A program made the position numbers and the translations under genes. Below are positions 1 through 64,000 of a DNA stretch of 64,000 nt, piece after piece. The first letter of the stretch is position 1, and each line of letters starts with the position of its first letter. The notes beneath the pieces are model-generated. The model made no database searches. It saw nothing but the letters and a program-made list of their open reading frames with translations, and was not told where the DNA came from. Origin of the DNA: Micromonospora cathayae. GTDB taxonomy: Bacteria; Actinomycetota; Actinomycetes; Mycobacteriales; Micromonosporaceae. The stretch is taken from positions 4,617,001-4,681,000 of the forward strand of contig NZ_CP118615.1 of assembly GCF_028993575.1 (NCBI RefSeq), read 5' to 3'.

Positions 1-1220
1 GACTTGAGGCCCCGCAGGTCCAGGCCGTCGTCCAGCGCCTCCCGGACCGCCGCGCGCAGTGTGCGTTCCGTCGTGCCCTTCCGCGCGACCGCCCCGGGGC
101 GTTCCGCCTCCGGCACCATGCCGACGGTGATCCGACCGTCACCCACGTATCCCACCGCGATCTGCGCCAGCAGGTGGCGTAGTTCGCGGACGTTCCCCGG
201 ATACGGTCGTACGGTCAGGATCCGCTCCACGGCCGTCTCGATCACGGGTGGTTTCGTCTGTAGAACCTGGCCCAGGAAGTGCCGGGCGAGCGCGGGTATG
301 TCGTCGCGCCGATCGGACAGCGGCGGCATGTCGACGGTGACGGCGGACAGCCTCGACCGTAGGTCCCGACGGAACCGGCCCGCCTTCTCGAGTTCCTCCA
401 GATTGCGGTTGGTGGCGCAGACGAGCCGGAAGTCCGTCTTCTGCCAGGTCGATGATCCGAGCGGGCGGAACGTCCTTTCCTGCAACACCCGCAGCAGTTC
501 CGGCTGGAGGGATTCGGGGAGTTCGCCCACCTCGTCGAGGAACAGCACGCCCCGGTGCGCGTCGGCGAACGCGCCGGACCGCGCGGAATGTGCGCCGGTG
601 AACGCTCCCCGCTCGTGGCCGAACAGTTGTGGCGCGGAGAGGTTGGCGACGATCGTGGTGCAGTCCACCACCACGAGCGGTCCGCTTCTGCGTTTCGGGT
701 CCAGGGTGTGCACGAGCCGGGCGGCCAGTTCCTTGCCGGTCCCGCTCTCGCCCTGGATGAGAACCGGCGCGTCGGAGAACCGGGCGATCTCCACCAGGGT
801 GCGCAGGGCGCGCCGGAGGGCCGGGCTCTCGCCGACCAGGCCGCCCGCCGCGGGCAGCGACTGCACGATCCGGTCGACCTGGTGCCAGCGTCTGATGCGG
901 GCGGCGACGCCCGGTAGGACATCCAGACCGTCCGCGGAGGCCAGGACCTCGGTGGCGCCGGCGGCGAGGAGCGCCCACGGATCGTCGGGGTACCCTCCCG
1001 TCACCACGGCGATGAGCCGGCGGGACCCGCGCCCCGAGATCTCGGCTATGGCGCGGGCCGAACACACCGATGGCGGGCCGATCAGCAGAACCGGTCCGGC
1101 GGTCTCCCGGTCGGTCAGGACACCGATTCCGGAAAGGGCGTCGCGGGCCGATCTCGACAGTTCGTCGTTACCCGGCGCCACGACCCACGCGCGGGCACCG
1201 GCTGGGTTCTCATCCGACAT
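1..1220 (-). CDS. Sigma-54-type AAA+ transcriptional activator (3' end beyond window)
   Basis: The frame is open from an ATG at 1220 to the window edge (406 codons visible, C-terminus missing). Residues about 10-120 form an unassigned, possibly pseudo-receiver-like N-terminal domain. Residues 125-345 are a sigma-54 interaction AAA+ domain: Walker A GESGTGKE (157-164), GAFTGA loop (205-210), Walker B GVLFLDE (224-230) and arginine-finger region RRDLRSR (284-290). A Fis-type HTH would lie beyond the window. GGAG sits about 8 bases before the ATG. Such proteins remodel RNA polymerase holding RpoN, which most actinobacteria lack, so the intact GAFTGA loop is surprising. Its targets and partner sigma factor are unknown. 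Longer-looking frames on both strands here are shadows: only this frame carries the motifs. Confidence 0.88.
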   Translation of the reverse strand, partial: MSDENPAGARAWVVAPGNDELSRSARDALSGIGVLTDRETAGPVLLIGPPSVCSARAIAEISGRGSRRLIAVVTGGYPDDPWALLAAGATEVLASADGLDVLPGVAARIRRWHQVDRIVQSLPAAGGLVGESPALRRALRTLVEIARFSDAPVLIQGESGTGKELAARLVHTLDPKRRSGPLVVVDCTTIVANLSAPQLFGHERGAFTGAHSARSGAFADAHRGVLFLDEVGELPESLQPELLRVLQERTFRPLGSSTWQKTDFRLVCATNRNLEELEKAGRFRRDLRSRLSAVTVDMPPLSDRRDDIPALARHFLGQVLQTKPPVIETAVERILTVRPYPGNVRELRHLLAQIAVGYVGDGRITVGMVPEAERPGAVARKGTTERTLRAAVREALDDGLDLRGLK

Positions 1221-1418
1221 GGCTGCTCCACGAAGTACGTCACCCCGGCATTTCGGAGAATGAGGGGTCGTTACCGTACGGCAGGCTTGTCGGAAAGCGG
1301 TCCGTGGCGACGTCGTCACCCGTCTGCGGAGGTCATCCGGGAGAGCGGCTCGTCTTCACGGTAGGCGTGTCCGGTCGGTGGTGCATCCCTGCCTGGTGAG
1401 AATCCTGATGCCCGAGTG

Positions 1419-1460
1419 ACGTTTGGGGTTTGCTTTTCCGAAGGGACCAAACGTTTTGGT
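1419..1460. promoter_or_regulatory. Paired inverted repeats upstream of the activator gene
   Basis: ACGTTTGG at 1419-1426 faces CCAAACGT at 1447-1454. The second arm also lies in a 15-base palindrome ACCAAACGTTTTGGT (1446-1460) with perfect 6-base arms. The rest of the 323-base gap 1221-1543 shows no gene and no convincing terminator. A role as operator for the activator gene, which starts about 200 bases away, is inferred. Confidence 0.35.
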
Positions 1461-1543
1461 GAACCGGGCCATCATGGATACATTTCCCCCGTCTGGGATG
1501 CGTTCGGGCCGGGCCTGTGGAAGCGGGCGGAAACGGCCGGGGA

Positions 1544-3169
1544 TCAGTGTTCGCGGTAGGTCGCGTGGTCGAAGTCGGCGTGGCCGTCACCGCCGCCGAG
1601 GTCCTGCACCCACAGCCCGAGGAACGCGCCGGTGAATCCCCACGCGGCGGGTTCCCCGTCGATGACGGTGGCGGCGTGCTCGTCGGACAGGGTGGTCGCG
1701 TCCAGCTCCACCGGGAGCTGCCGCCAGCCTTCGCCCAGGTCGTAGCCGAACCGGACGGCCGGCCCGTCGAACGCGGCCCGCAGGCCGATCCGGGTGACGC
1801 CGGTGGCGTCCACGGTGAGGTCCGGGTGGGTGGTCCGCCGTCCGCTGTCCGCGCTGAGCAGCTCCAGTACGGTCCGGCCGTCGTCGGTCCGGGTCAGGTA
1901 CAGGTAGTGCCAGTTGAGGGTGTTGTAGTAGGCGGTGACGCCGGCCAGTTGCCGGTGGTCGGCCGGGTCGAACTCGAGCACCGTCTCCAGGGTGCAGCGC
2001 GTCGCGCCGACCCGCCGGGCCACCAGGCTGGGCGTCTGCCGGCCGACCGGGGACTGTCCGCCGTGCAGCCGCAGGTGCGACGGGCGGGACCGCAGGTCCA
2101 CCCAGTCCGGGGTGGCCGGTCGGCGCAGCGTCGACCAGTGCGGGCCCAGCTCCGGGGCGTCGAAGTGGTCGGTGGCGGGTTCGGCCGGCCACGGGTGCGG
2201 CGGGAGCCCGGGTGCGACGACCTCGTCCGCCGGTACGCCTCCGGCGATCCGGGGCCAGCCGCCCGGCGTCCACTCGACCCGCTGGATGGCGGTCTCCCGG
2301 CCCAGCACGCAGTTGCCCAGCGGGGTGTACGGGCGGCCGACCAGGTGGGCCAGGTACCAGTCGCCGTGCTGGGTGCGCACCAGGCTGCCGTGGCCGGCCT
2401 TCTGCAACCGCAGGTCGGGGCGGCCCACCGAGGTCAGCAGCGGCCCGGCCGGGTCCACCTCGTACGGTCCGAACAGCTCCCGGGAGCGGGCGACGGTGAC
2501 CTGGTGTTCCCAGCTGGTGCCTCCCTCGGCGGTGACCAGCCAGTACCAGCCCTCGTGGCGGTACAGGTGCGGTCCCTCGGTGAGGCCGACCGGGGTGCCG
2601 GTGAAGATGATCCGGGACGGGCCGACCAGTCGACGGGTGGCCCGGTCGTACTGCTGGATCTCGATGCCGCCGAACCGGTCCCGGCCGGGCCGCCAGTCCG
2701 CGCTCATGCTCAGCATCCAGGTGCTGCCGTCGTCGTCGTGGAACAGCGCGGCGTCGAAGCCCCGGCCGTGCAGCCGGACCGGGTCGGACCACGGGCCGGT
2801 GATGTCGGGGGCGGTGGTGAGGAAGTTCTGCGGGTCCCAGTAGCCGCTGGCGAAGCTCGCCACGTCGCTGTAGACCAGGAAGAACTCGCCGTCGTGGTAG
2901 GTCAGGTCGGGGGCCCACACCCCGTTGGAGTCGCCGCAGCCGCGCAGGTCGAGCAGTCGGCGTTCGGTGATGATGCCGCCCAGTGCCCGCCAGTGCACGA
3001 GATCGCGGGAGTGGTGCACCCGGACGCCCGGGTACCACTCGAACGTGGAGGTGGCCAGGTAGTAGTCGTCACCCACCCGCAGGATCGACGGGTCCGGGTG
3101 GAACCCGGTCAGCACCGGGTTGCGGATCGACCGGGCGGCGGTCGCCACGTCTGCGGTCTCGGTCGACAT
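1544..3169 (-). CDS. GH43 beta-xylosidase / alpha-L-arabinofuranosidase
   Basis: A 541-residue protein without a signal peptide, so probably cytoplasmic. It would hydrolyse imported xylo- or arabino-oligosaccharides. The five-bladed GH43 propeller fills residues 15-320 with the catalytic set visible: general base Asp26 (HPDPS), pKa modulator Asp139 (GFDAALF) and acid Glu198 (TEGPHLY). A C-terminal beta-sandwich (about 345-541, starting near DHFDAPELGPHW) is the XynB-type GH43_C2 domain. The start is placed at the ATG at 3169, preceded by AGAGGAG; a longer frame to 3241 lacks a ribosome site. It is divergent from the ABC transporter at 3430 and shares its control region. Whether xylose or arabinose is the main product cannot be settled from sequence. 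Confidence 0.9.
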   Translation of the reverse strand: MSTETADVATAARSIRNPVLTGFHPDPSILRVGDDYYLATSTFEWYPGVRVHHSRDLVHWRALGGIITERRLLDLRGCGDSNGVWAPDLTYHDGEFFLVYSDVASFASGYWDPQNFLTTAPDITGPWSDPVRLHGRGFDAALFHDDDGSTWMLSMSADWRPGRDRFGGIEIQQYDRATRRLVGPSRIIFTGTPVGLTEGPHLYRHEGWYWLVTAEGGTSWEHQVTVARSRELFGPYEVDPAGPLLTSVGRPDLRLQKAGHGSLVRTQHGDWYLAHLVGRPYTPLGNCVLGRETAIQRVEWTPGGWPRIAGGVPADEVVAPGLPPHPWPAEPATDHFDAPELGPHWSTLRRPATPDWVDLRSRPSHLRLHGGQSPVGRQTPSLVARRVGATRCTLETVLEFDPADHRQLAGVTAYYNTLNWHYLYLTRTDDGRTVLELLSADSGRRTTHPDLTVDATGVTRIGLRAAFDGPAVRFGYDLGEGWRQLPVELDATTLSDEHAATVIDGEPAAWGFTGAFLGLWVQDLGGGDGHADFDHATYREH

Positions 3170-3199
3170 GTCGGCTCCTCTGGTCCAGCTTTCGAACAA

Positions 3200-3209
3200 C
3201 TTCCGGAAG
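3200..3209. promoter_or_regulatory. Palindrome CTTCCGGAAG in the GH43 leader
   Basis: A perfect 10-base palindrome 31 bases upstream of the GH43 start codon. It shares the CTTCCG half with the site at 3348-3361. Probably bound by the LacI-family regulator encoded at 6663; inferred. Confidence 0.45.
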
Positions 3210-3347
3210 ATCGTCCCGGCTACTCGGAAACTCTCGCCCACCGTAACGGTTCACGTCTATTCAGGACAGCCCCCTTGACCATCAATACATCGACGTCGTA
3301 GCGTGCCGGCCATCACTCCGAAACACCATCGGAACCACCGGCTCGAT

Positions 3348-3361
3348 ACCGAAACTTCCGG
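3348..3361. promoter_or_regulatory. Candidate BxlR-type operator upstream of the ABC transporter
   Basis: ACCGAAACTTCCGG resembles the CGAAACTTTCG-like operators I recall for xylose-utilisation LacI repressors of streptomycetes. Related fragments CGGAAACT (3225-3232) and CCGAAAC (3318-3324) occur in the same divergent region. It is 69 bases before the solute-binding-protein start. Confidence 0.45.
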
Positions 3362-3429
3362 AGACCGCTTCCGGTAACTGCCGGATGCACCGGCATCCGA
3401 GCACCTCGTGAGTCCGCGAAGGGATGGCC

Positions 3430-4719
3430 ATGACCGCGCACCTCTCCCGTCGAACGTTGCTCGGCCTCGTCGGCGTCGGCGTCGGCAGCTACCTGCTCAG
3501 CGCCTGCAGCGGGGACTCCGACGACCCGGGCGGCCCGCAGGCCATCAACTGGTGGCACATCCAGAACACCGAGCCGATGCTGCCGGTGTGGGCGGACATC
3601 GCCAAGACCTACCAGGACGCCCACTCCGGCGTGAAGGTCGAGATCCAGCCGCTGGAGAACGAGGCGTTCAAGGCCAAGCTCACCACCGCCACCCAGGCCG
3701 GCTCCCCGCCCGACCTGTTCCAGTCCTGGGGTGGGGGAGTGCTCAAGCAGCAGGTCGACGCCGGCCTGGTGAAGGACCTCACCGACGACGTCAAGCCGTG
3801 GATCGACACGCTGCTGCCCCTCGCGCTGGAGCCGTACACCATCGACGGTCGGATCTACGGGGTGCCGTTCGACCTCGGCATGGTCGGCTTCTGGTACAAC
3901 AAGGACCACTTCGCGAAGGCCGGCATCACCGCCCCGCCCGCCACCTGGGCCCAGCTCCTCGACGCGGTCACCAAGATCAAGGCAACCGGTGTCGTCCCGG
4001 TCGCCCTGGCCGGCAAGGACAAGTGGCCGGCCCACTTCTACTGGGCGTACCTGTCCATGCGGATCGGCGGCCTCGGCGCGTTGCAGCAGGCGTCCAAGGA
4101 CAACAACTTCGACACCCCCGACTTCGTCGCCGCCGGCCAGCGGTTCAAGGAACTCGTCGACCTCCAGCCGTTCCAGAAGGGGTTCCTCGGTGCCGAGTAC
4201 GGCTCCCCGGACGGGCAGGCGGCCACCATGGGCAACGGCGGCGCGGCCATGGAGCTGATGGGCCAGTGGGCGCCGTCGGTGCAGGCGTCCTCCTCCACCA
4301 GCAAGAAGGGCATCGGCGACAAGCTCGGCTTCTTCCCGTTCCCGGCCGTCGACGGCGGCAAGGGCACCGCCACCGAGGTGTTCGGCGGCGGCAACGGCTT
4401 CGCCGTCGGCCGGGACGCCCCGGACTCCACCGTCGACTTCCTCAAGACGCTGCTCAGCGTGGACAACCAGCGCCGCTCCGCGAAGACCGGCGCGGTGCTG
4501 CCGACGGTCACCGAGGCCACCGACGCCATCGCCGACGCCAACAACAAGGCCGTCGCGCAGACCCTGGCCGCCGCGACCGGCTTCCAGCTCTACCTGGACC
4601 AGGCGTACCCGCCGGCCGTCGGTCAGCAGGTCAACGACAGCGTCGCCGCGCTGGTCGCCGGCAACAAGACCGCCGAGCAGATCGTCAAGGACATCACCGC
4701 GGTGGCGAAGAGCCAGTAG
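3430..4719 (+). CDS. Sugar ABC transporter solute-binding lipoprotein (family 1)
   Basis: Exported sugar receptor of a CUT1-type importer, 429 residues. The N-terminus has SRRTLL, a hydrophobic stretch and lipobox LSAC, so it should be lipid-anchored, possibly through Tat. The mature part has the WWHIQNTEP start and bilobed fold features of extracellular solute-binding family 1, including a GVPFDLGMVGFWYN segment typical of oligosaccharide receptors. An AAGGG six bases before the ATG at 3430 supports this start over the ATG at 3424. It leads an operon with two permeases (4770, 5762) and a LacI regulator (6663). No ATPase is encoded, so a shared MsiK/MalK-type ATPase elsewhere is expected. Divergence from a GH43 gene suggests xylo- or arabino-oligosaccharides. 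Confidence 0.92.
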   Translation: MTAHLSRRTLLGLVGVGVGSYLLSACSGDSDDPGGPQAINWWHIQNTEPMLPVWADIAKTYQDAHSGVKVEIQPLENEAFKAKLTTATQAGSPPDLFQSWGGGVLKQQVDAGLVKDLTDDVKPWIDTLLPLALEPYTIDGRIYGVPFDLGMVGFWYNKDHFAKAGITAPPATWAQLLDAVTKIKATGVVPVALAGKDKWPAHFYWAYLSMRIGGLGALQQASKDNNFDTPDFVAAGQRFKELVDLQPFQKGFLGAEYGSPDGQAATMGNGGAAMELMGQWAPSVQASSSTSKKGIGDKLGFFPFPAVDGGKGTATEVFGGGNGFAVGRDAPDSTVDFLKTLLSVDNQRRSAKTGAVLPTVTEATDAIADANNKAVAQTLAAATGFQLYLDQAYPPAVGQQVNDSVAALVAGNKTAEQIVKDITAVAKSQ

Positions 4720-4769
4720 GCCGTGGCCCACCACCGACCCGTACCCGTACGCGAACCAGTGGAGCTGTG

Positions 4770-5765
4770 ATGACCAGGCCGCCGACGATGTCGGGTACCC
4801 GGGATGGTGTGGTGACCGGAGCGTCGACGCCGGAACCGGGGGCCGCGCGACCGCGTGGCCGCCGGTTCCGGGCGGGCCGGGCGGGCACCCTGGCCGTCTT
4901 CCTGGCCCCGGCGCTGGTGCTGTTCCTCCTGCTGGTCGTCGCCCCGATCGTGGTGGCGAGCTACGCCAGCATGTACAAGTGGAACGGCTTCGGCCTGCCG
5001 GAGAACTTCGTCGGGCTGGACAACTACACCCGCGCCTTCCGCGACCCCACCTTCCTCGGGGACCTGTGGCGCGGTCTGGTGCTGATCGTCCTGTCGCTAC
5101 TGGTCCAGTTGCCGGTCGCGCTCGGCCTGGCCATGCTGCTGAACCAGCCGCTGAAGGGCCGCAGCGTCTACCGGCTGATCTTCTTCGCCCCGTACGTGCT
5201 CTCCGAGGTCACCACCGCCGTCCTGTTCACCCTGGTGTTCTCCCCCAACCGGGGGCTGGGTGACGGGCTGACCCGCCTGCTCGGCGCGGACGCCGGCACG
5301 ATCTTCGCCGACCCGGACACCGTGCTGCTCGCCGTCTTCCTGGTCGTCTCCTGGAAGTACTTCGGCTTCTACATGATCCTCTACCTGGCGGGTCGGCAGA
5401 GCATCCCGAAGGAACTGCACGAGGCGGCCACCGTCGACGGGGCCGGTGCCTGGGAGTCGTTCCGGCACGTCACGCTGCCCCTGCTCGGCCCGACCATCCG
5501 GATCAGCGTCTTCCTGTCGGTCATCGGCACCATCCAGTTGTTCGACATGGTGTGGGTGCTCACCGGCGGCGGCCCGATCCACGCCTCGGAGACCATGGCG
5601 GTCACCATGTACCAGTACGGCTTCCGCCGCTTCGAGGTCGGCTACGCCAGCGCGATCAGCATCGTCATGTTCCTGCTGAGCCTCGTCTTCGCCCTGTTCT
5701 ACCAGCGGATCATCATGCGCCGCGACACCGAAGGGGCGCTCACCAACCAGGGAGCGAACGGATGA
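4770..5765 (+). CDS. Sugar ABC transporter permease (MalF-type)
   Basis: Integral membrane subunit, 331 residues. An N-terminal basic, Pro/Gly-rich cytoplasmic tail (about 45 residues) is followed by six predicted membrane helices. The EAA loop that contacts the ATPase is seen as EAATVDGAGAWESFRHVTLP. The ATG at 4770 has GGAG five bases upstream. The gene follows the binding protein by 50 bases, and its stop overlaps the next permease start (ATGA). It forms the heterodimeric channel with the product of 5762-6601. Confidence 0.93.
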   Translation: MTRPPTMSGTRDGVVTGASTPEPGAARPRGRRFRAGRAGTLAVFLAPALVLFLLLVVAPIVVASYASMYKWNGFGLPENFVGLDNYTRAFRDPTFLGDLWRGLVLIVLSLLVQLPVALGLAMLLNQPLKGRSVYRLIFFAPYVLSEVTTAVLFTLVFSPNRGLGDGLTRLLGADAGTIFADPDTVLLAVFLVVSWKYFGFYMILYLAGRQSIPKELHEAATVDGAGAWESFRHVTLPLLGPTIRISVFLSVIGTIQLFDMVWVLTGGGPIHASETMAVTMYQYGFRRFEVGYASAISIVMFLLSLVFALFYQRIIMRRDTEGALTNQGANG

Positions 5766-6601
5766 CCACCCCGGCCAGCCCGGCGGTCCGGGCCCGCCGC
5801 CTCGTACTGCACCTCGTCTCGGTCGCCGTCGGCGCGCTCATCGTGGTGCCGATCCTGTTCGGGGTGCTCGGCGGCTTCAAGGACAACGGGCAGCTCTCCA
5901 CCAACCCGCTCGGCTGGCCCGACCCGTGGGTGACCGAGAACTACACCGGCATCCTCGCCTCCGAGGTGTTCTGGCGGCAGCTCGGCAACAGCCTCCTCAT
6001 CGCGGTGACCGGCACGGTGATCGTGGTCGGGTCGGCGGCGATGGCCGCGTTCGTCCTGGCCCGGTACGCCTTCCGGGGCCGGGAGCTGATCGTCACCCTC
6101 TTCGCGATCGGGCTGATGTTCCCGTTCGCGGTGGCGATCCTGCCGCTGTTCGTGCTGCTGCGGGGCATGGGCCTGCTGGACAACCCGCTCGGGGTGATCC
6201 TGCCGCAGGCCGCGTTCGGTCTGCCGGTCACCATCATCATCCTGCGGCAGTTCTTCCGGACCATCCCCGGCGAGGTCGAGGAGGCCGCCATCCTCGACGG
6301 GTGCGGCCCGTTCGGGTTCTTCTGGCGGGTGCTGCTGCCGATGGCCCGTCCCGCGCTGGCCACCGTCTCCGTGCTGGCGGTCGTGACGAGCTGGAACAAT
6401 TTCATGCTGCCGCTGGTGGTCTTCACCGACCAGAGCTGGTGGACCCTGCCGGTCGGGGTCCAGGCGTTCCAGGGGCAGTACGCCGACGACACCGCCCGGG
6501 TGCTCGCCTACGTGGTGCTGTCCATGCTGCCGGCGCTGGGCTTCTACGCGGTGGCCGAACGCCAGCTCGTCGGCGGCCTGGCCGGCAGCGTGAAGGGTTG
6601 A
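5762..6601 (+). CDS. Sugar ABC transporter permease (MalG-type)
   Basis: Second permease of the CUT1 importer, 279 residues with six predicted membrane helices. The EAA motif is visible as EEAAILDGCGPFGFFWRVLLP, and the C-terminus (GLAGSVKG) is typical of MalG-like proteins. The start overlaps the stop of the upstream permease by four bases, indicating coupled translation. The next gene, a LacI regulator, begins 61 bases later on the same strand. Confidence 0.93.
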   Translation: MTTPASPAVRARRLVLHLVSVAVGALIVVPILFGVLGGFKDNGQLSTNPLGWPDPWVTENYTGILASEVFWRQLGNSLLIAVTGTVIVVGSAAMAAFVLARYAFRGRELIVTLFAIGLMFPFAVAILPLFVLLRGMGLLDNPLGVILPQAAFGLPVTIIILRQFFRTIPGEVEEAAILDGCGPFGFFWRVLLPMARPALATVSVLAVVTSWNNFMLPLVVFTDQSWWTLPVGVQAFQGQYADDTARVLAYVVLSMLPALGFYAVAERQLVGGLAGSVKG

Positions 6602-6662
6602 CCGACCGGGCCTCCGGTAGCCTTCTGCGACCAGAGGCACCAGGCACGACGAAAGGGCGGAC

Positions 6663-7679
6663 GTGGGCTCCGACAACAACCGGAACGTCACCATCGCGAT
6701 GATCGCGCGCCTGGCCGGCGTCTCCGTACCCACGGTCTCCCGGGTCATCAACGGCCGCTCGGACGTGGCGCCGCAGACCCGGGAACGGGTCGAGGAACTG
6801 CTCACCCGGCACGGCTACCAGCGCCGGTCGGCGAGCCGCCGGCCCGGGTCCGGCCTGGTCGACCTGGTCTTCAACGACCTGGACAGCCCGTGGGCGGTGG
6901 AGATCATCCGGGGGGTGGAGGACGTCGCGCACGCCGCCGGCACCGGCACCGTGGTGTCGGCGATCCACCGGCGTACGTCGGCGGCCAAGCAGTGGCTCGA
7001 CAACATGCGGTCCCGGTCCACCGAGGGGGTCATCTTCGTGACCTCGATAGTGGCTCCACCGTTGCAGGCCGAGCTGCGCCGGCTCAACATCCCGGTCGTC
7101 ATCGTCGACCCGGCCGGGGTGACCCCGCAGGAGGCCCCCACGATCGGGGCCACCAACTGGGCGGGCAGCCTGCGGGCCAACCAGTACCTGCTCGGGCTTG
7201 GGCACCGCCGGATCGGGTTCATCGCCGGGCCGCCGCAGCTGATGTGCAGCCGGGCCCGGATGGACGGCTACCGGGCCGCGCTCGACGCCGCCGGCATCGC
7301 CGTCGACGACACGCTCATTAGGCCGGGCAACTTCTACCACGAGGCCGGCTACGCCGGTGGGACCCAGTTGCTGGCCCTGCCCGACCCGCCCACCGCCATC
7401 TTCGCCTCCAGCGACCAGATGGCGCTGGGCGTCTACGAGGCGGTCCGTAAGCGTGGGCTGCGGGTGCCCGACGACATCAGCGTGGTGGGCTTCGACGACC
7501 TGCCCGAGGTCCGGTGGTGCTCGCCGCCGCTGACCACGATCCGGCAGCCGCTGGCCGAGATGGGCATGCTGGCGGCCCGTACCGTGCTGCGGCTGGCCAA
7601 CGGCGAACGGATCGAGAGCCCGCGGGTCGAACTCGCCACCGAGCTGGTCGTCCGGGACAGCGCCGCCCCGCCGCGCTGA
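6663..7679 (+). CDS. LacI-family regulator of the xylo/arabino-oligosaccharide unit
   Basis: A 338-residue repressor. The HTH is at 10-32 (IAMIARLAGVSVPTVSRVIN) and the periplasmic-binding-like effector domain covers 62-330, ending with the FDDLPE and TTIRQPL motifs of the family. The reading-head residues equivalent to LacI 17-18 are Val-Pro, GalR-like rather than LacI-like. Start GTG at 6663 has AAAGGG upstream. Last gene of the transporter operon, so it probably controls its own operon and the divergent GH43 through the CGAAAC/TTCCG sites at 3200-3361. The effector is inferred to be a xylose- or arabinose-containing sugar. Confidence 0.88.
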   Translation: MGSDNNRNVTIAMIARLAGVSVPTVSRVINGRSDVAPQTRERVEELLTRHGYQRRSASRRPGSGLVDLVFNDLDSPWAVEIIRGVEDVAHAAGTGTVVSAIHRRTSAAKQWLDNMRSRSTEGVIFVTSIVAPPLQAELRRLNIPVVIVDPAGVTPQEAPTIGATNWAGSLRANQYLLGLGHRRIGFIAGPPQLMCSRARMDGYRAALDAAGIAVDDTLIRPGNFYHEAGYAGGTQLLALPDPPTAIFASSDQMALGVYEAVRKRGLRVPDDISVVGFDDLPEVRWCSPPLTTIRQPLAEMGMLAARTVLRLANGERIESPRVELATELVVRDSAAPPR

Positions 7680-7973
7680 CCACCGGCCCGCCGCACCGGC
7701 CGTCGGCCGCCACCGCGCTGGCCGCCGGTGAGGAAACCTTGAGCCGCACCGAGTCGCTGTGGGATCGTGATACGCCGATACGCCGCCGTGCGGGGCTGAC
7801 CGCCGTCCATGGGCACCGGGCCACCACGGCCCCGGGGACGGTACCGGGTGCGATGGCACGCGCCCGGGACCGAACCGTCCACGAGTCCACCCGCCGGACG
7901 GCAGGGGCCGCTGGTGCGCGCAGCCTGTCACCGCAGCGGGTGACTCTGTCGTGATCAGCGAAGGAAGTCAGCC
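7680..7973. other. Intergenic region before the clan GH-A enzyme
   Basis: No gene seen. It holds a tandem 8-mer ATACGCCG (7770-7785) and a palindrome with arms GTCACC/GGTGAC (7927-7944) some 30 bases before the next start. The palindrome is not found at other promoters here, so no role is assigned. Confidence 0.4.
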
Positions 7974-10091
7974 ATGCACAACCCGATCAGGCGCGGCGGA
8001 CCGGGGCGTACCCGGTGGTCGGGCCCGACCAGACGTCGCTGGGCGGCGCTCGCGGCGAGCCTGCTGTTCGCCACCGGCGCCCTCGCCGGGGTCGTCGACC
8101 CGCCGGGCGTCCGCGCGGCCGCCGTCGACCCGGTGGCGGTGACCGTGAACGCGCGGGCCGGGATGGCCACCGTGCCGGACACCGCGCTCGGCGTCAACCA
8201 GGCCATCTGGGACGGCAACCTGGGCACCGACGAGACGTCGGACCTGCTGCGCGCCGCCGGCGTGCGGATGCTGCGCTACCCCGGCGGCTCGTACGCCGAC
8301 ATCTACCACTGGGAGACGCACACCGCGCCCGGCGGGTACGTCGCCCCGAACACCGACTTCGACACCTTCATGGCCGGGGCCAGGCGGGTCGGCGCCCAGC
8401 CGATGATCATCGCCAACTACGGCACCGGCACCCCGGAGGAGGCCGCCGGCTGGGTGCGGTACGCCAACGTGACCAAGGGGTACGGCGCGAAGTACTGGAC
8501 CGTCGGCAACGAGAACTACGGCAACGGCCACTACGGGTCCGGCTGGGAGGCCGACGAGCACCCGGACAAGAGCGCGACCTACTACGCGAACCTGGTGGTG
8601 CGGTACGCCGACGCGATGAAGGCGGTCGACCCGACCATCAAGGTCGGCGCGGTGCTGACCATGCCGGGGAACTGGCCGGACGGCATCACCGCCGGCAGCG
8701 ACCCGGGTCCGTGGAACCAGGCCGTCCTCGCCATCGCCGGACCGAAGATCGACTTTGTGGACGTGCACTGGTACCCGGGTGGCACCGCCGCGCAGTCCCT
8801 GGAACGCACCGACCACCTCGTCGACGCGGTGCACCTGCTGCGCCAGCAGATCACCCGGTACGCCGGACCGGGCGCGGAGCGGATCGGCATCAGCCTCACC
8901 GAACTGAACGTGGAGGCGGGGCGGACCACCCAGCCGGGCGCGCTGTTCCTGGCCGACGCCTACAGCGAGCTGCTGGCGAACGGGGTCTTCACGGTTCAGT
9001 GGTGGAACGTGCACAACGGCATCGGCACGGTCTCCACGGTGGCCGGGCACACCGACTACGGCGACTACGGGCTGCTCTCCAGCGGCACCTGTACCGCGGA
9101 CGGCTCGGTCTGCGAGCCGCCGCTGAACACGCCGTTCGCGCCGTACCACGCCTTGTCGATGATGAACCTGTTCACCACCGGCGGCGACCGGTTCGTCCGG
9201 GCCGGCACCGACCAGCCGCTGGTCGCCGCGCACGCGGTCCGCCGGAGCAACGGCGACCTGGCGGTGCTGCTGGTGAACAAGGACCCGGACACCGCGTACC
9301 CGGTCACCATCGACTACGCCGGGTTCGCCCCGGCCGCCGGTTCGCCCACCGTGTACACCCACACCAACGGCGCGACCGCGATCACCACCGACCGGGCCGG
9401 CAGCGCCACCAGCCGCACCCTGCCGCCGTACTCGCTGACCACGCTGGTGCTGCGCCCGGCCGGCGCGGAGACCGGGCGGCCCGGCGCGCCGGGGCAGCCC
9501 ACGGCCGGTGCGGTCACCGACCGGAGCGCGACGGTCTCCTGGCCGGCGGCCACCCCGGGCGCCGCGCCGATCGCCAAGTACGAGGTGTACCGGCAGAACG
9601 GGGCGGTCAGCGAGCAGCTCGGCGAGACCACCGGCACCCGGTTCACCGTCGACAACCTGGTGCCGGGCAGCCGGTACACGGTCAACGTGCTGGCCCGGGA
9701 CACCGCCGGTCGGCTCTCCTGGTCCTCGCCGCCGCTGACCTTCGTCACCGGCAGTCCGGCGACCAGTACCTGCGCGGTCCGGTTCACCACCAGCGGTGAC
9801 TGGGGCAACGGCTACATCGGTGGCGTGGAGGTCGTCAACACCGGCCCGGCCGCCATCGACGGCTGGACGCTGACCTGGACCTGGCCGACCACCTGGCAGC
9901 AGGTGAGCAGCGGCTGGAGTGCCGACTGGGCACAGGTCGGCCGGACCGTCCGGGTCACCGGCACCGCCGACAACCGTCGGCTCGCCGCGGCCGGCGGGAC
10001 GGTGAGCGCCGGTTTCGTCGGCGCGTACAGCGGCCCGAACGTCCTGCCCGGCGTGTTCGCCCTCAACGGGGTTCCCTGCACCACCCGCTGA
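7974..10091 (+). CDS. Secreted clan GH-A glycosidase with FnIII and CBM2 (arabinofuranosidase-like)
   Basis: Secreted modular enzyme, 705 residues. A long signal peptide ends near residue 49. The catalytic TIM barrel (55-490) shows RYPGGSYADIYHWE (101-114), a GNENYG motif with probable acid/base Glu180, and SLTELNVE with probable nucleophile Glu310. These are clan GH-A signatures nearest GH51/GH39-type alpha-L-arabinofuranosidases. A fibronectin type III domain follows (about 502-594), then a cellulose-binding CBM2 (about 597-705), which would fix it to plant cell wall. AAGGAAG lies seven bases before the ATG. It stands alone, without a lac-like operator in front. The exact GH family and substrate are uncertain. 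Confidence 0.78.
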   Translation: MHNPIRRGGPGRTRWSGPTRRRWAALAASLLFATGALAGVVDPPGVRAAAVDPVAVTVNARAGMATVPDTALGVNQAIWDGNLGTDETSDLLRAAGVRMLRYPGGSYADIYHWETHTAPGGYVAPNTDFDTFMAGARRVGAQPMIIANYGTGTPEEAAGWVRYANVTKGYGAKYWTVGNENYGNGHYGSGWEADEHPDKSATYYANLVVRYADAMKAVDPTIKVGAVLTMPGNWPDGITAGSDPGPWNQAVLAIAGPKIDFVDVHWYPGGTAAQSLERTDHLVDAVHLLRQQITRYAGPGAERIGISLTELNVEAGRTTQPGALFLADAYSELLANGVFTVQWWNVHNGIGTVSTVAGHTDYGDYGLLSSGTCTADGSVCEPPLNTPFAPYHALSMMNLFTTGGDRFVRAGTDQPLVAAHAVRRSNGDLAVLLVNKDPDTAYPVTIDYAGFAPAAGSPTVYTHTNGATAITTDRAGSATSRTLPPYSLTTLVLRPAGAETGRPGAPGQPTAGAVTDRSATVSWPAATPGAAPIAKYEVYRQNGAVSEQLGETTGTRFTVDNLVPGSRYTVNVLARDTAGRLSWSSPPLTFVTGSPATSTCAVRFTTSGDWGNGYIGGVEVVNTGPAAIDGWTLTWTWPTTWQQVSSGWSADWAQVGRTVRVTGTADNRRLAAAGGTVSAGFVGAYSGPNVLPGVFALNGVPCTTR

Positions 10092-10197
10092 CCGGCTTCC
10101 GGTGGGCCGGCTCCGGTCGGCCCACCGGATGACCGTCGACGCCGCACCGGGTCCCCCTTGAACGTCGCGAAACAATCTGGCAACCTCAATCCTGTCG

Positions 10198-10213
10198 ATG
10201 TTAGCGTTCTCGT
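10198..10213. promoter_or_regulatory. Degenerate lac-like operator (half-site)
   Basis: ATGTTAGCGTTCTCGT: the left half matches the 16-bp family described at 24630, the right half does not. Possible auxiliary site for the xylanase gene. Confidence 0.3.
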
Positions 10214-10253
10214 AATCTCGCCTCGGCCAGGGGCAACTGGCTGCGAGTTGGTC

Positions 10254-11945
<1,692 letters not shown>

Positions 11946-11969
11946 CGGGTCACCCGTAGACCAGCATCC

Positions 11970-12008
11970 AACCGCCCCGGTAAACATATTATGTCTGCCG
12001 GGGCGGTT
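11970..12008 (+). terminator. Terminator of the xylanase gene
   Basis: A perfect 11-bp stem AACCGCCCCGG/CCGGGGCGGTT with a 17-base loop, 25 bases after the stop. The loop contains the palindrome ACATATTATGT (11984-11994), which resembles the fucose operator arms. Confidence 0.75.
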
Positions 12009-12066
12009 CGCTGTATCTGTGCCGAACCCTTCGGCATCGTGGCTGCTCTCCGCCCGACGATGCGCA

Positions 12067-12102
12067 TTGACGCTCGTGGTTGCCCTGCTTAACATCAGAT
12101 GT
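12067..12102 (+). promoter_or_regulatory. Promoter plus ACATCAGATGT operator of the fucosidase gene
   Basis: TTGACG (12067-12072), a 17-base spacer and TAACAT (12090-12095) form a candidate promoter. The perfect palindrome ACATCAGATGT (12092-12102) overlaps its -10. The same 11-mer type recurs at 14588 and 21608. Binding by the GntR protein encoded at 20809 would block polymerase. Confidence 0.7.
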
Positions 12103-12152
12103 CTGAGGCTCCATGGCTCCACCACCACCGCTCATCTGGAGGCATCACCGCC

Positions 12153-14423
12153 ATGTCCCGGTCCCCGTTCAGCCGCCGTTCCTTCCTCAGCGTCCTCGGC
12201 GCCACCGGCGTCGTGACAGCCGTCGGCGTCAACAACCTGATGCGTGGCCTACCCGCCCACGCCGCGATCCCCGGCCCGACGAACTACACCGCCACCTGGT
12301 CGTCGGTCGGCCAGCACCCGGCCGCACCCGAGTGGTTCCAGGACGCCAAGTTCGGCATCTACTACCACTGGGGAGTGTTCAGCGTCCCGGCCTTCGCCAA
12401 CGAGTGGTACCCGCGCAACATGTACAACCCCGGTTCCTACGAGAACAACCACCACCGCAACACGTACGGCGACCCGTCGGTCTGGCCGTACCACAACTTC
12501 ATCAACGGGGCGAACGACAGGTCCGGCAGGTTCGTGCAGTTCGCGCCGAAGCTCAAGTCCGCCGGCGGCAACTTCGACCCGAACGAGTGGGCGCAGCTCT
12601 TCGTCGACGCCGGCGCGAAGTTCGCCGGGCCGGTGGCCGAGCACCACGACGGCTTCTCGATGTGGGACAGCCGGGTCAACGAGTGGAACTCGGTCGCCAA
12701 GGGGCCCCGGCTCAACCTGCTCAGGCTGCACACCGACGCGATCCGCGCCCGGGGCCTCAAGGTCATGGTGGCGATGCACCACGCGTTCAACTTCACCGGC
12801 TTCTACCAGTGGGCGCCGCAGCAGTCCGACCCGAGCCTGCGCAAGCTCTACGGCCAGTTGTCCACCGCCGAGGAGCACCAGCTCTGGTACGACAAGCTCA
12901 AGGAGGTCATCGACCAGTCGCAGCCCGACATCCTGTGGCAGGACTTCGACCTGCGCCGGATCGACGAGGCGCAGCGGACCAGGTTCCTGGCCTACTACTA
13001 CAACCAGGCCGTCGCGTGGGACAAGGAGGTCGTCGCCACCTACAAGGACGGCCTCGAGAACGGCGGCGCCGTCTTCGACTACGAGCGTGGCGGCCCGGCG
13101 GACCTGCGCAACCCGTACTGGCTCACCGACGACAGCATCAGCAGTTCGAGCTGGTCCTACACCACCGGACTCGGGTACTACACGCTCAACCAGATGCTGC
13201 ACTCGCTGATCGACCGGGTCAGCAAGAACGGCAACATGGTGCTCAACATCGCGCCGATGGCCGACGGCACCATCCCGTCCGGGCAGCGCACCATCCTGCT
13301 GGGCATGGGTGACTACCTGCGCCGCTTCGGCGAGTCCATCTACGCCACCCGGGCCTGGGTCGACTACGGCGAGGGGCCGACCCAGATGGGCGGTGGGTCG
13401 TTCGTCGAGCCCCGGGCCGGTACGCCGCAGGACATCCGCTTCACCCGCAGCAAGGACAACCGGGTCCTGTACGCCACCGTCCTCGGCTGGCCGGGCAGCT
13501 CGGTCACCATCACCACGCTGGCCGGGGGCCGGATCAACCTGAGCACCCTCACCTCGGTGCAGCTGCTCGGCTCCACCGCCGGCACGTACCTCGACCTGCC
13601 GACCCGGACCCAGGACGGCAGCGGCTTCCGGATCACCCTGCCGTCGAGCAACCCGCCGTTCAGCGCCCCGGCGTACGTGGTCAAGCTGACCTTCTCGGGG
13701 CAGATCCCGGCCCTCGGTGGCAGCGACCCGGGTCCGTCGGCCAGCACCGTGACGGTGCACGCCGACACGAACTACGCCGGTGCCCGGGCCACCGTGGCCG
13801 TGGGCAGCCACACCGCCGCGCAGTTGCAGGCGGCCGGCATCGGACTGCGGACCATCTCCTCCATCCGGGTCGCCGCCGGGTACCAGGCCGTGGGGTACGC
13901 CAACGACAACGTCAGCGGCACCAGCTGGACGTTCACCGCGGACAACGCCGACCTGCGCAACACCGGCAACAACGACGCCATCGCCTCGCTGCGGGTGACG
14001 TTCAACCCGAGCCGGCACGTGCGGATCGTCAACGTGACCAACGGGCTCGCGCTGGACAGCGGCGGCAACGTCAGCGCCGGGTCGGCGCTCAAGCAGTGGA
14101 GCTGGGATGGCAACAGCAACCTCCAGTGGCTGATCGTCGACCTGGGCAGCGGCTACTACCGCATCGTGAACCGGACCAACGGCATGGTGATCGACGGGTA
14201 CGGGCAGACCGCGGCCGGCGCGGTCGCCCAGCAGGCGGCCTGGAACGGCGGCAACTCGCAGCAGTGGCAGATCACCGACCAGGGCAGCGGCCGGTACCGG
14301 ATCGCCAACCGGGCCACCGGGCTGGTGCTCGACGGTGGCGGCCAGGTCGCCTCCGGCTCGCAGGTCAAGCAGTGGACCTGGAACGGCAGCACCAACCTGC
14401 TCTGGACGGTGGTGGCTGTCTGA
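12153..14423 (+). CDS. Secreted GH29 alpha-L-fucosidase with crystallin-like domain and CBM13
   Basis: Releases L-fucose from glycans outside the cell; 756 residues. A Tat signal (SRRSFLSVLG) starts at the ATG at 12153, with GGAGG upstream; the longer frame from 12099 would bury the signal. The GH29 barrel shows FGIYYHWGVFSVPAFANEWY (67-86), a family hallmark, and Asp264 in LWQDFDLRR is the expected nucleophile. A beta/gamma-crystallin-like segment (about 528-620, DTNYAGARATVAVG) and a CBM13 (about 625-756) follow. It sits just ahead of the fucose transporter genes and carries the same operator, tying polymer hydrolysis to fucose uptake. Confidence 0.92.
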   Translation: MSRSPFSRRSFLSVLGATGVVTAVGVNNLMRGLPAHAAIPGPTNYTATWSSVGQHPAAPEWFQDAKFGIYYHWGVFSVPAFANEWYPRNMYNPGSYENNHHRNTYGDPSVWPYHNFINGANDRSGRFVQFAPKLKSAGGNFDPNEWAQLFVDAGAKFAGPVAEHHDGFSMWDSRVNEWNSVAKGPRLNLLRLHTDAIRARGLKVMVAMHHAFNFTGFYQWAPQQSDPSLRKLYGQLSTAEEHQLWYDKLKEVIDQSQPDILWQDFDLRRIDEAQRTRFLAYYYNQAVAWDKEVVATYKDGLENGGAVFDYERGGPADLRNPYWLTDDSISSSSWSYTTGLGYYTLNQMLHSLIDRVSKNGNMVLNIAPMADGTIPSGQRTILLGMGDYLRRFGESIYATRAWVDYGEGPTQMGGGSFVEPRAGTPQDIRFTRSKDNRVLYATVLGWPGSSVTITTLAGGRINLSTLTSVQLLGSTAGTYLDLPTRTQDGSGFRITLPSSNPPFSAPAYVVKLTFSGQIPALGGSDPGPSASTVTVHADTNYAGARATVAVGSHTAAQLQAAGIGLRTISSIRVAAGYQAVGYANDNVSGTSWTFTADNADLRNTGNNDAIASLRVTFNPSRHVRIVNVTNGLALDSGGNVSAGSALKQWSWDGNSNLQWLIVDLGSGYYRIVNRTNGMVIDGYGQTAAGAVAQQAAWNGGNSQQWQITDQGSGRYRIANRATGLVLDGGGQVASGSQVKQWTWNGSTNLLWTVVAV

Positions 14424-14441
14424 CCGATGACGTGCCGCCGC

Positions 14442-14477
14442 CCGTGCCCCGCCCGGACACCCTCGGGTGGGGCACGG
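14442..14477 (+). terminator. Terminator of the fucosidase gene
   Basis: Stem CCGTGCCCCGCCCG/CGGGTGGGGCACGG with one G-T pair and an 8-base loop, 18 bases after the stop. Confidence 0.65.
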
Positions 14478-14556
14478 ACATGCGCCGTCATGTCAGACGT
14501 TTGCCGCCGGCTCGGCGGCGAGGGTGGGGCGCTTGATCGGCTTTCCACTGGGGATC

Positions 14557-14598
14557 TAGACACTGCTGGATGCCTGCTCTATAAAAGACATCTGATGT
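14557..14598 (+). promoter_or_regulatory. Promoter plus ACATCTGATGT operator of the fucose transport operon
   Basis: TAGACA (14557-14562), a 17-base spacer and TATAAA (14580-14585) form a near-consensus housekeeping promoter. The palindrome ACATCTGATGT (14588-14598) follows directly, over the expected transcription start. The layout matches that at 21578-21618. Confidence 0.75.
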
Positions 14599-14662
14599 AT
14601 CCCGTCCCTGTGGGCGACCTGCGCGTCGTCCAGTCCACCACCACCACCACGAAGGGACAGCG

Positions 14663-15724
14663 GTGAACCGGAAAGCTCTGCTGAGCCTGACCCTGACCAC
14701 CATGCTCGGTGCGGCCCTGACCGCAGCGGGCTGCGGAAACGAGGCCGCACCCGGCGGCGACAGCGGCACCCCGCTCGTCGGCGTCGACTATCCACGTTCG
14801 GACACCGACTTCTGGAACTCCTACATCAGGTACGTGCCCCGGTACGCGACGGAGTCGGGTGTCGAGCTCAAGACGACCAACTCGCAGAACGACATCGCCA
14901 ACCTGATCTCGAACGCCCAGACCTTCATCAGCCAGGGCGTCAAGGGCGTCGTGATGGCCCCGCAGGACACCGCGGCCATCGCCCCGACCCTCCAGCAGCT
15001 GGCGGACAAGGACATCCCGGTCGTCACCATCGACACCCGGCCGGACAGCGGCAGGGTCTTCATGGTGGTGCGGGCCGACAACCGCGCCTACGGCACCAAG
15101 GCCTGCCAGTTCCTCGGCACGAAGCTCGGCGGCAAGGGCAAGGTCGTCATGCTCCAGGGTGGTCTCGACTCGATCAACGGACGGGACCGCACCGAGGCGT
15201 TCAACGAGTGCATGAAGAAGGACTTCCCAGGCATCACCGTCTTCGGTGAGGCCACCGACTGGAAGAGCGACGTCGCGGCGCAGAAACTGCAGACCCGCCT
15301 CGCGTCGGACCCCGAGGTCAAGGGGATCTACATGCAGTCCTCCTTCGCGCTGTCGGGCACCCTCCAGATCCTGAAGCAGAAGGGCCTCCAGGTCCCGCCG
15401 ACCGATCCGAGGCACGTCTTCATCGTCTCCAACGACGGCATTCCGGAGGAGCTCAAGAACATCAAGGACGGCCTGATCGACGCCACCGTCAGCCAGCCGG
15501 CCGACCTGTACGCCAAGTACGGGCTCTTCTACGCGAAGGCGGCGATCGACGGCACGACCTTCCAGCCCGGCCCGACCGACCACGACAGCACCATCATCCA
15601 GGTCCGCGACGGCCTGCTGGAGGACCAGCTCGCCGCGCCGCTGGTAACCCTGGACGGTGCGACCATCGGCGGCGAGCCGACCCTGAAGTACGACGACGCC
15701 TCGCTGTGGGGCAACGCCGGATGA
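14663..15724 (+). CDS. Sugar-binding lipoprotein of CUT2 ABC transporter (probably L-fucose)
   Basis: Extracytoplasmic receptor, 353 residues, with lipobox TAAGC and a type 1 periplasmic-binding fold like RbsB/RhaS (DYPRSDTDFWNSY start; CVTIDTRPDSGR-like hinge near 115-125). The start is GTG at 14663 with GAAGGGAC upstream. Its stop overlaps the ATPase start (ATGA), so receptor, ATPase (15721) and permease (17255) are one coupled unit. L-fucose as ligand is inferred: the promoter shares its operator with the fucosidase and fucose-oxidation genes, and fuconate dehydratase follows. A related 6-deoxy sugar is possible. Confidence 0.85.
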   Translation: MNRKALLSLTLTTMLGAALTAAGCGNEAAPGGDSGTPLVGVDYPRSDTDFWNSYIRYVPRYATESGVELKTTNSQNDIANLISNAQTFISQGVKGVVMAPQDTAAIAPTLQQLADKDIPVVTIDTRPDSGRVFMVVRADNRAYGTKACQFLGTKLGGKGKVVMLQGGLDSINGRDRTEAFNECMKKDFPGITVFGEATDWKSDVAAQKLQTRLASDPEVKGIYMQSSFALSGTLQILKQKGLQVPPTDPRHVFIVSNDGIPEELKNIKDGLIDATVSQPADLYAKYGLFYAKAAIDGTTFQPGPTDHDSTIIQVRDGLLEDQLAAPLVTLDGATIGGEPTLKYDDASLWGNAG

Positions 15725-17262
15725 GTGTGGCCCCACCCGGCACGACCGACGGGCCGGACGACGCCGACCGGCCCGTCGTCGAGGCCGTGGACATCACCAA
15801 ACGCTTCGGTTCCACGCTGGCCCTCGACGGGGCGGGCATCATGGTGCGACGCGGCGAGACCCATGCCCTGGTCGGGCGCAACGGTGCCGGCAAGTCCACC
15901 CTGGTCAGCATCCTCACCGGACTCCAGGAGGCCGACGGCGGCTCGGTCGCCTTCGACGGCCGGCCGGCACCGGCACTCGGCGACCGGGACGCCTGGCGGC
16001 AGCGGGTGGCCTGCGTCTACCAGAAGTCGACCATCATCCCCACGTTGACCGTGGCGGAGAACCTCTTCCTCAACCGGCATGCCCGCGGCCCCGGCCGTCT
16101 GATCAGGTGGCACGCGGTACGTCGGCAGGCAGCGGAGCTGCTCGCCGCCTGGTCGGTCGACGTCGACGTACGCCAACCGGCCGCGACGCTCTCGGTGGAG
16201 CAGCGGCAGTTCGTCGAGATCGCCCGGGCGCTCTCCTTCGGCGCGCGTTTCATCATCCTCGACGAGCCGACCGCCCAGCTCGACGCCGCCGGGATCAGCC
16301 GGCTCTTCACCCGGATCCGGGACCTGCGGGCCCAGGGCGTGACGTTCCTGTTCATCAGCCACCACCTGCAGGAGATCTACGAGATCTGCGACCGGGTGAC
16401 GGTGTTCCGGGACGCCCGGCACATCGTCACCGCCCCGGTGGCCGAACTCAGCCGGTCGGCGCTGGTCGGCGCGATGACCGGCGAGGACGTCAGCCTGCCC
16501 GAGAACGTCCGCCGTCCCGCGCTGACGGGGCAGCCGGTGCTGCTGTCGGTACGGGACCTGGTGACCCGCTCCGGCGCCGAGTTCTCCCTCCAGGCGCGGG
16601 CCGGCGAGGTCGTCGGTATCGCGGGCGGCGGCGGCAGCGGCAAGGTGGAGGTGGCCGAGGCGATCGTCGGCCTGGCCCGTCCGGTCGCCGGCACCGTCAC
16701 CCTCGACGGTCGGGTACTGCGTCCGGGTAACGTGCCCGACGCCCTCGACGCCGGGGTCGGCTTGGTGCCCCAGGACCGGCACCGGGAGGGCCTGGTGCCA
16801 GGGCTGTCCATCGCGGAGAACGTCACGATGACCGTGCCGCACCGCGTCGGTCGGCACGGACTCATCTCGCCGGGCCGGCGTGACGCGCTGACCCGGCGGA
16901 CCATCGCCGGTCTCGCCATCAAGGCGTCCGGCCCGCACGTGCCGGCCGCCGACCTGTCCGGAGGCAACCAGCAGAAGGTGGTGATGGGTCGCGCCCTGGC
17001 CAACGACCCGAAGCTGCTGGTCCTCATCACGCCGACCGCCGGGGTCGACGTGCGTTCCAAGCAGACCCTGCTCGGGGTCGTCGACGACGTGTGCAGCCAG
17101 GGCACCGCCGTGCTCGTCGTCTCCGACGAACTCGACGACCTGCGTATCTGCGACCGGGTCCTGGTGATGTTCCAGGGGCGGGTGGTCCGCGAGGTGGCCC
17201 ACGGCTGGAGCGACAACGATCTGGTAGCCGCCATGGAAGGGGTCGATCTCGACCATGTCTGA
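15721..17262 (+). CDS. Duplicated ABC ATPase of CUT2 sugar transporter
   Basis: RbsA/MglA-type protein of 513 residues with two nucleotide-binding domains. NBD1 is standard: Walker A GRNGAGKST (52-60), signature-like LSVEQRQ (157-163) and Walker B IILDEPT (178-184). NBD2 has Walker A-like GGGGSGKVE (302-310) and a good signature LSGGNQQ (412-418), but its Walker B reads LLVLITPTAGVD (432-443), so the usual Asp-Glu pair is Ile-Thr. NBD2 is therefore probably unable to hydrolyse ATP. The start is the ATG at 15721, overlapping the receptor stop. It energises the permease at 17255. Confidence 0.92.
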   Translation: MSVAPPGTTDGPDDADRPVVEAVDITKRFGSTLALDGAGIMVRRGETHALVGRNGAGKSTLVSILTGLQEADGGSVAFDGRPAPALGDRDAWRQRVACVYQKSTIIPTLTVAENLFLNRHARGPGRLIRWHAVRRQAAELLAAWSVDVDVRQPAATLSVEQRQFVEIARALSFGARFIILDEPTAQLDAAGISRLFTRIRDLRAQGVTFLFISHHLQEIYEICDRVTVFRDARHIVTAPVAELSRSALVGAMTGEDVSLPENVRRPALTGQPVLLSVRDLVTRSGAEFSLQARAGEVVGIAGGGGSGKVEVAEAIVGLARPVAGTVTLDGRVLRPGNVPDALDAGVGLVPQDRHREGLVPGLSIAENVTMTVPHRVGRHGLISPGRRDALTRRTIAGLAIKASGPHVPAADLSGGNQQKVVMGRALANDPKLLVLITPTAGVDVRSKQTLLGVVDDVCSQGTAVLVVSDELDDLRICDRVLVMFQGRVVREVAHGWSDNDLVAAMEGVDLDHV

Positions 17263-18292
17263 CACACTCTCCCCAACCGCCGCTTCGGCGGCCACGACAC
17301 CGCCGTCGTCGCCACCACCGAGGAAGCTGGTCGTGGCGCGCCTGCGTGACCTGGCACTGGTGCCGGCGATCGTCGCGGTGGCGATCGTCGGGGCGATCGT
17401 CAACCCGGTCTTCCTCAGCTCCGACAACATCATCAACGTGCTGCAGAGCATGTCGGAGATCTCCATCGTGGTGCTCGCCGAGACCATCGTGTTGATCACC
17501 GGCAAGATGGACCTGTCGTTGGAGTCCGTCTTCGGGCTCGCGCCCGGGATCGCGGCCTGGTTGATCATCGATCCGGCGCTCACCCACGGGCTCGGCTTGA
17601 ACGCGCTCCCGGACGCCCTGGCGATTCCGCTGGTGCTCCTGGTGGGTGCGCTCGTCGGGGCCTTCAACGGGCTGCTCATCGTGCGGTTCGGCCTCAACGG
17701 GTTCATCGTCACGCTGGGCATGCTCATCGTGCTACGCGGTCTGCTCACCGGTATCTCGGGCGGCAAGACGTTCTTCGCCCTGCCGGAGTCGATGACCTAC
17801 CTGGGCTCGGCCTCCTGGGTGGGCGTGCCGGCGTCCATCTGGGTGTCGCTGCTGCTGTTCGCGGTGGGCATCGTGGTGCTCGGCTTCACCCGCCCCGGCC
17901 GGGCCCTCTACGCCATCGGCGGCAACGTCGACGCGGCCCGGGCCGCGGGGATCCGGACCGACCGGATCCTGTGGACCAGTCTCGTCGTGGCCGGCATGCT
18001 CGCCGCGCTGGCCGGGCTGCTGATGAGCGGTCGGCTCGCGGCGGTACCGGCCGCTCAGGGCGACGGCGCCATCTTCCAGGTCTTCGCGGCGGCGGTCATC
18101 GGTGGGGTCAGCCTCAACGGGGGCAAGGGGAGCGTCTTCGGCGCCTTCACCGGCGTCCTCCTGCTTTTCATGATCATCAACGTGTTGACGCTGGCCGGGG
18201 TGCCCGCCCAGTGGACCAACTTCCTCAACGGCGCGGTCATCCTGGTGGCCCTGGTGGTCTCCCGCATCACCGGCGGCAAGGCGCAGACATGA
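17255..18292 (+). CDS. CUT2 sugar ABC permease (probably L-fucose)
   Basis: Membrane channel subunit of the RbsC type, 345 residues with 8-10 predicted helices. It has the family features SLNGGKGSVFGAF and NGFIVTLGMLIVLRG. The start overlaps the ATPase gene by eight bases. An N-terminal Ser/Pro/Thr-rich tail of about 25 residues precedes the first helix. A homodimer with the product of 15721 would carry sugar delivered by the lipoprotein at 14663. Confidence 0.92.
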   Translation: MSDTLSPTAASAATTPPSSPPPRKLVVARLRDLALVPAIVAVAIVGAIVNPVFLSSDNIINVLQSMSEISIVVLAETIVLITGKMDLSLESVFGLAPGIAAWLIIDPALTHGLGLNALPDALAIPLVLLVGALVGAFNGLLIVRFGLNGFIVTLGMLIVLRGLLTGISGGKTFFALPESMTYLGSASWVGVPASIWVSLLLFAVGIVVLGFTRPGRALYAIGGNVDAARAAGIRTDRILWTSLVVAGMLAALAGLLMSGRLAAVPAAQGDGAIFQVFAAAVIGGVSLNGGKGSVFGAFTGVLLLFMIINVLTLAGVPAQWTNFLNGAVILVALVVSRITGGKAQT

Positions 18293-18359
18293 CGCGGACC
18301 GACCGGGGCGGCCGACCGTCCGCCCCGGCCGTCGCCCGCCGTGACCCCCTCCATCCCAC

Positions 18360-18378
18360 GCCGCCCGGTCCGGGCGGC
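18360..18378. terminator. Short hairpin between permease and fuconate dehydratase
   Basis: GCCGCCCGG/CCGGGCGGC with a one-base loop, in the 162-base gap 18293-18454. It may attenuate readthrough or separate two transcripts. Confidence 0.35.
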
Positions 18379-18454
18379 ACCGATCCCGCCGTCGCCCACC
18401 CGCGACGATCCGCCGGCCCCGGCCGGCGGTGCGGATGACCCTTGAGGAGCACCG

Positions 18455-19798
18455 GTGACCGAACGCATCTCGTCCGTGGAAACCATCGACGTACGGTTCC
18501 CCACGTCCCGGCACCGCGACGGGTCCGACGCGATGAACCCGTTCCCCGACTACTCCGCCGCCTACGTCGTGCTGCGCACCACCTCGGGGCAGGAGGGGCA
18601 CGGGCTCGTCTTCACCGTCGGCCGGGGCACCGAGATCCAGGTCGCGGCGGTGCGGTCGCTCGCCGGGATGGTCGTCGGCCAACCGGTCGACGAGCTCGTC
18701 GCCGACCCCGGCGCGTTGGCCCGGCGGCTCGTCGGTGACAGCCAGATCCGCTGGCTGGGCCCGGAGAAGGGCGTGGTGCACATGGCGGCCGGCGGCCTGG
18801 TCAACGCCGTGTGGGACCTCGCCGCCCGGCGGGCCGGCAAACCGTTGTGGAAGCTGCTCGCGGACCTCACCCCGGAACAGCTGGTCGCCCAGATCGACTT
18901 CCGCTACCTGCGGGACGCCCTCACCGAGGACGAGGCGCTGGGCCTGCTGCGGGCCGCCGCCGGCGGGCGGGCCGACCGCGAACGGCGGCTGCTGGCCGAG
19001 GGCTACCCGGCCTACACCACCACGCCCGGCTGGCTCGGTTACGACGACGAGAAGCTGGCCCGGCTCTGTGTGGAGGCCGTCGCCGCCGGCTACGACCTGA
19101 TCAAGCTCAAGGTCGGCGGCGACCTCGCCGACGACGTCCGCCGGATGGGCATCGCCCGGCAGGCCGTCGGGCCGGACGTCCGGATCGCCGTCGACGCCAA
19201 CCAGATCTGGGGCGTACCGGAGGCGGTCGACTGGATGCGGCAGCTCAGCCCGTTCGACCCGTACTGGATCGAGGAGCCCACCTCGCCGGACGACGTGCTC
19301 GGTCACGCCGCCGTCCGCCGGGCCCTCGCCCCGGTCCGGGTGGCCACCGGCGAGCACGTGCACAACGCCGTGATGTTCAAGCAGTTCCTCCAGGCCGGCG
19401 CGGTGGACGTGGTCCAGATCGACGCCTGCCGGGTCGGTGGCGTCAACGAGAACCTGGCGATCCTGCTGCTGGCCGCGAAGTTCGGCGTGCCGGTCTGCCC
19501 GCACGCCGGCGGGGTGGGGCTCTGCGAACTGGTGCAGCACCTGGCGATGTTCGACTTCGTGGCGGTCAGCGGCAGCACCGACGACCGGGCCATCGAGTAC
19601 GTCGACCACCTGCACGAGCACTTCGTGGACCCGGTGCGGCTGCGCGGCGGCCGGTACCTGGCGCCCACCGCCCCGGGCATGAGCGCGGAGATCGTCGCCG
19701 CGTCGCTGACCGCGTACCGGTTCCCCGACGGCCCGGAGTGGACGGTCGCTCCGACCGGGGCGACCGCGGACGCCGGCGAGCCGGTGACGGCGGCCTGA
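18455..19798 (+). CDS. fucD: L-fuconate dehydratase (enolase superfamily)
   Basis: Converts L-fuconate to 2-keto-3-deoxy-L-fuconate. The 447 residues match the size of characterised FucD. Catalytic Lys217/Lys219 (IKLKVGG), metal ligands Asp247 (DANQIW), Glu273 (WIEEPT) and Glu300 (GEHVHN), and base His350 (CPHAGG) occur at almost the spacing I recall for Xanthomonas FucD. Start GTG at 18455 follows TGAGGAGC. It lies between the transporter and the lactonase gene (19895). This is the most specific marker for L-fucose as substrate of the region. Confidence 0.92.
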
Positions 19799-19821
19799 GC
19801 GGCCCTTACACCCGGCACCAG

Positions 19822-19869
19822 CGGTCGCCGCCCGCCGTCCCCGTAACCTGGGCCGCCGGGCGGCGACCG
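19822..19869 (+). other. Stem-loop between fucD and the lactonase gene
   Basis: A perfect 13-bp stem CGGTCGCCGCCCG/CGGGCGGCGACCG around a 22-base loop, 25 bases before the lactonase start. It could be a transcript-processing or attenuating element; function unproven. Confidence 0.4.
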
Positions 19870-19894
19870 GCCCGGCACCCCCTCCGGAGGCAAC

Positions 19895-20776
19895 ATGATC
19901 ATCGACGCGCACCATCACCTGTGGCGGCCGGAGCACGGCTACCGCTGGCTGGACGAACCCGGGCTGGCGGCGATCCGGCGGCCGTTCACCCCGGACGACC
20001 TGAACGCCGAACTCGTGGCCAACTCCGTCGACGCCACCGTGCTCGTCGAGGGTGGTCGCTGCCACCCCGACGAGGCGGCCGAGTTCCTCGGCTGGGCCGC
20101 CGACACGGCGGCGATCGCCGGGGTGGTGGCCTGGATCGACGTCGCGGCCGACGACGTCGCCGCCACCATCGCCCGGTACCGTCGCCTGCGCGGCGGCGAG
20201 CTGCTGGTCGGACTCCGCGCGCAGGTGCAGGGCGAATCCGACCCGGACTACCTCGACCGGCCCGACGTACGGCGTGGGCTGGCCGAGATCGGCGCCGCCG
20301 GTCTGGTGTTCGACCTGGTGATCCGGGCCGACCAGCTCGCCTCGGCGGCGCGGGCGGCCCGCGCGTTGCCGGACGTCGGGTTCGTCCTCGACCACCTGGG
20401 CAAGCCCCGGATCGACGAGGGGGAGGCGGGCCTGCGCCGGTGGCGTGGGCCCTTCGCCGAGCTGGCCGCCAACCCCAACGTCACCGCGAAGCTCTCCGGC
20501 CTGGTCACCGAGGCCGGGCCGGGCTGGACGCCCGACGCCCTGCGCCCGTTCGTCGCGGCGGCGGTCGAGGAGTTCGGTGCCGGACGTCTGATGTTCGGTT
20601 CGGACTGGCCGGTGTGTCTCCTGGTCGCGGACTACCGGGCGGTCCGCGCGGCGCTGGCGGAGTGCCTGCCCGCGTTGTCCGGGCCGGAGCGCCGGGACAT
20701 CTTCGCCGGCACCGCGATCCGGGCCTACCGGCTGGCCGGGCGGGTCGGCCAGCCGGACGGGTCAGGTGTCGCCTGA
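19895..20776 (+). CDS. Amidohydrolase-family lactonase (probable L-fucono-lactonase)
   Basis: A 293-residue cytoplasmic TIM-barrel hydrolase. N-terminal IIDAHHHLW carries the metal-binding His pair; VLDHLGKP, KLSGL and RLMFGSDWPVC are typical of the COG3618 sugar-lactonase group. It would open L-fucono-1,5-lactone to L-fuconate, the substrate of FucD next door. ATG at 19895 follows CCGGAGG. It converges on the GntR gene, with 32 bases between them and no clear terminator. Confidence 0.88.
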   Translation: MIIDAHHHLWRPEHGYRWLDEPGLAAIRRPFTPDDLNAELVANSVDATVLVEGGRCHPDEAAEFLGWAADTAAIAGVVAWIDVAADDVAATIARYRRLRGGELLVGLRAQVQGESDPDYLDRPDVRRGLAEIGAAGLVFDLVIRADQLASAARAARALPDVGFVLDHLGKPRIDEGEAGLRRWRGPFAELAANPNVTAKLSGLVTEAGPGWTPDALRPFVAAAVEEFGAGRLMFGSDWPVCLLVADYRAVRAALAECLPALSGPERRDIFAGTAIRAYRLAGRVGQPDGSGVA

Positions 20777-20808
20777 CGGTCGCCGGGCCGGTCTGCGGCG
20801 GCGTCGCC

Positions 20809-21540
20809 CTAGCGGTCCGGCTCGGCGTCCGGGTCGTCGTCCCGGGGCCGCCCGGCCGTCGGGGCGGCCAGCACCGTCCGCAGCCAGGCCTCGGAGGTGT
20901 TGACGTGCATCAGCGCGCTGGCCTGGGCGAGGAGCTGGTCGCGCGAGCGCAGCGCGAGATAGATCGCGTGGTGCTCCTCGATCGTCGTGTGCGCCGAGTT
21001 GCCCTCGATCAGCCCACGCCACACCCGGGCCCGCAGGGTGCGGCTGGACAGCCCGTCCAGCAGCGAGGCGAGGGTCTCGTTCCCGGTGGCCGCGATGACC
21101 GTGCGGTGGAACTCGGCGTCGAACCGGACGAGCTTCTCGGCGTCGTCGGCCGCCCCGCGCATGTCCTCCAGGATCCGGGCGAGTTCGTCGAGGTCCTGTT
21201 CGGACATGCGCAGGGCCGCCGTGCCGGTCGCCACCGGCTCCAGCATGCGACGTACCTCCATCACCTCGAGCAGGGTGTCGTCGCGCAGCAGCTCCACGGC
21301 GACACCGAGGCCCTCCAGCAGCAACCGGGGGGCCAGGCTGGTGACGTAGGTGCCGTCGCCCCGGCGTACGTCGAGCACCCGGGCCGACTCGAGGACCTTC
21401 ACCGCCTCCCGGACGCCGCTGCGGGACAGGCCGATCTGCGCGGCGAGCTGGTGCTCGGGCGGCAGCCGTGTCCCGGGCGGCAGCTCCCCGCTCTGGATCA
21501 TGCCCCGGATCTTTGCGATCGCCTCGTCGGTCAGTGCCAC
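20809..21540 (-). CDS. GntR/FadR-family (FCD) regulator of fucose genes
   Basis: A 243-residue regulator. A GntR winged helix (3-70; PPEHQLAAQIGLSRSGVREA at 27-46) is followed by an FCD ligand domain (85-220) with its metal-binding residues in RFDAEFHR, EEHHAIY and ALMHVN. Start GTG at 21540 is preceded by AAGGGGG; upstream codons to 21600 have no ribosome site. Divergent from the aldo-keto reductase operon. ACATCWGATGT palindromes at three fucose promoters (12092, 14588, 21608) are the natural targets, as such dimers bind short palindromes over promoters. Likely a repressor relieved by a fucose-derived acid or lactone; the inducer is inferred. Confidence 0.9.
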   Translation of the reverse strand: MALTDEAIAKIRGMIQSGELPPGTRLPPEHQLAAQIGLSRSGVREAVKVLESARVLDVRRGDGTYVTSLAPRLLLEGLGVAVELLRDDTLLEVMEVRRMLEPVATGTAALRMSEQDLDELARILEDMRGAADDAEKLVRFDAEFHRTVIAATGNETLASLLDGLSSRTLRARVWRGLIEGNSAHTTIEEHHAIYLALRSRDQLLAQASALMHVNTSEAWLRTVLAAPTAGRPRDDDPDAEPDR

Positions 21541-21577
21541 CTGGCCCCCTTCGAACCCATCCGGTACCCGTCGCCCC

Positions 21578-21618
21578 TGGACACCGGCAACACACTCCAC
21601 TATAAAGACATCAGATGT
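21578..21618 (+). promoter_or_regulatory. Promoter plus ACATCAGATGT operator of the fucose dehydrogenase operon
   Basis: TGGACA (21578-21583), 17-base spacer, TATAAA (21601-21606), then ACATCAGATGT (21608-21618). It reads toward the aldo-keto reductase and lies 68 bases from the divergent regulator start, so it could serve in autoregulation too. Confidence 0.75.
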
Positions 21619-21732
21619 TTGCCGTCGTCAAGGTGTACCCTCCGGCGGAAACGACGCTCAACGACCCGGGCCGCCGCCCGGCACACCCGGACCGCACCGT
21701 TCACCCGGCGCGGTGGAAAGGCGTGGGATCGC

Positions 21733-22737
21733 ATGCAGTACCGCCCACTGGGCCGCACCGGCCTCGACGTCTCGTTGCTCGGTTACGGCGCCTCCCCGCT
21801 CGGTGGGGTGTTCGGCCAGGTCGACGAGGAGACCGGCATCCGGGCGGTACGCACGGCGTTCGACCTCGGCGTCAACATCGTCGACGTGTCCCCCTACTAC
21901 GGTGCCACCGTCGCCGAGACGGTGCTCGGCCGGGCCCTGCGCGGCGTGGACCGGGACAGCTACGTCCTGGCCAGCAAGGTCGGCCGGTACGGTGAGGCCG
22001 ACTTCGACTTCTCCGCCGCCCGGGTCACGGCCAGCGTCGAGGAGAGCCTGACCCGGCTCGGCACCGACCACCTCGACCTCGTCCAGTGCCACGACATCGA
22101 GTTCGGTGACCTGGACCAGATCATCCACGAGACCCTGCCCGCGTTGGACCGGCTCCGGGCGGCGGGCAAGGTCCGCTTCCTCGGGATCACCGGCTACCCG
22201 CTGCCGGCCCTGGTCCGGGTCGCGGCGGCGGTACCGGTCGACACCGTGCTGTCGTACTGCCGCTACACGCTCCTCGACCGGGCCCTCGAGGCCGCCCTGC
22301 CCGAGTTCACCACCCGGGGCGTCGGCGTGATGAACGCGTCGCCGCTGGCCATGGGGCTGCTGTCCCGGCGCGGCGCGCCCGCCTGGCATCCGGCCCCACC
22401 GCCGGTACGGGAGGCCGCCGCCGCGGCGGCCCGGCTCTGTGCCGACCGGGGAGTGGACATCGCGCAGGTCGCGCTCCGCTTCGCCGTCGAACCGGCCGGG
22501 TTCGCCACCACCTTCGTCGGCTCGGCGAGCCCGGAGAACATGGCCCGGAACGTGGCCTGGGCGCTGACCCCGGTGGACCCCGAACTCCGGCACGACCTGG
22601 AGAAGCTGGTCGCGCCGGTACTCAACCACACCTGGCCGAGCGGCCGTCCGGAGAACGCCGTCCCCGCCGGGCCCGACGCCGACCACCGGCGGTCTCCGAC
22701 GCGCGAGGGCCGGCACCTGACCGAGGAGAGCACGTGA
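21733..22737 (+). CDS. Aldo-keto reductase, probable L-fucose 1-dehydrogenase
   Basis: A 334-residue NAD(P)-dependent aldo-keto reductase of the galactose/fucose dehydrogenase group. The catalytic tetrad is present: Asp51 and Tyr56 (NIVDVSPYYG), Lys82 (ASKVG) and His120 (QCHD). It should oxidise L-fucose to L-fuconolactone, the substrate of the 19895 product. The ATG at 21733 starts the MQYRPLGRTGL family N-terminus; the open frame far upstream is non-coding. GGAAAGG lies about 12 bases upstream. The stop overlaps the next start (GTGA). C-terminal residues beyond about 305 are a variable tail. Confidence 0.87.
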   Translation: MQYRPLGRTGLDVSLLGYGASPLGGVFGQVDEETGIRAVRTAFDLGVNIVDVSPYYGATVAETVLGRALRGVDRDSYVLASKVGRYGEADFDFSAARVTASVEESLTRLGTDHLDLVQCHDIEFGDLDQIIHETLPALDRLRAAGKVRFLGITGYPLPALVRVAAAVPVDTVLSYCRYTLLDRALEAALPEFTTRGVGVMNASPLAMGLLSRRGAPAWHPAPPPVREAAAAAARLCADRGVDIAQVALRFAVEPAGFATTFVGSASPENMARNVAWALTPVDPELRHDLEKLVAPVLNHTWPSGRPENAVPAGPDADHRRSPTREGRHLTEEST

Positions 22738-23759
22738 CCCGCAGCGCACACTACGTGGGCGACCGTACGTTCGTCGTCGAGGACACCGAACCGGTGCCGC
22801 CGGGGCCGGGCCAGGTCCGCATCGACGTCGCCTACACCGGCATCTGCGGCACCGACCTGCACATCGCGCACGGCGCGATGGACCACCGGGTACGCGTGCC
22901 GGCGGTGATCGGGCACGAGATGTCCGGCCGGATCGCCGAGGTCGGCCCGGACGTCGAGGGTCTGCGGGTCGGCGAACCGGTGACCGTCATGCCGCTGGAC
23001 TGGTGCGGTGAGTGTCCCGCCTGCCGTGGCGGCAACGCCCACATCTGTCACCGGCTCACCTTCGTCGGCATCGACTCCACCGGTTCGATGCAGCGTTCCT
23101 GGACGGTGCCGGCCAAGATCGTCGTGCCGCTCCCCGAGGGCCTGCCCCTCGACCACGCCGCGCTGATCGAACCGACCGCGGTGGCCGTGCACGACGTGCG
23201 GCGCTCCCGGCTCACCGCCGGGGAGCACGCGGTCGTCATCGGCGCCGGCCCGGTCGGCCTGCTCATCGGGAAGGTCGCCCAGACGACCGGTGCGGCGGTG
23301 ACCGTGCTGGAACTCGACCCGCACCGCCGCGCGGTCGCCGCCGAGCTGGGTCTGCCCACCGTGGACCCGGCGGCGGAGGACGTCGCCGGGTACGTCCAGG
23401 AGTGGACCGCCGGGGCGGGGGCCGAAGTGGTGTTCGAGGTGTCCGGTTCGGCCGCCGGGGTGCGCACCGCCACCGACCTGCTCGCCGTGCGGGGTCGGCT
23501 GGTCGTGGTGGCCATCCATCCCGTCCCGCGCGAGGTCGACCTGCACCGGGTCTTCTGGCGTGAGTTGGAGCTGGTCGGCGTCCGGGTCTACCAGCACGAC
23601 GACTACGTCGAGGCGATCCGGCTGGTACGCGACGGGCTGGTGCCCGCCGGGCGGCTGATCTCCCGGGTGGTGCCGTTGGAGGACGCGGCGTCGGCCTTCC
23701 GGGCGCTGGAGGCCGGCGGTGACGTCAAGGTGCTCGTGGACTGTGGGGGAGTGGCGTGA
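22734..23759 (+). CDS. Zinc-dependent medium-chain dehydrogenase
   Basis: MDR-family alcohol/sugar-acid dehydrogenase, 341 residues. Catalytic zinc ligands are CGTD (Cys40 region) and GHEM; the structural zinc site has its Cys residues in CGECPACRGGNAHIC. The nucleotide fold has GAGPVGLL. Family hits of this kind include threonine, sorbitol and galactitol dehydrogenases. In this operon it could oxidise 2-keto-3-deoxy-L-fuconate at C4 or act on a lactaldehyde-type product. Start GTG at 22734 overlaps the upstream stop, with GAGGAG before it. The exact substrate cannot be fixed from sequence. Confidence 0.85.
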   Translation: MTRSAHYVGDRTFVVEDTEPVPPGPGQVRIDVAYTGICGTDLHIAHGAMDHRVRVPAVIGHEMSGRIAEVGPDVEGLRVGEPVTVMPLDWCGECPACRGGNAHICHRLTFVGIDSTGSMQRSWTVPAKIVVPLPEGLPLDHAALIEPTAVAVHDVRRSRLTAGEHAVVIGAGPVGLLIGKVAQTTGAAVTVLELDPHRRAVAAELGLPTVDPAAEDVAGYVQEWTAGAGAEVVFEVSGSAAGVRTATDLLAVRGRLVVVAIHPVPREVDLHRVFWRELELVGVRVYQHDDYVEAIRLVRDGLVPAGRLISRVVPLEDAASAFRALEAGGDVKVLVDCGGVA

Positions 23760-24517
23760 ACCCGTTCGACCTGACCGGCCGGCTGGCCGTGGTGACCGGC
23801 TGCCGGCGCGGCATCGGCCTGGCCATGGCCGAGGCGCTCGCCTCGGCGGGCGCGGACGTCATCGGGGTGAGCGCGTCGCTGGAGGAGGAGGGCAGCGTCA
23901 TCGCCGAGCGGGTGGCGGCGCACGGCCGGGCGTTCGTGCCCTACCGGGCGGACCTGTCCGACCGGGCCGCCGTCGGCGAGCTGGCGGCCTGGCTGCGCGG
24001 GCGGGAACGGCCGGTGGACATCCTGGTCAACAACGCCGGCACGATCCGCCGGGCGCCGGCGGCCGAGCACGCCGACCCGGACTGGGACCACGTGCTGGAG
24101 GTCAATCTGTCGGCCCAGTTCGTGCTCTCCCGCGAGGTGGGCCGGGACATGCTGGCCCGGGGCGCCGGGAAGATCATCTTCACCGCGTCGATGTTGAGTT
24201 TCCAGGGGGGTGTCACGGTCCCCGGTTACGCCGCCGCCAAGTCCGGGATCGCCGGTCTGACCCGGGCGCTGGCGAACGAGTGGGCCGGGCGGGGGGTCAA
24301 CGTCAACGCGATCGCCCCCGGTTACATCGCCACCGACAACACCCGGGCGCTGCGGGAGCAACCCGAGCGCAACCGGGCGATCCTGGAGCGGATCCCGGCC
24401 GGACGCTGGGGTCGGCCGGAGGACCTGGCCGGGGTCACCATCTTCCTCGCCTCCGACGCGGCGGCCTACGTGCACGGGGCGGTCGTCCCGGTCGACGGCG
24501 GCTGGCTCGCCCGCTGA
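23756..24517 (+). CDS. SDR oxidoreductase (KduD / 2-keto-3-deoxy-L-fuconate dehydrogenase-like)
   Basis: Classical short-chain dehydrogenase of 253 residues. The cofactor motif TGCRRGIG, NNAG, a Ser-Tyr-Lys core (TASML with YAAAKSG) and a PG motif after the active site (APGYIATDN) are present. It most resembles 2-dehydro-3-deoxy-D-gluconate 5-dehydrogenase and the 2-keto-3-deoxy-L-fuconate dehydrogenase of the oxidative fucose route. It would make 2,4-diketo-3-deoxy-L-fuconate from the FucD product. Start GTG overlaps the upstream stop. No 2,4-diketo acid hydrolase (FAH family) follows, so the last step must be encoded elsewhere. Confidence 0.88.
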   Translation: MNPFDLTGRLAVVTGCRRGIGLAMAEALASAGADVIGVSASLEEEGSVIAERVAAHGRAFVPYRADLSDRAAVGELAAWLRGRERPVDILVNNAGTIRRAPAAEHADPDWDHVLEVNLSAQFVLSREVGRDMLARGAGKIIFTASMLSFQGGVTVPGYAAAKSGIAGLTRALANEWAGRGVNVNAIAPGYIATDNTRALREQPERNRAILERIPAGRWGRPEDLAGVTIFLASDAAAYVHGAVVPVDGGWLAR

Positions 24518-24629
24518 CCGGCTGGGTCCGGCGGGTCGTGGCCGCGCGGAGCACGTTGTCGGCGTACGGGTAGCGGGTGATCGACAGGCCGTCGCATTAC
24601 CCGTTCGTTTCGATCTCTTGACGATCGCG

Positions 24630-24645
24630 ATGTGATCGGTAACAT
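24630..24645. promoter_or_regulatory. Lac-like operator 1 upstream of GH95
   Basis: ATGTGATCGGTAACAT, CG-centred. Half-sites TGTGA and TGTTA are those of the E. coli lac operator. With TTGACG (24618-24623) and TAACAT (24640-24645), 16 bases apart, it would cover a promoter -10. The rest of the gap 24518-24978 holds no gene. Confidence 0.7.
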
Positions 24646-24709
24646 TGACATCGATGGTCGTCGTTGGTGCAGGGTGCGCCGTGCCGGCCCCTCGCTCCGC
24701 GCGCCACCA

Positions 24710-24725
24710 ACTGTGAGCGTTAACA
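24710..24725. promoter_or_regulatory. Lac-like operator 2 upstream of GH95
   Basis: CTGTGAGCGTTAACAG, centred 80 bases after the first site, so both are near the same face of the helix if looped (inference). Lies 254 bases before the GH95 start. Confidence 0.7.
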
Positions 24726-24978
24726 GGCGTGGTGCGAGCAGTGTGTCACCGCTCTGCGGCCGTCGGCCGGACACCGGTGACGACCCGCCGTCCGCTCCGG
24801 TACCGACCGGGGGCGGCGGGAAGGGGGCCCGGGATGGGCCGTGGCGCAGCCGTACCAGCACGTACCCGGACGCCGGCCTCCTGCCGGCCGGCAACAGGCC
24901 ACCGGGACGTGACCCGCACCGCCGGGTACGGCTTCCTCCACCCCCACCACCGATCCGCTCCCGTACGGAGGCCCCCCG

Positions 24979-27825
24979 ATGCCAGACGTAACCCGACGGC
25001 ACGTGCTCAAAGCCGGAGCAGCAGGCGCGGGAGGCGCCCTGCTGCCGGTGCCGCTGCTGACCGCCGCCCAGGCCGACCCGGCCGCGCCGGTGCAGGTGAA
25101 CGCCGCCGACGACCTGGCGCTCTGGTACGACGAAGCCGCCGGCACGGACTGGCTGCGTGCCCTGCCGATCGGCAACGGCCGCCTCGGCGCCATGGTGTTC
25201 GGCAACGTCGACCAGGAGCGGCTGCAACTCAACGAGGACACCGTCTGGGCCGGCGGCCCGTACGAATCCAGCAACCCCCGGGGCGCGGGCGCGCTGGCGG
25301 AGATCCGGCGACTGGTCTTCGCCAACCAGTGGACCCAGGCCCAGAACCTGATCAACCAGAACATGCTCGGCAACCCGGCCGGTCAACTGGCGTACCAGCC
25401 GGTCGGGAACCTCCGGATCAGCTTCGGCAGCGCCACCGCGTCGGAGTACCGCCGGCAGCTCGACCTCGCCACCGCCACCTGCTCGGTCACCTACCTCGCG
25501 GGCGGCGTCCGGTATCGGCGCGAGGTGATCGCCAGCGCGCCGGACCAGGTGATCGCGGTACGGCTGACCGCCGACCGGGCCGGCTCGATCAGTTTCTCGG
25601 CGGTCTTCGACAGCCCGCAGCGTACGACGATCTCCAGCCCGGACAGCCGGACGGTGGCCGTGGACGGCACCTCCGGCAGCATGGAGGGCGTCACCGGCCA
25701 GGTCCGGTTCCTGGCGCTGGCCCGGGTCGTCGCCGACGGCGGCACCGTCAGCAGTTCCGCCGGGACGCTGCGGGTGACCGGCGCCACCAGCGTGACCGTG
25801 CTGGTCTCCATCGGCACCAGCTACGTCAACTACCGCAACGTGGGCGGCGACTACCAGGGCATCGCCCGCCGGCACCTGGACGCCGCGCAGGCCCGGAGCT
25901 GGGACGACCTGCGTAGCCGGCACGTGGCCGACTACCAGGCGCTGTTCAACCGGGTCTCGATCGATCTCGGCCGCACCTCGGCGGCCGACCAGACGACCGA
26001 CGTGCGGATCGCCCAGCACGCCGCCGTCAACGACCCGCAGTTCTCCGCGCTGCTGTTCCAGTACGGCCGGTACCTGCTGATCTCCTCGTCCCGGCCGGGC
26101 ACCCAGCCGGCGAACCTCCAGGGCATCTGGAACGACTCGATGACCCCGTCGTGGGACTCGAAGTACACCGTCAACGTCAACCTGCCGATGAACTACTGGC
26201 CGGCCAACACGACGAACCTGTCCGAGTGCCACCAGCCGGTGTTCGCCATGATCAGCGACCTGGCGGTGGCCGGCGCGCGTACCGCCCAGGTGCAGTACAA
26301 CGCCCCGGGCTGGGTCACCCACCACAACACCGACGCCTGGCGGGGCTCCTCCGTGGTGGACGGCGCGTTCTGGGGGATGTGGCAGACCGGTGGCGCGTGG
26401 CTGGCCACGATGATCTGGGACCACTACCTGTTCACCGGGGACGTCGAGTTCCTGCGGACGTACTACCCGGCGATGAAGGGCGCGGTCCAGTTCTTCCTGG
26501 CCACGCTGGTCACCGAGCCGACCCTCGGCTACCTGGTCACCAACCCGTCCAACTCGCCGGAGCTGGGCCACCACCCGGACGCCAGCGTCTGTGCCGGCCC
26601 GACCATGGACAACCAGATCCTGCGGGACCTGTTCGACGGTTGTGCCCGGGCCAGCGAGATCCTGGGCGTGGACGCCGACTTCCGGACCCAGGTCCGGGCC
26701 ACCAGGCAGCGGCTGGCCCCGATGAAGGTCGGTTCCCGGGGCAACGTCATGGAGTGGCTCTACGACTGGGTGGAGCCGGAGCGGACCCACCGGCACGTCT
26801 CCCACCTGTACGGCCTGCACCCGAGCAACCAGATCACCCGGCGTGGCACCCCACAGCTGTTCGAGGCCGCCAAGCGCACCCTCGAGCTGCGCGGGGACGA
26901 CGGCACCGGCTGGTCCCTCGCCTGGAAGATCAACTTCTGGGCCCGGTTGGAGGACGGCGCGCGGGCCCACAAGCTGGTCCGGGACCTGGTCCGGACCGAC
27001 CGGCTGGCGCCGAACATGTTCGACCTGCACCCGCCGTTCCAGATCGACGGCAACTTCGGCGCGACCTCGGGTATCGCCGAGATGCTGGTGCAGAGCCACG
27101 CAGGCGAGCTGCACATCCTGCCGGCGCTGCCGAGCGCCTGGCCGGCCGGGCAGGTGTCGGGGCTGCGCGGCCGCGGCGGCTACACCGTCGGGGTGACCTG
27201 GAGCAGCGGCCAGGCCACCGAGATCCTGATCCGGGCCGACCGGGCCGGCACCGTCAACGTGCGCGGCCGGGCGTTCACCGGCACCTTCCAGGTGGTCGAC
27301 ACGACCAGCGGCGCGGCCGTCACCGTCACCAAGCCGGAGACCGACGTGATCGCCCTGCCCGCCCAGGCCGGCCGCACCTACCGGGTGACGGCCGCGGTCA
27401 CCCCCCAACCCGCCGGGTACGTCCGGATCGGCAACGCCGCCACCGGTCTGGTCCTGGACAGCGGCGGCACCGTCGCCTCCGGGTCGAACCTGAAGCAGTG
27501 GAACTGGGACGGCAGCAACAACCTCCAGTGGCAGCTGGTCGACGTGGGGAGCGGCTGGTACCGCATCGTCAACCGCACCAACGGCATGGTGCTGGACAGC
27601 TGGGGCAACACCGCCAACGGGGCCAACGTCCGCCAGGCCGCCTGGAGCGGCGGCAACAACCAGCAGTGGCGTCTCGCCGACGCCGGCGGCGGTCGGTACC
27701 AGATCGTCAACCGGGGCACCGGCACCGCCCTGGACGGCATGGGCAGCACCACCGCCGGCTCCGCGGTCTGCCTGTGGGCGCCGAACACCAGCCCCAACAA
27801 CCAGTGGACCGTCACCACCGTGTGA
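24979..27825 (+). CDS. Secreted GH95 alpha-L-fucosidase/galactosidase with CBM13
   Basis: A 948-residue exported inverting glycosidase. The N-terminus (RRHVLKAGAAGAGGALL) is a Tat-like signal. The GH95 core (45-790) has Asn399/Asn401 (VNVNLPMNYWPAN), catalytic acid Glu592 (MEWLYDW) and Asp690 (FQIDGNFG), matching the known Asn/Asn/Glu/Asp apparatus. A ricin-type CBM13 (about 810-948) ends the protein with repeated QQW/LQW elements. It would remove alpha-1,2-fucose or alpha-L-galactose, for example from xyloglucan. Two lac-like operators precede it and a very strong palindromic terminator separates it from the convergent GH27 gene. GGAGG lies before the ATG. Confidence 0.92.
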   Translation: MPDVTRRHVLKAGAAGAGGALLPVPLLTAAQADPAAPVQVNAADDLALWYDEAAGTDWLRALPIGNGRLGAMVFGNVDQERLQLNEDTVWAGGPYESSNPRGAGALAEIRRLVFANQWTQAQNLINQNMLGNPAGQLAYQPVGNLRISFGSATASEYRRQLDLATATCSVTYLAGGVRYRREVIASAPDQVIAVRLTADRAGSISFSAVFDSPQRTTISSPDSRTVAVDGTSGSMEGVTGQVRFLALARVVADGGTVSSSAGTLRVTGATSVTVLVSIGTSYVNYRNVGGDYQGIARRHLDAAQARSWDDLRSRHVADYQALFNRVSIDLGRTSAADQTTDVRIAQHAAVNDPQFSALLFQYGRYLLISSSRPGTQPANLQGIWNDSMTPSWDSKYTVNVNLPMNYWPANTTNLSECHQPVFAMISDLAVAGARTAQVQYNAPGWVTHHNTDAWRGSSVVDGAFWGMWQTGGAWLATMIWDHYLFTGDVEFLRTYYPAMKGAVQFFLATLVTEPTLGYLVTNPSNSPELGHHPDASVCAGPTMDNQILRDLFDGCARASEILGVDADFRTQVRATRQRLAPMKVGSRGNVMEWLYDWVEPERTHRHVSHLYGLHPSNQITRRGTPQLFEAAKRTLELRGDDGTGWSLAWKINFWARLEDGARAHKLVRDLVRTDRLAPNMFDLHPPFQIDGNFGATSGIAEMLVQSHAGELHILPALPSAWPAGQVSGLRGRGGYTVGVTWSSGQATEILIRADRAGTVNVRGRAFTGTFQVVDTTSGAAVTVTKPETDVIALPAQAGRTYRVTAAVTPQPAGYVRIGNAATGLVLDSGGTVASGSNLKQWNWDGSNNLQWQLVDVGSGWYRIVNRTNGMVLDSWGNTANGANVRQAAWSGGNNQQWRLADAGGGRYQIVNRGTGTALDGMGSTTAGSAVCLWAPNTSPNNQWTVTTV

Positions 27826-27843
27826 CGGCCGCCCGACGCGGGA

Positions 27844-27876
27844 ACGCGCCACCCGCGCTCAGCGCGGGTGGCGCGT
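27844..27876. terminator. Bidirectional terminator between GH95 and GH27 genes
   Basis: A 16-bp perfect stem ACGCGCCACCCGCGCT/AGCGCGGGTGGCGCGT with a single-base loop between convergent genes, serving both strands. Confidence 0.85.
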
Positions 27877-27893
27877 CCGTGCCGCGTACCGGG

Positions 27894-29540
27894 TCAGGCC
27901 CGGGTCCACCGCTGGTTGGTGCCGCCGTGGCAGTTCCAGAGGAGGACGGTGGTGCCGTTGGTGGTGCCACCGTTGTTGACGTCGAGGCAGAGGTTCGGGA
28001 AGCGGACGTTGCTGATGGTGCCGTTGCCGTTGAACGTCCACTGCTGCTGGTTGCCGCCGTTGCAGTCCCAGATCTGCACCCGGGTGCCGGCGGTGGCGGT
28101 GGTGGGGACGTCCAGGCACTTGCCGAGGACCTGGAGGGTCTGGCCGTTCTGGGTGAACTGCTGGTTGGCGTTGCTGTGGCAGTCCCAGATCAGGGTGCCG
28201 GTGCCGTTGGCGGTGCCGGCGTTGTCGACGTCCAGGCACCGACCGCTGGACTCGCTGCGCAGCCGGAACGTGGTCGGCGGGGTGACCGTCCCGCCGCCGC
28301 TGACCCGGTACACCACCGTGCCGTGCGCCGGCACGCTGGCGGAGATAGCCCCGGTGGTGGTGGAGGTGGCGTTGGTCCACGCGTCGAGGAGGGTGAACGA
28401 GCTGCCGCTCTTACCGATCGCCGCCGCCGTGGTGGAGACCGTGGTGGTGCTGCTGCCCTGGTTGAACAGGGCCACCGCGACGTCCCCGTTGGCCAGGCGC
28501 TTGGCCAGGACGCGTCGGGTGCCGTCGTTGGAGACCTGGACGGCCTGGAGCCCCAGGGTGTCCTGGTTGATCGCGATGAGGTTCGCGTTCTTCAGGATGG
28601 TCTGGGTGGCCGAGGACATCGAGCGGATGTCGTTGCCGGCGATCAGCGGGGCCGCCATGATCGTCCAGAGCGAGAAGTGCGAACGCATCTCGGTGTCGGT
28701 CATGCCACCGTTGCCGACCTCCATCATGTCCGGGTCGTTGAACGATCCCGGTGCGGCGTAGTGGGCCAGCGGCACGTTGACGTTGACGATGTTCTGGATG
28801 CCCATCGGGTAGCCGTTGGTCTGGCCCGAGTCCCAGGTGTTGGTGATGTCCTCGGTGGTGCGCCAGATGTGGGCCACGTCGCCCCAGTTGCGCATCGGGC
28901 CGGTCTTCTCGTGGATGCTGTTCGAGTTGATGCTGTAGAGGATCGGCCGGCCGGTGGCCGCGAGGGCGTCGCGCATCAGGGCGAACCGCGACACCTGCTC
29001 GTTGATCGTCCCGGTGGGCGAGCACCAGTCGTACTTCAGGTAGTCCACGCCCCAGGCGGCGAACTGGCGGGCGTCCTGGGCCTCGTGGCCGAGCGCGCCG
29101 GTCGCCCCCGGGTACGAGTTGAAGTACTGGGCGCAGGTCTTGTCCAGCGGCGCCTGGTAGATGCCGAACAGCAGGCCCTTGGCGTGCAGGTAGTCACCGA
29201 GGGCCTTCATGCCGCTGGGGAACCGGCTGGGGTTGGCCTGGAGGTTGCCCTGCGCGTCCCGCGTCGAGTTCATCCAGCAGTCGTCGACCACCACGTACTT
29301 GTAGCCCAGGTCGCGCATGCCGGAGTTGACGATGGCGTCGGCCATCTGCTTGATCAACGTCTCGTTGATGTTGCAGCCGAACGTGTTCCAGCTGTTCCAC
29401 CCCATCGGTGGGGTACGGCCCACGCCGTTGTTCAACGCCTGGGCCGGGCGGGGCGACACGATTCCGTCGACGACGGCCGACGTGAGCGTCACCGCCAGGA
29501 CACTCATGACGGCCAGCAGCCATCTTCTTGTGGTACGCAC
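27894..29540 (-). CDS. Secreted GH27 alpha-galactosidase / beta-L-arabinopyranosidase with CBM13
   Basis: A 548-residue retaining glycosidase outside the cell. The signal peptide ends near PAQA (residue 35). The GH27 barrel starts RTPPMGWNSWNTF; Asp171 (YLKYDWC) is the nucleophile and Asp231 (WRTTEDI) the acid/base. A Greek-key beta domain (about 325-415) and a CBM13 (about 420-548; CLDV and QQW repeats) follow. Start GTG at 29540 is chosen because GAGGAGG lies six bases upstream; nine more upstream codons are open. Some actinobacterial GH27 enzymes with this layout prefer beta-L-arabinopyranosides, so specificity is open. A lac-like operator lies about 300 bases upstream. Confidence 0.92.
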   Translation of the reverse strand: MRTTRRWLLAVMSVLAVTLTSAVVDGIVSPRPAQALNNGVGRTPPMGWNSWNTFGCNINETLIKQMADAIVNSGMRDLGYKYVVVDDCWMNSTRDAQGNLQANPSRFPSGMKALGDYLHAKGLLFGIYQAPLDKTCAQYFNSYPGATGALGHEAQDARQFAAWGVDYLKYDWCSPTGTINEQVSRFALMRDALAATGRPILYSINSNSIHEKTGPMRNWGDVAHIWRTTEDITNTWDSGQTNGYPMGIQNIVNVNVPLAHYAAPGSFNDPDMMEVGNGGMTDTEMRSHFSLWTIMAAPLIAGNDIRSMSSATQTILKNANLIAINQDTLGLQAVQVSNDGTRRVLAKRLANGDVAVALFNQGSSTTTVSTTAAAIGKSGSSFTLLDAWTNATSTTTGAISASVPAHGTVVYRVSGGGTVTPPTTFRLRSESSGRCLDVDNAGTANGTGTLIWDCHSNANQQFTQNGQTLQVLGKCLDVPTTATAGTRVQIWDCNGGNQQQWTFNGNGTISNVRFPNLCLDVNNGGTTNGTTVLLWNCHGGTNQRWTRA

Positions 29541-29846
29541 TGGGATCCTCCTCGGGGACCACGGCACCCGGCCGGCCGCCGTCGACCGGCCCTGGTGGTT
29601 GTCGGGGTGTGCGCTGCGCCGCCGTCCGGGTCGCGCGGCCGGATGCCGGGGCCGCGCGACCCGCCCGCACCCGGGATGGCTGCGGGAACCGACGGGCCGA
29701 CGGCCGGGCCGCGTGGCCCGACGCGCCGGCCGGCTCGCCGATCGCGTCGACCGTCAGCCGGTCGCGGGCCGGTGGGCCGGCCCGGTCGTAGCCCTGCGGT
29801 GAACCAGCTCCGACGGCTGTGCCCAGGTGGCGCGATGATGTCAGGA

Positions 29847-29862
29847 ATGTTATCGCTGACAT
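29847..29862. promoter_or_regulatory. Lac-like operator upstream of GH27
   Basis: ATGTTATCGCTGACAT, one of the 16-bp CG-centred family. It lies in the 692-base divergent gap 29541-30232, about 307 bases from the GH27 start. No gene is seen in that gap. Confidence 0.7.
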
Positions 29863-30024
29863 TCATCGATGTAAAGGAAAGCGCCGTGTCAGCGGAGGCT
29901 GTCCGATCCCCGCGCGATCGCCCGTGTGAGCGCTCACCAGGCCCGGGACGGGTAGGGTCCGGGTCCCCGTCGGGCGTGGTCGGGGCAGGTCCGCCGGCCG
30001 GCGTGTTACGACTTGACTAAGAGC

Positions 30025-30040
30025 TTGTTATCGTTCACAG
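30025..30040. promoter_or_regulatory. Lac-like operator upstream of CBM13-GH43
   Basis: TTGTTATCGTTCACAG joins both lac-type half-sites, TTGTTATC and CTGTGAAC on the other strand. 193 bases before the GH43 start. Confidence 0.7.
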
Positions 30041-30134
30041 TCGATATGGGGCGGTCGGTACCTGCGGCTGGTCGGTCCCCGCCCGTCCCGTCCCCTCGCT
30101 GGGGGCGGCACGCTCCCTGGGGCAGGGGAGCGTG

Positions 30135-30150
30135 ATGTTAGCGATCCCAT
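30135..30150. promoter_or_regulatory. Degenerate lac-like site near CBM13-GH43
   Basis: ATGTTAGCGATCCCAT: good left half, poor right half; spaced 110 bases from the site at 30025. Possible weak auxiliary site. Confidence 0.35.
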
Positions 30151-30232
30151 CACCGGGCAACGTTTCGCTCTTCGTGTTCCTGGCGGCTGCCCTCCGGGCG
30201 GCTCTCCGGCTCTTGTCTCGCAAAGGAGGATC

Positions 30233-32338
30233 ATGGTGGCCTTGGATGGGGTATCACGCGCCGTGCCACGGCGGCGCGGCTGGTGGACGCGGGTCGCCGC
30301 CGCAGCGGTGGCGCTGCTGGTGGGCGGCACGCTCGTCGCGGTGAACACGTCGCCGGCCGCCGCCGCGACGGTCGACACCAACGCGTGGTACGTGCTGGTG
30401 AACCGCAACAGCGGCAAGGCTCTCGACGTGTACAACCTGTCCACGGCCGACGGTGGTCGGATCACGCAGTGGACGCGGAACAACGGTAACCAGCAGCAGT
30501 GGCAGTTCGTGGACTCCGGGGGCGGCTACTACCGGGTCAAGTCCCGGCACTCCGGCAAGGTCCTGGACGTCAACGCCGCGTCGACGGCCAACGGCGCGGC
30601 GGTCAACCAGTGGACCGACACTAACGGCACCAACCAGCAGTGGCGGCTCGCCGACTCCGACGGCGGGCACGTCCGCCTGATCAACCGCAACAGCAACAAG
30701 GCCCTGGAGGTACAGAACGCCTCCACCGCCGACGGCGCCAACATCGTCCAGTACGACGACTGGGGCGGCACCAACCAGCAGTGGCAGTTCGTCCGGGTCG
30801 ACGGCGGCACCACCCCCACCACCCCGCCGCCCAGCGGCGGCACCTACACCAACCCGGTGGTCTGGCAGGACTTCGCCGACGTCGAGGTCATCCGGGTCGA
30901 CAACGTCTACTACATGACGGCGTCGACGATGCACTACTCGCCGGGCGCGCCGATCCTGCGCTCGTACGACCTGGTGAACTGGGAGTTCGCCGGGCATGCG
31001 GTACCGAAGCTGGAATTCGGCACCAAGTACGACCTGACCAACGGGCAGAAGGCCTACGTCAACGGGATCTGGGCGTCCACGCTCAACTACCGGCCCAGCA
31101 ACCGGACGTACTACTGGGCCGGCTGCATCGACTTCGCCCGGACCTACATCTACACGGCCGCGGCCGTGGACGGGCAGTGGAACCAGCACGCCCAGATCAA
31201 CAACTGCTACTACGACGCCGGCATGCTGATCGACGACAACGACACCATGTACGTCGCGTACGGCAACGGCACGATCAGCGTGGCCCAGCTGTCCGCCGAC
31301 GGGAAGACCCAGGTGCGGGCGCAGCAGGTGTTCCAGACGCCGTCGAACGTCGGCACCCTGGAGGGCGCGCGCTTCTACAAGCGCAACGGCAGCTACTACA
31401 TCTGGCTGACCCGCCCGGCCAACGGCCAGTACGTGCTGAAGGCGAACAACCCGTGGGGCCCGTACGAGATGCGCCAGGTGCTGCTGAACATGCCCGGCCC
31501 GATCTCCGGCGGTGGGGTACCCCACCAGGGCGGCCTCGTGCAGACCCAGAACGGCGACTGGTACTACATGGCCTTCGTGGACGCGTACCCCGGTGGCCGG
31601 ATGCCGGCCCTGGCCCCGATCACCTGGACCGGCGACGGCTGGCCGCAGGTGCAGACGGTCAACGGCGCCTGGGGCACCACCTACCCGAAGCCGAACCTGC
31701 CCGCTCCGCCGCGCGCGGTGAAGCCGCTGACCGGCGCCGACACCTTCGCCGGCACCACCCTCGGCCCGCAGTACGAGTGGAACCACAACCCGGACACCAC
31801 CCGGTACTCGGTGAACAACGGGCTGCGGTTGCAGGCCGCCACGGTCACCAACGACCTCTACCGGGCCCGCAACACGCTGACCCACCGGATCCAGGGGCCG
31901 TCCTCGACCGGCACCATCGAACTGGACTACTCGACGATGCGCGACGGCGACCGCGCCGGGCTGGCGGTGCTCCGTAACTCCTCGGCCTGGATCGGCGTCA
32001 GACGGGACAACGGCACCACCCGGGTGGTGATGACCAACGGGCTGACCATGGACGGCAGTTGGAACACCACCGGCACCGGCACCGAGATCGCCAGCGCGGC
32101 CGTCTCCGGCGGCCGGATCTGGTTGCGGGCCAACGCCGACATCAGGCCCGGCTCCGGCCGGCAGGCCCGGTTCTCGTACAGCACCGACGGGGTCACCTTC
32201 GTCTCCCTGGGCAACGCCCTGACCCTCGACAGCAACTGGCAGTTCTTCATGGGCTACCGGTTCGGCATGTTCAACTACGCCACCCAGGCCCTGGGCGGCT
32301 CGGTCACCGTACGGCGTTTCGAACTCACCACGCCGTGA
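30233..32338 (+). CDS. Secreted CBM13-GH43 arabinan/xylan-active glycosidase
   Basis: A 701-residue exported enzyme with its CBM13 at the N-terminus, the reverse of the other enzymes here. After a signal peptide (to about residue 45), the ricin domain spans about 48-188, then a Pro/Thr linker. The GH43 propeller (202-490) contains QDFADVEVI with the probable base Asp, YYDAGMLIDD and TLEGARFYK with the probable acid Glu. A C-terminal beta-sandwich of about 190 residues follows. ATG at 30233 follows AAAGGAGG closely; GTG at 30236 is equally possible. The first half of the CBM13 is almost identical in DNA to that of the xylanase at 10458. Confidence 0.88.
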   Translation: MVALDGVSRAVPRRRGWWTRVAAAAVALLVGGTLVAVNTSPAAAATVDTNAWYVLVNRNSGKALDVYNLSTADGGRITQWTRNNGNQQQWQFVDSGGGYYRVKSRHSGKVLDVNAASTANGAAVNQWTDTNGTNQQWRLADSDGGHVRLINRNSNKALEVQNASTADGANIVQYDDWGGTNQQWQFVRVDGGTTPTTPPPSGGTYTNPVVWQDFADVEVIRVDNVYYMTASTMHYSPGAPILRSYDLVNWEFAGHAVPKLEFGTKYDLTNGQKAYVNGIWASTLNYRPSNRTYYWAGCIDFARTYIYTAAAVDGQWNQHAQINNCYYDAGMLIDDNDTMYVAYGNGTISVAQLSADGKTQVRAQQVFQTPSNVGTLEGARFYKRNGSYYIWLTRPANGQYVLKANNPWGPYEMRQVLLNMPGPISGGGVPHQGGLVQTQNGDWYYMAFVDAYPGGRMPALAPITWTGDGWPQVQTVNGAWGTTYPKPNLPAPPRAVKPLTGADTFAGTTLGPQYEWNHNPDTTRYSVNNGLRLQAATVTNDLYRARNTLTHRIQGPSSTGTIELDYSTMRDGDRAGLAVLRNSSAWIGVRRDNGTTRVVMTNGLTMDGSWNTTGTGTEIASAAVSGGRIWLRANADIRPGSGRQARFSYSTDGVTFVSLGNALTLDSNWQFFMGYRFGMFNYATQALGGSVTVRRFELTTP
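30373..30620 (+). repeat. CBM13 DNA block, copy 2 (matches 11513-11760)
   Basis: 248-base block with about 8 mismatches to the xylanase copy; the following 180 bases are clearly more diverged. Confidence 0.9.
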
Positions 32339-32360
32339 CCTGACTCACCACCACCGGTGT

Positions 32361-32393
32361 GGGTGCGGTGGGGCACCGGTCCCCACCGCACCC
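32361..32393 (+). terminator. Terminator after CBM13-GH43
   Basis: 13-bp stem GGGTGCGGTGGGG/CCCCACCGCACCC with a 7-base loop. The rest of the 303-base gap before the next gene holds no gene and no full lac-like operator. Confidence 0.75.
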
Positions 32394-32641
32394 CATCCCG
32401 GGTAGACGGCCTGTTCCGCGTGCTCCGGCCCGCGTGGGACAGGCCGTCGGCCGCGACCCCGGCCGGTGGCACCTCCCCGCAACGGGGACGGTCCCTCGCG
32501 TAGACTGTGCGTCACCTGGCGCTGATCCATCCTCCCGGTCGGGACGGGTGGTGGGGGAGCCGCGGGAGAGGATCGTAGCCAGGCCGCTCCGGTCATCGTC
32601 GACGGGCCGCGGCGACCGAAGGGCATGCGGGGGAGAGTGAG

Positions 32642-33652
32642 ATGGCCGTACGCGATCCTGCCATGACGGACGTGGCCCGGCTGGCCGGAGTCTCCCATCA
32701 GACCGTGTCACGGGTGCTGAACGGGCATCCCAACGTGCGCGAGCAGACCCGGCTGCGGGTGCAGGCGGCCATCGCCGAGCTCGGCTACCGCCCGAACCGG
32801 GCGGCCCGCGCGCTGGTCACCGGCCGGTCCCAGGTGATCGGGGTGGTCACCCAGAGCACCACGCTGTACGGTCCGGCCTCCCTCCTCGCCGCCCTCGAAC
32901 AGGCCGCCGCCGAGGCCGGCTTCGCCGTCAGCGTGGGCAGTGTCCGTGACCTGGACCACCGGTCGATCTCCGCGGCGGTCGAGCGGCACCTGGCGCACCG
33001 GGTCGCCGGGGTGGTCGTCATCGCGCCGGTCGAGTCGGCCGGGGCGGCCCTGGAGCGCCTCCCGAAGGACGTACCGCTGGTGACCATCGACGGCGACCCG
33101 CGCCGACCGGTGCCGCTGGTCACCGTCGACCAGGCCGCCGGCGCCCGGGCCGCCACCGCGCACCTGCTCGACGCGGGCCACCGTACGGTCTGGCACGTGT
33201 CCGGCCCGCCGGACTGGTTCGACAGCGCCGGCCGCATCGAGGGGTGGCGGGAGGCGTTGCTCGCGGCGGGAGCGGAGATCCCACCCGTGGTGCCGGCGGA
33301 CTGGTCCTCGGCGGCCGGGTACCGGTGCGGGCAGATGCTCGCCCGGATGCCCGAGGTCACGGCGGTCTTCACCGCCAACGACCACCTCGCCCTCGGGGTG
33401 CTGCGCGCCCTGTACGAGCACGGCCGACGGGTGCCGGACGACATCAGCGTCGTCGGCTTCGACGACGTGCCGGAGGCCGCGTACTTCATTCCGCCGCTGA
33501 CCACGGTCCGGCCGGATTTCGCCGCGGTGGCCCGGGCGAGCCTGGAGATGCTGCTGACCCAGATCGAGTCGGACAGCGGCGGTGCGTTGCGTCGGACCAT
33601 CGCGCCGACCCTGGTCGCCCGCCGCAGTGTCGCCGCGCCACCCCGCCGCTGA
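32642..33652 (+). CDS. LacI-family regulator, candidate for the lac-like operator set
   Basis: A 336-residue regulator. HTH 9-28 reads TDVARLAGVSHQTVSRVLNG; the reading head is His19-Gln20 with Arg24, equivalent to Tyr17-Gln18-Arg22 of E. coli LacI. The effector domain (about 62-330) has the usual VTIDGDP, VFTANDHLALG and VVGFDDVPEA segments. ATG at 32642 follows GGGGGAGAG. It is a single gene in the middle of the enzyme genes bearing NTGTKANCGNTNACAN sites. The Gln-Arg reading head fits TGTGA half-sites, so it is the best local candidate for repressing them. No such site precedes the gene itself. Inducer unknown. Confidence 0.85.
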   Translation: MAVRDPAMTDVARLAGVSHQTVSRVLNGHPNVREQTRLRVQAAIAELGYRPNRAARALVTGRSQVIGVVTQSTTLYGPASLLAALEQAAAEAGFAVSVGSVRDLDHRSISAAVERHLAHRVAGVVVIAPVESAGAALERLPKDVPLVTIDGDPRRPVPLVTVDQAAGARAATAHLLDAGHRTVWHVSGPPDWFDSAGRIEGWREALLAAGAEIPPVVPADWSSAAGYRCGQMLARMPEVTAVFTANDHLALGVLRALYEHGRRVPDDISVVGFDDVPEAAYFIPPLTTVRPDFAAVARASLEMLLTQIESDSGGALRRTIAPTLVARRSVAAPPRR

Positions 33653-33678
33653 CCCGCCGTAGCGCCCCGGCCGCCGAG

Positions 33679-33783
33679 CTGCCCTAGCGCCTCCGGCCGC
33701 TGGCCTGCCGCCGCGCCATCCGAGCGCTGACCCGCCACCGCATCATCCGGCCGCTGGCCTGCCCTAGCGCCTCCGGCCGTTGG
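33679..33783. repeat. Degenerate direct repeat after the LacI gene
   Basis: CTGCCCTAGCGCCTCCGGCC occurs at 33679 and again 80 bases later at 33759, with CCGGCCGCTGGCCTGCC variants between. No coding sense seen. Confidence 0.7.
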
Positions 33784-33903
33784 GCTGCCGCGGCGCCGTG
33801 CCCGGACCGCCGGCCCGGTGCCCGCCGTGTCGCCCCACCTCCACGTGCCGGTCCGACCCGGGGTTGTCCCGGGCCGGACCTGGCCGGGCGGACGCCCGGT
33901 CGT

Positions 33904-34192
33904 TCAGCTCGCCGTGCAGGCGGGGGTACCGGACGGGCCGACCCCGGTGCCCTGGAAGCCGAACTCGGTGCTGGCCCCGGCGGAGAGCTGGCCGTTGTAG
34001 TCGACGTTGCCGAAGTTCACCGTGCCGGAGGTGCCGCTCGCCTGGGCGCTCCAGGCACCGGTGACCGCCGAGGGTCGTGCCGGCGCTGGCACTGGGGGCG
34101 GTGGCCACCGTGACGGCGGCGATCGCGCTGGTGGCCAACATCGGCACCAACGCGAGCCGGGCCCAGGCCCGGACGCGGGACGGGGGTTGCAT
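33904..34192 (-). pseudogene. Remnant of a secreted CBM2 enzyme (catalytic domain lost)
   Basis: An ATG at 34192 with GGGAGG upstream starts a good signal peptide (MQPPSRVRAWARLALVPM onward, ending SASAGTTLG). Close to 34070 the frame changes, and the other frame reads the last 50-odd residues of a CBM2 (TGAWSAQASGTSGTVNFGN to FGFQGTGVG and CTAS) up to the stop at 33904. Everything between signal and CBM2 end is gone. The mature start AGTTLG equals that of the GH10 xylanase at 10458, so the lost enzyme may have been a GH10 xylanase with CBM2. A perfect lac-like operator remains upstream at 34490. Confidence 0.8.
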
Positions 34193-34489
34193 GAGCGTGC
34201 CTCCCTTGGGCGGTGCCGGAATAACCGGTGCGACCAGGGGCGAACCGGGCACGCACCGCTCCGGCACACCGTGCTGGTGTGGTGGATGCGGTGGTCGGAT
34301 CCCTCCCCGGACAGCGCGCTGCCGGGAAGCTGGATCATGCTGCGTGCCGTCGAAGCGGAGTTCTCCCCGGTGAGGGGAAGGTGCCTCACGGATCGGCCCG
34401 GACAGGCCGCCGAGGGGGACGTGATCCCGGCCCCGCAATCGTCCGGCGGCCTCGCGAGAGCGTGCCCTTCGCTCTCGCCGAAACGTAGC

Positions 34490-34505
34490 ATGTTATCGAT
34501 AACAT
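34490..34505. promoter_or_regulatory. Perfect lac-like operator upstream of the pseudogene
   Basis: ATGTTATCGATAACAT, a perfect 16-base palindrome and the most symmetric member of the set. On the minus strand TTGAGG and TACGTT flank it, 18 bases apart, as a possible promoter. It lies about 300 bases before the remnant gene; the gap 34193-34560 holds nothing else but the terminator at 34513. Confidence 0.75.
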
Positions 34506-34512
34506 CCTCAAG

Positions 34513-34552
34513 AACGGACGGGCCGGGGCGTGGTCGCCCCGGCCCGTCCGTT
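34513..34552 (-). terminator. Terminator of the GH127 gene
   Basis: Perfect 18-bp stem AACGGACGGGCCGGGGCG/CGCCCCGGCCCGTCCGTT with loop TGGT, eight bases after the GH127 stop. Confidence 0.88.
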
Positions 34553-34560
34553 CCGGTCGG

Positions 34561-37302
34561 TCAGATAAACCGCCAGAGCGTGTCGTTCGCGCCGCTGTCG
34601 TCGGCGATGACGACCTGGGCGCCCTGGGCGGTGGAACCGCCGGTGACGCCGAGGACCCGGCCGCCGTTGGCGCACTGGATGCGGAAGTAGCCGTTGCGGC
34701 CGTACCGCAGCCGCCAGCGGTGGTCGCTGGCGCCGTTGTCGGCCCACTGCACCACCCGGGCGCCGGCGGCGCTGCTGCCGTTCTCCACCCCGAGCACCTT
34801 GCTGCTGTGCGTGTTGCGCAGCCGCAGGTAGCCCCCGGAGTCGACGACGGCGGTCCAGAGGTGGTCGGCCGTGCCGGTGTCACCCCACTGGACCACCAGC
34901 CCGCCGTCGGTGGTGGACATGTTCTGTACGCCGAGCACGAGGCCGCTGGCCAGGTTCTGGATCCGCCGGGCCCCGTTGGGGACGAACCGCCACTGGTTGT
35001 CCGGCGTCCCGTTGTCCGGGTCCTGCACCGCCTGCGCGCCCTGCGCGGTGGAACCGTTGAGGATGCCGAGCAGCTTGCTGCTGTTGGCGTTGCGGATCTT
35101 GTGGGAGCCGTCGCCGACGTCGGTGACCGTCCACCGGTGGTCGGCGGTGCCGTTGTCGGCCCACTGGAGCACGGCGGCGTTGTCGGCGGTGGACATGTTC
35201 TCCACGCCGAGCACCTTGCCGCTGTTGACGTTGCGGAACCGGACCGCCGCGCCGTCGACGATCAGTTCCCAGTCGTGGTCGGCGGTGCCGGTGTCGCCCC
35301 ACTGCAACGCCCGGCCGCCGTCGGCGGTGGACATGTTCTGGATGCCCAGCACCAGCCCGCTGGCCGCGTTGACCAGCCGGAAGCTGGCGTTGCCGCCGCC
35401 GGTCTGCCCGCTGGCGCTCCAGTAGACGGTGTAGTTGTGCCCGTGGGCGTCGTAGAAGGGGCCGAGGTTGACGGTGGCCCCGTTGGCGGTGGCGGTGAAG
35501 GCCAGCGAGGTGCTGCCGGTCCGGGTGACCGAGGAGGTGGCCAATGCCGGCAGCGCGCTGAGGGTGGTGTTGCCGTAGTTGCCGGACAGCACCACCGGGC
35601 CGTAGGCGACGGCCACCACGTTCGGGTTGTCGTTCGCCGGTTCCACCACGACCCGCATCGGCAGCCGCACGGTGACCGTGTCGCCGGAGGACCAGGACCG
35701 GGTGAGCGACGCGTACGTGCCGGGCGCGGCGGCGACGTCCTGCGCCACGCCGTTGACGCTGACCGTCGCCCCGCTGGTCCAGGCCGGGATGCGCAGCCGC
35801 ATGGTCCACGATCCGCTGACGCTGCCGGTCACGGTGAGCGTGCTGGTGTCGCTGACCGGGAAGCTGGTGGTCTGGGTGACGGTGATCCCGCGCTGCGACC
35901 AGTTCAGCACCGACGGCAGGTACAGGTTCACGGTCAGCGTGTTGCCGTTGTGGAAGTAGATGGAGTCCATCAGGGCCGTGTTGACCTCCACACCGGTGCC
36001 CTGGCAGCACCAGAAGGAGTTGTAGTCGGTGCTCCAGGTGCCGCCGCCCCAGGCCGGCCCGACACCCCGGCGGCCGCCCGGGTTCAGCGGGGTGAAGTAG
36101 GTGATGTGCCCGTGGCTGTCCGCCGGGTTCTGCGCCCCGATGATGTGGTTGAGCAGGGCCCGCTCGTAGAAGTCGAAGTACGCCGCCCGGTTCGGGTCGA
36201 GCACCCACAGCTCCCGGGTCAGCTTGAGCATGTTGTACGTGTTGCAGTGCTCGCAGGTGTCGTTGCGCAGGTATCCGGCGATCGCGTCCGGGGGCCGGAA
36301 GTGCTCCGCCTGGCTGTTGCCGCCGATGGCGTAGGTGTGGTCGTTGACGGTGAAGTTCCAGGCGTTCGACGCGATGTCCCGGTACCGGGTGGTGCCGGTG
36401 GCCTTGAACTCCCGGGCCGCGCCGATCCACTTGGGCACCTGGGTGTTGGCGTGCAGCCCGTTGAGCTGGTCCTGATTGGCGGCCAGGGGGTTGAACACGG
36501 CGGCGTGGTCGAACCGCTGGGCGGCGGTCAGCCAGCGGGCGTCGCCGGTCTGCTGGTAGATGTCGGTCAGTACGGCGTTCATGCCGCCGAACTCGGTGCC
36601 CAGCATGGCCTGCATCTGGCTGGAGGTGAGCCGGCCGGTCCGCCAGTCGACCCAGCCGGCGAGCGCCAGGAGCACGTCCCGGGCCTGGTTGTTGCCGATG
36701 TACCGCCACACGTCGAGCAGCCCGGCCATGGTCTTGTGGATGACGTAGTAGGGCACGTTGCCGTTGGTCAACGTACGCGCTTCCAGCGCGGTGAAGTCGG
36801 ACTCGGGGAAACCGGAGAGGTAACCGGTGTTGAAACCGGCGGCGGCGTTGTTGGCCTGGCACTTGGCCAGCTCGGCGACCATCTGGTTGGCCTTGTCCCG
36901 GCAGGTGGTGTCACCGAGCACCGCCCACATCTGCGCCCACGCGGTCAGGAAGTGCCCCTGCATGTGGGTACGGAAGGGGAAGTTCGGGGCGTCCCAGCCA
37001 CCGTTGGCCGCGGCGCCGTTGGTGGACAGCCGGTGGTTGGCCCGGAAGTTGTAGAGCATCCGGTTGACGTCGACGAAGCGCAGGTAGTTCAGGGTCCGGT
37101 TCTGGTTGTCGAGCCACCGGCTCGTGGTGAGCCGGACCTGGCCGAGTTCGAACGGGTACGCGGAGACGCCCAGGTCCGGGCGGACCGGGGCGAGAGCGGC
37201 CTGCGCGGGGGAACCGGCGATCGCGGGTCCGACCGCCGACGCGACGGTGACGGCGCCGGCGGCCTGCAACAGGTGACGGCGGCTGAGCTGGGGAAACGGC
37301 AC
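34561..37302 (-). CDS. Secreted GH127 beta-L-arabinofuranosidase with tandem CBM13
   Basis: A 913-residue exported enzyme that would split beta-L-arabinofuranosides, as in extensin or pectic side chains. A Tat signal (SRRHLLQAAG) leads. The GH127-type (alpha/alpha)6 barrel shows TCEHCNTYNML and SFWCCQGTG, the Cys/Glu zinc cluster that holds the nucleophilic Cys. After a beta-sandwich domain, residues about 645-913 hold two beta-trefoil CBM13 modules, six copies of a 40-45 residue unit (GLVLGIQNMSTADGG, GLVLGVQNMSTTDGG and so on). Start GTG at 37302 follows AGGGAGG. It lies 115 bases downstream of a GH43 gene on the same strand and probably shares its promoter. Confidence 0.9.
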   Translation of the reverse strand: MPFPQLSRRHLLQAAGAVTVASAVGPAIAGSPAQAALAPVRPDLGVSAYPFELGQVRLTTSRWLDNQNRTLNYLRFVDVNRMLYNFRANHRLSTNGAAANGGWDAPNFPFRTHMQGHFLTAWAQMWAVLGDTTCRDKANQMVAELAKCQANNAAAGFNTGYLSGFPESDFTALEARTLTNGNVPYYVIHKTMAGLLDVWRYIGNNQARDVLLALAGWVDWRTGRLTSSQMQAMLGTEFGGMNAVLTDIYQQTGDARWLTAAQRFDHAAVFNPLAANQDQLNGLHANTQVPKWIGAAREFKATGTTRYRDIASNAWNFTVNDHTYAIGGNSQAEHFRPPDAIAGYLRNDTCEHCNTYNMLKLTRELWVLDPNRAAYFDFYERALLNHIIGAQNPADSHGHITYFTPLNPGGRRGVGPAWGGGTWSTDYNSFWCCQGTGVEVNTALMDSIYFHNGNTLTVNLYLPSVLNWSQRGITVTQTTSFPVSDTSTLTVTGSVSGSWTMRLRIPAWTSGATVSVNGVAQDVAAAPGTYASLTRSWSSGDTVTVRLPMRVVVEPANDNPNVVAVAYGPVVLSGNYGNTTLSALPALATSSVTRTGSTSLAFTATANGATVNLGPFYDAHGHNYTVYWSASGQTGGGNASFRLVNAASGLVLGIQNMSTADGGRALQWGDTGTADHDWELIVDGAAVRFRNVNSGKVLGVENMSTADNAAVLQWADNGTADHRWTVTDVGDGSHKIRNANSSKLLGILNGSTAQGAQAVQDPDNGTPDNQWRFVPNGARRIQNLASGLVLGVQNMSTTDGGLVVQWGDTGTADHLWTAVVDSGGYLRLRNTHSSKVLGVENGSSAAGARVVQWADNGASDHRWRLRYGRNGYFRIQCANGGRVLGVTGGSTAQGAQVVIADDSGANDTLWRFI
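34564..35380 (-). repeat. Six ricin-type subrepeats within the GH127 gene
   Basis: Six units of about 135 bases; the first and fourth encode nearly the same words (GLVLGxQNMSTxDGG, QWGDTGTADHxW), so the second trefoil arose by duplicating the first. Confidence 0.8.
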
Positions 37303-37417
37303 GGTGGCCTCCCTGTGGTGATGGTCGGTGGTGGAAACCAGTCACCGTCGTGACCGGTCACGTCACGACGGTGGCGGAGCGGGTGCGGTGCCGCCGGCGT
37401 GGTGCCGGTGGCGGCGG

Positions 37418-38806
37418 TTACGGGGTGACGCGGAAGGTGGCGTCCTGCCGGTCGGCGGCGCTGGAGCCCGCGCTGAGCGGGTCGATGCGCAGGACGTAGC
37501 CGCTGTGCCGCAGGTACCGGTCGGGGAAGTTGTACGAGCGGAACGACGACCACGACGAGTCGGCGAGCCCGGCGGTGCGGTGGAAGGTGGCGTCGGCGCG
37601 GAAACCCGAGGTGTTGTCGTTGGGGTCGAGCCGCGCCACGTAGCCGCTGTGCCGCAGGTAGCTACCGGGCCGGTTCACCGACTCGAACGACACTCCGGCC
37701 GGGTCGGCGAGGCCGGGCACCATCCGCCACATCTGGTCCTGGTACGGGTCGAACGGGTACGGGTCGAGCCGTACCGCGCCGTTGCTGTGCCGCACGACGT
37801 AGTCGGGGAGGTTGGACGACTTCAGGCGGACCCAGTTCGGGGCGCCCCACCGGCTGACCAGGCCGTTGTACTCGGCGTCGGTGATGCCGAGGATCGAGCC
37901 GTGCTTGGCGTTCAGCGGCGGGGTGTAGTCGCGCTGGTTGAGCGCCGACCACGAGTTGGTGGTGACGTTGCCGGTGCCCCAGATGTAGTAGTCGGCGTTG
38001 ACCGGGCCGAACGAGTCGCCCCACAGCCACCAGCCGCTGCCGTCGTTGCGCTTGAGCAGCAGCGGTGCCTCGATCGCGGTGCCCTGGATCAGCCCGCTGG
38101 TGTACGTGGTGAAGCTGTTCGGCGCGCCCGTGGTGGACCGCGCGCCGTACAGTCTCCCGTCCGCGAGGTTCTTGTAGTACAGGTAGTAGACGCCGCCGTC
38201 GACGACGACGTCACCGTCGAGGACGCCGTGGTTGGGCTTGAAGAACTGCTGCGGCGCGCTGACGGTGCGGAAGTCCGACGTGTAGTTGACCTGCAGGATG
38301 TCGCCGCCGTTGTTGCAGGAGTAGACGATCGCGTACTGGCCGCGCGAGGCGTCCCAGAACACGGTCGGCGCCCAGGTGTGCGCGTTCAGCGTGTGCATCT
38401 GGATGCGGCGGTATCCGGTGAAGGACTGGAGGTTGGTCGAGTCCCACACGTGCAGGTACTGACTGTTGGTGCCGAAGTTCGTGCCCTTGAGGTCGGTGGC
38501 GACGACCACGAAGGTGCCGTCCTGCTTGCGGTACACGAACGGGTCGCGCAGGCCCTGCTGGCCGGCGGTGGGGGTGACCACCGGGTTGTTCTGGTTCAGC
38601 GGCGTCCAGTTGAGGCCGTCCCGGCTGACCGCGACGTGCAGGCCGTAGTCCGCGCCCTGGAAGTTCGGGCTCTCGGTGAAGTAGGTCATGACGTACGCGG
38701 TGTACGTGGCGGCGGAGGCGGGGCCGGGGCGCAGCGCCAGGCCGGAGGCGGTGAGTCCGGCGGAGGCGACCATGCCGAGGGTGAACGCTCGTCGGCTCAG
38801 GGCCAT
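37418..38806 (-). CDS. Secreted GH43-like protein with AbfB (CBM42) domain
   Basis: A 462-residue exported protein. Tat-type signal (LSRRAFTLGMVASAG) to about residue 32. The propeller (35-310) has YVMTYFTES, GLRDPFVYR, HTWAPTVFW and TAIEAPLLL, the pattern of the GH43 subgroup that begins with a YF..S rather than the usual HxD motif. The C-terminal AbfB domain (about 325-462) contains three arabinose-binding repeats (SYLRHSGYVARLDP, RYLRHSGYVLRIDP). It probably removes or binds arabinofuranose side chains. AGGAAAGG precedes the ATG. A lac-like operator lies 187 bases upstream and may control this gene and GH127. Confidence 0.85.
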   Translation of the reverse strand: MALSRRAFTLGMVASAGLTASGLALRPGPASAATYTAYVMTYFTESPNFQGADYGLHVAVSRDGLNWTPLNQNNPVVTPTAGQQGLRDPFVYRKQDGTFVVVATDLKGTNFGTNSQYLHVWDSTNLQSFTGYRRIQMHTLNAHTWAPTVFWDASRGQYAIVYSCNNGGDILQVNYTSDFRTVSAPQQFFKPNHGVLDGDVVVDGGVYYLYYKNLADGRLYGARSTTGAPNSFTTYTSGLIQGTAIEAPLLLKRNDGSGWWLWGDSFGPVNADYYIWGTGNVTTNSWSALNQRDYTPPLNAKHGSILGITDAEYNGLVSRWGAPNWVRLKSSNLPDYVVRHSNGAVRLDPYPFDPYQDQMWRMVPGLADPAGVSFESVNRPGSYLRHSGYVARLDPNDNTSGFRADATFHRTAGLADSSWSSFRSYNFPDRYLRHSGYVLRIDPLSAGSSAADRQDATFRVTP

Positions 38807-38992
38807 GGTGACGACCTTTCCTGACGGTGGTGGGGGATCCGGGAGTGCCGGACGGGGGTGGGCCCTCGCGCGGGATCCGTCCGGCGGTGCCTGCGGAACG
38901 GCATCGGGTGCTGTCCACGGGCACGCCGGTCGGCGCGCGACCGCGATCGGCCGGGGACGGGGGGCCGCTCGCTAGTTCATGCTCCCGTATCG

Positions 38993-39008
38993 ATGTTATC
39001 GCTAACAT
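38993..39008. promoter_or_regulatory. Lac-like operator of the GH43-AbfB/GH127 pair
   Basis: ATGTTATCGCTAACAT. On the minus strand TTGCGG and TATGTT, 17 bases apart, would form a promoter whose -10 overlaps the site. The rest of the gap 38807-39254 holds no gene; CGATAACAA at 39084 is only a half-site. Confidence 0.75.
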
Positions 39009-39141
39009 AGCCGTCGGGTCGCAGGTCCGCAAGACATTGCCCCCGGGTTGGCGGCGGTGTCGTGTGTTGCCGCCGGAACAACCCGATAACAAGGCCCTGA
39101 TGTAGCGGCAACCGTCAATACAAGACTGCTTCCTAGCGTGG

Positions 39142-39168
39142 GTGGTGCGCCAGAAACCGGCGCACCAC
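39142..39168 (+). other. Hairpin in the leader of the subtilase gene
   Basis: 10-bp stem GTGGTGCGCC/GGCGCACCAC, 7-base loop, 86 bases before the start codon. Could be an RNA stabiliser or protein target; function not known. Confidence 0.4.
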
Positions 39169-39254
39169 AACCACTTCCCGTCCGGACCGTCCGCACTGGA
39201 CGGTCGGCGGGGAGACCGGCCGGCGCCGCCGGCCGGCTCAGGAGGGAGTAGCCC

Positions 39255-40454
39255 GTGAGGCTCAACCACCAGGTCACCCGTCGTCGGCTGGGCGCGCTCG
39301 GCGTCGCCACGCTCGCCGGTGCGTTGGTCGCCACCGTCGGGGTCTCCCCGGCCGCGGCGAACCCGGCCACCGGTACCGTCCGGGGCGCCGACAGCGCGTA
39401 CGCCGTCGAGGGCAGCTACCTCGTCGTCCTCAAGGACGGCCAGCGGGCCGACCGTTCCCGGGCGGCCGGACTCGCCGCCCGCTACGGCGGCAGCGTCGAG
39501 CGGGTCTTCGAGCGGACCGTCAACGGGTACGCGGCGACCCTCACCGAGCGCGCCGCCCGCCGCCTGGCGGCCGACCCGGCGGTCGCCTACGTGGAGCAGG
39601 ACCAGCGGGTGCACGCGCTGGCCACCCAGGTCAACCCGCCCTCGTGGGGACTCGACCGGATCGACCAGCGGAACCTGCCGCTGAACGGTTCCTTCACCTA
39701 CGGCCCCAGCGCCGGGGTCCGCATCTACGTGATCGACACCGGCGTCCGGGTGACCCACCAGGACTTCGGGGGCCGCGCCGTGAGCGGCTACGACGCGGTC
39801 GACAACGACAGCAACGCCGACGACGGCAACGGGCACGGCACCTTCGTCGCGTCGGTCGCGGCCGGCACCGCGTACGGGGTGGCGAAGAACGCGACCGTGG
39901 TCGGCGTGCGGGTGCTCGACAACAGCGGCTCCGGCACCACCGCCGGGGTGATCGCCGGCATCGACTGGGTCACCGCGAACGCGACCCGGCCCGCCGTGGC
40001 CAACCTGAGCCTCGGTGGCGGTGCCAGCACCACGCTCGACGCGGCGGTCCGCCGCTCGATCAACGCCGGCATCACCTACACCATCGCGGCCGGCAACTCG
40101 GGCGTCCCGGCGAACAACACCTCCCCGGCACGGGTCACCGAGGCGCTGACCGTCGGTGCCACCGACCGCACCGACACCCGCGCGAGCTGGTCCAACTACG
40201 GCACGGTACTGGACCTCTTCGCCCCGGGAGTGTCGATCACCGCCGGTTGGCGCACCAGCGACAGCGCCACCTACACCGGCAGCGGCACCTCGTTCTCCGC
40301 GCCGCACGTCGCCGGGGTCGCCGCGAACCACCTCCAGGGCAACCCGTCGGCCGGTCCGGCGGCGGTCAACGCCGCGATCATCGCCGCGGCGACCCCGAAC
40401 CTGGTCGTGAACCCGGGCGCCGGTTCCCCGAACCGGCTCCTCTACCTCGGCTGA
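39255..40454 (+). CDS. Secreted subtilisin-like serine protease (S8, proteinase K/aqualysin type)
   Basis: A 399-residue preproprotease. Signal peptide to about residue 35, inhibitor I9 propeptide (about 50-122, ending with [11 protein letters not shown]), then the S8 domain with Asp161 (VIDTG), His194 (GNGHGTF), oxyanion Asn (AAGNS) and Ser346 (GTSFSAP). It lacks the C-terminal extension of many homologues. Start GTG at 39255 follows GGAGGGAG. A general extracellular protease; it has no sugar-related operator and is probably independent of the glycosidase genes. The leader holds a hairpin (39142). Confidence 0.93.
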
Positions 40455-40501
40455 CCGGCCATCCCGCCCGCGCCGTCCTTCCCCGGCGCGGGCGGGGCTC
40501 G

Positions 40502-40536
40502 GGGCGTGACCGGCACCCTAGGTGCCGGTCACGCCC
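40502..40536. terminator. Bidirectional terminator between subtilase and GH95 genes
   Basis: Perfect 16-bp stem GGGCGTGACCGGCACC/GGTGCCGGTCACGCCC around CTA between convergent genes. Confidence 0.85.
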
Positions 40537-40654
40537 GTGTCGGTCCGCGGCGGTGTGCGCCGCCAGCGGCCAGCGTGCGTGACCGGAGGGGGTGCGCCGG
40601 TCGGGGGCGATCACGAGATCAGCGCTCGGCGGGCCGCCCAGCTGGCCGACCAGG

Positions 40655-43249
40655 TCAGCGACCTGGCGGCGGCACCGGCCCGGCCGGAGCGTCCGGCACG
40701 ACCCGCGTCTCCCGGCCGTCGATCCGTACGGTGACCGGCTCCCGGTGCCGGGCCCGGTCCGCGACGACCCTGAAGTCGGTGACCCGCCCGGCACGCCAGG
40801 CGCAGCTCACCTCGTACCCACCGCGCGCCCGCAGCCCCCGGAACGCGCCGTCGGCCCAGTCCGCCGGCAACGCCGGCAGCAGGTGGATGACCCCCTGGTG
40901 GCTCTGCAGGAGCATCTCCACGATCGCGCCCGTGACGCCCAGGTTGCCGTCCAGCTGCATCGGCGGGTGGTCGCAGAGCAGATTCGGCAGGGTGTTGTAC
41001 CGCAGCAGGCCCCGGACCATGCACCGGGCCCGTTCCGCGTCGCCCAGCCGCGCGAACAACGCCGCCCGCCACGGCCAGGTCCACGACCGGCGGCTGTCCC
41101 CGGAGACGGTGGACTCGTCGAACGGCGTCCCCGCCCGCTCGCCGCAGCGCGCCTGCAACGAGACGAGGGCCGCCGCCGCCAGGTCGGGCGTGGCGTCCGG
41201 GGTGATCTGGCGGCCGGGGAACACCGCGAACAGGTGAGAGGTGTGCCGGTGGACGTCGTCCGGGTCGTCCCGGTCGGTCTGCCACTCCTGGAGCTGACCC
41301 CACCGGCCGATGGTGTCGGGCGCGAGCCGGGCCCGCAGGTCGGCGACGGTGGCCCGGTACCCGTGGTCGACGTCGAGCGCCCCGGCGCAGTCCAGATAGT
41401 TCTGGAAGAGGTCCCGGACGATCTGCTGGTCGTAGTGGACGCCGTCCTCGCGGGGGCCGTGCTCGGGCGACCAGCCGGCGGGAGAGACGAGCTGACCGGC
41501 CGCGTTCTCGACCAGCCGGTCCTGCCAGAACTCGCAGATCTCCCGGAGCATCGGCAGGGCGGTGTCGCGCAGGTAACCGACGTCCTGGGTGAAGGCCCAG
41601 TGCTCGTACAGGTGCAGGGCGTACCAGGCGCTGGCGACGGTGTTCCACTCCCAGGCGTTGCCGCCGAAGGCGCTCTGGCTGGTGCGGGCCGTCCAGCCCC
41701 GGGTGCCGGCCCCGAAGGCGGCCCGGGTGGCGACCCGGCTCGGCACCGCCACCTGGCGCACGTACCCGACGAGCGCCCGGTGGCTCTCGCTGAGGTTGGC
41801 CGTCTCCGCGCCCCAGTAGTTCATCTGGACGTTGATGTTCGTGTGGTAGTCCGACGCCCACGGGGGCTGGTCGCTGTCGTTCCACAGTCCCTGGAGGTTG
41901 GCGGGCAGGCCGCCGGGCCGGGAGGAGCCGTGCAGCAGGTACCGGCCGAGGACGAACATGGTCTGTTCGAGGTCCGGGTCCGGCCCACCGGCCCGGTACC
42001 GGGCCAGCCGGGCGTCGGTGGGGAGCGCGGCCACCGCGTCGTCGGTGCGTCCCCAGTCCACCGCGACCCGCCCGGCCACGGCCGTGGCCTCGATGACGTG
42101 GGCGGCGCGCAGCGCCCAGTACGACCGCCCGGCGGCGGCGTCGAGGGTCCGGCTGAGCACCGGGCGGGGGTCCGGGCCGCGCCAGCCCGCGGCGGCGTCG
42201 AGCCGGTAGTCGGTCCGGGCGTCCAGCAGCAGGGTCATCCGGGTCGCCCCGCGCACCCGCAGCCGGGAGCCGGGCGCGGTCAGCACGCCGTCGGTGTCGG
42301 CCACCCGCAGCGCGGCGGCGTACCGCAGGCCGTTGCCCAGGACGCCGTGGAACCCGACGGTACCCGTCGCGGCGTCGGCCGTCCCGGCCGCGCCCTGCGC
42401 GCAGGTCAGGGTGATCTCGCAGTCCAGCGCGCAGGCCCGGTCGGCCTCGTAGCGCAGGACCAGCAGGTCGGCCGCCCGGCTGGCGAACGCCTCCCGCCGG
42501 ACCCGGGCCCCGGGGACACCGAACCAGGTGCCGTGCACACCGGACTCCAGGTCGAGCGCCCGACGGTACCCGACCACCGGGTCGAGGGTGGCGGTGTCGA
42601 ACCCGGTCGTGTCGCCGGCCGACGGACCGGCCCCGACCAGGCGGATGCCGGCCAGCCGCACGGCCCGGGACCCGCCCTTCGGCCACAGCGTCAACCGGTA
42701 GCTGGGGTACGGCCCCGGCGCGGCGACGGTGAACCGTCCAGGGTCACCGGGTGCCGGCCCGGCGTCGCGCCGGTCGAGCCGGGTCCACGCGTAGCCGTCG
42801 GTGGACCCGTCCAGGGTCCAGGAGCCGGGGTGCTCGTCGACGGCGTCCGCCGGGGCGGTGAGGTGGTAGCCGGTGACGGTCACCGCCGACGGCAGGTCGG
42901 CCTGCCACCGTACGCCGCCGGTGGCGTCGGCGACGTGCCAGCCGGTGGTGGGGGCGGAGACGTACAGGTGGCGTGGCCGGCCGAAGGTGAGCAGGACGTC
43001 GCCGAAGGACCGGTACGCGCCGAAGCCGGTCATGCCGGTGTCGAAGGCGCTGTCGGGCCGGCCGGCCAGGGCGTTGTCGTAGTCGTTGACCCCGCCCCAC
43101 AGGCTGTGCTCGTTGAACTGGATCCGCTCCCGGTCGGGTTGGCCGAAGAACATCGCGCCGATCCGGCCGTTGCCGACCGGCAGCGCCTGGGACTGCCAGT
43201 CGGTGGCCGGGAGCCGGTACCAGAGGGAGCGGGAACGGGATGACCACAT
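40655..43249 (-). CDS. Cytoplasmic GH95-family glycosidase
   Basis: An 864-residue GH95 protein without a signal peptide or CBM13, unlike its paralogue at 24979, so it probably acts on imported oligosaccharides. Catalytic residues are kept: Asn pair in TNINVQMNYW, Glu in LQEWQTD and Asp in MQLDGNLG. A galactose-binding-like insertion (about 95-205; GSWTLDGSTDGYAWTRLD) sits in the N-terminal sandwich region. The ATG at 43249 lacks a clear ribosome site; no better in-frame start is seen. Divergent from the carboxylase gene with 310 bases between. Substrate could be fucosyl- or galactosyl-oligosaccharides. Confidence 0.87.
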   Translation of the reverse strand: MWSSRSRSLWYRLPATDWQSQALPVGNGRIGAMFFGQPDRERIQFNEHSLWGGVNDYDNALAGRPDSAFDTGMTGFGAYRSFGDVLLTFGRPRHLYVSAPTTGWHVADATGGVRWQADLPSAVTVTGYHLTAPADAVDEHPGSWTLDGSTDGYAWTRLDRRDAGPAPGDPGRFTVAAPGPYPSYRLTLWPKGGSRAVRLAGIRLVGAGPSAGDTTGFDTATLDPVVGYRRALDLESGVHGTWFGVPGARVRREAFASRAADLLVLRYEADRACALDCEITLTCAQGAAGTADAATGTVGFHGVLGNGLRYAAALRVADTDGVLTAPGSRLRVRGATRMTLLLDARTDYRLDAAAGWRGPDPRPVLSRTLDAAAGRSYWALRAAHVIEATAVAGRVAVDWGRTDDAVAALPTDARLARYRAGGPDPDLEQTMFVLGRYLLHGSSRPGGLPANLQGLWNDSDQPPWASDYHTNINVQMNYWGAETANLSESHRALVGYVRQVAVPSRVATRAAFGAGTRGWTARTSQSAFGGNAWEWNTVASAWYALHLYEHWAFTQDVGYLRDTALPMLREICEFWQDRLVENAAGQLVSPAGWSPEHGPREDGVHYDQQIVRDLFQNYLDCAGALDVDHGYRATVADLRARLAPDTIGRWGQLQEWQTDRDDPDDVHRHTSHLFAVFPGRQITPDATPDLAAAALVSLQARCGERAGTPFDESTVSGDSRRSWTWPWRAALFARLGDAERARCMVRGLLRYNTLPNLLCDHPPMQLDGNLGVTGAIVEMLLQSHQGVIHLLPALPADWADGAFRGLRARGGYEVSCAWRAGRVTDFRVVADRARHREPVTVRIDGRETRVVPDAPAGPVPPPGR

Positions 43250-43559
43250 GAGCGTCGATGGTCACAGCAGGGGTGGTGCGGGGGCCACCCCGGCCTGTCC
43301 GCCCGATCTGCGGTGATCGCGGGGACTTGGGTCGGATCGCCGGGCCGACGGATGTCGGATCGTGCTCTTCCGTCGCCGGTGTCCGCCCTCGTTAGGCGTG
43401 GGTGACCAACGCCTTTTGTTCAGTTCCTACAACTCCCGCCGCTCAGCATGCGCTGTCGGCGACATGGCGCTGCCAACCGGTAGACGGAAGGGTGAACACT
43501 GCCGGGACCACTGTCGCTCCGGCGCGCACATCGTGGTGTCTACAGAAGGGCTCGAACGG
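43250..43559. other. Divergent intergenic region
   Basis: No gene and no member of the operator families was found. A small hairpin GGCGT...ACGCC lies near 43398-43415. Open codons in frame with the carboxylase (43362-43559) lack a start signal. Confidence 0.4.
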
Positions 43560-46500
43560 GTGTTCAGTCGTGTCGCCATCGTCAACCGTGGTGAGGCCGC
43601 CATGCGGCTCATCCATGCCGTCCGGGAGCTGGCCGCGGAGACCGGGACCCGGATCGAGACCGTCGCCCTGTACACCGACGTCGACCGCACGGCCACCTTC
43701 GTCCGGGAGGCGGACCGGTCCTACGATCTCGGTCCCGCCTCCGCGCGCCCGTACCTCGACCTGAAGGTGCTGGAACGCGCGCTGGTGGAGACCGGGGCCG
43801 ACGCCGCCTGGGTGGGCTGGGGCTTCGTCGCCGAGGACCCGGCGTTCGCGGAGCTGTGCCAGCGGGTCGGCGTCACCTTCGTCGGGCCGAGCGCGGAGGC
43901 CATGCGCAAGCTCGGTGACAAGATCGGCGCGAAGCTGATCGCCGAGGAGGTCGGCGTCCCGGTCGCGCCGTGGAGCCGGGGCGCGGTGGAGAACCTGGAA
44001 GCCGCCCTGGCGGCGGCGGCCGGGATCGGCTACCCGCTGATGCTGAAGGCCACCGCGGGCGGTGGCGGACGCGGCATCCGCGTGATCACCAACGAGGCGG
44101 AGCTGGCCGACGCGTACGAGCGCACCAGCCAGGAGGCCGCGCGGGCGTTCGGCAGCGGCGTGGTGTTCCTGGAGCGCCTGGTCACCGGGGCCCGGCACGT
44201 CGAGGTCCAGGTGATCGCCGACGGGCAGGGCACCGCGTGGGCGCTCGGCGTCCGGGACTGCTCGGTGCAGCGCCGCAACCAGAAGGTCATCGAGGAGTCG
44301 GCCTCGCCGGTGCTCAGCCCCGCCCGGGCCGCCGAGCTGAAGACGTCGGCCGAGCGGCTGGCCGTCGCGGTCGGCTACCGGGGCGCGGCGACGGTGGAGT
44401 TCCTGTACCACCCCGGGGACGACATGCTCGCCTTCCTGGAGGTCAACACCCGGTTGCAGGTCGAGCACCCGATCACCGAGTCCACCACCGGTTTCGACCT
44501 GGTCAAGGCGCAGCTGCACGTGGCCTCCGGTGGACGCCTCGTCGGCGAGCCGCCGGTGGAGCGCGGGCACGCCATCGAGGCCCGGCTCAACGCCGAGGAC
44601 CCGGACCGCGACTTCGCCCCCTCCCCGGGCCGTATCGCCCGGCTGGACCTGCCCGCCGGGCCGGGCATCCGGGTGGACACCGGGGTCAGCGAGGGCGACA
44701 CCATCCCCGCCGACTTCGACTCGATGATCGCCAAGATCATCGCGTACGGCCGGGACCGCGACGAGGCCCTCGGCCGGCTGCGCCGCGCCATGGCCGAGAC
44801 CACGGTGATCATCGAGGGCGGCGCGACCAACAAGAGCTTCGTGCTCGACCTGCTCGACCAGCCCGAGGTGATCGACGCCAGCGCCGACACCGGCTGGATC
44901 GACCGGGTACGCGGCCAGGGCCGGCTCGTCTCGCACCGGCACTCCGCCGTCGCGCTGGCCGCCGCCGCCATCGAGGCGTACGAGGAGGAGGAGCGCGTCG
45001 AACGGCAGCGACTGCTGTCGACCGCGTTCGGCGGACGCCCCCAGGTGCAGCACGCCAGCGGCCGGCCGCTGGACCTCAAGCTGCGCGGCGAAACCTACCG
45101 CGTCCGGGTCGCCCGGGTCGGCGCGCACCGGTTCCGGGTCGGTGTCGAGGCCGGTGCCGAGGTCCGCACCGCCGACGTCGAACTGGACCGCTTCGACCGG
45201 CACACCGGGCAGATCGTCGTCAACGGCAACCGGTACCGCCTGCTCACCGGCACCCACGGGCCGATCCACCTGGTCGAGGTGGAGGGCGTCACCCACCGGG
45301 TCAGCCGCGACGAGGGCGGCGTCGTCCGGTCGCCCTCGCCCGCGCTGGTCGTCGCCACGCCGCTGAAGGTCGGCGCGGAGGTCGAGGCGGGCGCGCCGGT
45401 GCTGGTGCTGGAGAGCATGAAGATGGAGACGGTGCTGCGGGCACCGTTCAAGGCCCGGCTCAAGGAGTGCGTCGTCTCCGTCGGCAGCCAGGTGGAGGCC
45501 GGCGCGCCGCTGCTGCGGCTGGAGCCGGTCGCCGGCGCGGACGCCGAGACCGCCTCGGCCGACGGCGCCGTCGAGCTGGACCTGCCGGTCGCGCCCGGGA
45601 CGATCCCGGCGCGGGCGCGTACCACCCGGGGCCAGGAGGACCTGCGCAGCCTGCTGCTCGGCTTCGACGTCGACCCGCACGACGAACGCCGGGTGCTCGA
45701 CGACTACCTCGTGGCGCGCCGCGCGGCCATCGCCGACGGGCACCGGCCGCTGGCCGAGGAACTCGTACTCGTCGACGTCTTCGCCGACCTGGCCGAGCTG
45801 AGCCGCAACCGGCCCACCGGTGAGGACGGTGGCGGCGACGGCCACGTCTACAGCGCCCGCGAGTACTTCCACACCTACCTGCAGTGCCTGGACGTCGAGC
45901 GGGCCGGGCTGCCGACGACGTTCCAGGACAAGCTCGCCAAGGCGCTCGGCCACTACGGGGTCACCGACCTGGAGCGGACCCCCGAACTCGAGGCCGCGGT
46001 CTTCCGGATCTTCCTCGCCCAGCAGCGCGCGACCGTCGACGCCACGGTCGTCGCCGACCTGCTACGCGTCTGGCTCCAGGAGTCCCCGCCCGACGAGGCG
46101 CTGCGCGAGCCGGCCGGTCTGGTGCTGGAGCGGCTGGTGGCCGCGACCCAGGTCCGCTTCCCGGCGGTCGCCGACCTGGCCCGGGGTGTGGTGTTCGCCT
46201 GGTTCGCCCAGCCGCTGCTGCGCCGCAACCGGGCCCGGGTCTACGCCAACGTCCGCAAGCACCTGCGCCACCTGGACGCGCACCCGGACGCCCCGGACCG
46301 CGCCGAGCGGATCGCCGAGATGGTCCGCAGCACCGAACCGCTGGTGCGGTTGCTCGGCCAGCGGCTGGTCCGGGACCACCCCGACAACGCGGTCATGCTG
46401 GAGGTGCTGACCCGGCGGTACTACGGCAACAAGGGCCTGGTCAGCGTCCGTACCCGCACCGTGGCGGGCTGCACGTTCGTGGTCGCCGAGCGGGCCGACT

Positions 46501-49019
46501 CGTGCGTGGTCTCCGCGGCGGTGAGCTTCGACGAGCTGGGCGACGCGCTGCGCGGGCTCGCCGAACTGGCGGCCGGCTCGGGTGCCATCGACGCCGACAT
46601 CTACCTCGCCTGGGAGAACCAGCCGGAGGACTCCGACGGGATGGGCGCCGCGCTGCACGAGGTGGTCAGCGCGCACCCGGTGCCGAACGAGGTGCGCCGG
46701 GTCACCACCACGGTCGCCGGCAGTGGCGGCGCGGTGATGCACCACCACTTCACGTTCCGCCCGTCGACCGCCGGGATGACCGAGGAGCGGCTGGTCCGGG
46801 GTCTGCACCCGTACATCGCGCAGCGGATGCAGCTGGAGCGGCTGAGCAAGTTCGACCTCACCCGGCTGCCGTCGTCGGACGAGGAGGTGTACCTGTTCCG
46901 GTGCGTGGCGCGGGAGAACGCGTCCGACGACCGGCTCGTCGCCTTCGCCCAGGTGCGTGACCTGACCGCGTTGCGGGAACACGACGGCCGCCTGGTGGCG
47001 CTGCCCACCGCCGAGGACACCGTGGCCGCCTGTCTCGACTCGATCCGGCGCGAGTACTCCCGCTGGCCGTCGCGCAAGCGGGTGAACACCAACCGGATCG
47101 TGGTGTACGTCTGGCCGCCGAGCGACCTCACCCGCGCCGAACTGGAGATGATCGCCGGCCGGGTGCTGCCGACCACCGCCGGCGCCGGGCTGGAGGAGAT
47201 CCTGTTCATCGCCCGGCGGCGGGACCGGGACACCGGCGAGCTGACCAAGATCGCGGTCCGGATCACCTTCGACGCCGCCGGCGGCACCGAACTGACCGTC
47301 GGCGAGCCGTCGGACGAGCCGGTCGAGCCGCTCGACGGCTACCGGCAGAAGGTGCTGCGGGCCAGCAGCCGCAACACGGTGTACCCGTACGAGCTGACCG
47401 GTCTGCTGGGCGACTTCGTCGAGCACGACCTGGACGACCAGCACGTGCTGGTGCCGGTGCACCGGCCGAAGGGCCGCAACACGGCGGCGCTGGTGGCGGG
47501 CGTGGTCACCACGCCGACCCGGCGGCATCCGGAGGGTATCGCCCGGGTGGTGCTGCTCGGTGACCCGACCAAGTCGCTCGGCGCGCTGTCCGAGCCGGAG
47601 TGCCGTCGGGTGATCGCCGCGCTGGACCTGGCCGAGCGGATGCGGGTACCGCTGGAGTGGTACGCGCTCTCCTCCGGTGCGCGGATCTCGATGGAGTCCG
47701 GCACCGAGAACATGGACTGGGTGGCCGCCGCGCTCAAGCGGATCGTCGAGTTCACCCAGGACGGCGGCGAGATCAACATCGTGGTCGCGGGCATCAACGT
47801 CGGCGCGCAGCCGTACTGGAACGCCGAGGCGACGATGCTCATGCACACCAAGGGCATCCTGGTGATGACCCCGGACTCGGCGATGGTGCTCACCGGCAAG
47901 CAGTCGCTGGACTTCTCCGGTGGCGTGTCGGCGGAGGACAACTTCGGCATCGGCGGCTACGACCGGGTGATGGGCCCGAACGGGCAGGCGCAGTACTGGG
48001 CGCCGAACCTGACCGCCGCGCGGAACGTGCTGATGTCGCACTACGACCACACGTACGTCGTACCGGGCGAGGAGGGACCGCGACGGGCGGTCACCACCGA
48101 CCCGGTCGACCGGGACGTCACCGACTTCCCGCACGCGGTGGAGGGCAGCGACTTCACCACCGTCGGCGAGATCTTCTCCGCCGAGTCGAACCCGGACCGC
48201 AAGAAGCCGTTCGACATCCGGACCGTGATGCGGGCGCTGTCCGACCAGGACCACCCGGTCCTGGAGCGCTGGGCGGGCATGGCCGACGCGGAGACCTCGG
48301 TGGTGCAGGACGTGCACCTCGGCGGTATCCCGGTGTGCCTGCTCGGGATCGAGTCCCGGTCGGTGCCGCGCCGGGGCTTCCCGCCCACCGACGGCCCGGA
48401 CACCTACACCGCGGGCACGCTGTTCCCGCAGTCGTCGAAGAAGGCCGCGCGGGCGATCAACGCGGCCAGCGGCAACCGGCCCCTCGTCGTGCTGGCGAAC
48501 CTGTCGGGCTTCGACGGCTCACCGGAGTCGATGCGCAAGCTGCAACTGGAGTACGGCGCCGAGATCGGCCGGGCCATCGTGAACTTCCGTGGTCCGATCG
48601 TGTTCTGCGTGATCTCGCGGTACCACGGCGGGGCGTTCGTGGTGTTCTCGAAGGCGCTGAACCCGAGCATGACCGTGCTGGCGCTGGAGGGTTCGTTCGC
48701 CTCGGTGCTCGGCGGGGCCCCGGCCGCCGCGGTGGTGTTCTCCGGTGACGTCAACGCCCGGACCGCCGCCGACGCGCGGGTACGGGAACTGGAGGCCCGG
48801 GTCGCGGCGGCCTCCGGCACCGAACGGGCCACGCTGACCGCCGAACTCGACGAGTTGCGGCTGTCGGTGCGCGCGGAGAAGCTCGGCGAGGTGGCTGCCG
48901 AGTTCGACCGGGTTCACGACATCCGGCGTGCGGTGGAGGTCGGCTCGGTCGACGCGGTGATCCGCGCCGCCGAGCTGCGGCCACGGATCATCGAGGCCAT
49001 CCAGTCCCGGCTGGGCTGA
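43560..49019 (+). CDS. Single-chain multidomain acyl-CoA carboxylase (acetyl/propionyl-CoA type)
   Basis: A fused biotin enzyme of 1819 residues that would carboxylate acetyl- or propionyl-CoA. Order: biotin carboxylase (1-460; ATP-grasp GGGGRGIRV, EVNTRLQVEHPITE), biotin carboxyl carrier (about 575-650; ESMKMET with biotinyl Lys621), a long central domain (about 680-1240) as in eukaryotic acetyl-CoA carboxylase, then the two crotonase-like carboxyltransferase halves (about 1250-1800; GARISMESG, GPIVFCVISRYHGGAFVVFS). Start GTG at 43560 has GAAGGG nine bases upstream and gives the family start VFSRVAIVNRGE. Most actinobacteria use separate subunits; I recall a comparable single-chain enzyme from Saccharopolyspora. 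No link to the sugar genes is evident. Confidence 0.92.
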   Translation: MFSRVAIVNRGEAAMRLIHAVRELAAETGTRIETVALYTDVDRTATFVREADRSYDLGPASARPYLDLKVLERALVETGADAAWVGWGFVAEDPAFAELCQRVGVTFVGPSAEAMRKLGDKIGAKLIAEEVGVPVAPWSRGAVENLEAALAAAAGIGYPLMLKATAGGGGRGIRVITNEAELADAYERTSQEAARAFGSGVVFLERLVTGARHVEVQVIADGQGTAWALGVRDCSVQRRNQKVIEESASPVLSPARAAELKTSAERLAVAVGYRGAATVEFLYHPGDDMLAFLEVNTRLQVEHPITESTTGFDLVKAQLHVASGGRLVGEPPVERGHAIEARLNAEDPDRDFAPSPGRIARLDLPAGPGIRVDTGVSEGDTIPADFDSMIAKIIAYGRDRDEALGRLRRAMAETTVIIEGGATNKSFVLDLLDQPEVIDASADTGWIDRVRGQGRLVSHRHSAVALAAAAIEAYEEEERVERQRLLSTAFGGRPQVQHASGRPLDLKLRGETYRVRVARVGAHRFRVGVEAGAEVRTADVELDRFDRHTGQIVVNGNRYRLLTGTHGPIHLVEVEGVTHRVSRDEGGVVRSPSPALVVATPLKVGAEVEAGAPVLVLESMKMETVLRAPFKARLKECVVSVGSQVEAGAPLLRLEPVAGADAETASADGAVELDLPVAPGTIPARARTTRGQEDLRSLLLGFDVDPHDERRVLDDYLVARRAAIADGHRPLAEELVLVDVFADLAELSRNRPTGEDGGGDGHVYSAREYFHTYLQCLDVERAGLPTTFQDKLAKALGHYGVTDLERTPELEAAVFRIFLAQQRATVDATVVADLLRVWLQESPPDEALREPAGLVLERLVAATQVRFPAVADLARGVVFAWFAQPLLRRNRARVYANVRKHLRHLDAHPDAPDRAERIAEMVRSTEPLVRLLGQRLVRDHPDNAVMLEVLTRRYYGNKGLVSVRTRTVAGCTFVVAERADSCVVSAAVSFDELGDALRGLAELAAGSGAIDADIYLAWENQPEDSDGMGAALHEVVSAHPVPNEVRRVTTTVAGSGGAVMHHHFTFRPSTAGMTEERLVRGLHPYIAQRMQLERLSKFDLTRLPSSDEEVYLFRCVARENASDDRLVAFAQVRDLTALREHDGRLVALPTAEDTVAACLDSIRREYSRWPSRKRVNTNRIVVYVWPPSDLTRAELEMIAGRVLPTTAGAGLEEILFIARRRDRDTGELTKIAVRITFDAAGGTELTVGEPSDEPVEPLDGYRQKVLRASSRNTVYPYELTGLLGDFVEHDLDDQHVLVPVHRPKGRNTAALVAGVVTTPTRRHPEGIARVVLLGDPTKSLGALSEPECRRVIAALDLAERMRVPLEWYALSSGARISMESGTENMDWVAAALKRIVEFTQDGGEINIVVAGINVGAQPYWNAEATMLMHTKGILVMTPDSAMVLTGKQSLDFSGGVSAEDNFGIGGYDRVMGPNGQAQYWAPNLTAARNVLMSHYDHTYVVPGEEGPRRAVTTDPVDRDVTDFPHAVEGSDFTTVGEIFSAESNPDRKKPFDIRTVMRALSDQDHPVLERWAGMADAETSVVQDVHLGGIPVCLLGIESRSVPRRGFPPTDGPDTYTAGTLFPQSSKKAARAINAASGNRPLVVLANLSGFDGSPESMRKLQLEYGAEIGRAIVNFRGPIVFCVISRYHGGAFVVFSKALNPSMTVLALEGSFASVLGGAPAAAVVFSGDVNARTAADARVRELEARVAAASGTERATLTAELDELRLSVRAEKLGEVAAEFDRVHDIRRAVEVGSVDAVIRAAELRPRIIEAIQSRLG

Positions 49020-49029
49020 CGGGTCGGGT

Positions 49030-49063
49030 ACGGCGCCACGGCGGGTGACCGCCGTGGCGCCGT
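49030..49063. terminator. Bidirectional terminator after the carboxylase
   Basis: Perfect 15-bp stem ACGGCGCCACGGCGG/CCGCCGTGGCGCCGT with loop GTGA between convergent genes. The following 155 bases hold no gene. Confidence 0.85.
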
Positions 49064-49218
49064 CGTCCTGTCGTCGTCCTGTCGTGCCGCGCCCGCGCGA
49101 GGCCGGCCGGCGGGTCCCCGACGAGGTGGCCGTGGTCGGGCCGGCTCGACGATCGACGGTCGCGGGCCCGCCCCGGGGCGGTGGGTCGGTCGCGGGCCGG
49201 CCCGGGGCGGTGGGACGG

Positions 49219-50043
49219 TCAGGGCTTGCGGGCCACCCCGCCGAGAATGGTGTGGTGGGTGATCGTCTGGTAGGACTCCGGGGCGGGTCCGGGCCGCCAG
49301 TCGGCCAGCGGCACCAGCCCGGGTGGCAGCAGCTCCAGCCCCTGGAAGAAGCCCGCGATCTCCTCGTGGGTGCGCCACCGGCCGGTGCCGAGGGTCTCGT
49401 TGAAGACCTTCTCCACCGCGCGGGCACGCTGCGAGATGTCGGGGTGTGCCGCGCCCGGGTCGTGGAAGTGCGAGATCGCCAGGTAGCTGCCGGACGGCAG
49501 GGCGTCGACCAGCCGGCGGGCGACGGCGGCCGGCTGGTCGTCGTCGTGCAGGTGGTGCAGGATCGCCAGGAGCAGCAGCCCCACCGGCTGGTCGAAGTCG
49601 ATCAGGCGCTGGACGTCGGGGTGCGCCAGCAGGTCCTCCGGCTGGCGGAGGTCACCGCCGACCACGGTGGTGGTGCGGGCGTCGGCGAGCAGGACCCGAC
49701 CGTGCGCGAGCGCCATCGGATCGTTGTCGACATACACCACCCGGGCGTCCGGGTCCACCTGGTGCGCGATCTCGTGCACGTTGCCCTGGCTGGGCAGCCC
49801 CGAGCCGACGTCGAGGAACTGCCGGATGCCCGCCTCCTCGGCGAGGTACCGGACGGCCCGGCGGAGGAAGCCCCGGCAGGCCCGGGCCGCCTCCGGGCCG
49901 TCCGGGGTGACCTGGAGGGCCAGCTGGGCGGCCTGCCGGTCGACCGCGAAGTTGTCCTTGCCGCCCAGGTAGTAGTCGTAGACCCGGGCGATGCTGGGTC
50001 GGGTGGTGTCGACGCCGGGCGGCGACGCCTTCTCGTTCGTCAA
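49219..50043 (-). CDS. SAM-dependent methyltransferase, DUF574/Methyltransf_19 type
   Basis: A 274-residue protein of the large actinobacterial DUF574 family. It has the family start RPSIARVYDYYLGGKDNFAVDR (near 15-36), the SAM-site pattern FLDVGSGLPSQGNVHE and YVDNDPMALAHGR, and the HFHDP and TITHHTILGGVARK segments. Substrates of the family are mostly unknown. It stands alone between convergent and tandem neighbours, and no tie to carbohydrate use is visible. Confidence 0.88.
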   Translation of the reverse strand: MTNEKASPPGVDTTRPSIARVYDYYLGGKDNFAVDRQAAQLALQVTPDGPEAARACRGFLRRAVRYLAEEAGIRQFLDVGSGLPSQGNVHEIAHQVDPDARVVYVDNDPMALAHGRVLLADARTTTVVGGDLRQPEDLLAHPDVQRLIDFDQPVGLLLLAILHHLHDDDQPAAVARRLVDALPSGSYLAISHFHDPGAAHPDISQRARAVEKVFNETLGTGRWRTHEEIAGFFQGLELLPPGLVPLADWRPGPAPESYQTITHHTILGGVARKP

Positions 50044-50125
50044 CGCTTCGATCCTCCGTGTGCGGCAAGGGGTTTCCTCAGCCTAGGGGACCGGTCGTTC
50101 CGGCGGTGACCGGCACCCTCCACAG

Positions 50126-50154
50126 CGGACCGGGCGACGGTGCCGCCCGGTCCG
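50126..50154 (-). terminator. Terminator of the esterase gene
   Basis: 11-bp stem CGGACCGGGCG/CGCCCGGTCCG with a 7-base loop, nine bases after the esterase stop. Confidence 0.7.
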
Positions 50155-50162
50155 GCTGTCCG

Positions 50163-51480
<1,318 letters not shown>

Positions 51481-51816
51481 CGAGTTTCGTCGATTGTTGC
51501 CGGCGTCGGAGCGCCCGTCAAGGCGTCGTACGCCCCACCGCCACCGGCCGCGCGCCCGGCGCTGCGGCGACGGCCCCGTGCCGGCCCGCCCCCGACCAGC
51601 GGTTTCACGCCGCGGATCCGATCCTGCGCACCCGGCCGGCCCGCAGTGAGGCGGCGCGCGCCCGGCGGGACCGGAGAGGACCCAGACCGGTTCTCATTCC
51701 GGCCGGTGTCGCACAACCTGTCCGTCGTGGTTCCCGCAGTTGTCTCCGGCGCAGCGTAACCGTCCGAAGACCTCTCTCGTTAGGTGGGTTGAATCGACCC
51801 ACAATTGGAGAGAACA

Positions 51817-52266
51817 TTGCAGCTGTATGGACAGCCACCCCATCCTCTTCTTGTGAAGGTCATACAGCTTCTCCTCGGTTACGGCTTCACAGCCGAGGAG
51901 CGGCGTGGGAAGGGAGACCTATGCTTCATCAAGCTGATCTGCCCATGTGGCGGACATTCCCGATTTGTTGACGGTCGGCCACCTCGGCCGAAGGAGTACG
52001 TCAGGGACATTCTCCAATGGGCATTTCTTCTGCGCTGTTGGCGCAGTGACAAAAAGGGGCATGGCGCGGAATGTGGGTGCGAATTGCTCTCCGAGCGACC
52101 GTCCGGGGGCACGAGGGCCGACACCCGGCGCCCGATCTCCTCGACGAACGCGCCGCGCAGCTCATGGAGAAGCTGCTTGAACTCGAGCATGAGGACGAGG
52201 GCATCTGCAACAGCTCCGTATCCGTCGACCAGAAGGAGGGCACTCTCACTGTCGAGACGATCCTAG
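51817..52266 (+). CDS. Small atypical protein, HicA-like N-terminus (uncertain)
   Basis: An open frame with a TTG start at 51817 and GGAG six bases upstream. Residues 1-70 (VIQLLLGYGFTAEERRGKGD, then SRFVDGRPPRPKEYVRDILQ) vaguely recall the alpha-beta HicA RNA-binding toxin fold, but the catalytic GSH is absent and extra Cys (CPCGG, ECGC) occur. Codon use is much less GC3-rich than the neighbours, suggesting transfer. The last 60 or so residues overlap the next frame and look non-coding, so the true end may be near 52070 or a frameshift may join both frames. I do not assign a function. Confidence 0.45.
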   Translation: MQLYGQPPHPLLVKVIQLLLGYGFTAEERRGKGDLCFIKLICPCGGHSRFVDGRPPRPKEYVRDILQWAFLLRCWRSDKKGHGAECGCELLSERPSGGTRADTRRPISSTNAPRSSWRSCLNSSMRTRASATAPYPSTRRRALSLSRRS

Positions 52267-52391
52267 AGTCCAGCGACGGCTTTCCGGTCGCGGAGAAGTT
52301 CGTTTTCCTGGTGCAGCAGGCCGAGGATCTCGAGTTGGCTCCCGGCGCGTCGCGCAAACACGATTACGGGGTGGAGATGGCGCGCAGCTGA
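52071..52391 (+). CDS. Small acidic protein, partner of the preceding frame (unknown)
   Basis: A 106-residue frame from the ATG at 52071, or 75 residues from 52164. Residues 25-90 look like real protein: a helix (ERAAQLMEKLLELEHEDEG) then beta-rich VSVDQKEGTLTVETIL and FPVAEKFVFLVQQAED. It overlaps the upstream frame by about 196 bases. It could be an antitoxin-like partner or the C-terminal part of a frameshifted single protein. AAGGGG lies 11 bases before the ATG. GC3 is lower than in the flanks. Confidence 0.5.
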   Translation: MWVRIALRATVRGHEGRHPAPDLLDERAAQLMEKLLELEHEDEGICNSSVSVDQKEGTLTVETILESSDGFPVAEKFVFLVQQAEDLELAPGASRKHDYGVEMARS

Positions 52392-52450
52392 ACGCGATAC
52401 CTCCTCCCGGCCGGTCCGGATTCCCGGAGGCGGTGCCCCGATGCGGGACG

Positions 52451-52975
52451 TCACCAGTGGCGTACGGCCAACAGGACGAACGCGACGACCAGAATGGTGG
52501 AGCCGGTGACGGTGATCGCGCGGAGCCGGACCCGCAGGTCGTCGTCCCAGCGGTCACCGTCTCCGCTGGCCCGGCGCGCCAGCGGGGTGAGGGCCCGGCC
52601 GATGCCGAAGCCGACCCCGGCCAGCACCGCCACGCTCAGCCGTTGACCGGCCAGGAACACCGCCACGGCCAGCACGTACGGGGCGCTCGACGAGACGTAG
52701 GTACGCACTCCCGTGCCCAGTTCGAAGCCGAACCGGGCCGCCCCGCGCCGGACGTCACGCTGGAGCACGTCCTGCGGGATCTGCCGGGCGTTCTGCGGCA
52801 GCCGGACCCGGACCAGACCGAGTTCCCGGAGCAGCCCCAGCACGGCCACCGCCACGATGGCCGCGTACCGCCACGGCGTGGGCAGCGGCGCGGACAGCCC
52901 GGAGAACACCCCGAGCACCAGCCCGCTGAGCAGGCCACCGGCGATCAGGCCGGCGCTGAACAGGGCGAGCAGCAC
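52451..52975 (-). CDS. Membrane protein, end of the MauE/MauD-like operon
   Basis: A 174-residue protein with predicted helices near 1-28, 35-50, 95-125 and 152-172, and a polar loop (RVRLPQNARQIPQDVLQRD) between the second and third. No family recognised. GTG at 52975 follows GAGAACGGCAGG. It is the last of six minus-strand genes that otherwise overlap, 60 bases after a 60-residue membrane gene; together they could be one protein split by a frameshift. It may anchor or export the cysteine-rich protein encoded upstream; inferred from position only. Confidence 0.65.
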   Translation of the reverse strand: MLLALFSAGLIAGGLLSGLVLGVFSGLSAPLPTPWRYAAIVAVAVLGLLRELGLVRVRLPQNARQIPQDVLQRDVRRGAARFGFELGTGVRTYVSSSAPYVLAVAVFLAGQRLSVAVLAGVGFGIGRALTPLARRASGDGDRWDDDLRVRLRAITVTGSTILVVAFVLLAVRHW

Positions 52976-53035
52976 ACCCTGCCGTTCTCGATCCCGCCAC
53001 CCGGGCGAGGCCAGCGCGTACGCGCTGTTGCGGGT

Positions 53036-53218
53036 TCAAACCGAGCCGGAGAGCGTGTATCCGGTGAGCGCCCCGATCAGCGCCCAGCTGAGCGGATGGC
53101 CGTACCCGGCCGCGACGAGCGCCCCGGCGGTCAGCGGCAGCACCGGGGCGAACGGGTCGGCGACCCACCGCCGGACGTCCCGGCCGGGGCGTACCGGGCC
53201 GGGACCCCGGTGGGTCAT
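53036..53218 (-). CDS. Small membrane protein (60 residues)
   Basis: The ATG at 53218 overlaps the stop of the cysteine-rich gene (ATGA). A basic, Pro/Gly-rich start is followed by VLPLTAGALVAAGYGHPLSW and ALIGALTGYTLSG, one or two membrane segments. The reading stops just before a 60-base gap to the next membrane gene. Either a true small subunit or the N-terminal piece of a frameshifted membrane protein. Confidence 0.6.
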   Translation of the reverse strand: MTHRGPGPVRPGRDVRRWVADPFAPVLPLTAGALVAAGYGHPLSWALIGALTGYTLSGSV

Positions 53219-54147
53219 ACCGCGCCGCCGGTGAGGGTCCGCCAGGTGTTCACCCCGGCGATGCCGTCGGCGGTCAGCCCGTTCTGCCGCTGGAAGTCCC
53301 GGACCGCGCTGTCGGTCAAACCGCCGAACACCCCGTCGACCACCAGCCCGTAGGCGTGCCGGTTGAGCTGCCGCTGGAGGCCCGAGACGGCCTGACCGGT
53401 GTTGCCGGACCGGACCGACACCACCAGCGACGGCCAGGTGGTGGCGTCGACGACCCCGGTGACCGTGAGTCCGGCCGCCGTCTGGAAGCTGCGCACCTTC
53501 GCTTCGGTGTCGCTGCCGAAGACACCGTCGATCCCGGTCGCGTGGCCCCGGGCGGTCAGCAGGTGCTGCACGGTGTGGACGTTGACCCCGGTGTTGCCCC
53601 GCCGGACGGCGGGCCAGCTCACCGTGCCCAGGCAGCCGCACTGGGTGTTCCACCGGCAGATCGACCGTACCCAGCCGGCGCTGGTCTTGCGGTACCCGTC
53701 GTGGCAGCGGCGTTCCACCGAGCACGCGCACGCCCCGCACGGCCCCTGGTAGTGCCACAACCAGCCGTCGTACGTGCCGGAGTAGCACTCGTTGGGCCGC
53801 AGGATCCAGGTGGTCCCGTCGTTCTTGTGGTACCCGAGGTACGTCCCGCTGGTGTTGCAGGCGTCGGCGAAGATCGTGCTCGGCCCGCAGCCCGGCGAGC
53901 AGTTGTGGTCACTGGCGTAACTCGGACACGAGCCGTAGATGGTGTACCCGTCGGCGTACGCCCGGCGGGCCGCCGGGAAGACGCTGAGCGCGGCCATGCC
54001 GACCGCGGTGCCGGCCTGGATCAGGGCGCGCCGGGACAGCGTCCAGGCGGCCCGGGTGCGCCCGGCCCGCACCGGCGTACGCCGGACGGCGGCGCCGGTT
54101 CCCGGGTCGGTGCCGCGCAGCGCGGGTACGGCGTCGAGAGTGGTCAT
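53215..54147 (-). CDS. Tat-exported 12-cysteine protein with two peptidoglycan-binding domains
   Basis: A 310-residue protein with an unusually long leader ending in a Tat signal (SRRALIQAGTAVGMAALSVF, 38-57). Residues 70-175 hold exactly 12 Cys (74, 83, 87, 97, 121, 137, 140, 142, 148, 164, 170, 172), including CGACAC. Count, long Tat leader and MauE/MauD partners recall the methylamine dehydrogenase small subunit, which needs six disulfides. I see no Trp where the first tryptophylquinone residue should be, so it is probably not that enzyme. Two PG_binding_1 repeats (about 177-243 and 244-308; GIDGVFGSDTEAKVRSFQ, VVDGVFGGLTDSAVRDFQ) would hold it at the cell wall. It overlaps both neighbours by four bases. 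True role unknown. Confidence 0.82.
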   Translation of the reverse strand: MTTLDAVPALRGTDPGTGAAVRRTPVRAGRTRAAWTLSRRALIQAGTAVGMAALSVFPAARRAYADGYTIYGSCPSYASDHNCSPGCGPSTIFADACNTSGTYLGYHKNDGTTWILRPNECYSGTYDGWLWHYQGPCGACACSVERRCHDGYRKTSAGWVRSICRWNTQCGCLGTVSWPAVRRGNTGVNVHTVQHLLTARGHATGIDGVFGSDTEAKVRSFQTAAGLTVTGVVDATTWPSLVVSVRSGNTGQAVSGLQRQLNRHAYGLVVDGVFGGLTDSAVRDFQRQNGLTADGIAGVNTWRTLTGGAV

Positions 54148-54752
54148 GCCCGGCCTCCCGGCTGGTGGGTGGCGACCGCCGGTCCGGTGGCCCCGGACGG
54201 GTCGGGGTCGAACCTGGCTGCGGACGGGGCGGGTCCGAGTCCGGCCCCGGACGGGGCGGGGTCGAACCGGTCGAGGAGGCGGCGCAGGGCCGTGCGGGAG
54301 CCGACCGGCTCGGCGTGCCGCACCTGCCCGGCCCGGTCGACCACGGTGGCGAACGGGGTGGCGAGCGCGTCGTACCGGTCGAACAGCTCGGCCTGCCCGG
54401 CGAGCACCGGGACGGGCAGGCCGGCCGCCCGCGCCGGCGCGACGTCGCGGTAGAGAACCCGGAACTCCAGCCCGGCCCGGTCGACGTGGTCGGCCAACTC
54501 GGCGAGCACCTCGGCGCAGGTACCGCAGTCGGGGTCCAGGAAGAGCAGCACCAGCGGACCGCGCGGTGCCGCCGGGGCCAGCCGGGCGAAGTCGGGGGCC
54601 GGGGTGCCCGGCGGCAGGCCGACCGACTCCGGGTGCCGCTGCGCCAGCCCGCTCGACAGGGCGTGCACCTGGCGCACCAGGCCGGACACCACGAGGGCCA
54701 GCAGCAGGATCGCCACCCAGCTCAGGATCAGCGCGCTGGTCTGGAAGCTCAT
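54144..54752 (-). CDS. MauD-like membrane-anchored thioredoxin-fold protein
   Basis: A 202-residue protein with one N-terminal membrane helix (8-25), then a thioredoxin/TlpA-like domain whose redox motif is DPDCGTCAEV (Cys76, Cys79). In methylamine dehydrogenase biogenesis MauD acts in disulfide formation of the cysteine-rich subunit; here the downstream gene makes a 12-Cys exported protein, its likely client. The C-terminal 40 residues are a Pro/Gly/Asp-rich tail. The start overlaps the MauE-like stop (ATGA), and its stop overlaps the client's start. Confidence 0.87.
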   Translation of the reverse strand: MSFQTSALILSWVAILLLALVVSGLVRQVHALSSGLAQRHPESVGLPPGTPAPDFARLAPAAPRGPLVLLFLDPDCGTCAEVLAELADHVDRAGLEFRVLYRDVAPARAAGLPVPVLAGQAELFDRYDALATPFATVVDRAGQVRHAEPVGSRTALRRLLDRFDPAPSGAGLGPAPSAARFDPDPSGATGPAVATHQPGGRA

Positions 54753-55306
54753 CCGGACAGGTCTCCTCGTGCCGGGCGGACGGGCCGGGGGTGGTACATG
54801 GCGGCCGGTAGCTGCCACAGTCCGACGGTGAACGTGGCGGCGGCCAGCAGGACGACGGCGAGGTCGGCGGCGAGCCGGCCCCAGCCGAGCACCGAACCGG
54901 ACAGCACCGCGCCGAGCAGGGCCAGGCCGGACAGCACCGCCGCCCGCGCCACCACCCAGCCGCTCATCGGCAGTTCCCGCCGGGAGCAGCCGCACGGGCC
55001 GGTACGACCGGTGGACAGCACGTGCCGGCCGTAGCCGGCGTACAGGCCGAGGAGTCCGGCGGCGGCGACGCCGACGGCGATCCGCAGGGCCCGGCCGTCG
55101 TCGCCGCGCAGCGCCACCACCCCGGCCCCGGCGAGCAGCAGCTCGGCCGTGACGACCAGACCGGCGACGGCGGCGGGCGCCGGGAGTACCCGGTGCGCGG
55201 CCAGGGCCCGGGTCAGCGCGGCCGGCCGGGTCAGGTGCCCGACCCCGGTGACCAGCAGGGTGGCCACCACGGTGTACGCCGCGACGCTGCCCAGGAGGAC
55301 GCCCAC
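54749..55306 (-). CDS. MauE/DoxX-like redox membrane protein
   Basis: A 185-residue membrane protein with about five helices and a conserved GPCGCSRRELP motif facing the exterior loop, as in MauE. It would pass electrons to or from the MauD-like thioredoxin protein encoded next. GTG at 55306 begins six bases after the stop of the 55313 gene. Part of the six-gene overlapping operon 56020-52451. Confidence 0.87.
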   Translation of the reverse strand: MGVLLGSVAAYTVVATLLVTGVGHLTRPAALTRALAAHRVLPAPAAVAGLVVTAELLLAGAGVVALRGDDGRALRIAVGVAAAGLLGLYAGYGRHVLSTGRTGPCGCSRRELPMSGWVVARAAVLSGLALLGAVLSGSVLGWGRLAADLAVVLLAAATFTVGLWQLPAAMYHPRPVRPARGDLSG

Positions 55307-55312
55307 CGTGGC

Positions 55313-56020
55313 CTACCCGGCGGTCCGGACGTCGAGCCGCTCCACCAGGGTGGGCACCTGTTCCGGGTCGGTGTCGGCGAGCGGGACCAGGCTGAGCCAG
55401 GTGTCCGTGGTGGCCAGCACGAAGTAGGGCCGACCGTCGGACAGGGCGTCCCGGTAGAGGTCGCCGGCCCGGGTCCGCAGGCCCCGCCACGACGGCAGCT
55501 GCTTGGCGCGCTGCGCGGTGAGCGGGGTCATCTCCAGCAGGCCGAGGCCGGGGACCTCCTTGAGCACGGTGGCCGGTGCGGCGAACACCGCGCCGCCCTT
55601 GGCGACCGGCAGCAGGGTCAGCCCGTCGTCGTGCTCCTCGACGCGCAGGGAGCGCAGCACCCCGAGCAGGTGCCCGGTCGACGCGCCGTACAGCTCGGTG
55701 AAGAAGGAGTGCCGCCGTCCCCGCCAGACCGCGACGAGCCGGTCCTCGGTGAGCCGGATCCGCGGGTCGTGCGGTCGGGTCCGCGCGGTCAGCAGCGTGC
55801 CGCCCTGGTAGCTGAGTTCCTCGTCGAACCGGTCGACGCCGAGCGCCCGGACCACGTCGTCGGCGAGCCCGGTCGGGCCGGTGGTGAACTCGTGCAGCCG
55901 ACCGGCGATCGTCACGTCGGCGACGGAGGTGGCCGGCGCGCGCAGGTCCAGCTCACCGTCGAGCAGGTAGCGGCGTCCGTCGACCGCCCGATGTGCCACC
56001 GGTACCGCCGTGGTCGTCAT
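55313..56020 (-). CDS. Unrecognised protein, first gene of the MauE/MauD-like operon
   Basis: A 235-residue protein, no signal peptide or membrane segment, and no family I can name. The N-terminal half has beta-rich segments (RRYLLDGELDLRAP, VTIAGRLHEFTTG, RIRLTEDRLVAVWRG); the C-terminal half includes LLPVAKGGAVFAAP and YFVLATTDTWLSLVPLAD. Start ATG at 56020 has GGAGG eight bases upstream. It leads the operon and is probably a cytoplasmic partner in making or exporting the cysteine-rich protein. An in-frame extension to 56074 is less likely. Confidence 0.7.
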   Translation of the reverse strand: MTTTAVPVAHRAVDGRRYLLDGELDLRAPATSVADVTIAGRLHEFTTGPTGLADDVVRALGVDRFDEELSYQGGTLLTARTRPHDPRIRLTEDRLVAVWRGRRHSFFTELYGASTGHLLGVLRSLRVEEHDDGLTLLPVAKGGAVFAAPATVLKEVPGLGLLEMTPLTAQRAKQLPSWRGLRTRAGDLYRDALSDGRPYFVLATTDTWLSLVPLADTDPEQVPTLVERLDVRTAG

Positions 56021-56125
56021 CGACCAACCTCCGCCCGAGTCCGGTGTTCCCACCCGCCGGGGCATCATATGCACCGACGTGAATGTCGGGCAAGGATGCC
56101 GCCGGGGTGGACCGGGCGTGTCGCC

Positions 56126-57706
56126 TCAGTCGGCGCAGTACCCGTGGCGGGCGGCCCGCTCGGCCAGCCACAACCAGCGGCGCTGCACGTCGCCGCTGGT
56201 GGCGGCGACCATGCCCAGGGCGTCACCCCGGACCACGTGCAGGGCGTCCGCCGTCGCCGACGCGTCGTCCAGCAGCGCCGCGCCGGCCCGGAACGCCTCC
56301 GCCTCGGCCGCGCCGCCGAACCGGGGCGCCACCTCGTCGCGCCAGAAGTCCGCCCAGGCCAGCTCGGGATTCCAGCTGAACCGGGCGTACGCCAGGTAGC
56401 TGATCTCGTTGGTCGGGTGGTACGCCGACGGCTCGGCGAAGATGGTCAGCCCGCGCATCCCCGCGCCGCCGGCCCGGGTCGCCATGTCGGCGTACAGGTC
56501 GGGCACCCAGGAGTGCCGCTGCCGGTTCCACTGCGAACCGGCGTGCGTGCGCAGCACGGTGGTGGTGTGCGGGAGCGCGTCGACGTGCGCCGCGGTGAGC
56601 CGGTGCCGGTTGTCGTACCAGAAGCCCCGGTTCACGCAGTACTGGTAGGCCACGTCGTCGGGCAGGTCCGCCAGCGGTTTCTGCGCCTCCAGGTCGAAGA
56701 TGTTGTCCCAGTACACCTCGACCAGGTGCCGCAGCGGCACCCCGGCCGGCCCGGTCCGCCGGGCCGTCTCCAGCAGCGTCGGGTACACCGACCGCATCGC
56801 CTCGTACGACCAGGAGGTGCGTTCGCCCCCGGTGCGGGCGGTGCACCGGTCGCAGGCGCAGCTGCCGTAGTCACCGGTCTCGAAGTTGATGCCGCCCACC
56901 GGCAGGGTGTCCAGCAGCCAGTCCACCGCGTCCCGGTGCCAGGCCAGGTTGTCCGGCCGGGACGGGCAGGCGGCCATCATGTACTCGCTGGCCGGGAAGT
57001 GCAGGTCACCGAACTCGTCGATGTCGAAGCCGACCTTCTTCGGCAGCTCGGCGGCCAGGTCGGGGCGCTGCCGCAGCCAGGTGGCCAGGTTGTAGCGGTG
57101 CCGGCCGTCGAAGTAGATGCCACCGTAGGCGTTCACGCCGATCCCGGCGATGATCCGCACCCCGCGCTCGTTGGCGTACCCGCACAGCTCGCGGGCCGCC
57201 TCGACGCCGCCGTGGGCGTCGCGCAGCAGCCCGTACACCACGATGCCGCCGATCCGTTCCCGGGAGCAGAAGTCCACCAGCCGCCGGTAGTCCGCGCCGA
57301 ACGCCCCGGCGTCCTTGGCGTACGGGTTGAGCGCGCCGATCTCCTGCTGGCCGAGCTGGCGCAGGTCCCAGTTGGTGGAGTGGTCCCAGGTCCACAGGGT
57401 GCGCAGCGGCAGGCCGGGCGCGTCGGCGCGTACCCCGACCGGCAGCCCGGCCGGGGTGGCGGCGGCCAGCAACTCCCGCGCGGCGTACACCAGGCCGGCG
57501 AACGGGTCGCCGGTGAGCCGGACCGGCCCCTGCTCGGGCACCTCGACCCGGTAGCCGCCCTCCGGCAGCGCCGGGTCCACGGCGAGTTGGACCTGCACCC
57601 CCTCGGGGTCGGCCCCCCACGCCCCGGTCAGCAGGCCGGCGGCGTACGGCGCGACCTCGGCGCCGTGCACCCGGATCCCGGTGAGCCGGCGGTACTGCTG
57701 CGACAT
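56126..57706 (-). CDS. TIM-barrel glycoside hydrolase-like protein (GH20/GH67-like)
   Basis: A 526-residue cytoplasmic protein. Residues 1-115 form an alpha/beta N-terminal domain as in GH20/GH67 enzymes (GGYRVEVPEQGPVRLTGDPF). The barrel begins LRTLWTWDHSTNWD and contains GINFETGDYGSCACDRCTAR, with a Glu-Thr-Gly-Asp that may be catalytic, and VEVYWDNIF. Exact family not recognised; a uronic acid- or deoxy-sugar-releasing role is possible. Two tandem ATGs (57709, 57706) follow GGGAGG; 57706 has the better spacing. Last gene of the operon that starts at 62199, overlapping the YCII-like gene. Confidence 0.65.
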   Translation of the reverse strand: MSQQYRRLTGIRVHGAEVAPYAAGLLTGAWGADPEGVQVQLAVDPALPEGGYRVEVPEQGPVRLTGDPFAGLVYAARELLAAATPAGLPVGVRADAPGLPLRTLWTWDHSTNWDLRQLGQQEIGALNPYAKDAGAFGADYRRLVDFCSRERIGGIVVYGLLRDAHGGVEAARELCGYANERGVRIIAGIGVNAYGGIYFDGRHRYNLATWLRQRPDLAAELPKKVGFDIDEFGDLHFPASEYMMAACPSRPDNLAWHRDAVDWLLDTLPVGGINFETGDYGSCACDRCTARTGGERTSWSYEAMRSVYPTLLETARRTGPAGVPLRHLVEVYWDNIFDLEAQKPLADLPDDVAYQYCVNRGFWYDNRHRLTAAHVDALPHTTTVLRTHAGSQWNRQRHSWVPDLYADMATRAGGAGMRGLTIFAEPSAYHPTNEISYLAYARFSWNPELAWADFWRDEVAPRFGGAAEAEAFRAGAALLDDASATADALHVVRGDALGMVAATSGDVQRRWLWLAERAARHGYCAD

Positions 57707-58005
57707 CATGACCTCCCGAGGGACTGCGGGGTGGCGGCGAGGTACTCGACCACGTCGATGGCCGTCCACACCCGGTGCTGCCAGTACGGATCCCGCTCGA
57801 CGCGGGCGCGGGCGTCGGCGGCGTCGACCGCCCGCAGGACGAGGACGGACGCGGCCAGGTCGGCCCGCGCCCCGACGACCAGGGCGGTGCCGTCGGCCAG
57901 CAGGGACGCCACGTGGTCCAGGTGCGCCGCCCGGTACGGGGTACGGCGCTCGGCGGCGTCGGCGGCGAAGGTGGCGGTGACCAGGAAGGTCGGTTCGAAC
58001 CTCAC
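57706..58005 (-). CDS. YCII-like small protein
   Basis: A 99-residue alpha-beta protein of the YciI/ferredoxin-like dimeric barrel type (TFLVTATFAADAAERRTPYR start, HLDHVASLLADGTALVVGA, VERDPYWQHRVWTAIDV end). The GTG start overlaps the upstream stop, and the stop overlaps the glycosidase-like start. Proteins of this kind isomerise or lactonise small metabolites; here it may act on a sugar-derived intermediate (inferred). Confidence 0.75.
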   Translation of the reverse strand: MRFEPTFLVTATFAADAAERRTPYRAAHLDHVASLLADGTALVVGARADLAASVLVLRAVDAADARARVERDPYWQHRVWTAIDVVEYLAATPQSLGRS

Positions 58006-59324
58006 GCGCCACCGCCGATCGCCTCGAACAGCCGCTGCATCGCCACCCGGTAGACGGTCTGCGGCCGGCCCGCGCCGGTGCTGACGTGCAGGCCGACCTC
58101 CTCGGCGAAGCCGGCGGCCCGCAGCGAGTTGAGCAGCCGGCGGGCCGACCGGGCCTCCACCCCGTACGCGTCGGCCAGGCCCCGCGCGGTCACCTGGTTG
58201 GGGTCCATCTGGTGCAGCGCCTCGATCAGCCGGCGGGTGGACAGCGGACCCAGCCGGAGCTGCTCGGAGACCCGCAGCACCCCGGGCGCGGTCTCCCGCA
58301 GCCGCTGCTTGACCGGGCTCTGCCGGCTGGAGTAGATCTCCCCGTCCGGGAAGACCACGTGCGTGTCGCCGCTGCCCCGACCGAGCGCGAGGGCCTTGCG
58401 GGCGTTGTCCTCGGCGGCGGCGATGGTGGTGCCCGCGCCGAACCCGACGGTGTGCGCGACGTCCACGCCGCGCAGCGCGAGCAGCGAGGCGTGCCCGGCC
58501 CGGTGCCGGGCGATGGCGCTCTCCACGGTGCCCCGGGTGGTGGTGATGAGCAGGGTCCGGTCGTCGATCGAGCCCAGCCGGCCGCGCATCCGCTCGGCGT
58601 GCTCCAGCAGCGCCTCGCGCAGCCGCAACCGCTGCCGTTCCACCTGGTACGGGTCGTGTCCCCGGCCGGCGGGCTCGGTCAGCTCGATCATCATCACCGC
58701 GATCTGGGTGGCCCGGGACTGGCGCACGTCGGCGGCGAGCCAGGCCCGGCGCAGCGCGTCGCGGACCGAGGTCCGGGTGTGCTCGACCCGCCACACCGGC
58801 ACGCCCTGCTCGCGCAGGTCCCGGTGCACGGTGCCGAGGCAGGTCAGGCAGGCGTCGACCTGCCCCGACTCGTACCGTTGCCGGTGGTAGGCGGTGATCT
58901 CGTCGAGGCCGGAGAAGAGCAGGCCGGACGAGTCCGCGATGGGCAGGATCTCGGTCGGCGGCTCCGTCTCGATGTCGTGGTACGTCTCCCGGACCACGTC
59001 CGCCTCGATGGTGTCCACACTCACCCGGGGCAGCCGGCCCCCGGTGGCGAGCAGGATCCGGGACAGGGTCCGGTACAGGTCGATGCCGGCGTGCGGCACG
59101 AAGTCGATCTCGGCGCGCAGCCCGCCGGCCGCCACCGCGAACGCGTGCGGGATGCGTCCGGTGAACAGCAGCACCTGGCACAGCTCGTCGAGTTCCCGGG
59201 CCAGTTCGGGGGCCTGTTCCGGTCGGGCGTACGCCCGTGCGGTCAGCTCCGCGGAGCGCTGCTCGCCCGAGGCGACCTCCTGGACCAACCGGATCGAGTC
59301 CTCCGGGCCGATGATGCCGATCAC
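58002..59324 (-). CDS. Transcriptional regulator with sensor and cyclase-like domains plus winged helix
   Basis: A 440-residue protein. Residues 1-190 form an N-terminal sensor-like region (VSVDTIEADVVRET; EILPIADSSGLLFSGLDEI). Residues 205-335 look like a degenerate GGDEF/GTP cyclohydrolase III-type domain (QIAVMMIELTEP, GFGAGTTIAAAEDNARKALA) without an intact GGDEF. Residues 365-440 hold a winged helix-turn-helix (TARGLADAYGVEARSARRLL). Start GTG at 59324 follows GGAGG. It is in the E1/SDR operon and probably controls it. I cannot name a closer family. Confidence 0.65.
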   Translation of the reverse strand: MIGIIGPEDSIRLVQEVASGEQRSAELTARAYARPEQAPELARELDELCQVLLFTGRIPHAFAVAAGGLRAEIDFVPHAGIDLYRTLSRILLATGGRLPRVSVDTIEADVVRETYHDIETEPPTEILPIADSSGLLFSGLDEITAYHRQRYESGQVDACLTCLGTVHRDLREQGVPVWRVEHTRTSVRDALRRAWLAADVRQSRATQIAVMMIELTEPAGRGHDPYQVERQRLRLREALLEHAERMRGRLGSIDDRTLLITTTRGTVESAIARHRAGHASLLALRGVDVAHTVGFGAGTTIAAAEDNARKALALGRGSGDTHVVFPDGEIYSSRQSPVKQRLRETAPGVLRVSEQLRLGPLSTRRLIEALHQMDPNQVTARGLADAYGVEARSARRLLNSLRAAGFAEEVGLHVSTGAGRPQTVYRVAMQRLFEAIGGGA

Positions 59325-59364
59325 TGTGCCGCCTCCGCCTCGTCGCCGCTTCCGGGTGGGCCGC

Positions 59365-60294
59365 TCAACCGGCGTGCACGGTGCCGACGACCCCGGCGCT
59401 GACCGGGGACGCCAACAGCACCAGCGCGGACGCCACGTCCTCCGGCCGGCCCAGCGTGGCCGCCAGCTCGGCGATCCGGTGCCGGTCGGCCCCGTTGGCC
59501 CGCGCCTCGGCCAGCGACCGCCGCATCAGCGGCGTGTCGATGTCGCCGGGCAGCAGCGCGTGCACCCGGATCCCCTGTGGATCCAGCTGCCGGGCCAGGG
59601 TGAGTGCCAGGCCGTGCAGCCCTCCCTTACTCGCGCCGTAGGGTACCGAGCCGGAGCCGGCGAGCACGCCGGCCTTCGAGCCGACCAGCACCAGTACGCC
59701 GGTACCGGGCGTGAGATGCCGGGCGGCGTGCTTGGCGACGAGGAACGGCCCGGTCAGGTTGACCGCGAGCACCCGGTGCCACAGCTCGACCGGGACGTCC
59801 CGGACGTCCAGCCCCTGGCCCCGCATCACCCCGGCCACGTGCAGCACGGCGTCGATCCCGCTCAGCTCGGCGGCCACCGCGTCGAGGGCGGCGGACACCT
59901 CGTCCTCCACCGTCACGTCGACCCGCCGGGCGCAGGCGGTCGCCCCGCCAAGGCGGGCCTCGGCGGCGGCCCGGTCCGCACCGTCGCCGTCGGCGTCCAG
60001 CACGGCGACCGCCGCGCCGGCCGCGACAGCGGCCCGGACCGTGGCCAGGCCGATGCCGGACGCCCCGCCGACCACCACCACCCGCCGACCGGCCAGCAGA
60101 CCGGCCGACCGGGCGACGTCGACCGCCACCGGGCCGGTACCGGCTGCGGCCGGTCCGACCGCGTCGGCCCGGCCACGGCCCGGGGCCTCGGCCGGTGCGG
60201 CGACGTCGGCCGGGCCCGGGGCGTCGGCCGGTGCGACGGCGTCGGTCGCCGCCGGGGCGGTGGTGGGGGCCGGCGACGGCCCGGCGTCGGTCAT
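59365..60294 (-). CDS. SDR oxidoreductase with long Ala/Pro-rich N-terminal extension
   Basis: A 309-residue short-chain dehydrogenase. Residues 1-60 are almost only Ala, Pro, Gly, Asp and Thr; the enzyme starts about 65 with GRRVVVVGGASGIGLATV. VLVGSKAG and the YGASKGG active-site Tyr-Lys are present. The extension resembles linkers of 2-oxoacid dehydrogenase E2 proteins, and the gene sits where an E2 gene would follow E1 beta. No lipoyl motif is visible. Start overlaps the E1 beta stop (ATGA). It may oxidise a sugar-acid or diol intermediate handled with the E1 pair. Confidence 0.82.
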   Translation of the reverse strand: MTDAGPSPAPTTAPAATDAVAPADAPGPADVAAPAEAPGRGRADAVGPAAAGTGPVAVDVARSAGLLAGRRVVVVGGASGIGLATVRAAVAAGAAVAVLDADGDGADRAAAEARLGGATACARRVDVTVEDEVSAALDAVAAELSGIDAVLHVAGVMRGQGLDVRDVPVELWHRVLAVNLTGPFLVAKHAARHLTPGTGVLVLVGSKAGVLAGSGSVPYGASKGGLHGLALTLARQLDPQGIRVHALLPGDIDTPLMRRSLAEARANGADRHRIAELAATLGRPEDVASALVLLASPVSAGVVGTVHAG

Positions 60295-61271
60295 CGACCG
60301 ACCGTCCGGCGCACCGCGGCGACCACGTGGGCGGCCTCGGGCACCACGGCGGCCTGGAGCACCGGGGCGGCCGGCATCGGCACGTCCGGCGCGGCCACCC
60401 GGGCCACCGGGGCGCGCAGGTCGGCGAAGCACTCGGCGGCGGCGCGGGCGGCGATCTCCGCGCCGAACCCGCCGGTCAGGTTGGCCTCGTGCGCGACGAC
60501 CAGCCGGCCGGTGCGGGCCACCGAGGCGGCCACCGTGTCGAAGTCCAGCGGGTTGAGCCAGCGCAGGTCGACCACCTCGGCCTCGATGCCCTCCTCGGCG
60601 AGCTGGCCGGCCGCGTCCAGCGCCGCCGACACCATCCGGGACCAGGCGACCACGGTGACGTCGCCGCCGGACCGGACCACCCGGGCCCCGCCGACCGGCT
60701 CGACCGGGGCGTCGGTGCGGACCGGTCCGCGCGTCGGGTAGAGCATCCGCGCCTCGGCGACCACCACCGGGTCGTCGCTGACCACGGCGGTACGCAGCAT
60801 CTGGTACGCGTCGTCCGGGGTGGCCGGCAGCGCCACCCGCAGCCCCGGGGTGTGTGCGAAGTACGCCTCGGGGGAGTGCGAGTGCTGGGCGCACGCGCCG
60901 GGGGAGTAGCCCTGCTGCATCCGGATCACCAGCGGCACCCGCCACCGGCCGTTGCTGGCGTGGTGGATGGTGGGGATCTGGTTGACGAACTGGTCCATCG
61001 CCACGAACGAGAAGTCGGCGTACATGATCTCGGCGATCGGCCGCAGGCCGGTCATGGCCGCGCCGAGCGCCATGCCGAGGAACCCGGTCTCGGAGATCGG
61101 GGTGTCGAAGATCCGGCCCGAGCCGAACCGCTTGTGCAGCCCCTTGGTGGCCCCGAACGGGCCGCCGGGCAGGGCGACGTCCTCACCGAAGTAGACGGTG
61201 TCGGTCCGGCTGTCCAGCGCCCAGGCGAGCGCGGCGTTGACGGCCTGGATGTAGCGCAGCGACTCAGACAT
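60291..61271 (-). CDS. 2-Oxoacid/acetoin dehydrogenase E1 beta subunit
   Basis: Thiamine-diphosphate enzyme subunit of 326 residues (ALDSRTDTVYFGEDVALPGG start; FDTPISETGFLGMALGAAMTG, AQHSHSPEAYFAHTPGL). With the E1 alpha product (61264) it would form an alpha2beta2 enzyme that decarboxylates a 2-oxoacid or cleaves acetoin. The genes overlap by eight bases. No E2 or E3 gene is in the window, so acceptor and substrate are unknown. Confidence 0.9.
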   Translation of the reverse strand: MSESLRYIQAVNAALAWALDSRTDTVYFGEDVALPGGPFGATKGLHKRFGSGRIFDTPISETGFLGMALGAAMTGLRPIAEIMYADFSFVAMDQFVNQIPTIHHASNGRWRVPLVIRMQQGYSPGACAQHSHSPEAYFAHTPGLRVALPATPDDAYQMLRTAVVSDDPVVVAEARMLYPTRGPVRTDAPVEPVGGARVVRSGGDVTVVAWSRMVSAALDAAGQLAEEGIEAEVVDLRWLNPLDFDTVAASVARTGRLVVAHEANLTGGFGAEIAARAAAECFADLRAPVARVAAPDVPMPAAPVLQAAVVPEAAHVVAAVRRTVGR

Positions 61272-62199
61272 GCACGTGCTCCTTGACGGTCGCCGGGTCC
61301 GGGAACGGCACGGCGCGGGCGGCGGTCACGGCCGCCTCGATCTCGGCGGTGACCTCGGCGTCGATCGCGTCCAGCCGGGCGGTCAGGTCGGCGTCGGCGT
61401 GCTGCCGGATCCGGGCGAGCGGCTCGCGTTCCCGGGCGGCGGCGACCTCGCCGGCCGGCCGGTAGTGCTGCACGTCGCCGCTGTAGTGGCCGACCAGCCG
61501 TTCGGTCATCGCCTCGACGATGGACGGGCCGCCACCCTCGCGGGCCCGGTCGACCGCCTCGGTGACCGCCTCGGCGACGGCGTCGCAGTCGTTGCCGTCG
61601 ACGACTCGGCCGGGCATGCCGTAGCCGGCGGCCCGCTCGGCGAGCTGCCGGATCCGCACCATGTCCTCGATCCGGGACATCTCGGAGTAGACGTTGTTCT
61701 CCAGCACCAGCACCAGCGGCAGGTCGAGCACGGCGGCCAGGTTGAGCGCCTCGTGCACGTTGCCCTGGTTCATCGCGCCGTCGCCGATGCTGACCACGCT
61801 CACCGCGCCGCTGCCGGTGCGCTGCGCGGTGAGCGCCGCTCCGGCGGCCACCGGTACGCCCGCGCCGACGATGGAGTTCTCGCCGATGAACCAGCGGCCC
61901 GGGTCGGACAGGTACGGCGAGGCGGCCCGTCCGCCGCAGAGCGCCGAGTCGCGTCCCATCATCTCGGCGAACAGCCCGACCAGGTCCACGCCCCGGGCGA
62001 TGGCCCAGCCGTGGCCCCGGTACGTGGCGGTCACCCAGTCGCCGTCGCGCAGGGCGCGGGCGGCACCGACCGGGATCGCCTCCTGGCCGTTGCACAGGTG
62101 GATCGAGCCCGGGATCTCACCGGCGTCCTTGAGGGCGGTCAACCGCTCCTCGAACCGGCGGATCCGGGTCATGAGCCGATAGTCGTCCGGCAGCCCCAT
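61264..62199 (-). CDS. 2-Oxoacid/acetoin dehydrogenase E1 alpha subunit
   Basis: A 311-residue ThDP-binding subunit. The ThDP motif is GDGAMNQGNVHEALNLAAV with ENN following; GRAASPYLSDP replaces the usual GGKGGSMH-type loop and GENSIVGAGVPVAAG follows. ATG at 62199 has GGGGGTG upstream; further open codons to 62244 lack a site. First gene of the minus-strand operon down to 56126, divergent from the dehydratase gene at 62330. Acetoin (AcoA) or a branched sugar-derived 2-oxoacid are both possible. Confidence 0.9.
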   Translation of the reverse strand: MGLPDDYRLMTRIRRFEERLTALKDAGEIPGSIHLCNGQEAIPVGAARALRDGDWVTATYRGHGWAIARGVDLVGLFAEMMGRDSALCGGRAASPYLSDPGRWFIGENSIVGAGVPVAAGAALTAQRTGSGAVSVVSIGDGAMNQGNVHEALNLAAVLDLPLVLVLENNVYSEMSRIEDMVRIRQLAERAAGYGMPGRVVDGNDCDAVAEAVTEAVDRAREGGGPSIVEAMTERLVGHYSGDVQHYRPAGEVAAAREREPLARIRQHADADLTARLDAIDAEVTAEIEAAVTAARAVPFPDPATVKEHVHV

Positions 62200-62216
62200 C
62201 ACACCCCCAGTGGTAG

Positions 62217-62316
62217 TTAGAGCCTTATTCCGGCTCGTTCGCATCGGAGCCTAGACCAGCAGCGTCAGGCTATGGAAGAGTGCATGAGCAAGTTTCTGGC
62301 CGTTATTGGTCTCTAA
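62217..62316. promoter_or_regulatory. Inverted TTAGAG arms in the divergent promoter region
   Basis: TTAGAGCCTTATTCCGG (from 62217) and, on the other strand, TTAGAGACCAATAACGG (from 62316) share the arm TTAGAG and a TA..CCGG-like tail about 95 bases apart. They could bind a regulator serving both the E1 operon and the dehydratase gene. Confidence 0.3.
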
Positions 62317-62329
62317 TTTGGGGGCAGGT

Positions 62330-63460
62330 ATGGAGATCACCGCCGTCGAGTCGGTGGTACGCGGTGACGCGCACTTCGTCCAGGTGCACACCTCCGACGG
62401 GTCGGTCGGGGTGGGACAGTCCGCCTGCTGGGGCTACCCCAACGCCGTGCACGCCGTGGTGGAGGCGTTCCGGCCGCACCTGCTCGGCGCCGACCCGGAC
62501 CGGATCGAGCACCACTGGCACCACCTCTACCGGATGGGGCCGTTCCGGGGATCGGTGCTCACCGCCGCCGTCTCCGCCGTCGACATCGCCCTGTGGGACC
62601 TGCTCGGCAAGCGGCTCGGCGTACCGGTCTGGCAGCTGCTCGGCGGCCGGGTCCGGGACCGGATCCGGCTGCACCTGCTGCTGCCCGGCACCGGCGCGGA
62701 GGCCCTCGCCGCCCAGGCGGCGGCGGCCGTCGCCGACGGCTTCACCGCGGTCAAGTTCGACCCGCTGCCCGCCGACTACGCCGACCTGTCCCAGGCCCGC
62801 CTGGTCGCGGCCACCGAGGCCACCACCGCCGCGGTCCGGGACACCGTCGGCCCGGACGTGGACCTGCTGGTCGAGCTGCACCGCAAGCTCACCCCGTTGC
62901 AGGCCGAGTCGGTGCTGCCCGCGCTGGCCCGGCACCTGCCGCTGCTGGTCGAGGACCCGATCCAGATCGACAGCGTCAGCGGTCAGGCCGCCGTCGCCCG
63001 CCGCGCGCTCGGCGTGCCGATGGCCAACGGCGAACGGCTGCACACCATCTGGGAGTTCAGTGAGCTGCTCGCCCAGGGCGGCGCCCAGTACGTCCGCCCC
63101 GACCTGGGGCTGGCCGGCGGGATCAGCCACGCCCGCAAGATCGCCGCGCTGGCCGAGGCGCACCACGCCGCCGTGGTCAGCCACAACTGCCTCGGCCCGC
63201 TGCTGACCATGGCGTCGGTGCACCTGGACACCGCCATCCCCAACTTCGTCACCCAGGAGTACTCGCCGCTGGACGACCAGCTCGCCGACGGTCCGGCCCG
63301 CGCCTGCGTACGGCGCGACGGCGGGTTCCTGCCGGTACCGCAGGAGCCGGGCCTCGGGGTGACCCTGGACCTGGCCGACGAGACGCCGCTCGACCTGACC
63401 GGCCGTCCGCTGCACCGCATCCCGCTGCGCGCCGACGGTTCGGTCGCCTACGCGGTCTGA
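62330..63460 (+). CDS. Enolase-superfamily sugar-acid dehydratase (DgoD-like)
   Basis: A 376-residue mandelate-racemase-type enzyme. The capping domain (1-115) has GWGQSACWG-like residues; the barrel has metal-ligand positions VELH, VEDPI and GERLHT, and a catalytic His in VVSHNCLGPLLTMASVH. This arrangement is that of galactonate/gluconate/rhamnonate-type dehydratases, so it should remove water from an aldonic acid. It is distinct from the FucD at 18455. ATG at 62330 has GGGGGCAGG upstream. Divergent from the E1 operon and next to a rhamnose-mutarotase-family gene, so a 6-deoxy or hexonic acid substrate is plausible. Confidence 0.87.
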   Translation: MEITAVESVVRGDAHFVQVHTSDGSVGVGQSACWGYPNAVHAVVEAFRPHLLGADPDRIEHHWHHLYRMGPFRGSVLTAAVSAVDIALWDLLGKRLGVPVWQLLGGRVRDRIRLHLLLPGTGAEALAAQAAAAVADGFTAVKFDPLPADYADLSQARLVAATEATTAAVRDTVGPDVDLLVELHRKLTPLQAESVLPALARHLPLLVEDPIQIDSVSGQAAVARRALGVPMANGERLHTIWEFSELLAQGGAQYVRPDLGLAGGISHARKIAALAEAHHAAVVSHNCLGPLLTMASVHLDTAIPNFVTQEYSPLDDQLADGPARACVRRDGGFLPVPQEPGLGVTLDLADETPLDLTGRPLHRIPLRADGSVAYAV

Positions 63461-63469
63461 CCACCCGCA

Positions 63470-63499
63470 CCGGCCCGGCGGGACCCCCCGCCGGGCCGG
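63470..63499. terminator. Bidirectional terminator after the dehydratase
   Basis: 13-bp stem CCGGCCCGGCGGG/CCCGCCGGGCCGG with a 4-base loop between convergent genes. Confidence 0.8.
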
Positions 63500-63585
63500 C
63501 GACGCCGGTGCCGGCCACCCGGGGCGCGCTGCGCGCGGGGGCGGTCGGCCCGGCGGACCCACCGCGCCGGCCGGTGCCGGGCCGG

Positions 63586-63969
63586 TCACGACGGTGGGTG
63601 GCCCGGGTGGTGGAAGACCGGGTACGCCCAGAGCGGCTCGCCGTCGGCGTCGGCGACCTCGGCGAACAGGTGCGCCAGCGACCGGCTCCAGCGGGCCTGC
63701 ACCGCCGACGCCCCGGTGACCCGGCCGGCGTGCCGGTACCCGTACCGGGTGCGCAGCACACAGATCAGCAGCGTCCCGTGCCGGTGGATGTGGTAGTCGT
63801 AGATCCCCGCCTGGTCCAGCAGCGCGGACATCTCCGGCCAGACCTCGGCGTGCCGGCGCTCGTACTCGGCCGCCGCGCCCGGCCGCAGCCGGTACAGGTG
63901 GCACACCTGCACCCCCGGACCGGCGTCGGCCGGTCCGGGGGTGCGACGGTGGTCCGGGTCGGCGGTCAC
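63586..63969 (-). CDS. L-rhamnose mutarotase-family protein
   Basis: A 127-residue dimeric alpha-beta barrel protein of the RhaM (COG3254) family: [20 protein letters not shown] (24-43), [14 protein letters not shown] with the catalytic His region, and WAYPVFHH at the end. It would interconvert anomers of L-rhamnose or L-fucose. Residues 1-20 are a disordered Pro/Gly/Asp tail. GTG at 63969 overlaps the stop of a gene entering from the right edge, so it ends an operon. Confidence 0.88.
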
Positions 63970-64000
63970 TTGCCCGACCCGGCGAGCGCGCCGGAGACCA
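63966..64000 (-). CDS. C-terminal end of a probable sugar ABC permease
   Basis: Only the last 10 codons are in the window ([10 protein letters not shown] and stop). The ending resembles the GLAGSVKG C-terminus of the permease at 5762 and of MalG-type proteins. The stop overlaps the mutarotase start (GTGA). An uptake system for the sugar handled by 56126-63969 would make sense. Confidence 0.4.

Follow-up and report, generated by a model that had tools for sequence, protein, structure and literature searches.

The mau cluster of Paracoccus denitrificans (mauF-mauB-mauE-mauD-mauA) and CcdA/DsbD, a reducing or isomerising relay for other clients, are among the described systems closest to the operon considered here. 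In their published description, Streptomyces clusters reported with decRiPPter carry mauE, and in one family also mauD, adjoining a Cys-rich precursor gene (PMC7794033). As regards selenium, the deep-Sep paper states that its method may miss selenoproteins that have no Cys homologues (PMC12013277), and a passage of PMC5029168 mentions "Sec users without known selenoproteins" and orphan-SelD actinobacteria. The operon described below is highly likely to be a selenium-dependent Mau-type disulfide maturation system with a selenocysteine-containing MauF homologue.

The window, a 64,000-nucleotide stretch of Micromonospora cathayae DNA, carries the operon on its minus strand. All six ORFs of the initial annotation are present, from 55313–56020 to 52451–52975, with the qualification that the last two form one reading frame, and the 4-base overlaps it reported exist at three junctions (54749/54752, 54144/54147, and 53215/53218). 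No large-subunit gene of methylamine dehydrogenase (MADH) was noticed among the ORFs near the operon, as listed without a profile search. Gene 1 (55313–56020) encodes a conserved protein of 235 aa for which no known family was found; it has no similarity to MauJ, and a PDB sequence search and a Pfam scan of its alignment gave only stray weak matches. It is followed by genes for a MauE-family membrane protein with a CGC motif (54749–55306), a MauD-like membrane-anchored thioredoxin (54144–54752), a Tat-exported Cys-rich protein that we call the client (53215–54147), and a MauF-like putative selenoprotein (52451–53218). Of 80 related loci from named genomes, 74 have all six frames in this order, which exceeds chance expectation; five of the six exceptions (L038, L043, L049, L057, and L066) are truncated by a contig end, and a search of the remaining one, L010, gave no last frame. 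This is a real operon, conserved across related actinobacterial loci.

The MauE-like and MauD-like assignments made at the outset both hold. The product of 54749–55306 matches PF07291 with 53.8 bits (cut-off 27), and its family aligns with MauE (hhalign 98.5%, E 1.7e-15). The thioredoxin has the CGTC motif that had been described, its family aligns with MauD (hhalign 99.2%, E 1.3e-19), and both Cys of the CxxC are kept in 29 of 29 aligned sequences. The proposal of a Mau-type disulfide pathway that adjoins a Cys-rich exported protein outside an amine dehydrogenase stands, and the pathway is more complete than the earlier reading had it because a MauF homologue is also present.

This homologue spans the last two ORFs (53036–53218 and 52451–52975), which the initial annotation listed as two membrane proteins, overlooking that they are a single frame interrupted by one UGA at 53036–53038. 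Reading through this codon would fuse them into a putative selenoprotein of 255 residues, with the proposed selenocysteine at residue 61 (Sec61). The junction codon is UGA in 91 of 91 comparable operons, and the frame is open without a further stop in 90 of these; in the sole exception, L062, the frame likewise continues beyond the junction and is lost to a shift only later on. The third codon after the UGA specifies Asn in every operon (91/91), and the fourth specifies Ser through three different codons (AGC in 81, TCG in six, TCA in four). Since Ser is invariant despite this choice of codons, conservation just after the UGA acts at the protein level, and a codon table of the region shows protein sequence conserved on both sides of the UGA.

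A BLASTP comparison of the joined protein with MauF gave an E-value of 5e-4, with the match wholly after the UGA (residues 131–217). Aligned by hhalign to a profile of three MauF proteins, the joined protein scores 73.8 (96.8%, E 2.5e-10) over 187 columns that span both sides of the UGA; the best of 40 shuffles reaches 19.2 and the reversed control 18.8. This single alignment sets the UGA residue, with moderate local confidence, opposite the Cys of the SPCG motif of MauF, and in both proteins the residue lies where the second hydrophobic segment ends. One related protein (L134) has SPCG aligned to that of MauF, and its genome has no SelA and a tRNA-Sec match of only 47.4 bits. A search of a set of 5.8 billion proteins with the UGA-spanning stretch found no close homologue in which Cys replaces the UGA residue (none of 161 candidates scored), so the pairing of Cys with selenocysteine rests on distant relatives. 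PDB sequence searches with the profiles of gene 6 (the part after the UGA) and of the joined protein, like a Pfam scan of the gene 6 alignment, yielded stray weak matches only. Profile comparison makes the joined protein a homologue of MauF, so the operon would encode a Mau set of MauF (in selenocysteine form), MauE, and MauD together with a soluble protein and a client. We classify it as a MauF homologue and not as a member of a mau cluster because no MauA (PF02975) scores over the cut-off in the genome.

A hairpin at +27 to +43 after the UGA (52993–53009) resembles a bSECIS element. The bSECIS model as given in PMC13188914 specifies a loop of 3–9 nt, a stem of 4–16 bp, a G in the first two loop positions, and a distance of 16–37 nt from the UGA; the hairpin agrees with it in loop, stem, and spacing. 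Over 72 distinct sequences, 96% of its pair cells are paired, compared to 35%–58% when the hairpin is slid along the sequence. GGU is the most frequent triplet at +34 to +36 in the loop (51/91), and the window copy reads CGGGU. In a bSECIS scan that allowed loops of up to 14 nt and applied no energy limit, 88 of 91 loci pass with a stem of at least 6; hairpins that fit, with stems of at least 5, also turn up in 35–77 of 91 control windows, and with controls passing so often the hairpin carries little weight by itself. Compared with synonymous resamples, the region folds more stably (mean z −0.76, versus 0.05 at a control site). Another hairpin, at +9 to +24, was dropped as evidence, as it breaks in diverged loci, with 81% of cells paired.

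The source genome contains tRNA-Sec, SelB, SelA, and a UGA-containing FdhA. Of 41 operon genomes, 40 have a tRNA-Sec match of at least 66 bits, versus 25 of 38 genomes without a match. The operon has sel genes as neighbors in 29 of 90 fetched loci; gene 1 is directly 3′ of selD in several Streptomyces loci, and in L024 selD ends 65 bases ahead of gene 1. A match to FdhA, the standard selenoprotein, is missing from 15 of the 27 operon genomes tested, and these genomes have tRNA-Sec and, in 15 of 15, SelA.

The last ORFs can also be read as two genes, with gene 5 stopping at the UGA and gene 6 restarting by translational coupling. ORF finders do report the MauF-like frame as two genes, and these genomes mostly use UGA as the stop (71/75 for gene 1, 77/78 for gene 2, 77/78 for gene 3, 67/80 for gene 4, and 54/80 for gene 6); for this reason an invariant UGA is by itself weak evidence, and the weight rests on the conservation that follows it. 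An in-frame ATG, GTG, or TTG lies within 11 codons after the UGA in 48 of 91 loci, and in 46 of 91 an in-frame start codon at +7 would permit a restart. However, no such start exists within 11 codons in 43 loci or within 20 codons in 38, and the codons conserved as protein include +3 and +4, which precede the usual restart candidate. Of 80 core loci, 79 have genes 5 and 6 in the same frame, the relative frames of genes 4 and 5 being spread over all three (57, 11, and 12); the overlapping junctions of genes 2–3 and 3–4 are nearly locked too, to frame 2. The MauF alignment covers both sides of the UGA, and the joined chain yields one confident model (AF2, pLDDT 87, pTM 0.83). Two separate genes are thus very improbable in our view. 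We give equally little credence to readthrough by a near-cognate tRNA or by suppression, which would accord with the indirect assignment of selenocysteine to the UGA and with one operon genome, G461 (87% complete, 630 contigs), that has no real SelA and a tRNA-Sec match of only 47.2 bits. Against it stand the strong tRNA-Sec of nearly all operon genomes, the SelA of those lacking an FdhA match, the neighboring sel genes, the position of the UGA opposite the MauF Cys, and the bSECIS-like hairpin. We infer that the split membrane protein of these soil actinobacteria is very probably one selenocysteine-containing protein.

The client of the window has the twin-arginine leader, the 12 Cys, and the PG_binding_1 repeats ascribed to it initially, with a 12-Cys domain (53611–53952) preceding two repeats; 10 of these Cys are common with the Actinomadura type, and a WxW motif has its Trp at residues 129 and 131. 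Exactly 12 Cys, as had been emphasized, is no family trait: the core of the family is six Cys, and lineages have eight, ten, or 12. Likewise, the wall-binding repeats are present in the window-type client and absent from all six scanned clients of the Actinomadura/Actinoallomurus/Rhizohabitans type, and belong to one sub-branch of the family. All 173 listed domains (173/173) have the WxW motif, and diverged operons combine similar machinery with other clients that have WxW in common. Comparison with the Trp pair of the MADH tryptophan tryptophylquinone gave no reliable alignment. A PDB sequence search with the client profile returned PG-binding domains and stray weak matches only.

The initial proposal saw in the client a MADH small-subunit scaffold put to new use on the wall. 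The gene order does suggest this, as mauE-mauD-client parallels the mauE-mauD-mauA found in eight of nine fetched amine dehydrogenase regions, and client and MauA are alike in their RR leaders and abundant Cys (12 in the window copy of the client). Yet hhalign against eight MauA/light-chain sequences gives 0.26% and a score of 12.5, the level of 60 Cys-fixed column shuffles (median 12.2, maximum 20.4); the client aligns with its own diverged relatives at 92%. PF02975 has no match over the cut-off in the client family members scanned, nor anywhere in the genome, and the clients of diverged operons have only six or eight Cys. For the 12-Cys domain (first model, pLDDT 72), Foldseek and VIA-align gave nothing significant; MADH is absent among the matches listed, which does not tell against it. 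The client is not detectably a MADH small subunit at the level of sequence profiles, and the reuse of that scaffold seems improbable. A RiPP-like or bacteriocin-like secreted peptide is a somewhat better candidate, if still an unlikely one. Such products were proposed, in the account of the mauE/mauD clusters given with decRiPPter, for precursors with at least eight Cys in three Streptomyces (PMC7794033), and our clients differ strongly between diverged operons. But they are proteins of ~160–340 aa with Tat-like leaders and a domain highly conserved within types, and no neighbor outside the operon recurs in more than eight of the other 23 loci compared (neighbors being compared without identification).

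Under the selenocysteine reading, the last gene would specify one membrane protein, with the UGA decoded as selenocysteine where MauF has its SPCG Cys. Together with MauE (in the membrane, with CGC) and MauD (an anchored CxxC thioredoxin), it would pass electrons across the membrane and so bring the Tat-exported client to its correct three to six disulfides, and the gene 1 protein may retain the client, or the client's leader, until export. By analogy with CcdA/DsbD, the MauF/MauE/MauD set would act as a reducing or isomerising relay, a direction that we favor only slightly. More speculatively, a selenium-dependent maturase for a whole superfamily of Tat-exported proteins (6–12 Cys, invariant WxW) might be the main or only reason for Sec retention in many aerobic actinobacteria, as the operon genomes without an FdhA match suggest, and WxW could bear a tryptophan-derived cofactor; we regard this broader idea as possible but less likely than not.

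If the selenocysteine reading is correct, it suggests a new membrane-embedded selenoprotein family split in two by ORF finding, a Mau maturation set with uses beyond amine dehydrogenase, a way of making disulfide-rich secreted proteins that depends on selenium, and a testable reason for the retention of Sec machinery in actinobacteria in which FdhA has no match. The orphan-SelD organisms and the Sec users lacking known selenoproteins, mentioned in the passage of PMC5029168, may also be connected with it.

Literature searches found no prior report of a MauF with selenocysteine. No MauF-type entry is among the 119 families and subfamilies of a 2026 inventory (PMC13188914, Table 1), a table that includes the selenoprotein families credited to Haft and Tolstoy 2025, and NCBIfam release 20 has no selenoprotein model for the window protein, MauF, or the L134 and L125 proteins, giving stray weak matches only. 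The decRiPPter clusters, which we liken to the operon by description only, differ in that UGA, MauF, and selenium are absent from that description (PMC7794033). Like CcdA/DsbD, the modeled protein is small, helical, and membrane-embedded and has a putative redox residue where a helix begins; however, the top PDB match in Foldseek, CcdA 5vkv, falls short of significance (E 0.39, TM 0.30), VIA-align gave middling transporter matches with CcdA absent among those listed, and the MauF-like protein has no Pfam match to that family. With known bacterial selenoproteins the operon shares a UGA with a bSECIS-like hairpin and distant Cys homologues. With the mau cluster of P. denitrificans it shares homologues of MauF, MauE, and MauD and the order E-D-client, and it differs in a distinct gene 1, in having no detected MauA homologue, and in a MauF homologue that has UGA instead of the SPCG Cys.

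The six minus-strand ORFs described by the initial annotation (52451–56020) are present as described, in a 7.2-Mb genome contained in one contig. The MauE-like membrane protein (54749–55306) exceeds the Pfam MauE cut-off, and the product of 53215–54147, hereafter the client, combines a twin-arginine leader and 12 Cys with two peptidoglycan-binding repeats. Two more MauE-family genes above the cut-off are found elsewhere in the same genome (G000:C1:2720112–2720510 and 4537649–4538041). A scan of named genomes confirmed 86 candidate loci, and the best 80 of these were taken as core loci; their hosts include Micromonospora, Stackebrandtia, Streptomyces, Actinophytocola, Actinomadura, Actinoallomurus, Rhizohabitans, and others. 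The operon is conserved across these loci: 74 of the 80 hold all six frames, in order and on a single strand. Contig ends truncate five others (L038, L043, L049, L057, and L066), and the last frame was not found in one, L010. The spread is patchy, with the client in 15 of 151 genus genomes and 6 of 394 class genomes (M. cathayae included).

The two last membrane proteins, first read as separate genes (53036–53218 and 52451–52975), prove to be one frame broken by a single UGA (53036–53038, residue 61). We compared 91 operons: 79 from the core set of 80, that of the window, and 11 diverged copies. The short ORF terminates in UGA in all 91, and the frame is open from there through the end of gene 6, without a second stop, in 90. 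The sole exception, L062, is open past the junction and shifts frame further on, probably through an assembly error. Asn at +3 and Ser at +4 are found in 91/91 operons, and the Ser is fixed despite differing codons (AGC 81, TCG 6, TCA 4), indicating that conservation downstream of the UGA is at the protein level. UGA and frame are by themselves not decisive, as UGA is also the commonest stop of the operon's other genes (54/80 to 77/78) and the overlapping junctions of genes 2–3 and 3–4 are almost locked in frame 2. The junction of genes 5 and 6 is in frame 0 at 79/80 core loci, and that of genes 4 and 5 is scattered over three frames. When the UGA-spanning stretch was compared with a protein database, in a search that relies on shared five-residue words, none of 161 candidates scored at E 1; hence the search revealed neither an annotated protein nor a close Cys form that spans the UGA.

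A SECIS-like hairpin extends from +27 to +43 after the UGA, with its loop beginning at +34 in most operons. Across 72 distinct sequences, 96% of cells pair, versus 35%–58% with slid partners, and the stability of the region is above that of synonymous resamples. Loop, stem, and spacing agree with the bSECIS model given in PMC13188914, the energy limit being left aside. Some fitting hairpin is present in many control windows, so the hairpin alone is weak evidence.

The joined protein is similar to MauF, both by BLASTP (E 5e-4, 31% over 88 aa, wholly downstream of the UGA) and by hhalign (probability 96.8%, E 2.5e-10, score 73.8; best of 40 shuffles, 19.2). The operon's MauE and its MauD-like protein (54144–54752) match their mau-cluster namesakes at hhalign probabilities of 98.5% and 99.2%, respectively. 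With moderate hhalign confidence at that position, the UGA residue aligns with the SPCG Cys of MauF, and both MauF Cys79 and residue 61 are found where the second hydrophobic segment ends. AF2 predicts the joined chain to be a single folded unit (pLDDT 87, pTM 0.83) with a helix starting at residue 60; Foldseek ranked CcdA first against this model, not significantly. A MauF-like protein of the actinobacterium G109 (L134:5775–6638) has an SPCG, the Cys form, aligned to that of MauF, and G109 has no SelA match and a tRNA-Sec match of only 47.4 bits. This protein probably points to a wider MauF-like family.

Of the 394 class genomes, 18 are matched by the gene 6 profile, a larger number than by the client. 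Three are weak matches (E 2.5e-4 to 7.5e-4), and a fourth is the distant Cys-bearing relative in G109. In each of the eight remaining client-less genomes, a short ORF whose product carries the same C-terminal motif lies upstream of a gene 6-like protein, and one or more Cys-rich proteins bearing both an RR leader and WxW are encoded; most also have MauD-like proteins and proteins like that of gene 1 (55313–56020 in the window). No MauE was detected near the diverged loci L127, L128 (plus strand), and L133, and the full gene set is hence not established there. Just downstream of the UGA gene, L127 and L128 encode a DGxCGxC-type motif protein, presumably thiol-oxidoreductase-like. The genomes G183 (L128), G043 (L124, L125), and G151 (L126, L127) carry the UGA gene twice, both times in diverged form; in G043 and G151 each copy has its own client. 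Upstream of another diverged operon is a regulator gene (L129:9031–9918), which we take to be of the SARP/AfsR kind.

M. cathayae has tRNA-Sec, SelB, and SelA, whose genes adjoin a formate dehydrogenase (FdhA) gene with an in-frame UGA (G000:C1:4972000–4990000, motif RI-U-HSATV), ~310 kb from the operon, providing a positive control for selenocysteine use in this genome. tRNA-Sec was surveyed in 80 genomes: 41 with the operon (client or gene 6 match), 38 with no match, and G109. At a threshold of 66 bits, set after a gap between 66 and 51 was seen, it is found in 40/41 operon genomes versus 25/38 without a match (Fisher p 1.9e-4, uncorrected for relatedness), 19 of the latter 38 having been screened by client alone, such that they may still hold diverged operons; 68/80 genomes pass Rfam's own 47-bit cut-off. 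The exception, G461, is a draft Micromonospora (87% complete, 630 contigs) with a 47.2-bit tRNA-Sec match and no real SelA, which may reflect either incomplete assembly or trait decay; the UGA is seen at L014, a locus whose contig equals the operon contig of G461 in length. Selenium genes lie inside the fetched stretch at 29/90 loci (selD 28, selA 23, selB 19) and tRNA-Sec at 25/91. At L024, 65 bases separate the end of selD from the start of gene 1 on the same strand. With one formate dehydrogenase model (TIGR01553, E 1e-80), 27 operon genomes were tested; 15 lack an FdhA match, and every one of these has SelA.

The proposal that the client reuses the small-subunit (light-chain) scaffold of methylamine dehydrogenase finds no support at the sequence level, where we reject it. 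Nine amine dehydrogenase regions were fetched, eight of them with the order large subunit–mauE–mauD–light chain. Aligned to eight light chains by hhalign, the client profile reaches a probability of 0.26% and a score of 12.5, the level of 60 shuffles with Cys columns fixed (median 12.2, maximum 20.4); the same profile matches the diverged clients at 92% (E 5e-7). AF2 modelled the 12-Cys domain with just moderate confidence (pLDDT 72), and fold searches with that model (Foldseek, VIA-align), which speak neither for nor against the scaffold, gave no significant match among the rows listed.

Among the matches listed, the closest relatives of the window's client are Micromonospora proteins. A 49-row alignment shows ten invariant Cys. 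The Micromonospora/Streptomyces type has an additional pair late in the domain; in the Actinomadura type the additional pair is a different one, near VCxxCC. Exactly 12 Cys is not a family feature: among 173 listed members (from the best 120 of 233 and best 120 of 338 matches), 158 have 12, 14 have 10, and one has 11; of the 11 diverged copies, nine contributed a diverged client, each with 6 or 8. The late pair is both there or both missing in 172/173, and such pairwise gain and loss is the pattern expected of disulfides. WxW is invariant in all 173 and in all nine diverged clients. The wall-binding repeats hold for the window's client, with two, and are absent from the six Actinomadura-type members scanned.

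We propose that the putative MauF-like selenoprotein and MauE would form a transmembrane relay feeding MauD, which would then reshuffle the disulfides of the exported client; we presume such a relay to be comparable to CcdA/DsbD. No MauF-type protein is among the 119 families/subfamilies in Table 1 of a 2026 review (PMC13188914), NCBIfam release 20 yielded no selenoprotein model for the joined protein, and no paper combining MauF with selenocysteine came up in a full-text literature search. In the portion of the decRiPPter account available to us (PMC7794033), MauE and MauD act in small-subunit maturation, and selenium is absent from what is said there of mauE/mauD clusters. These Streptomyces clusters, described in that portion as having mauE and mauD beside precursors with at least eight Cys, are the nearest published sighting we found.
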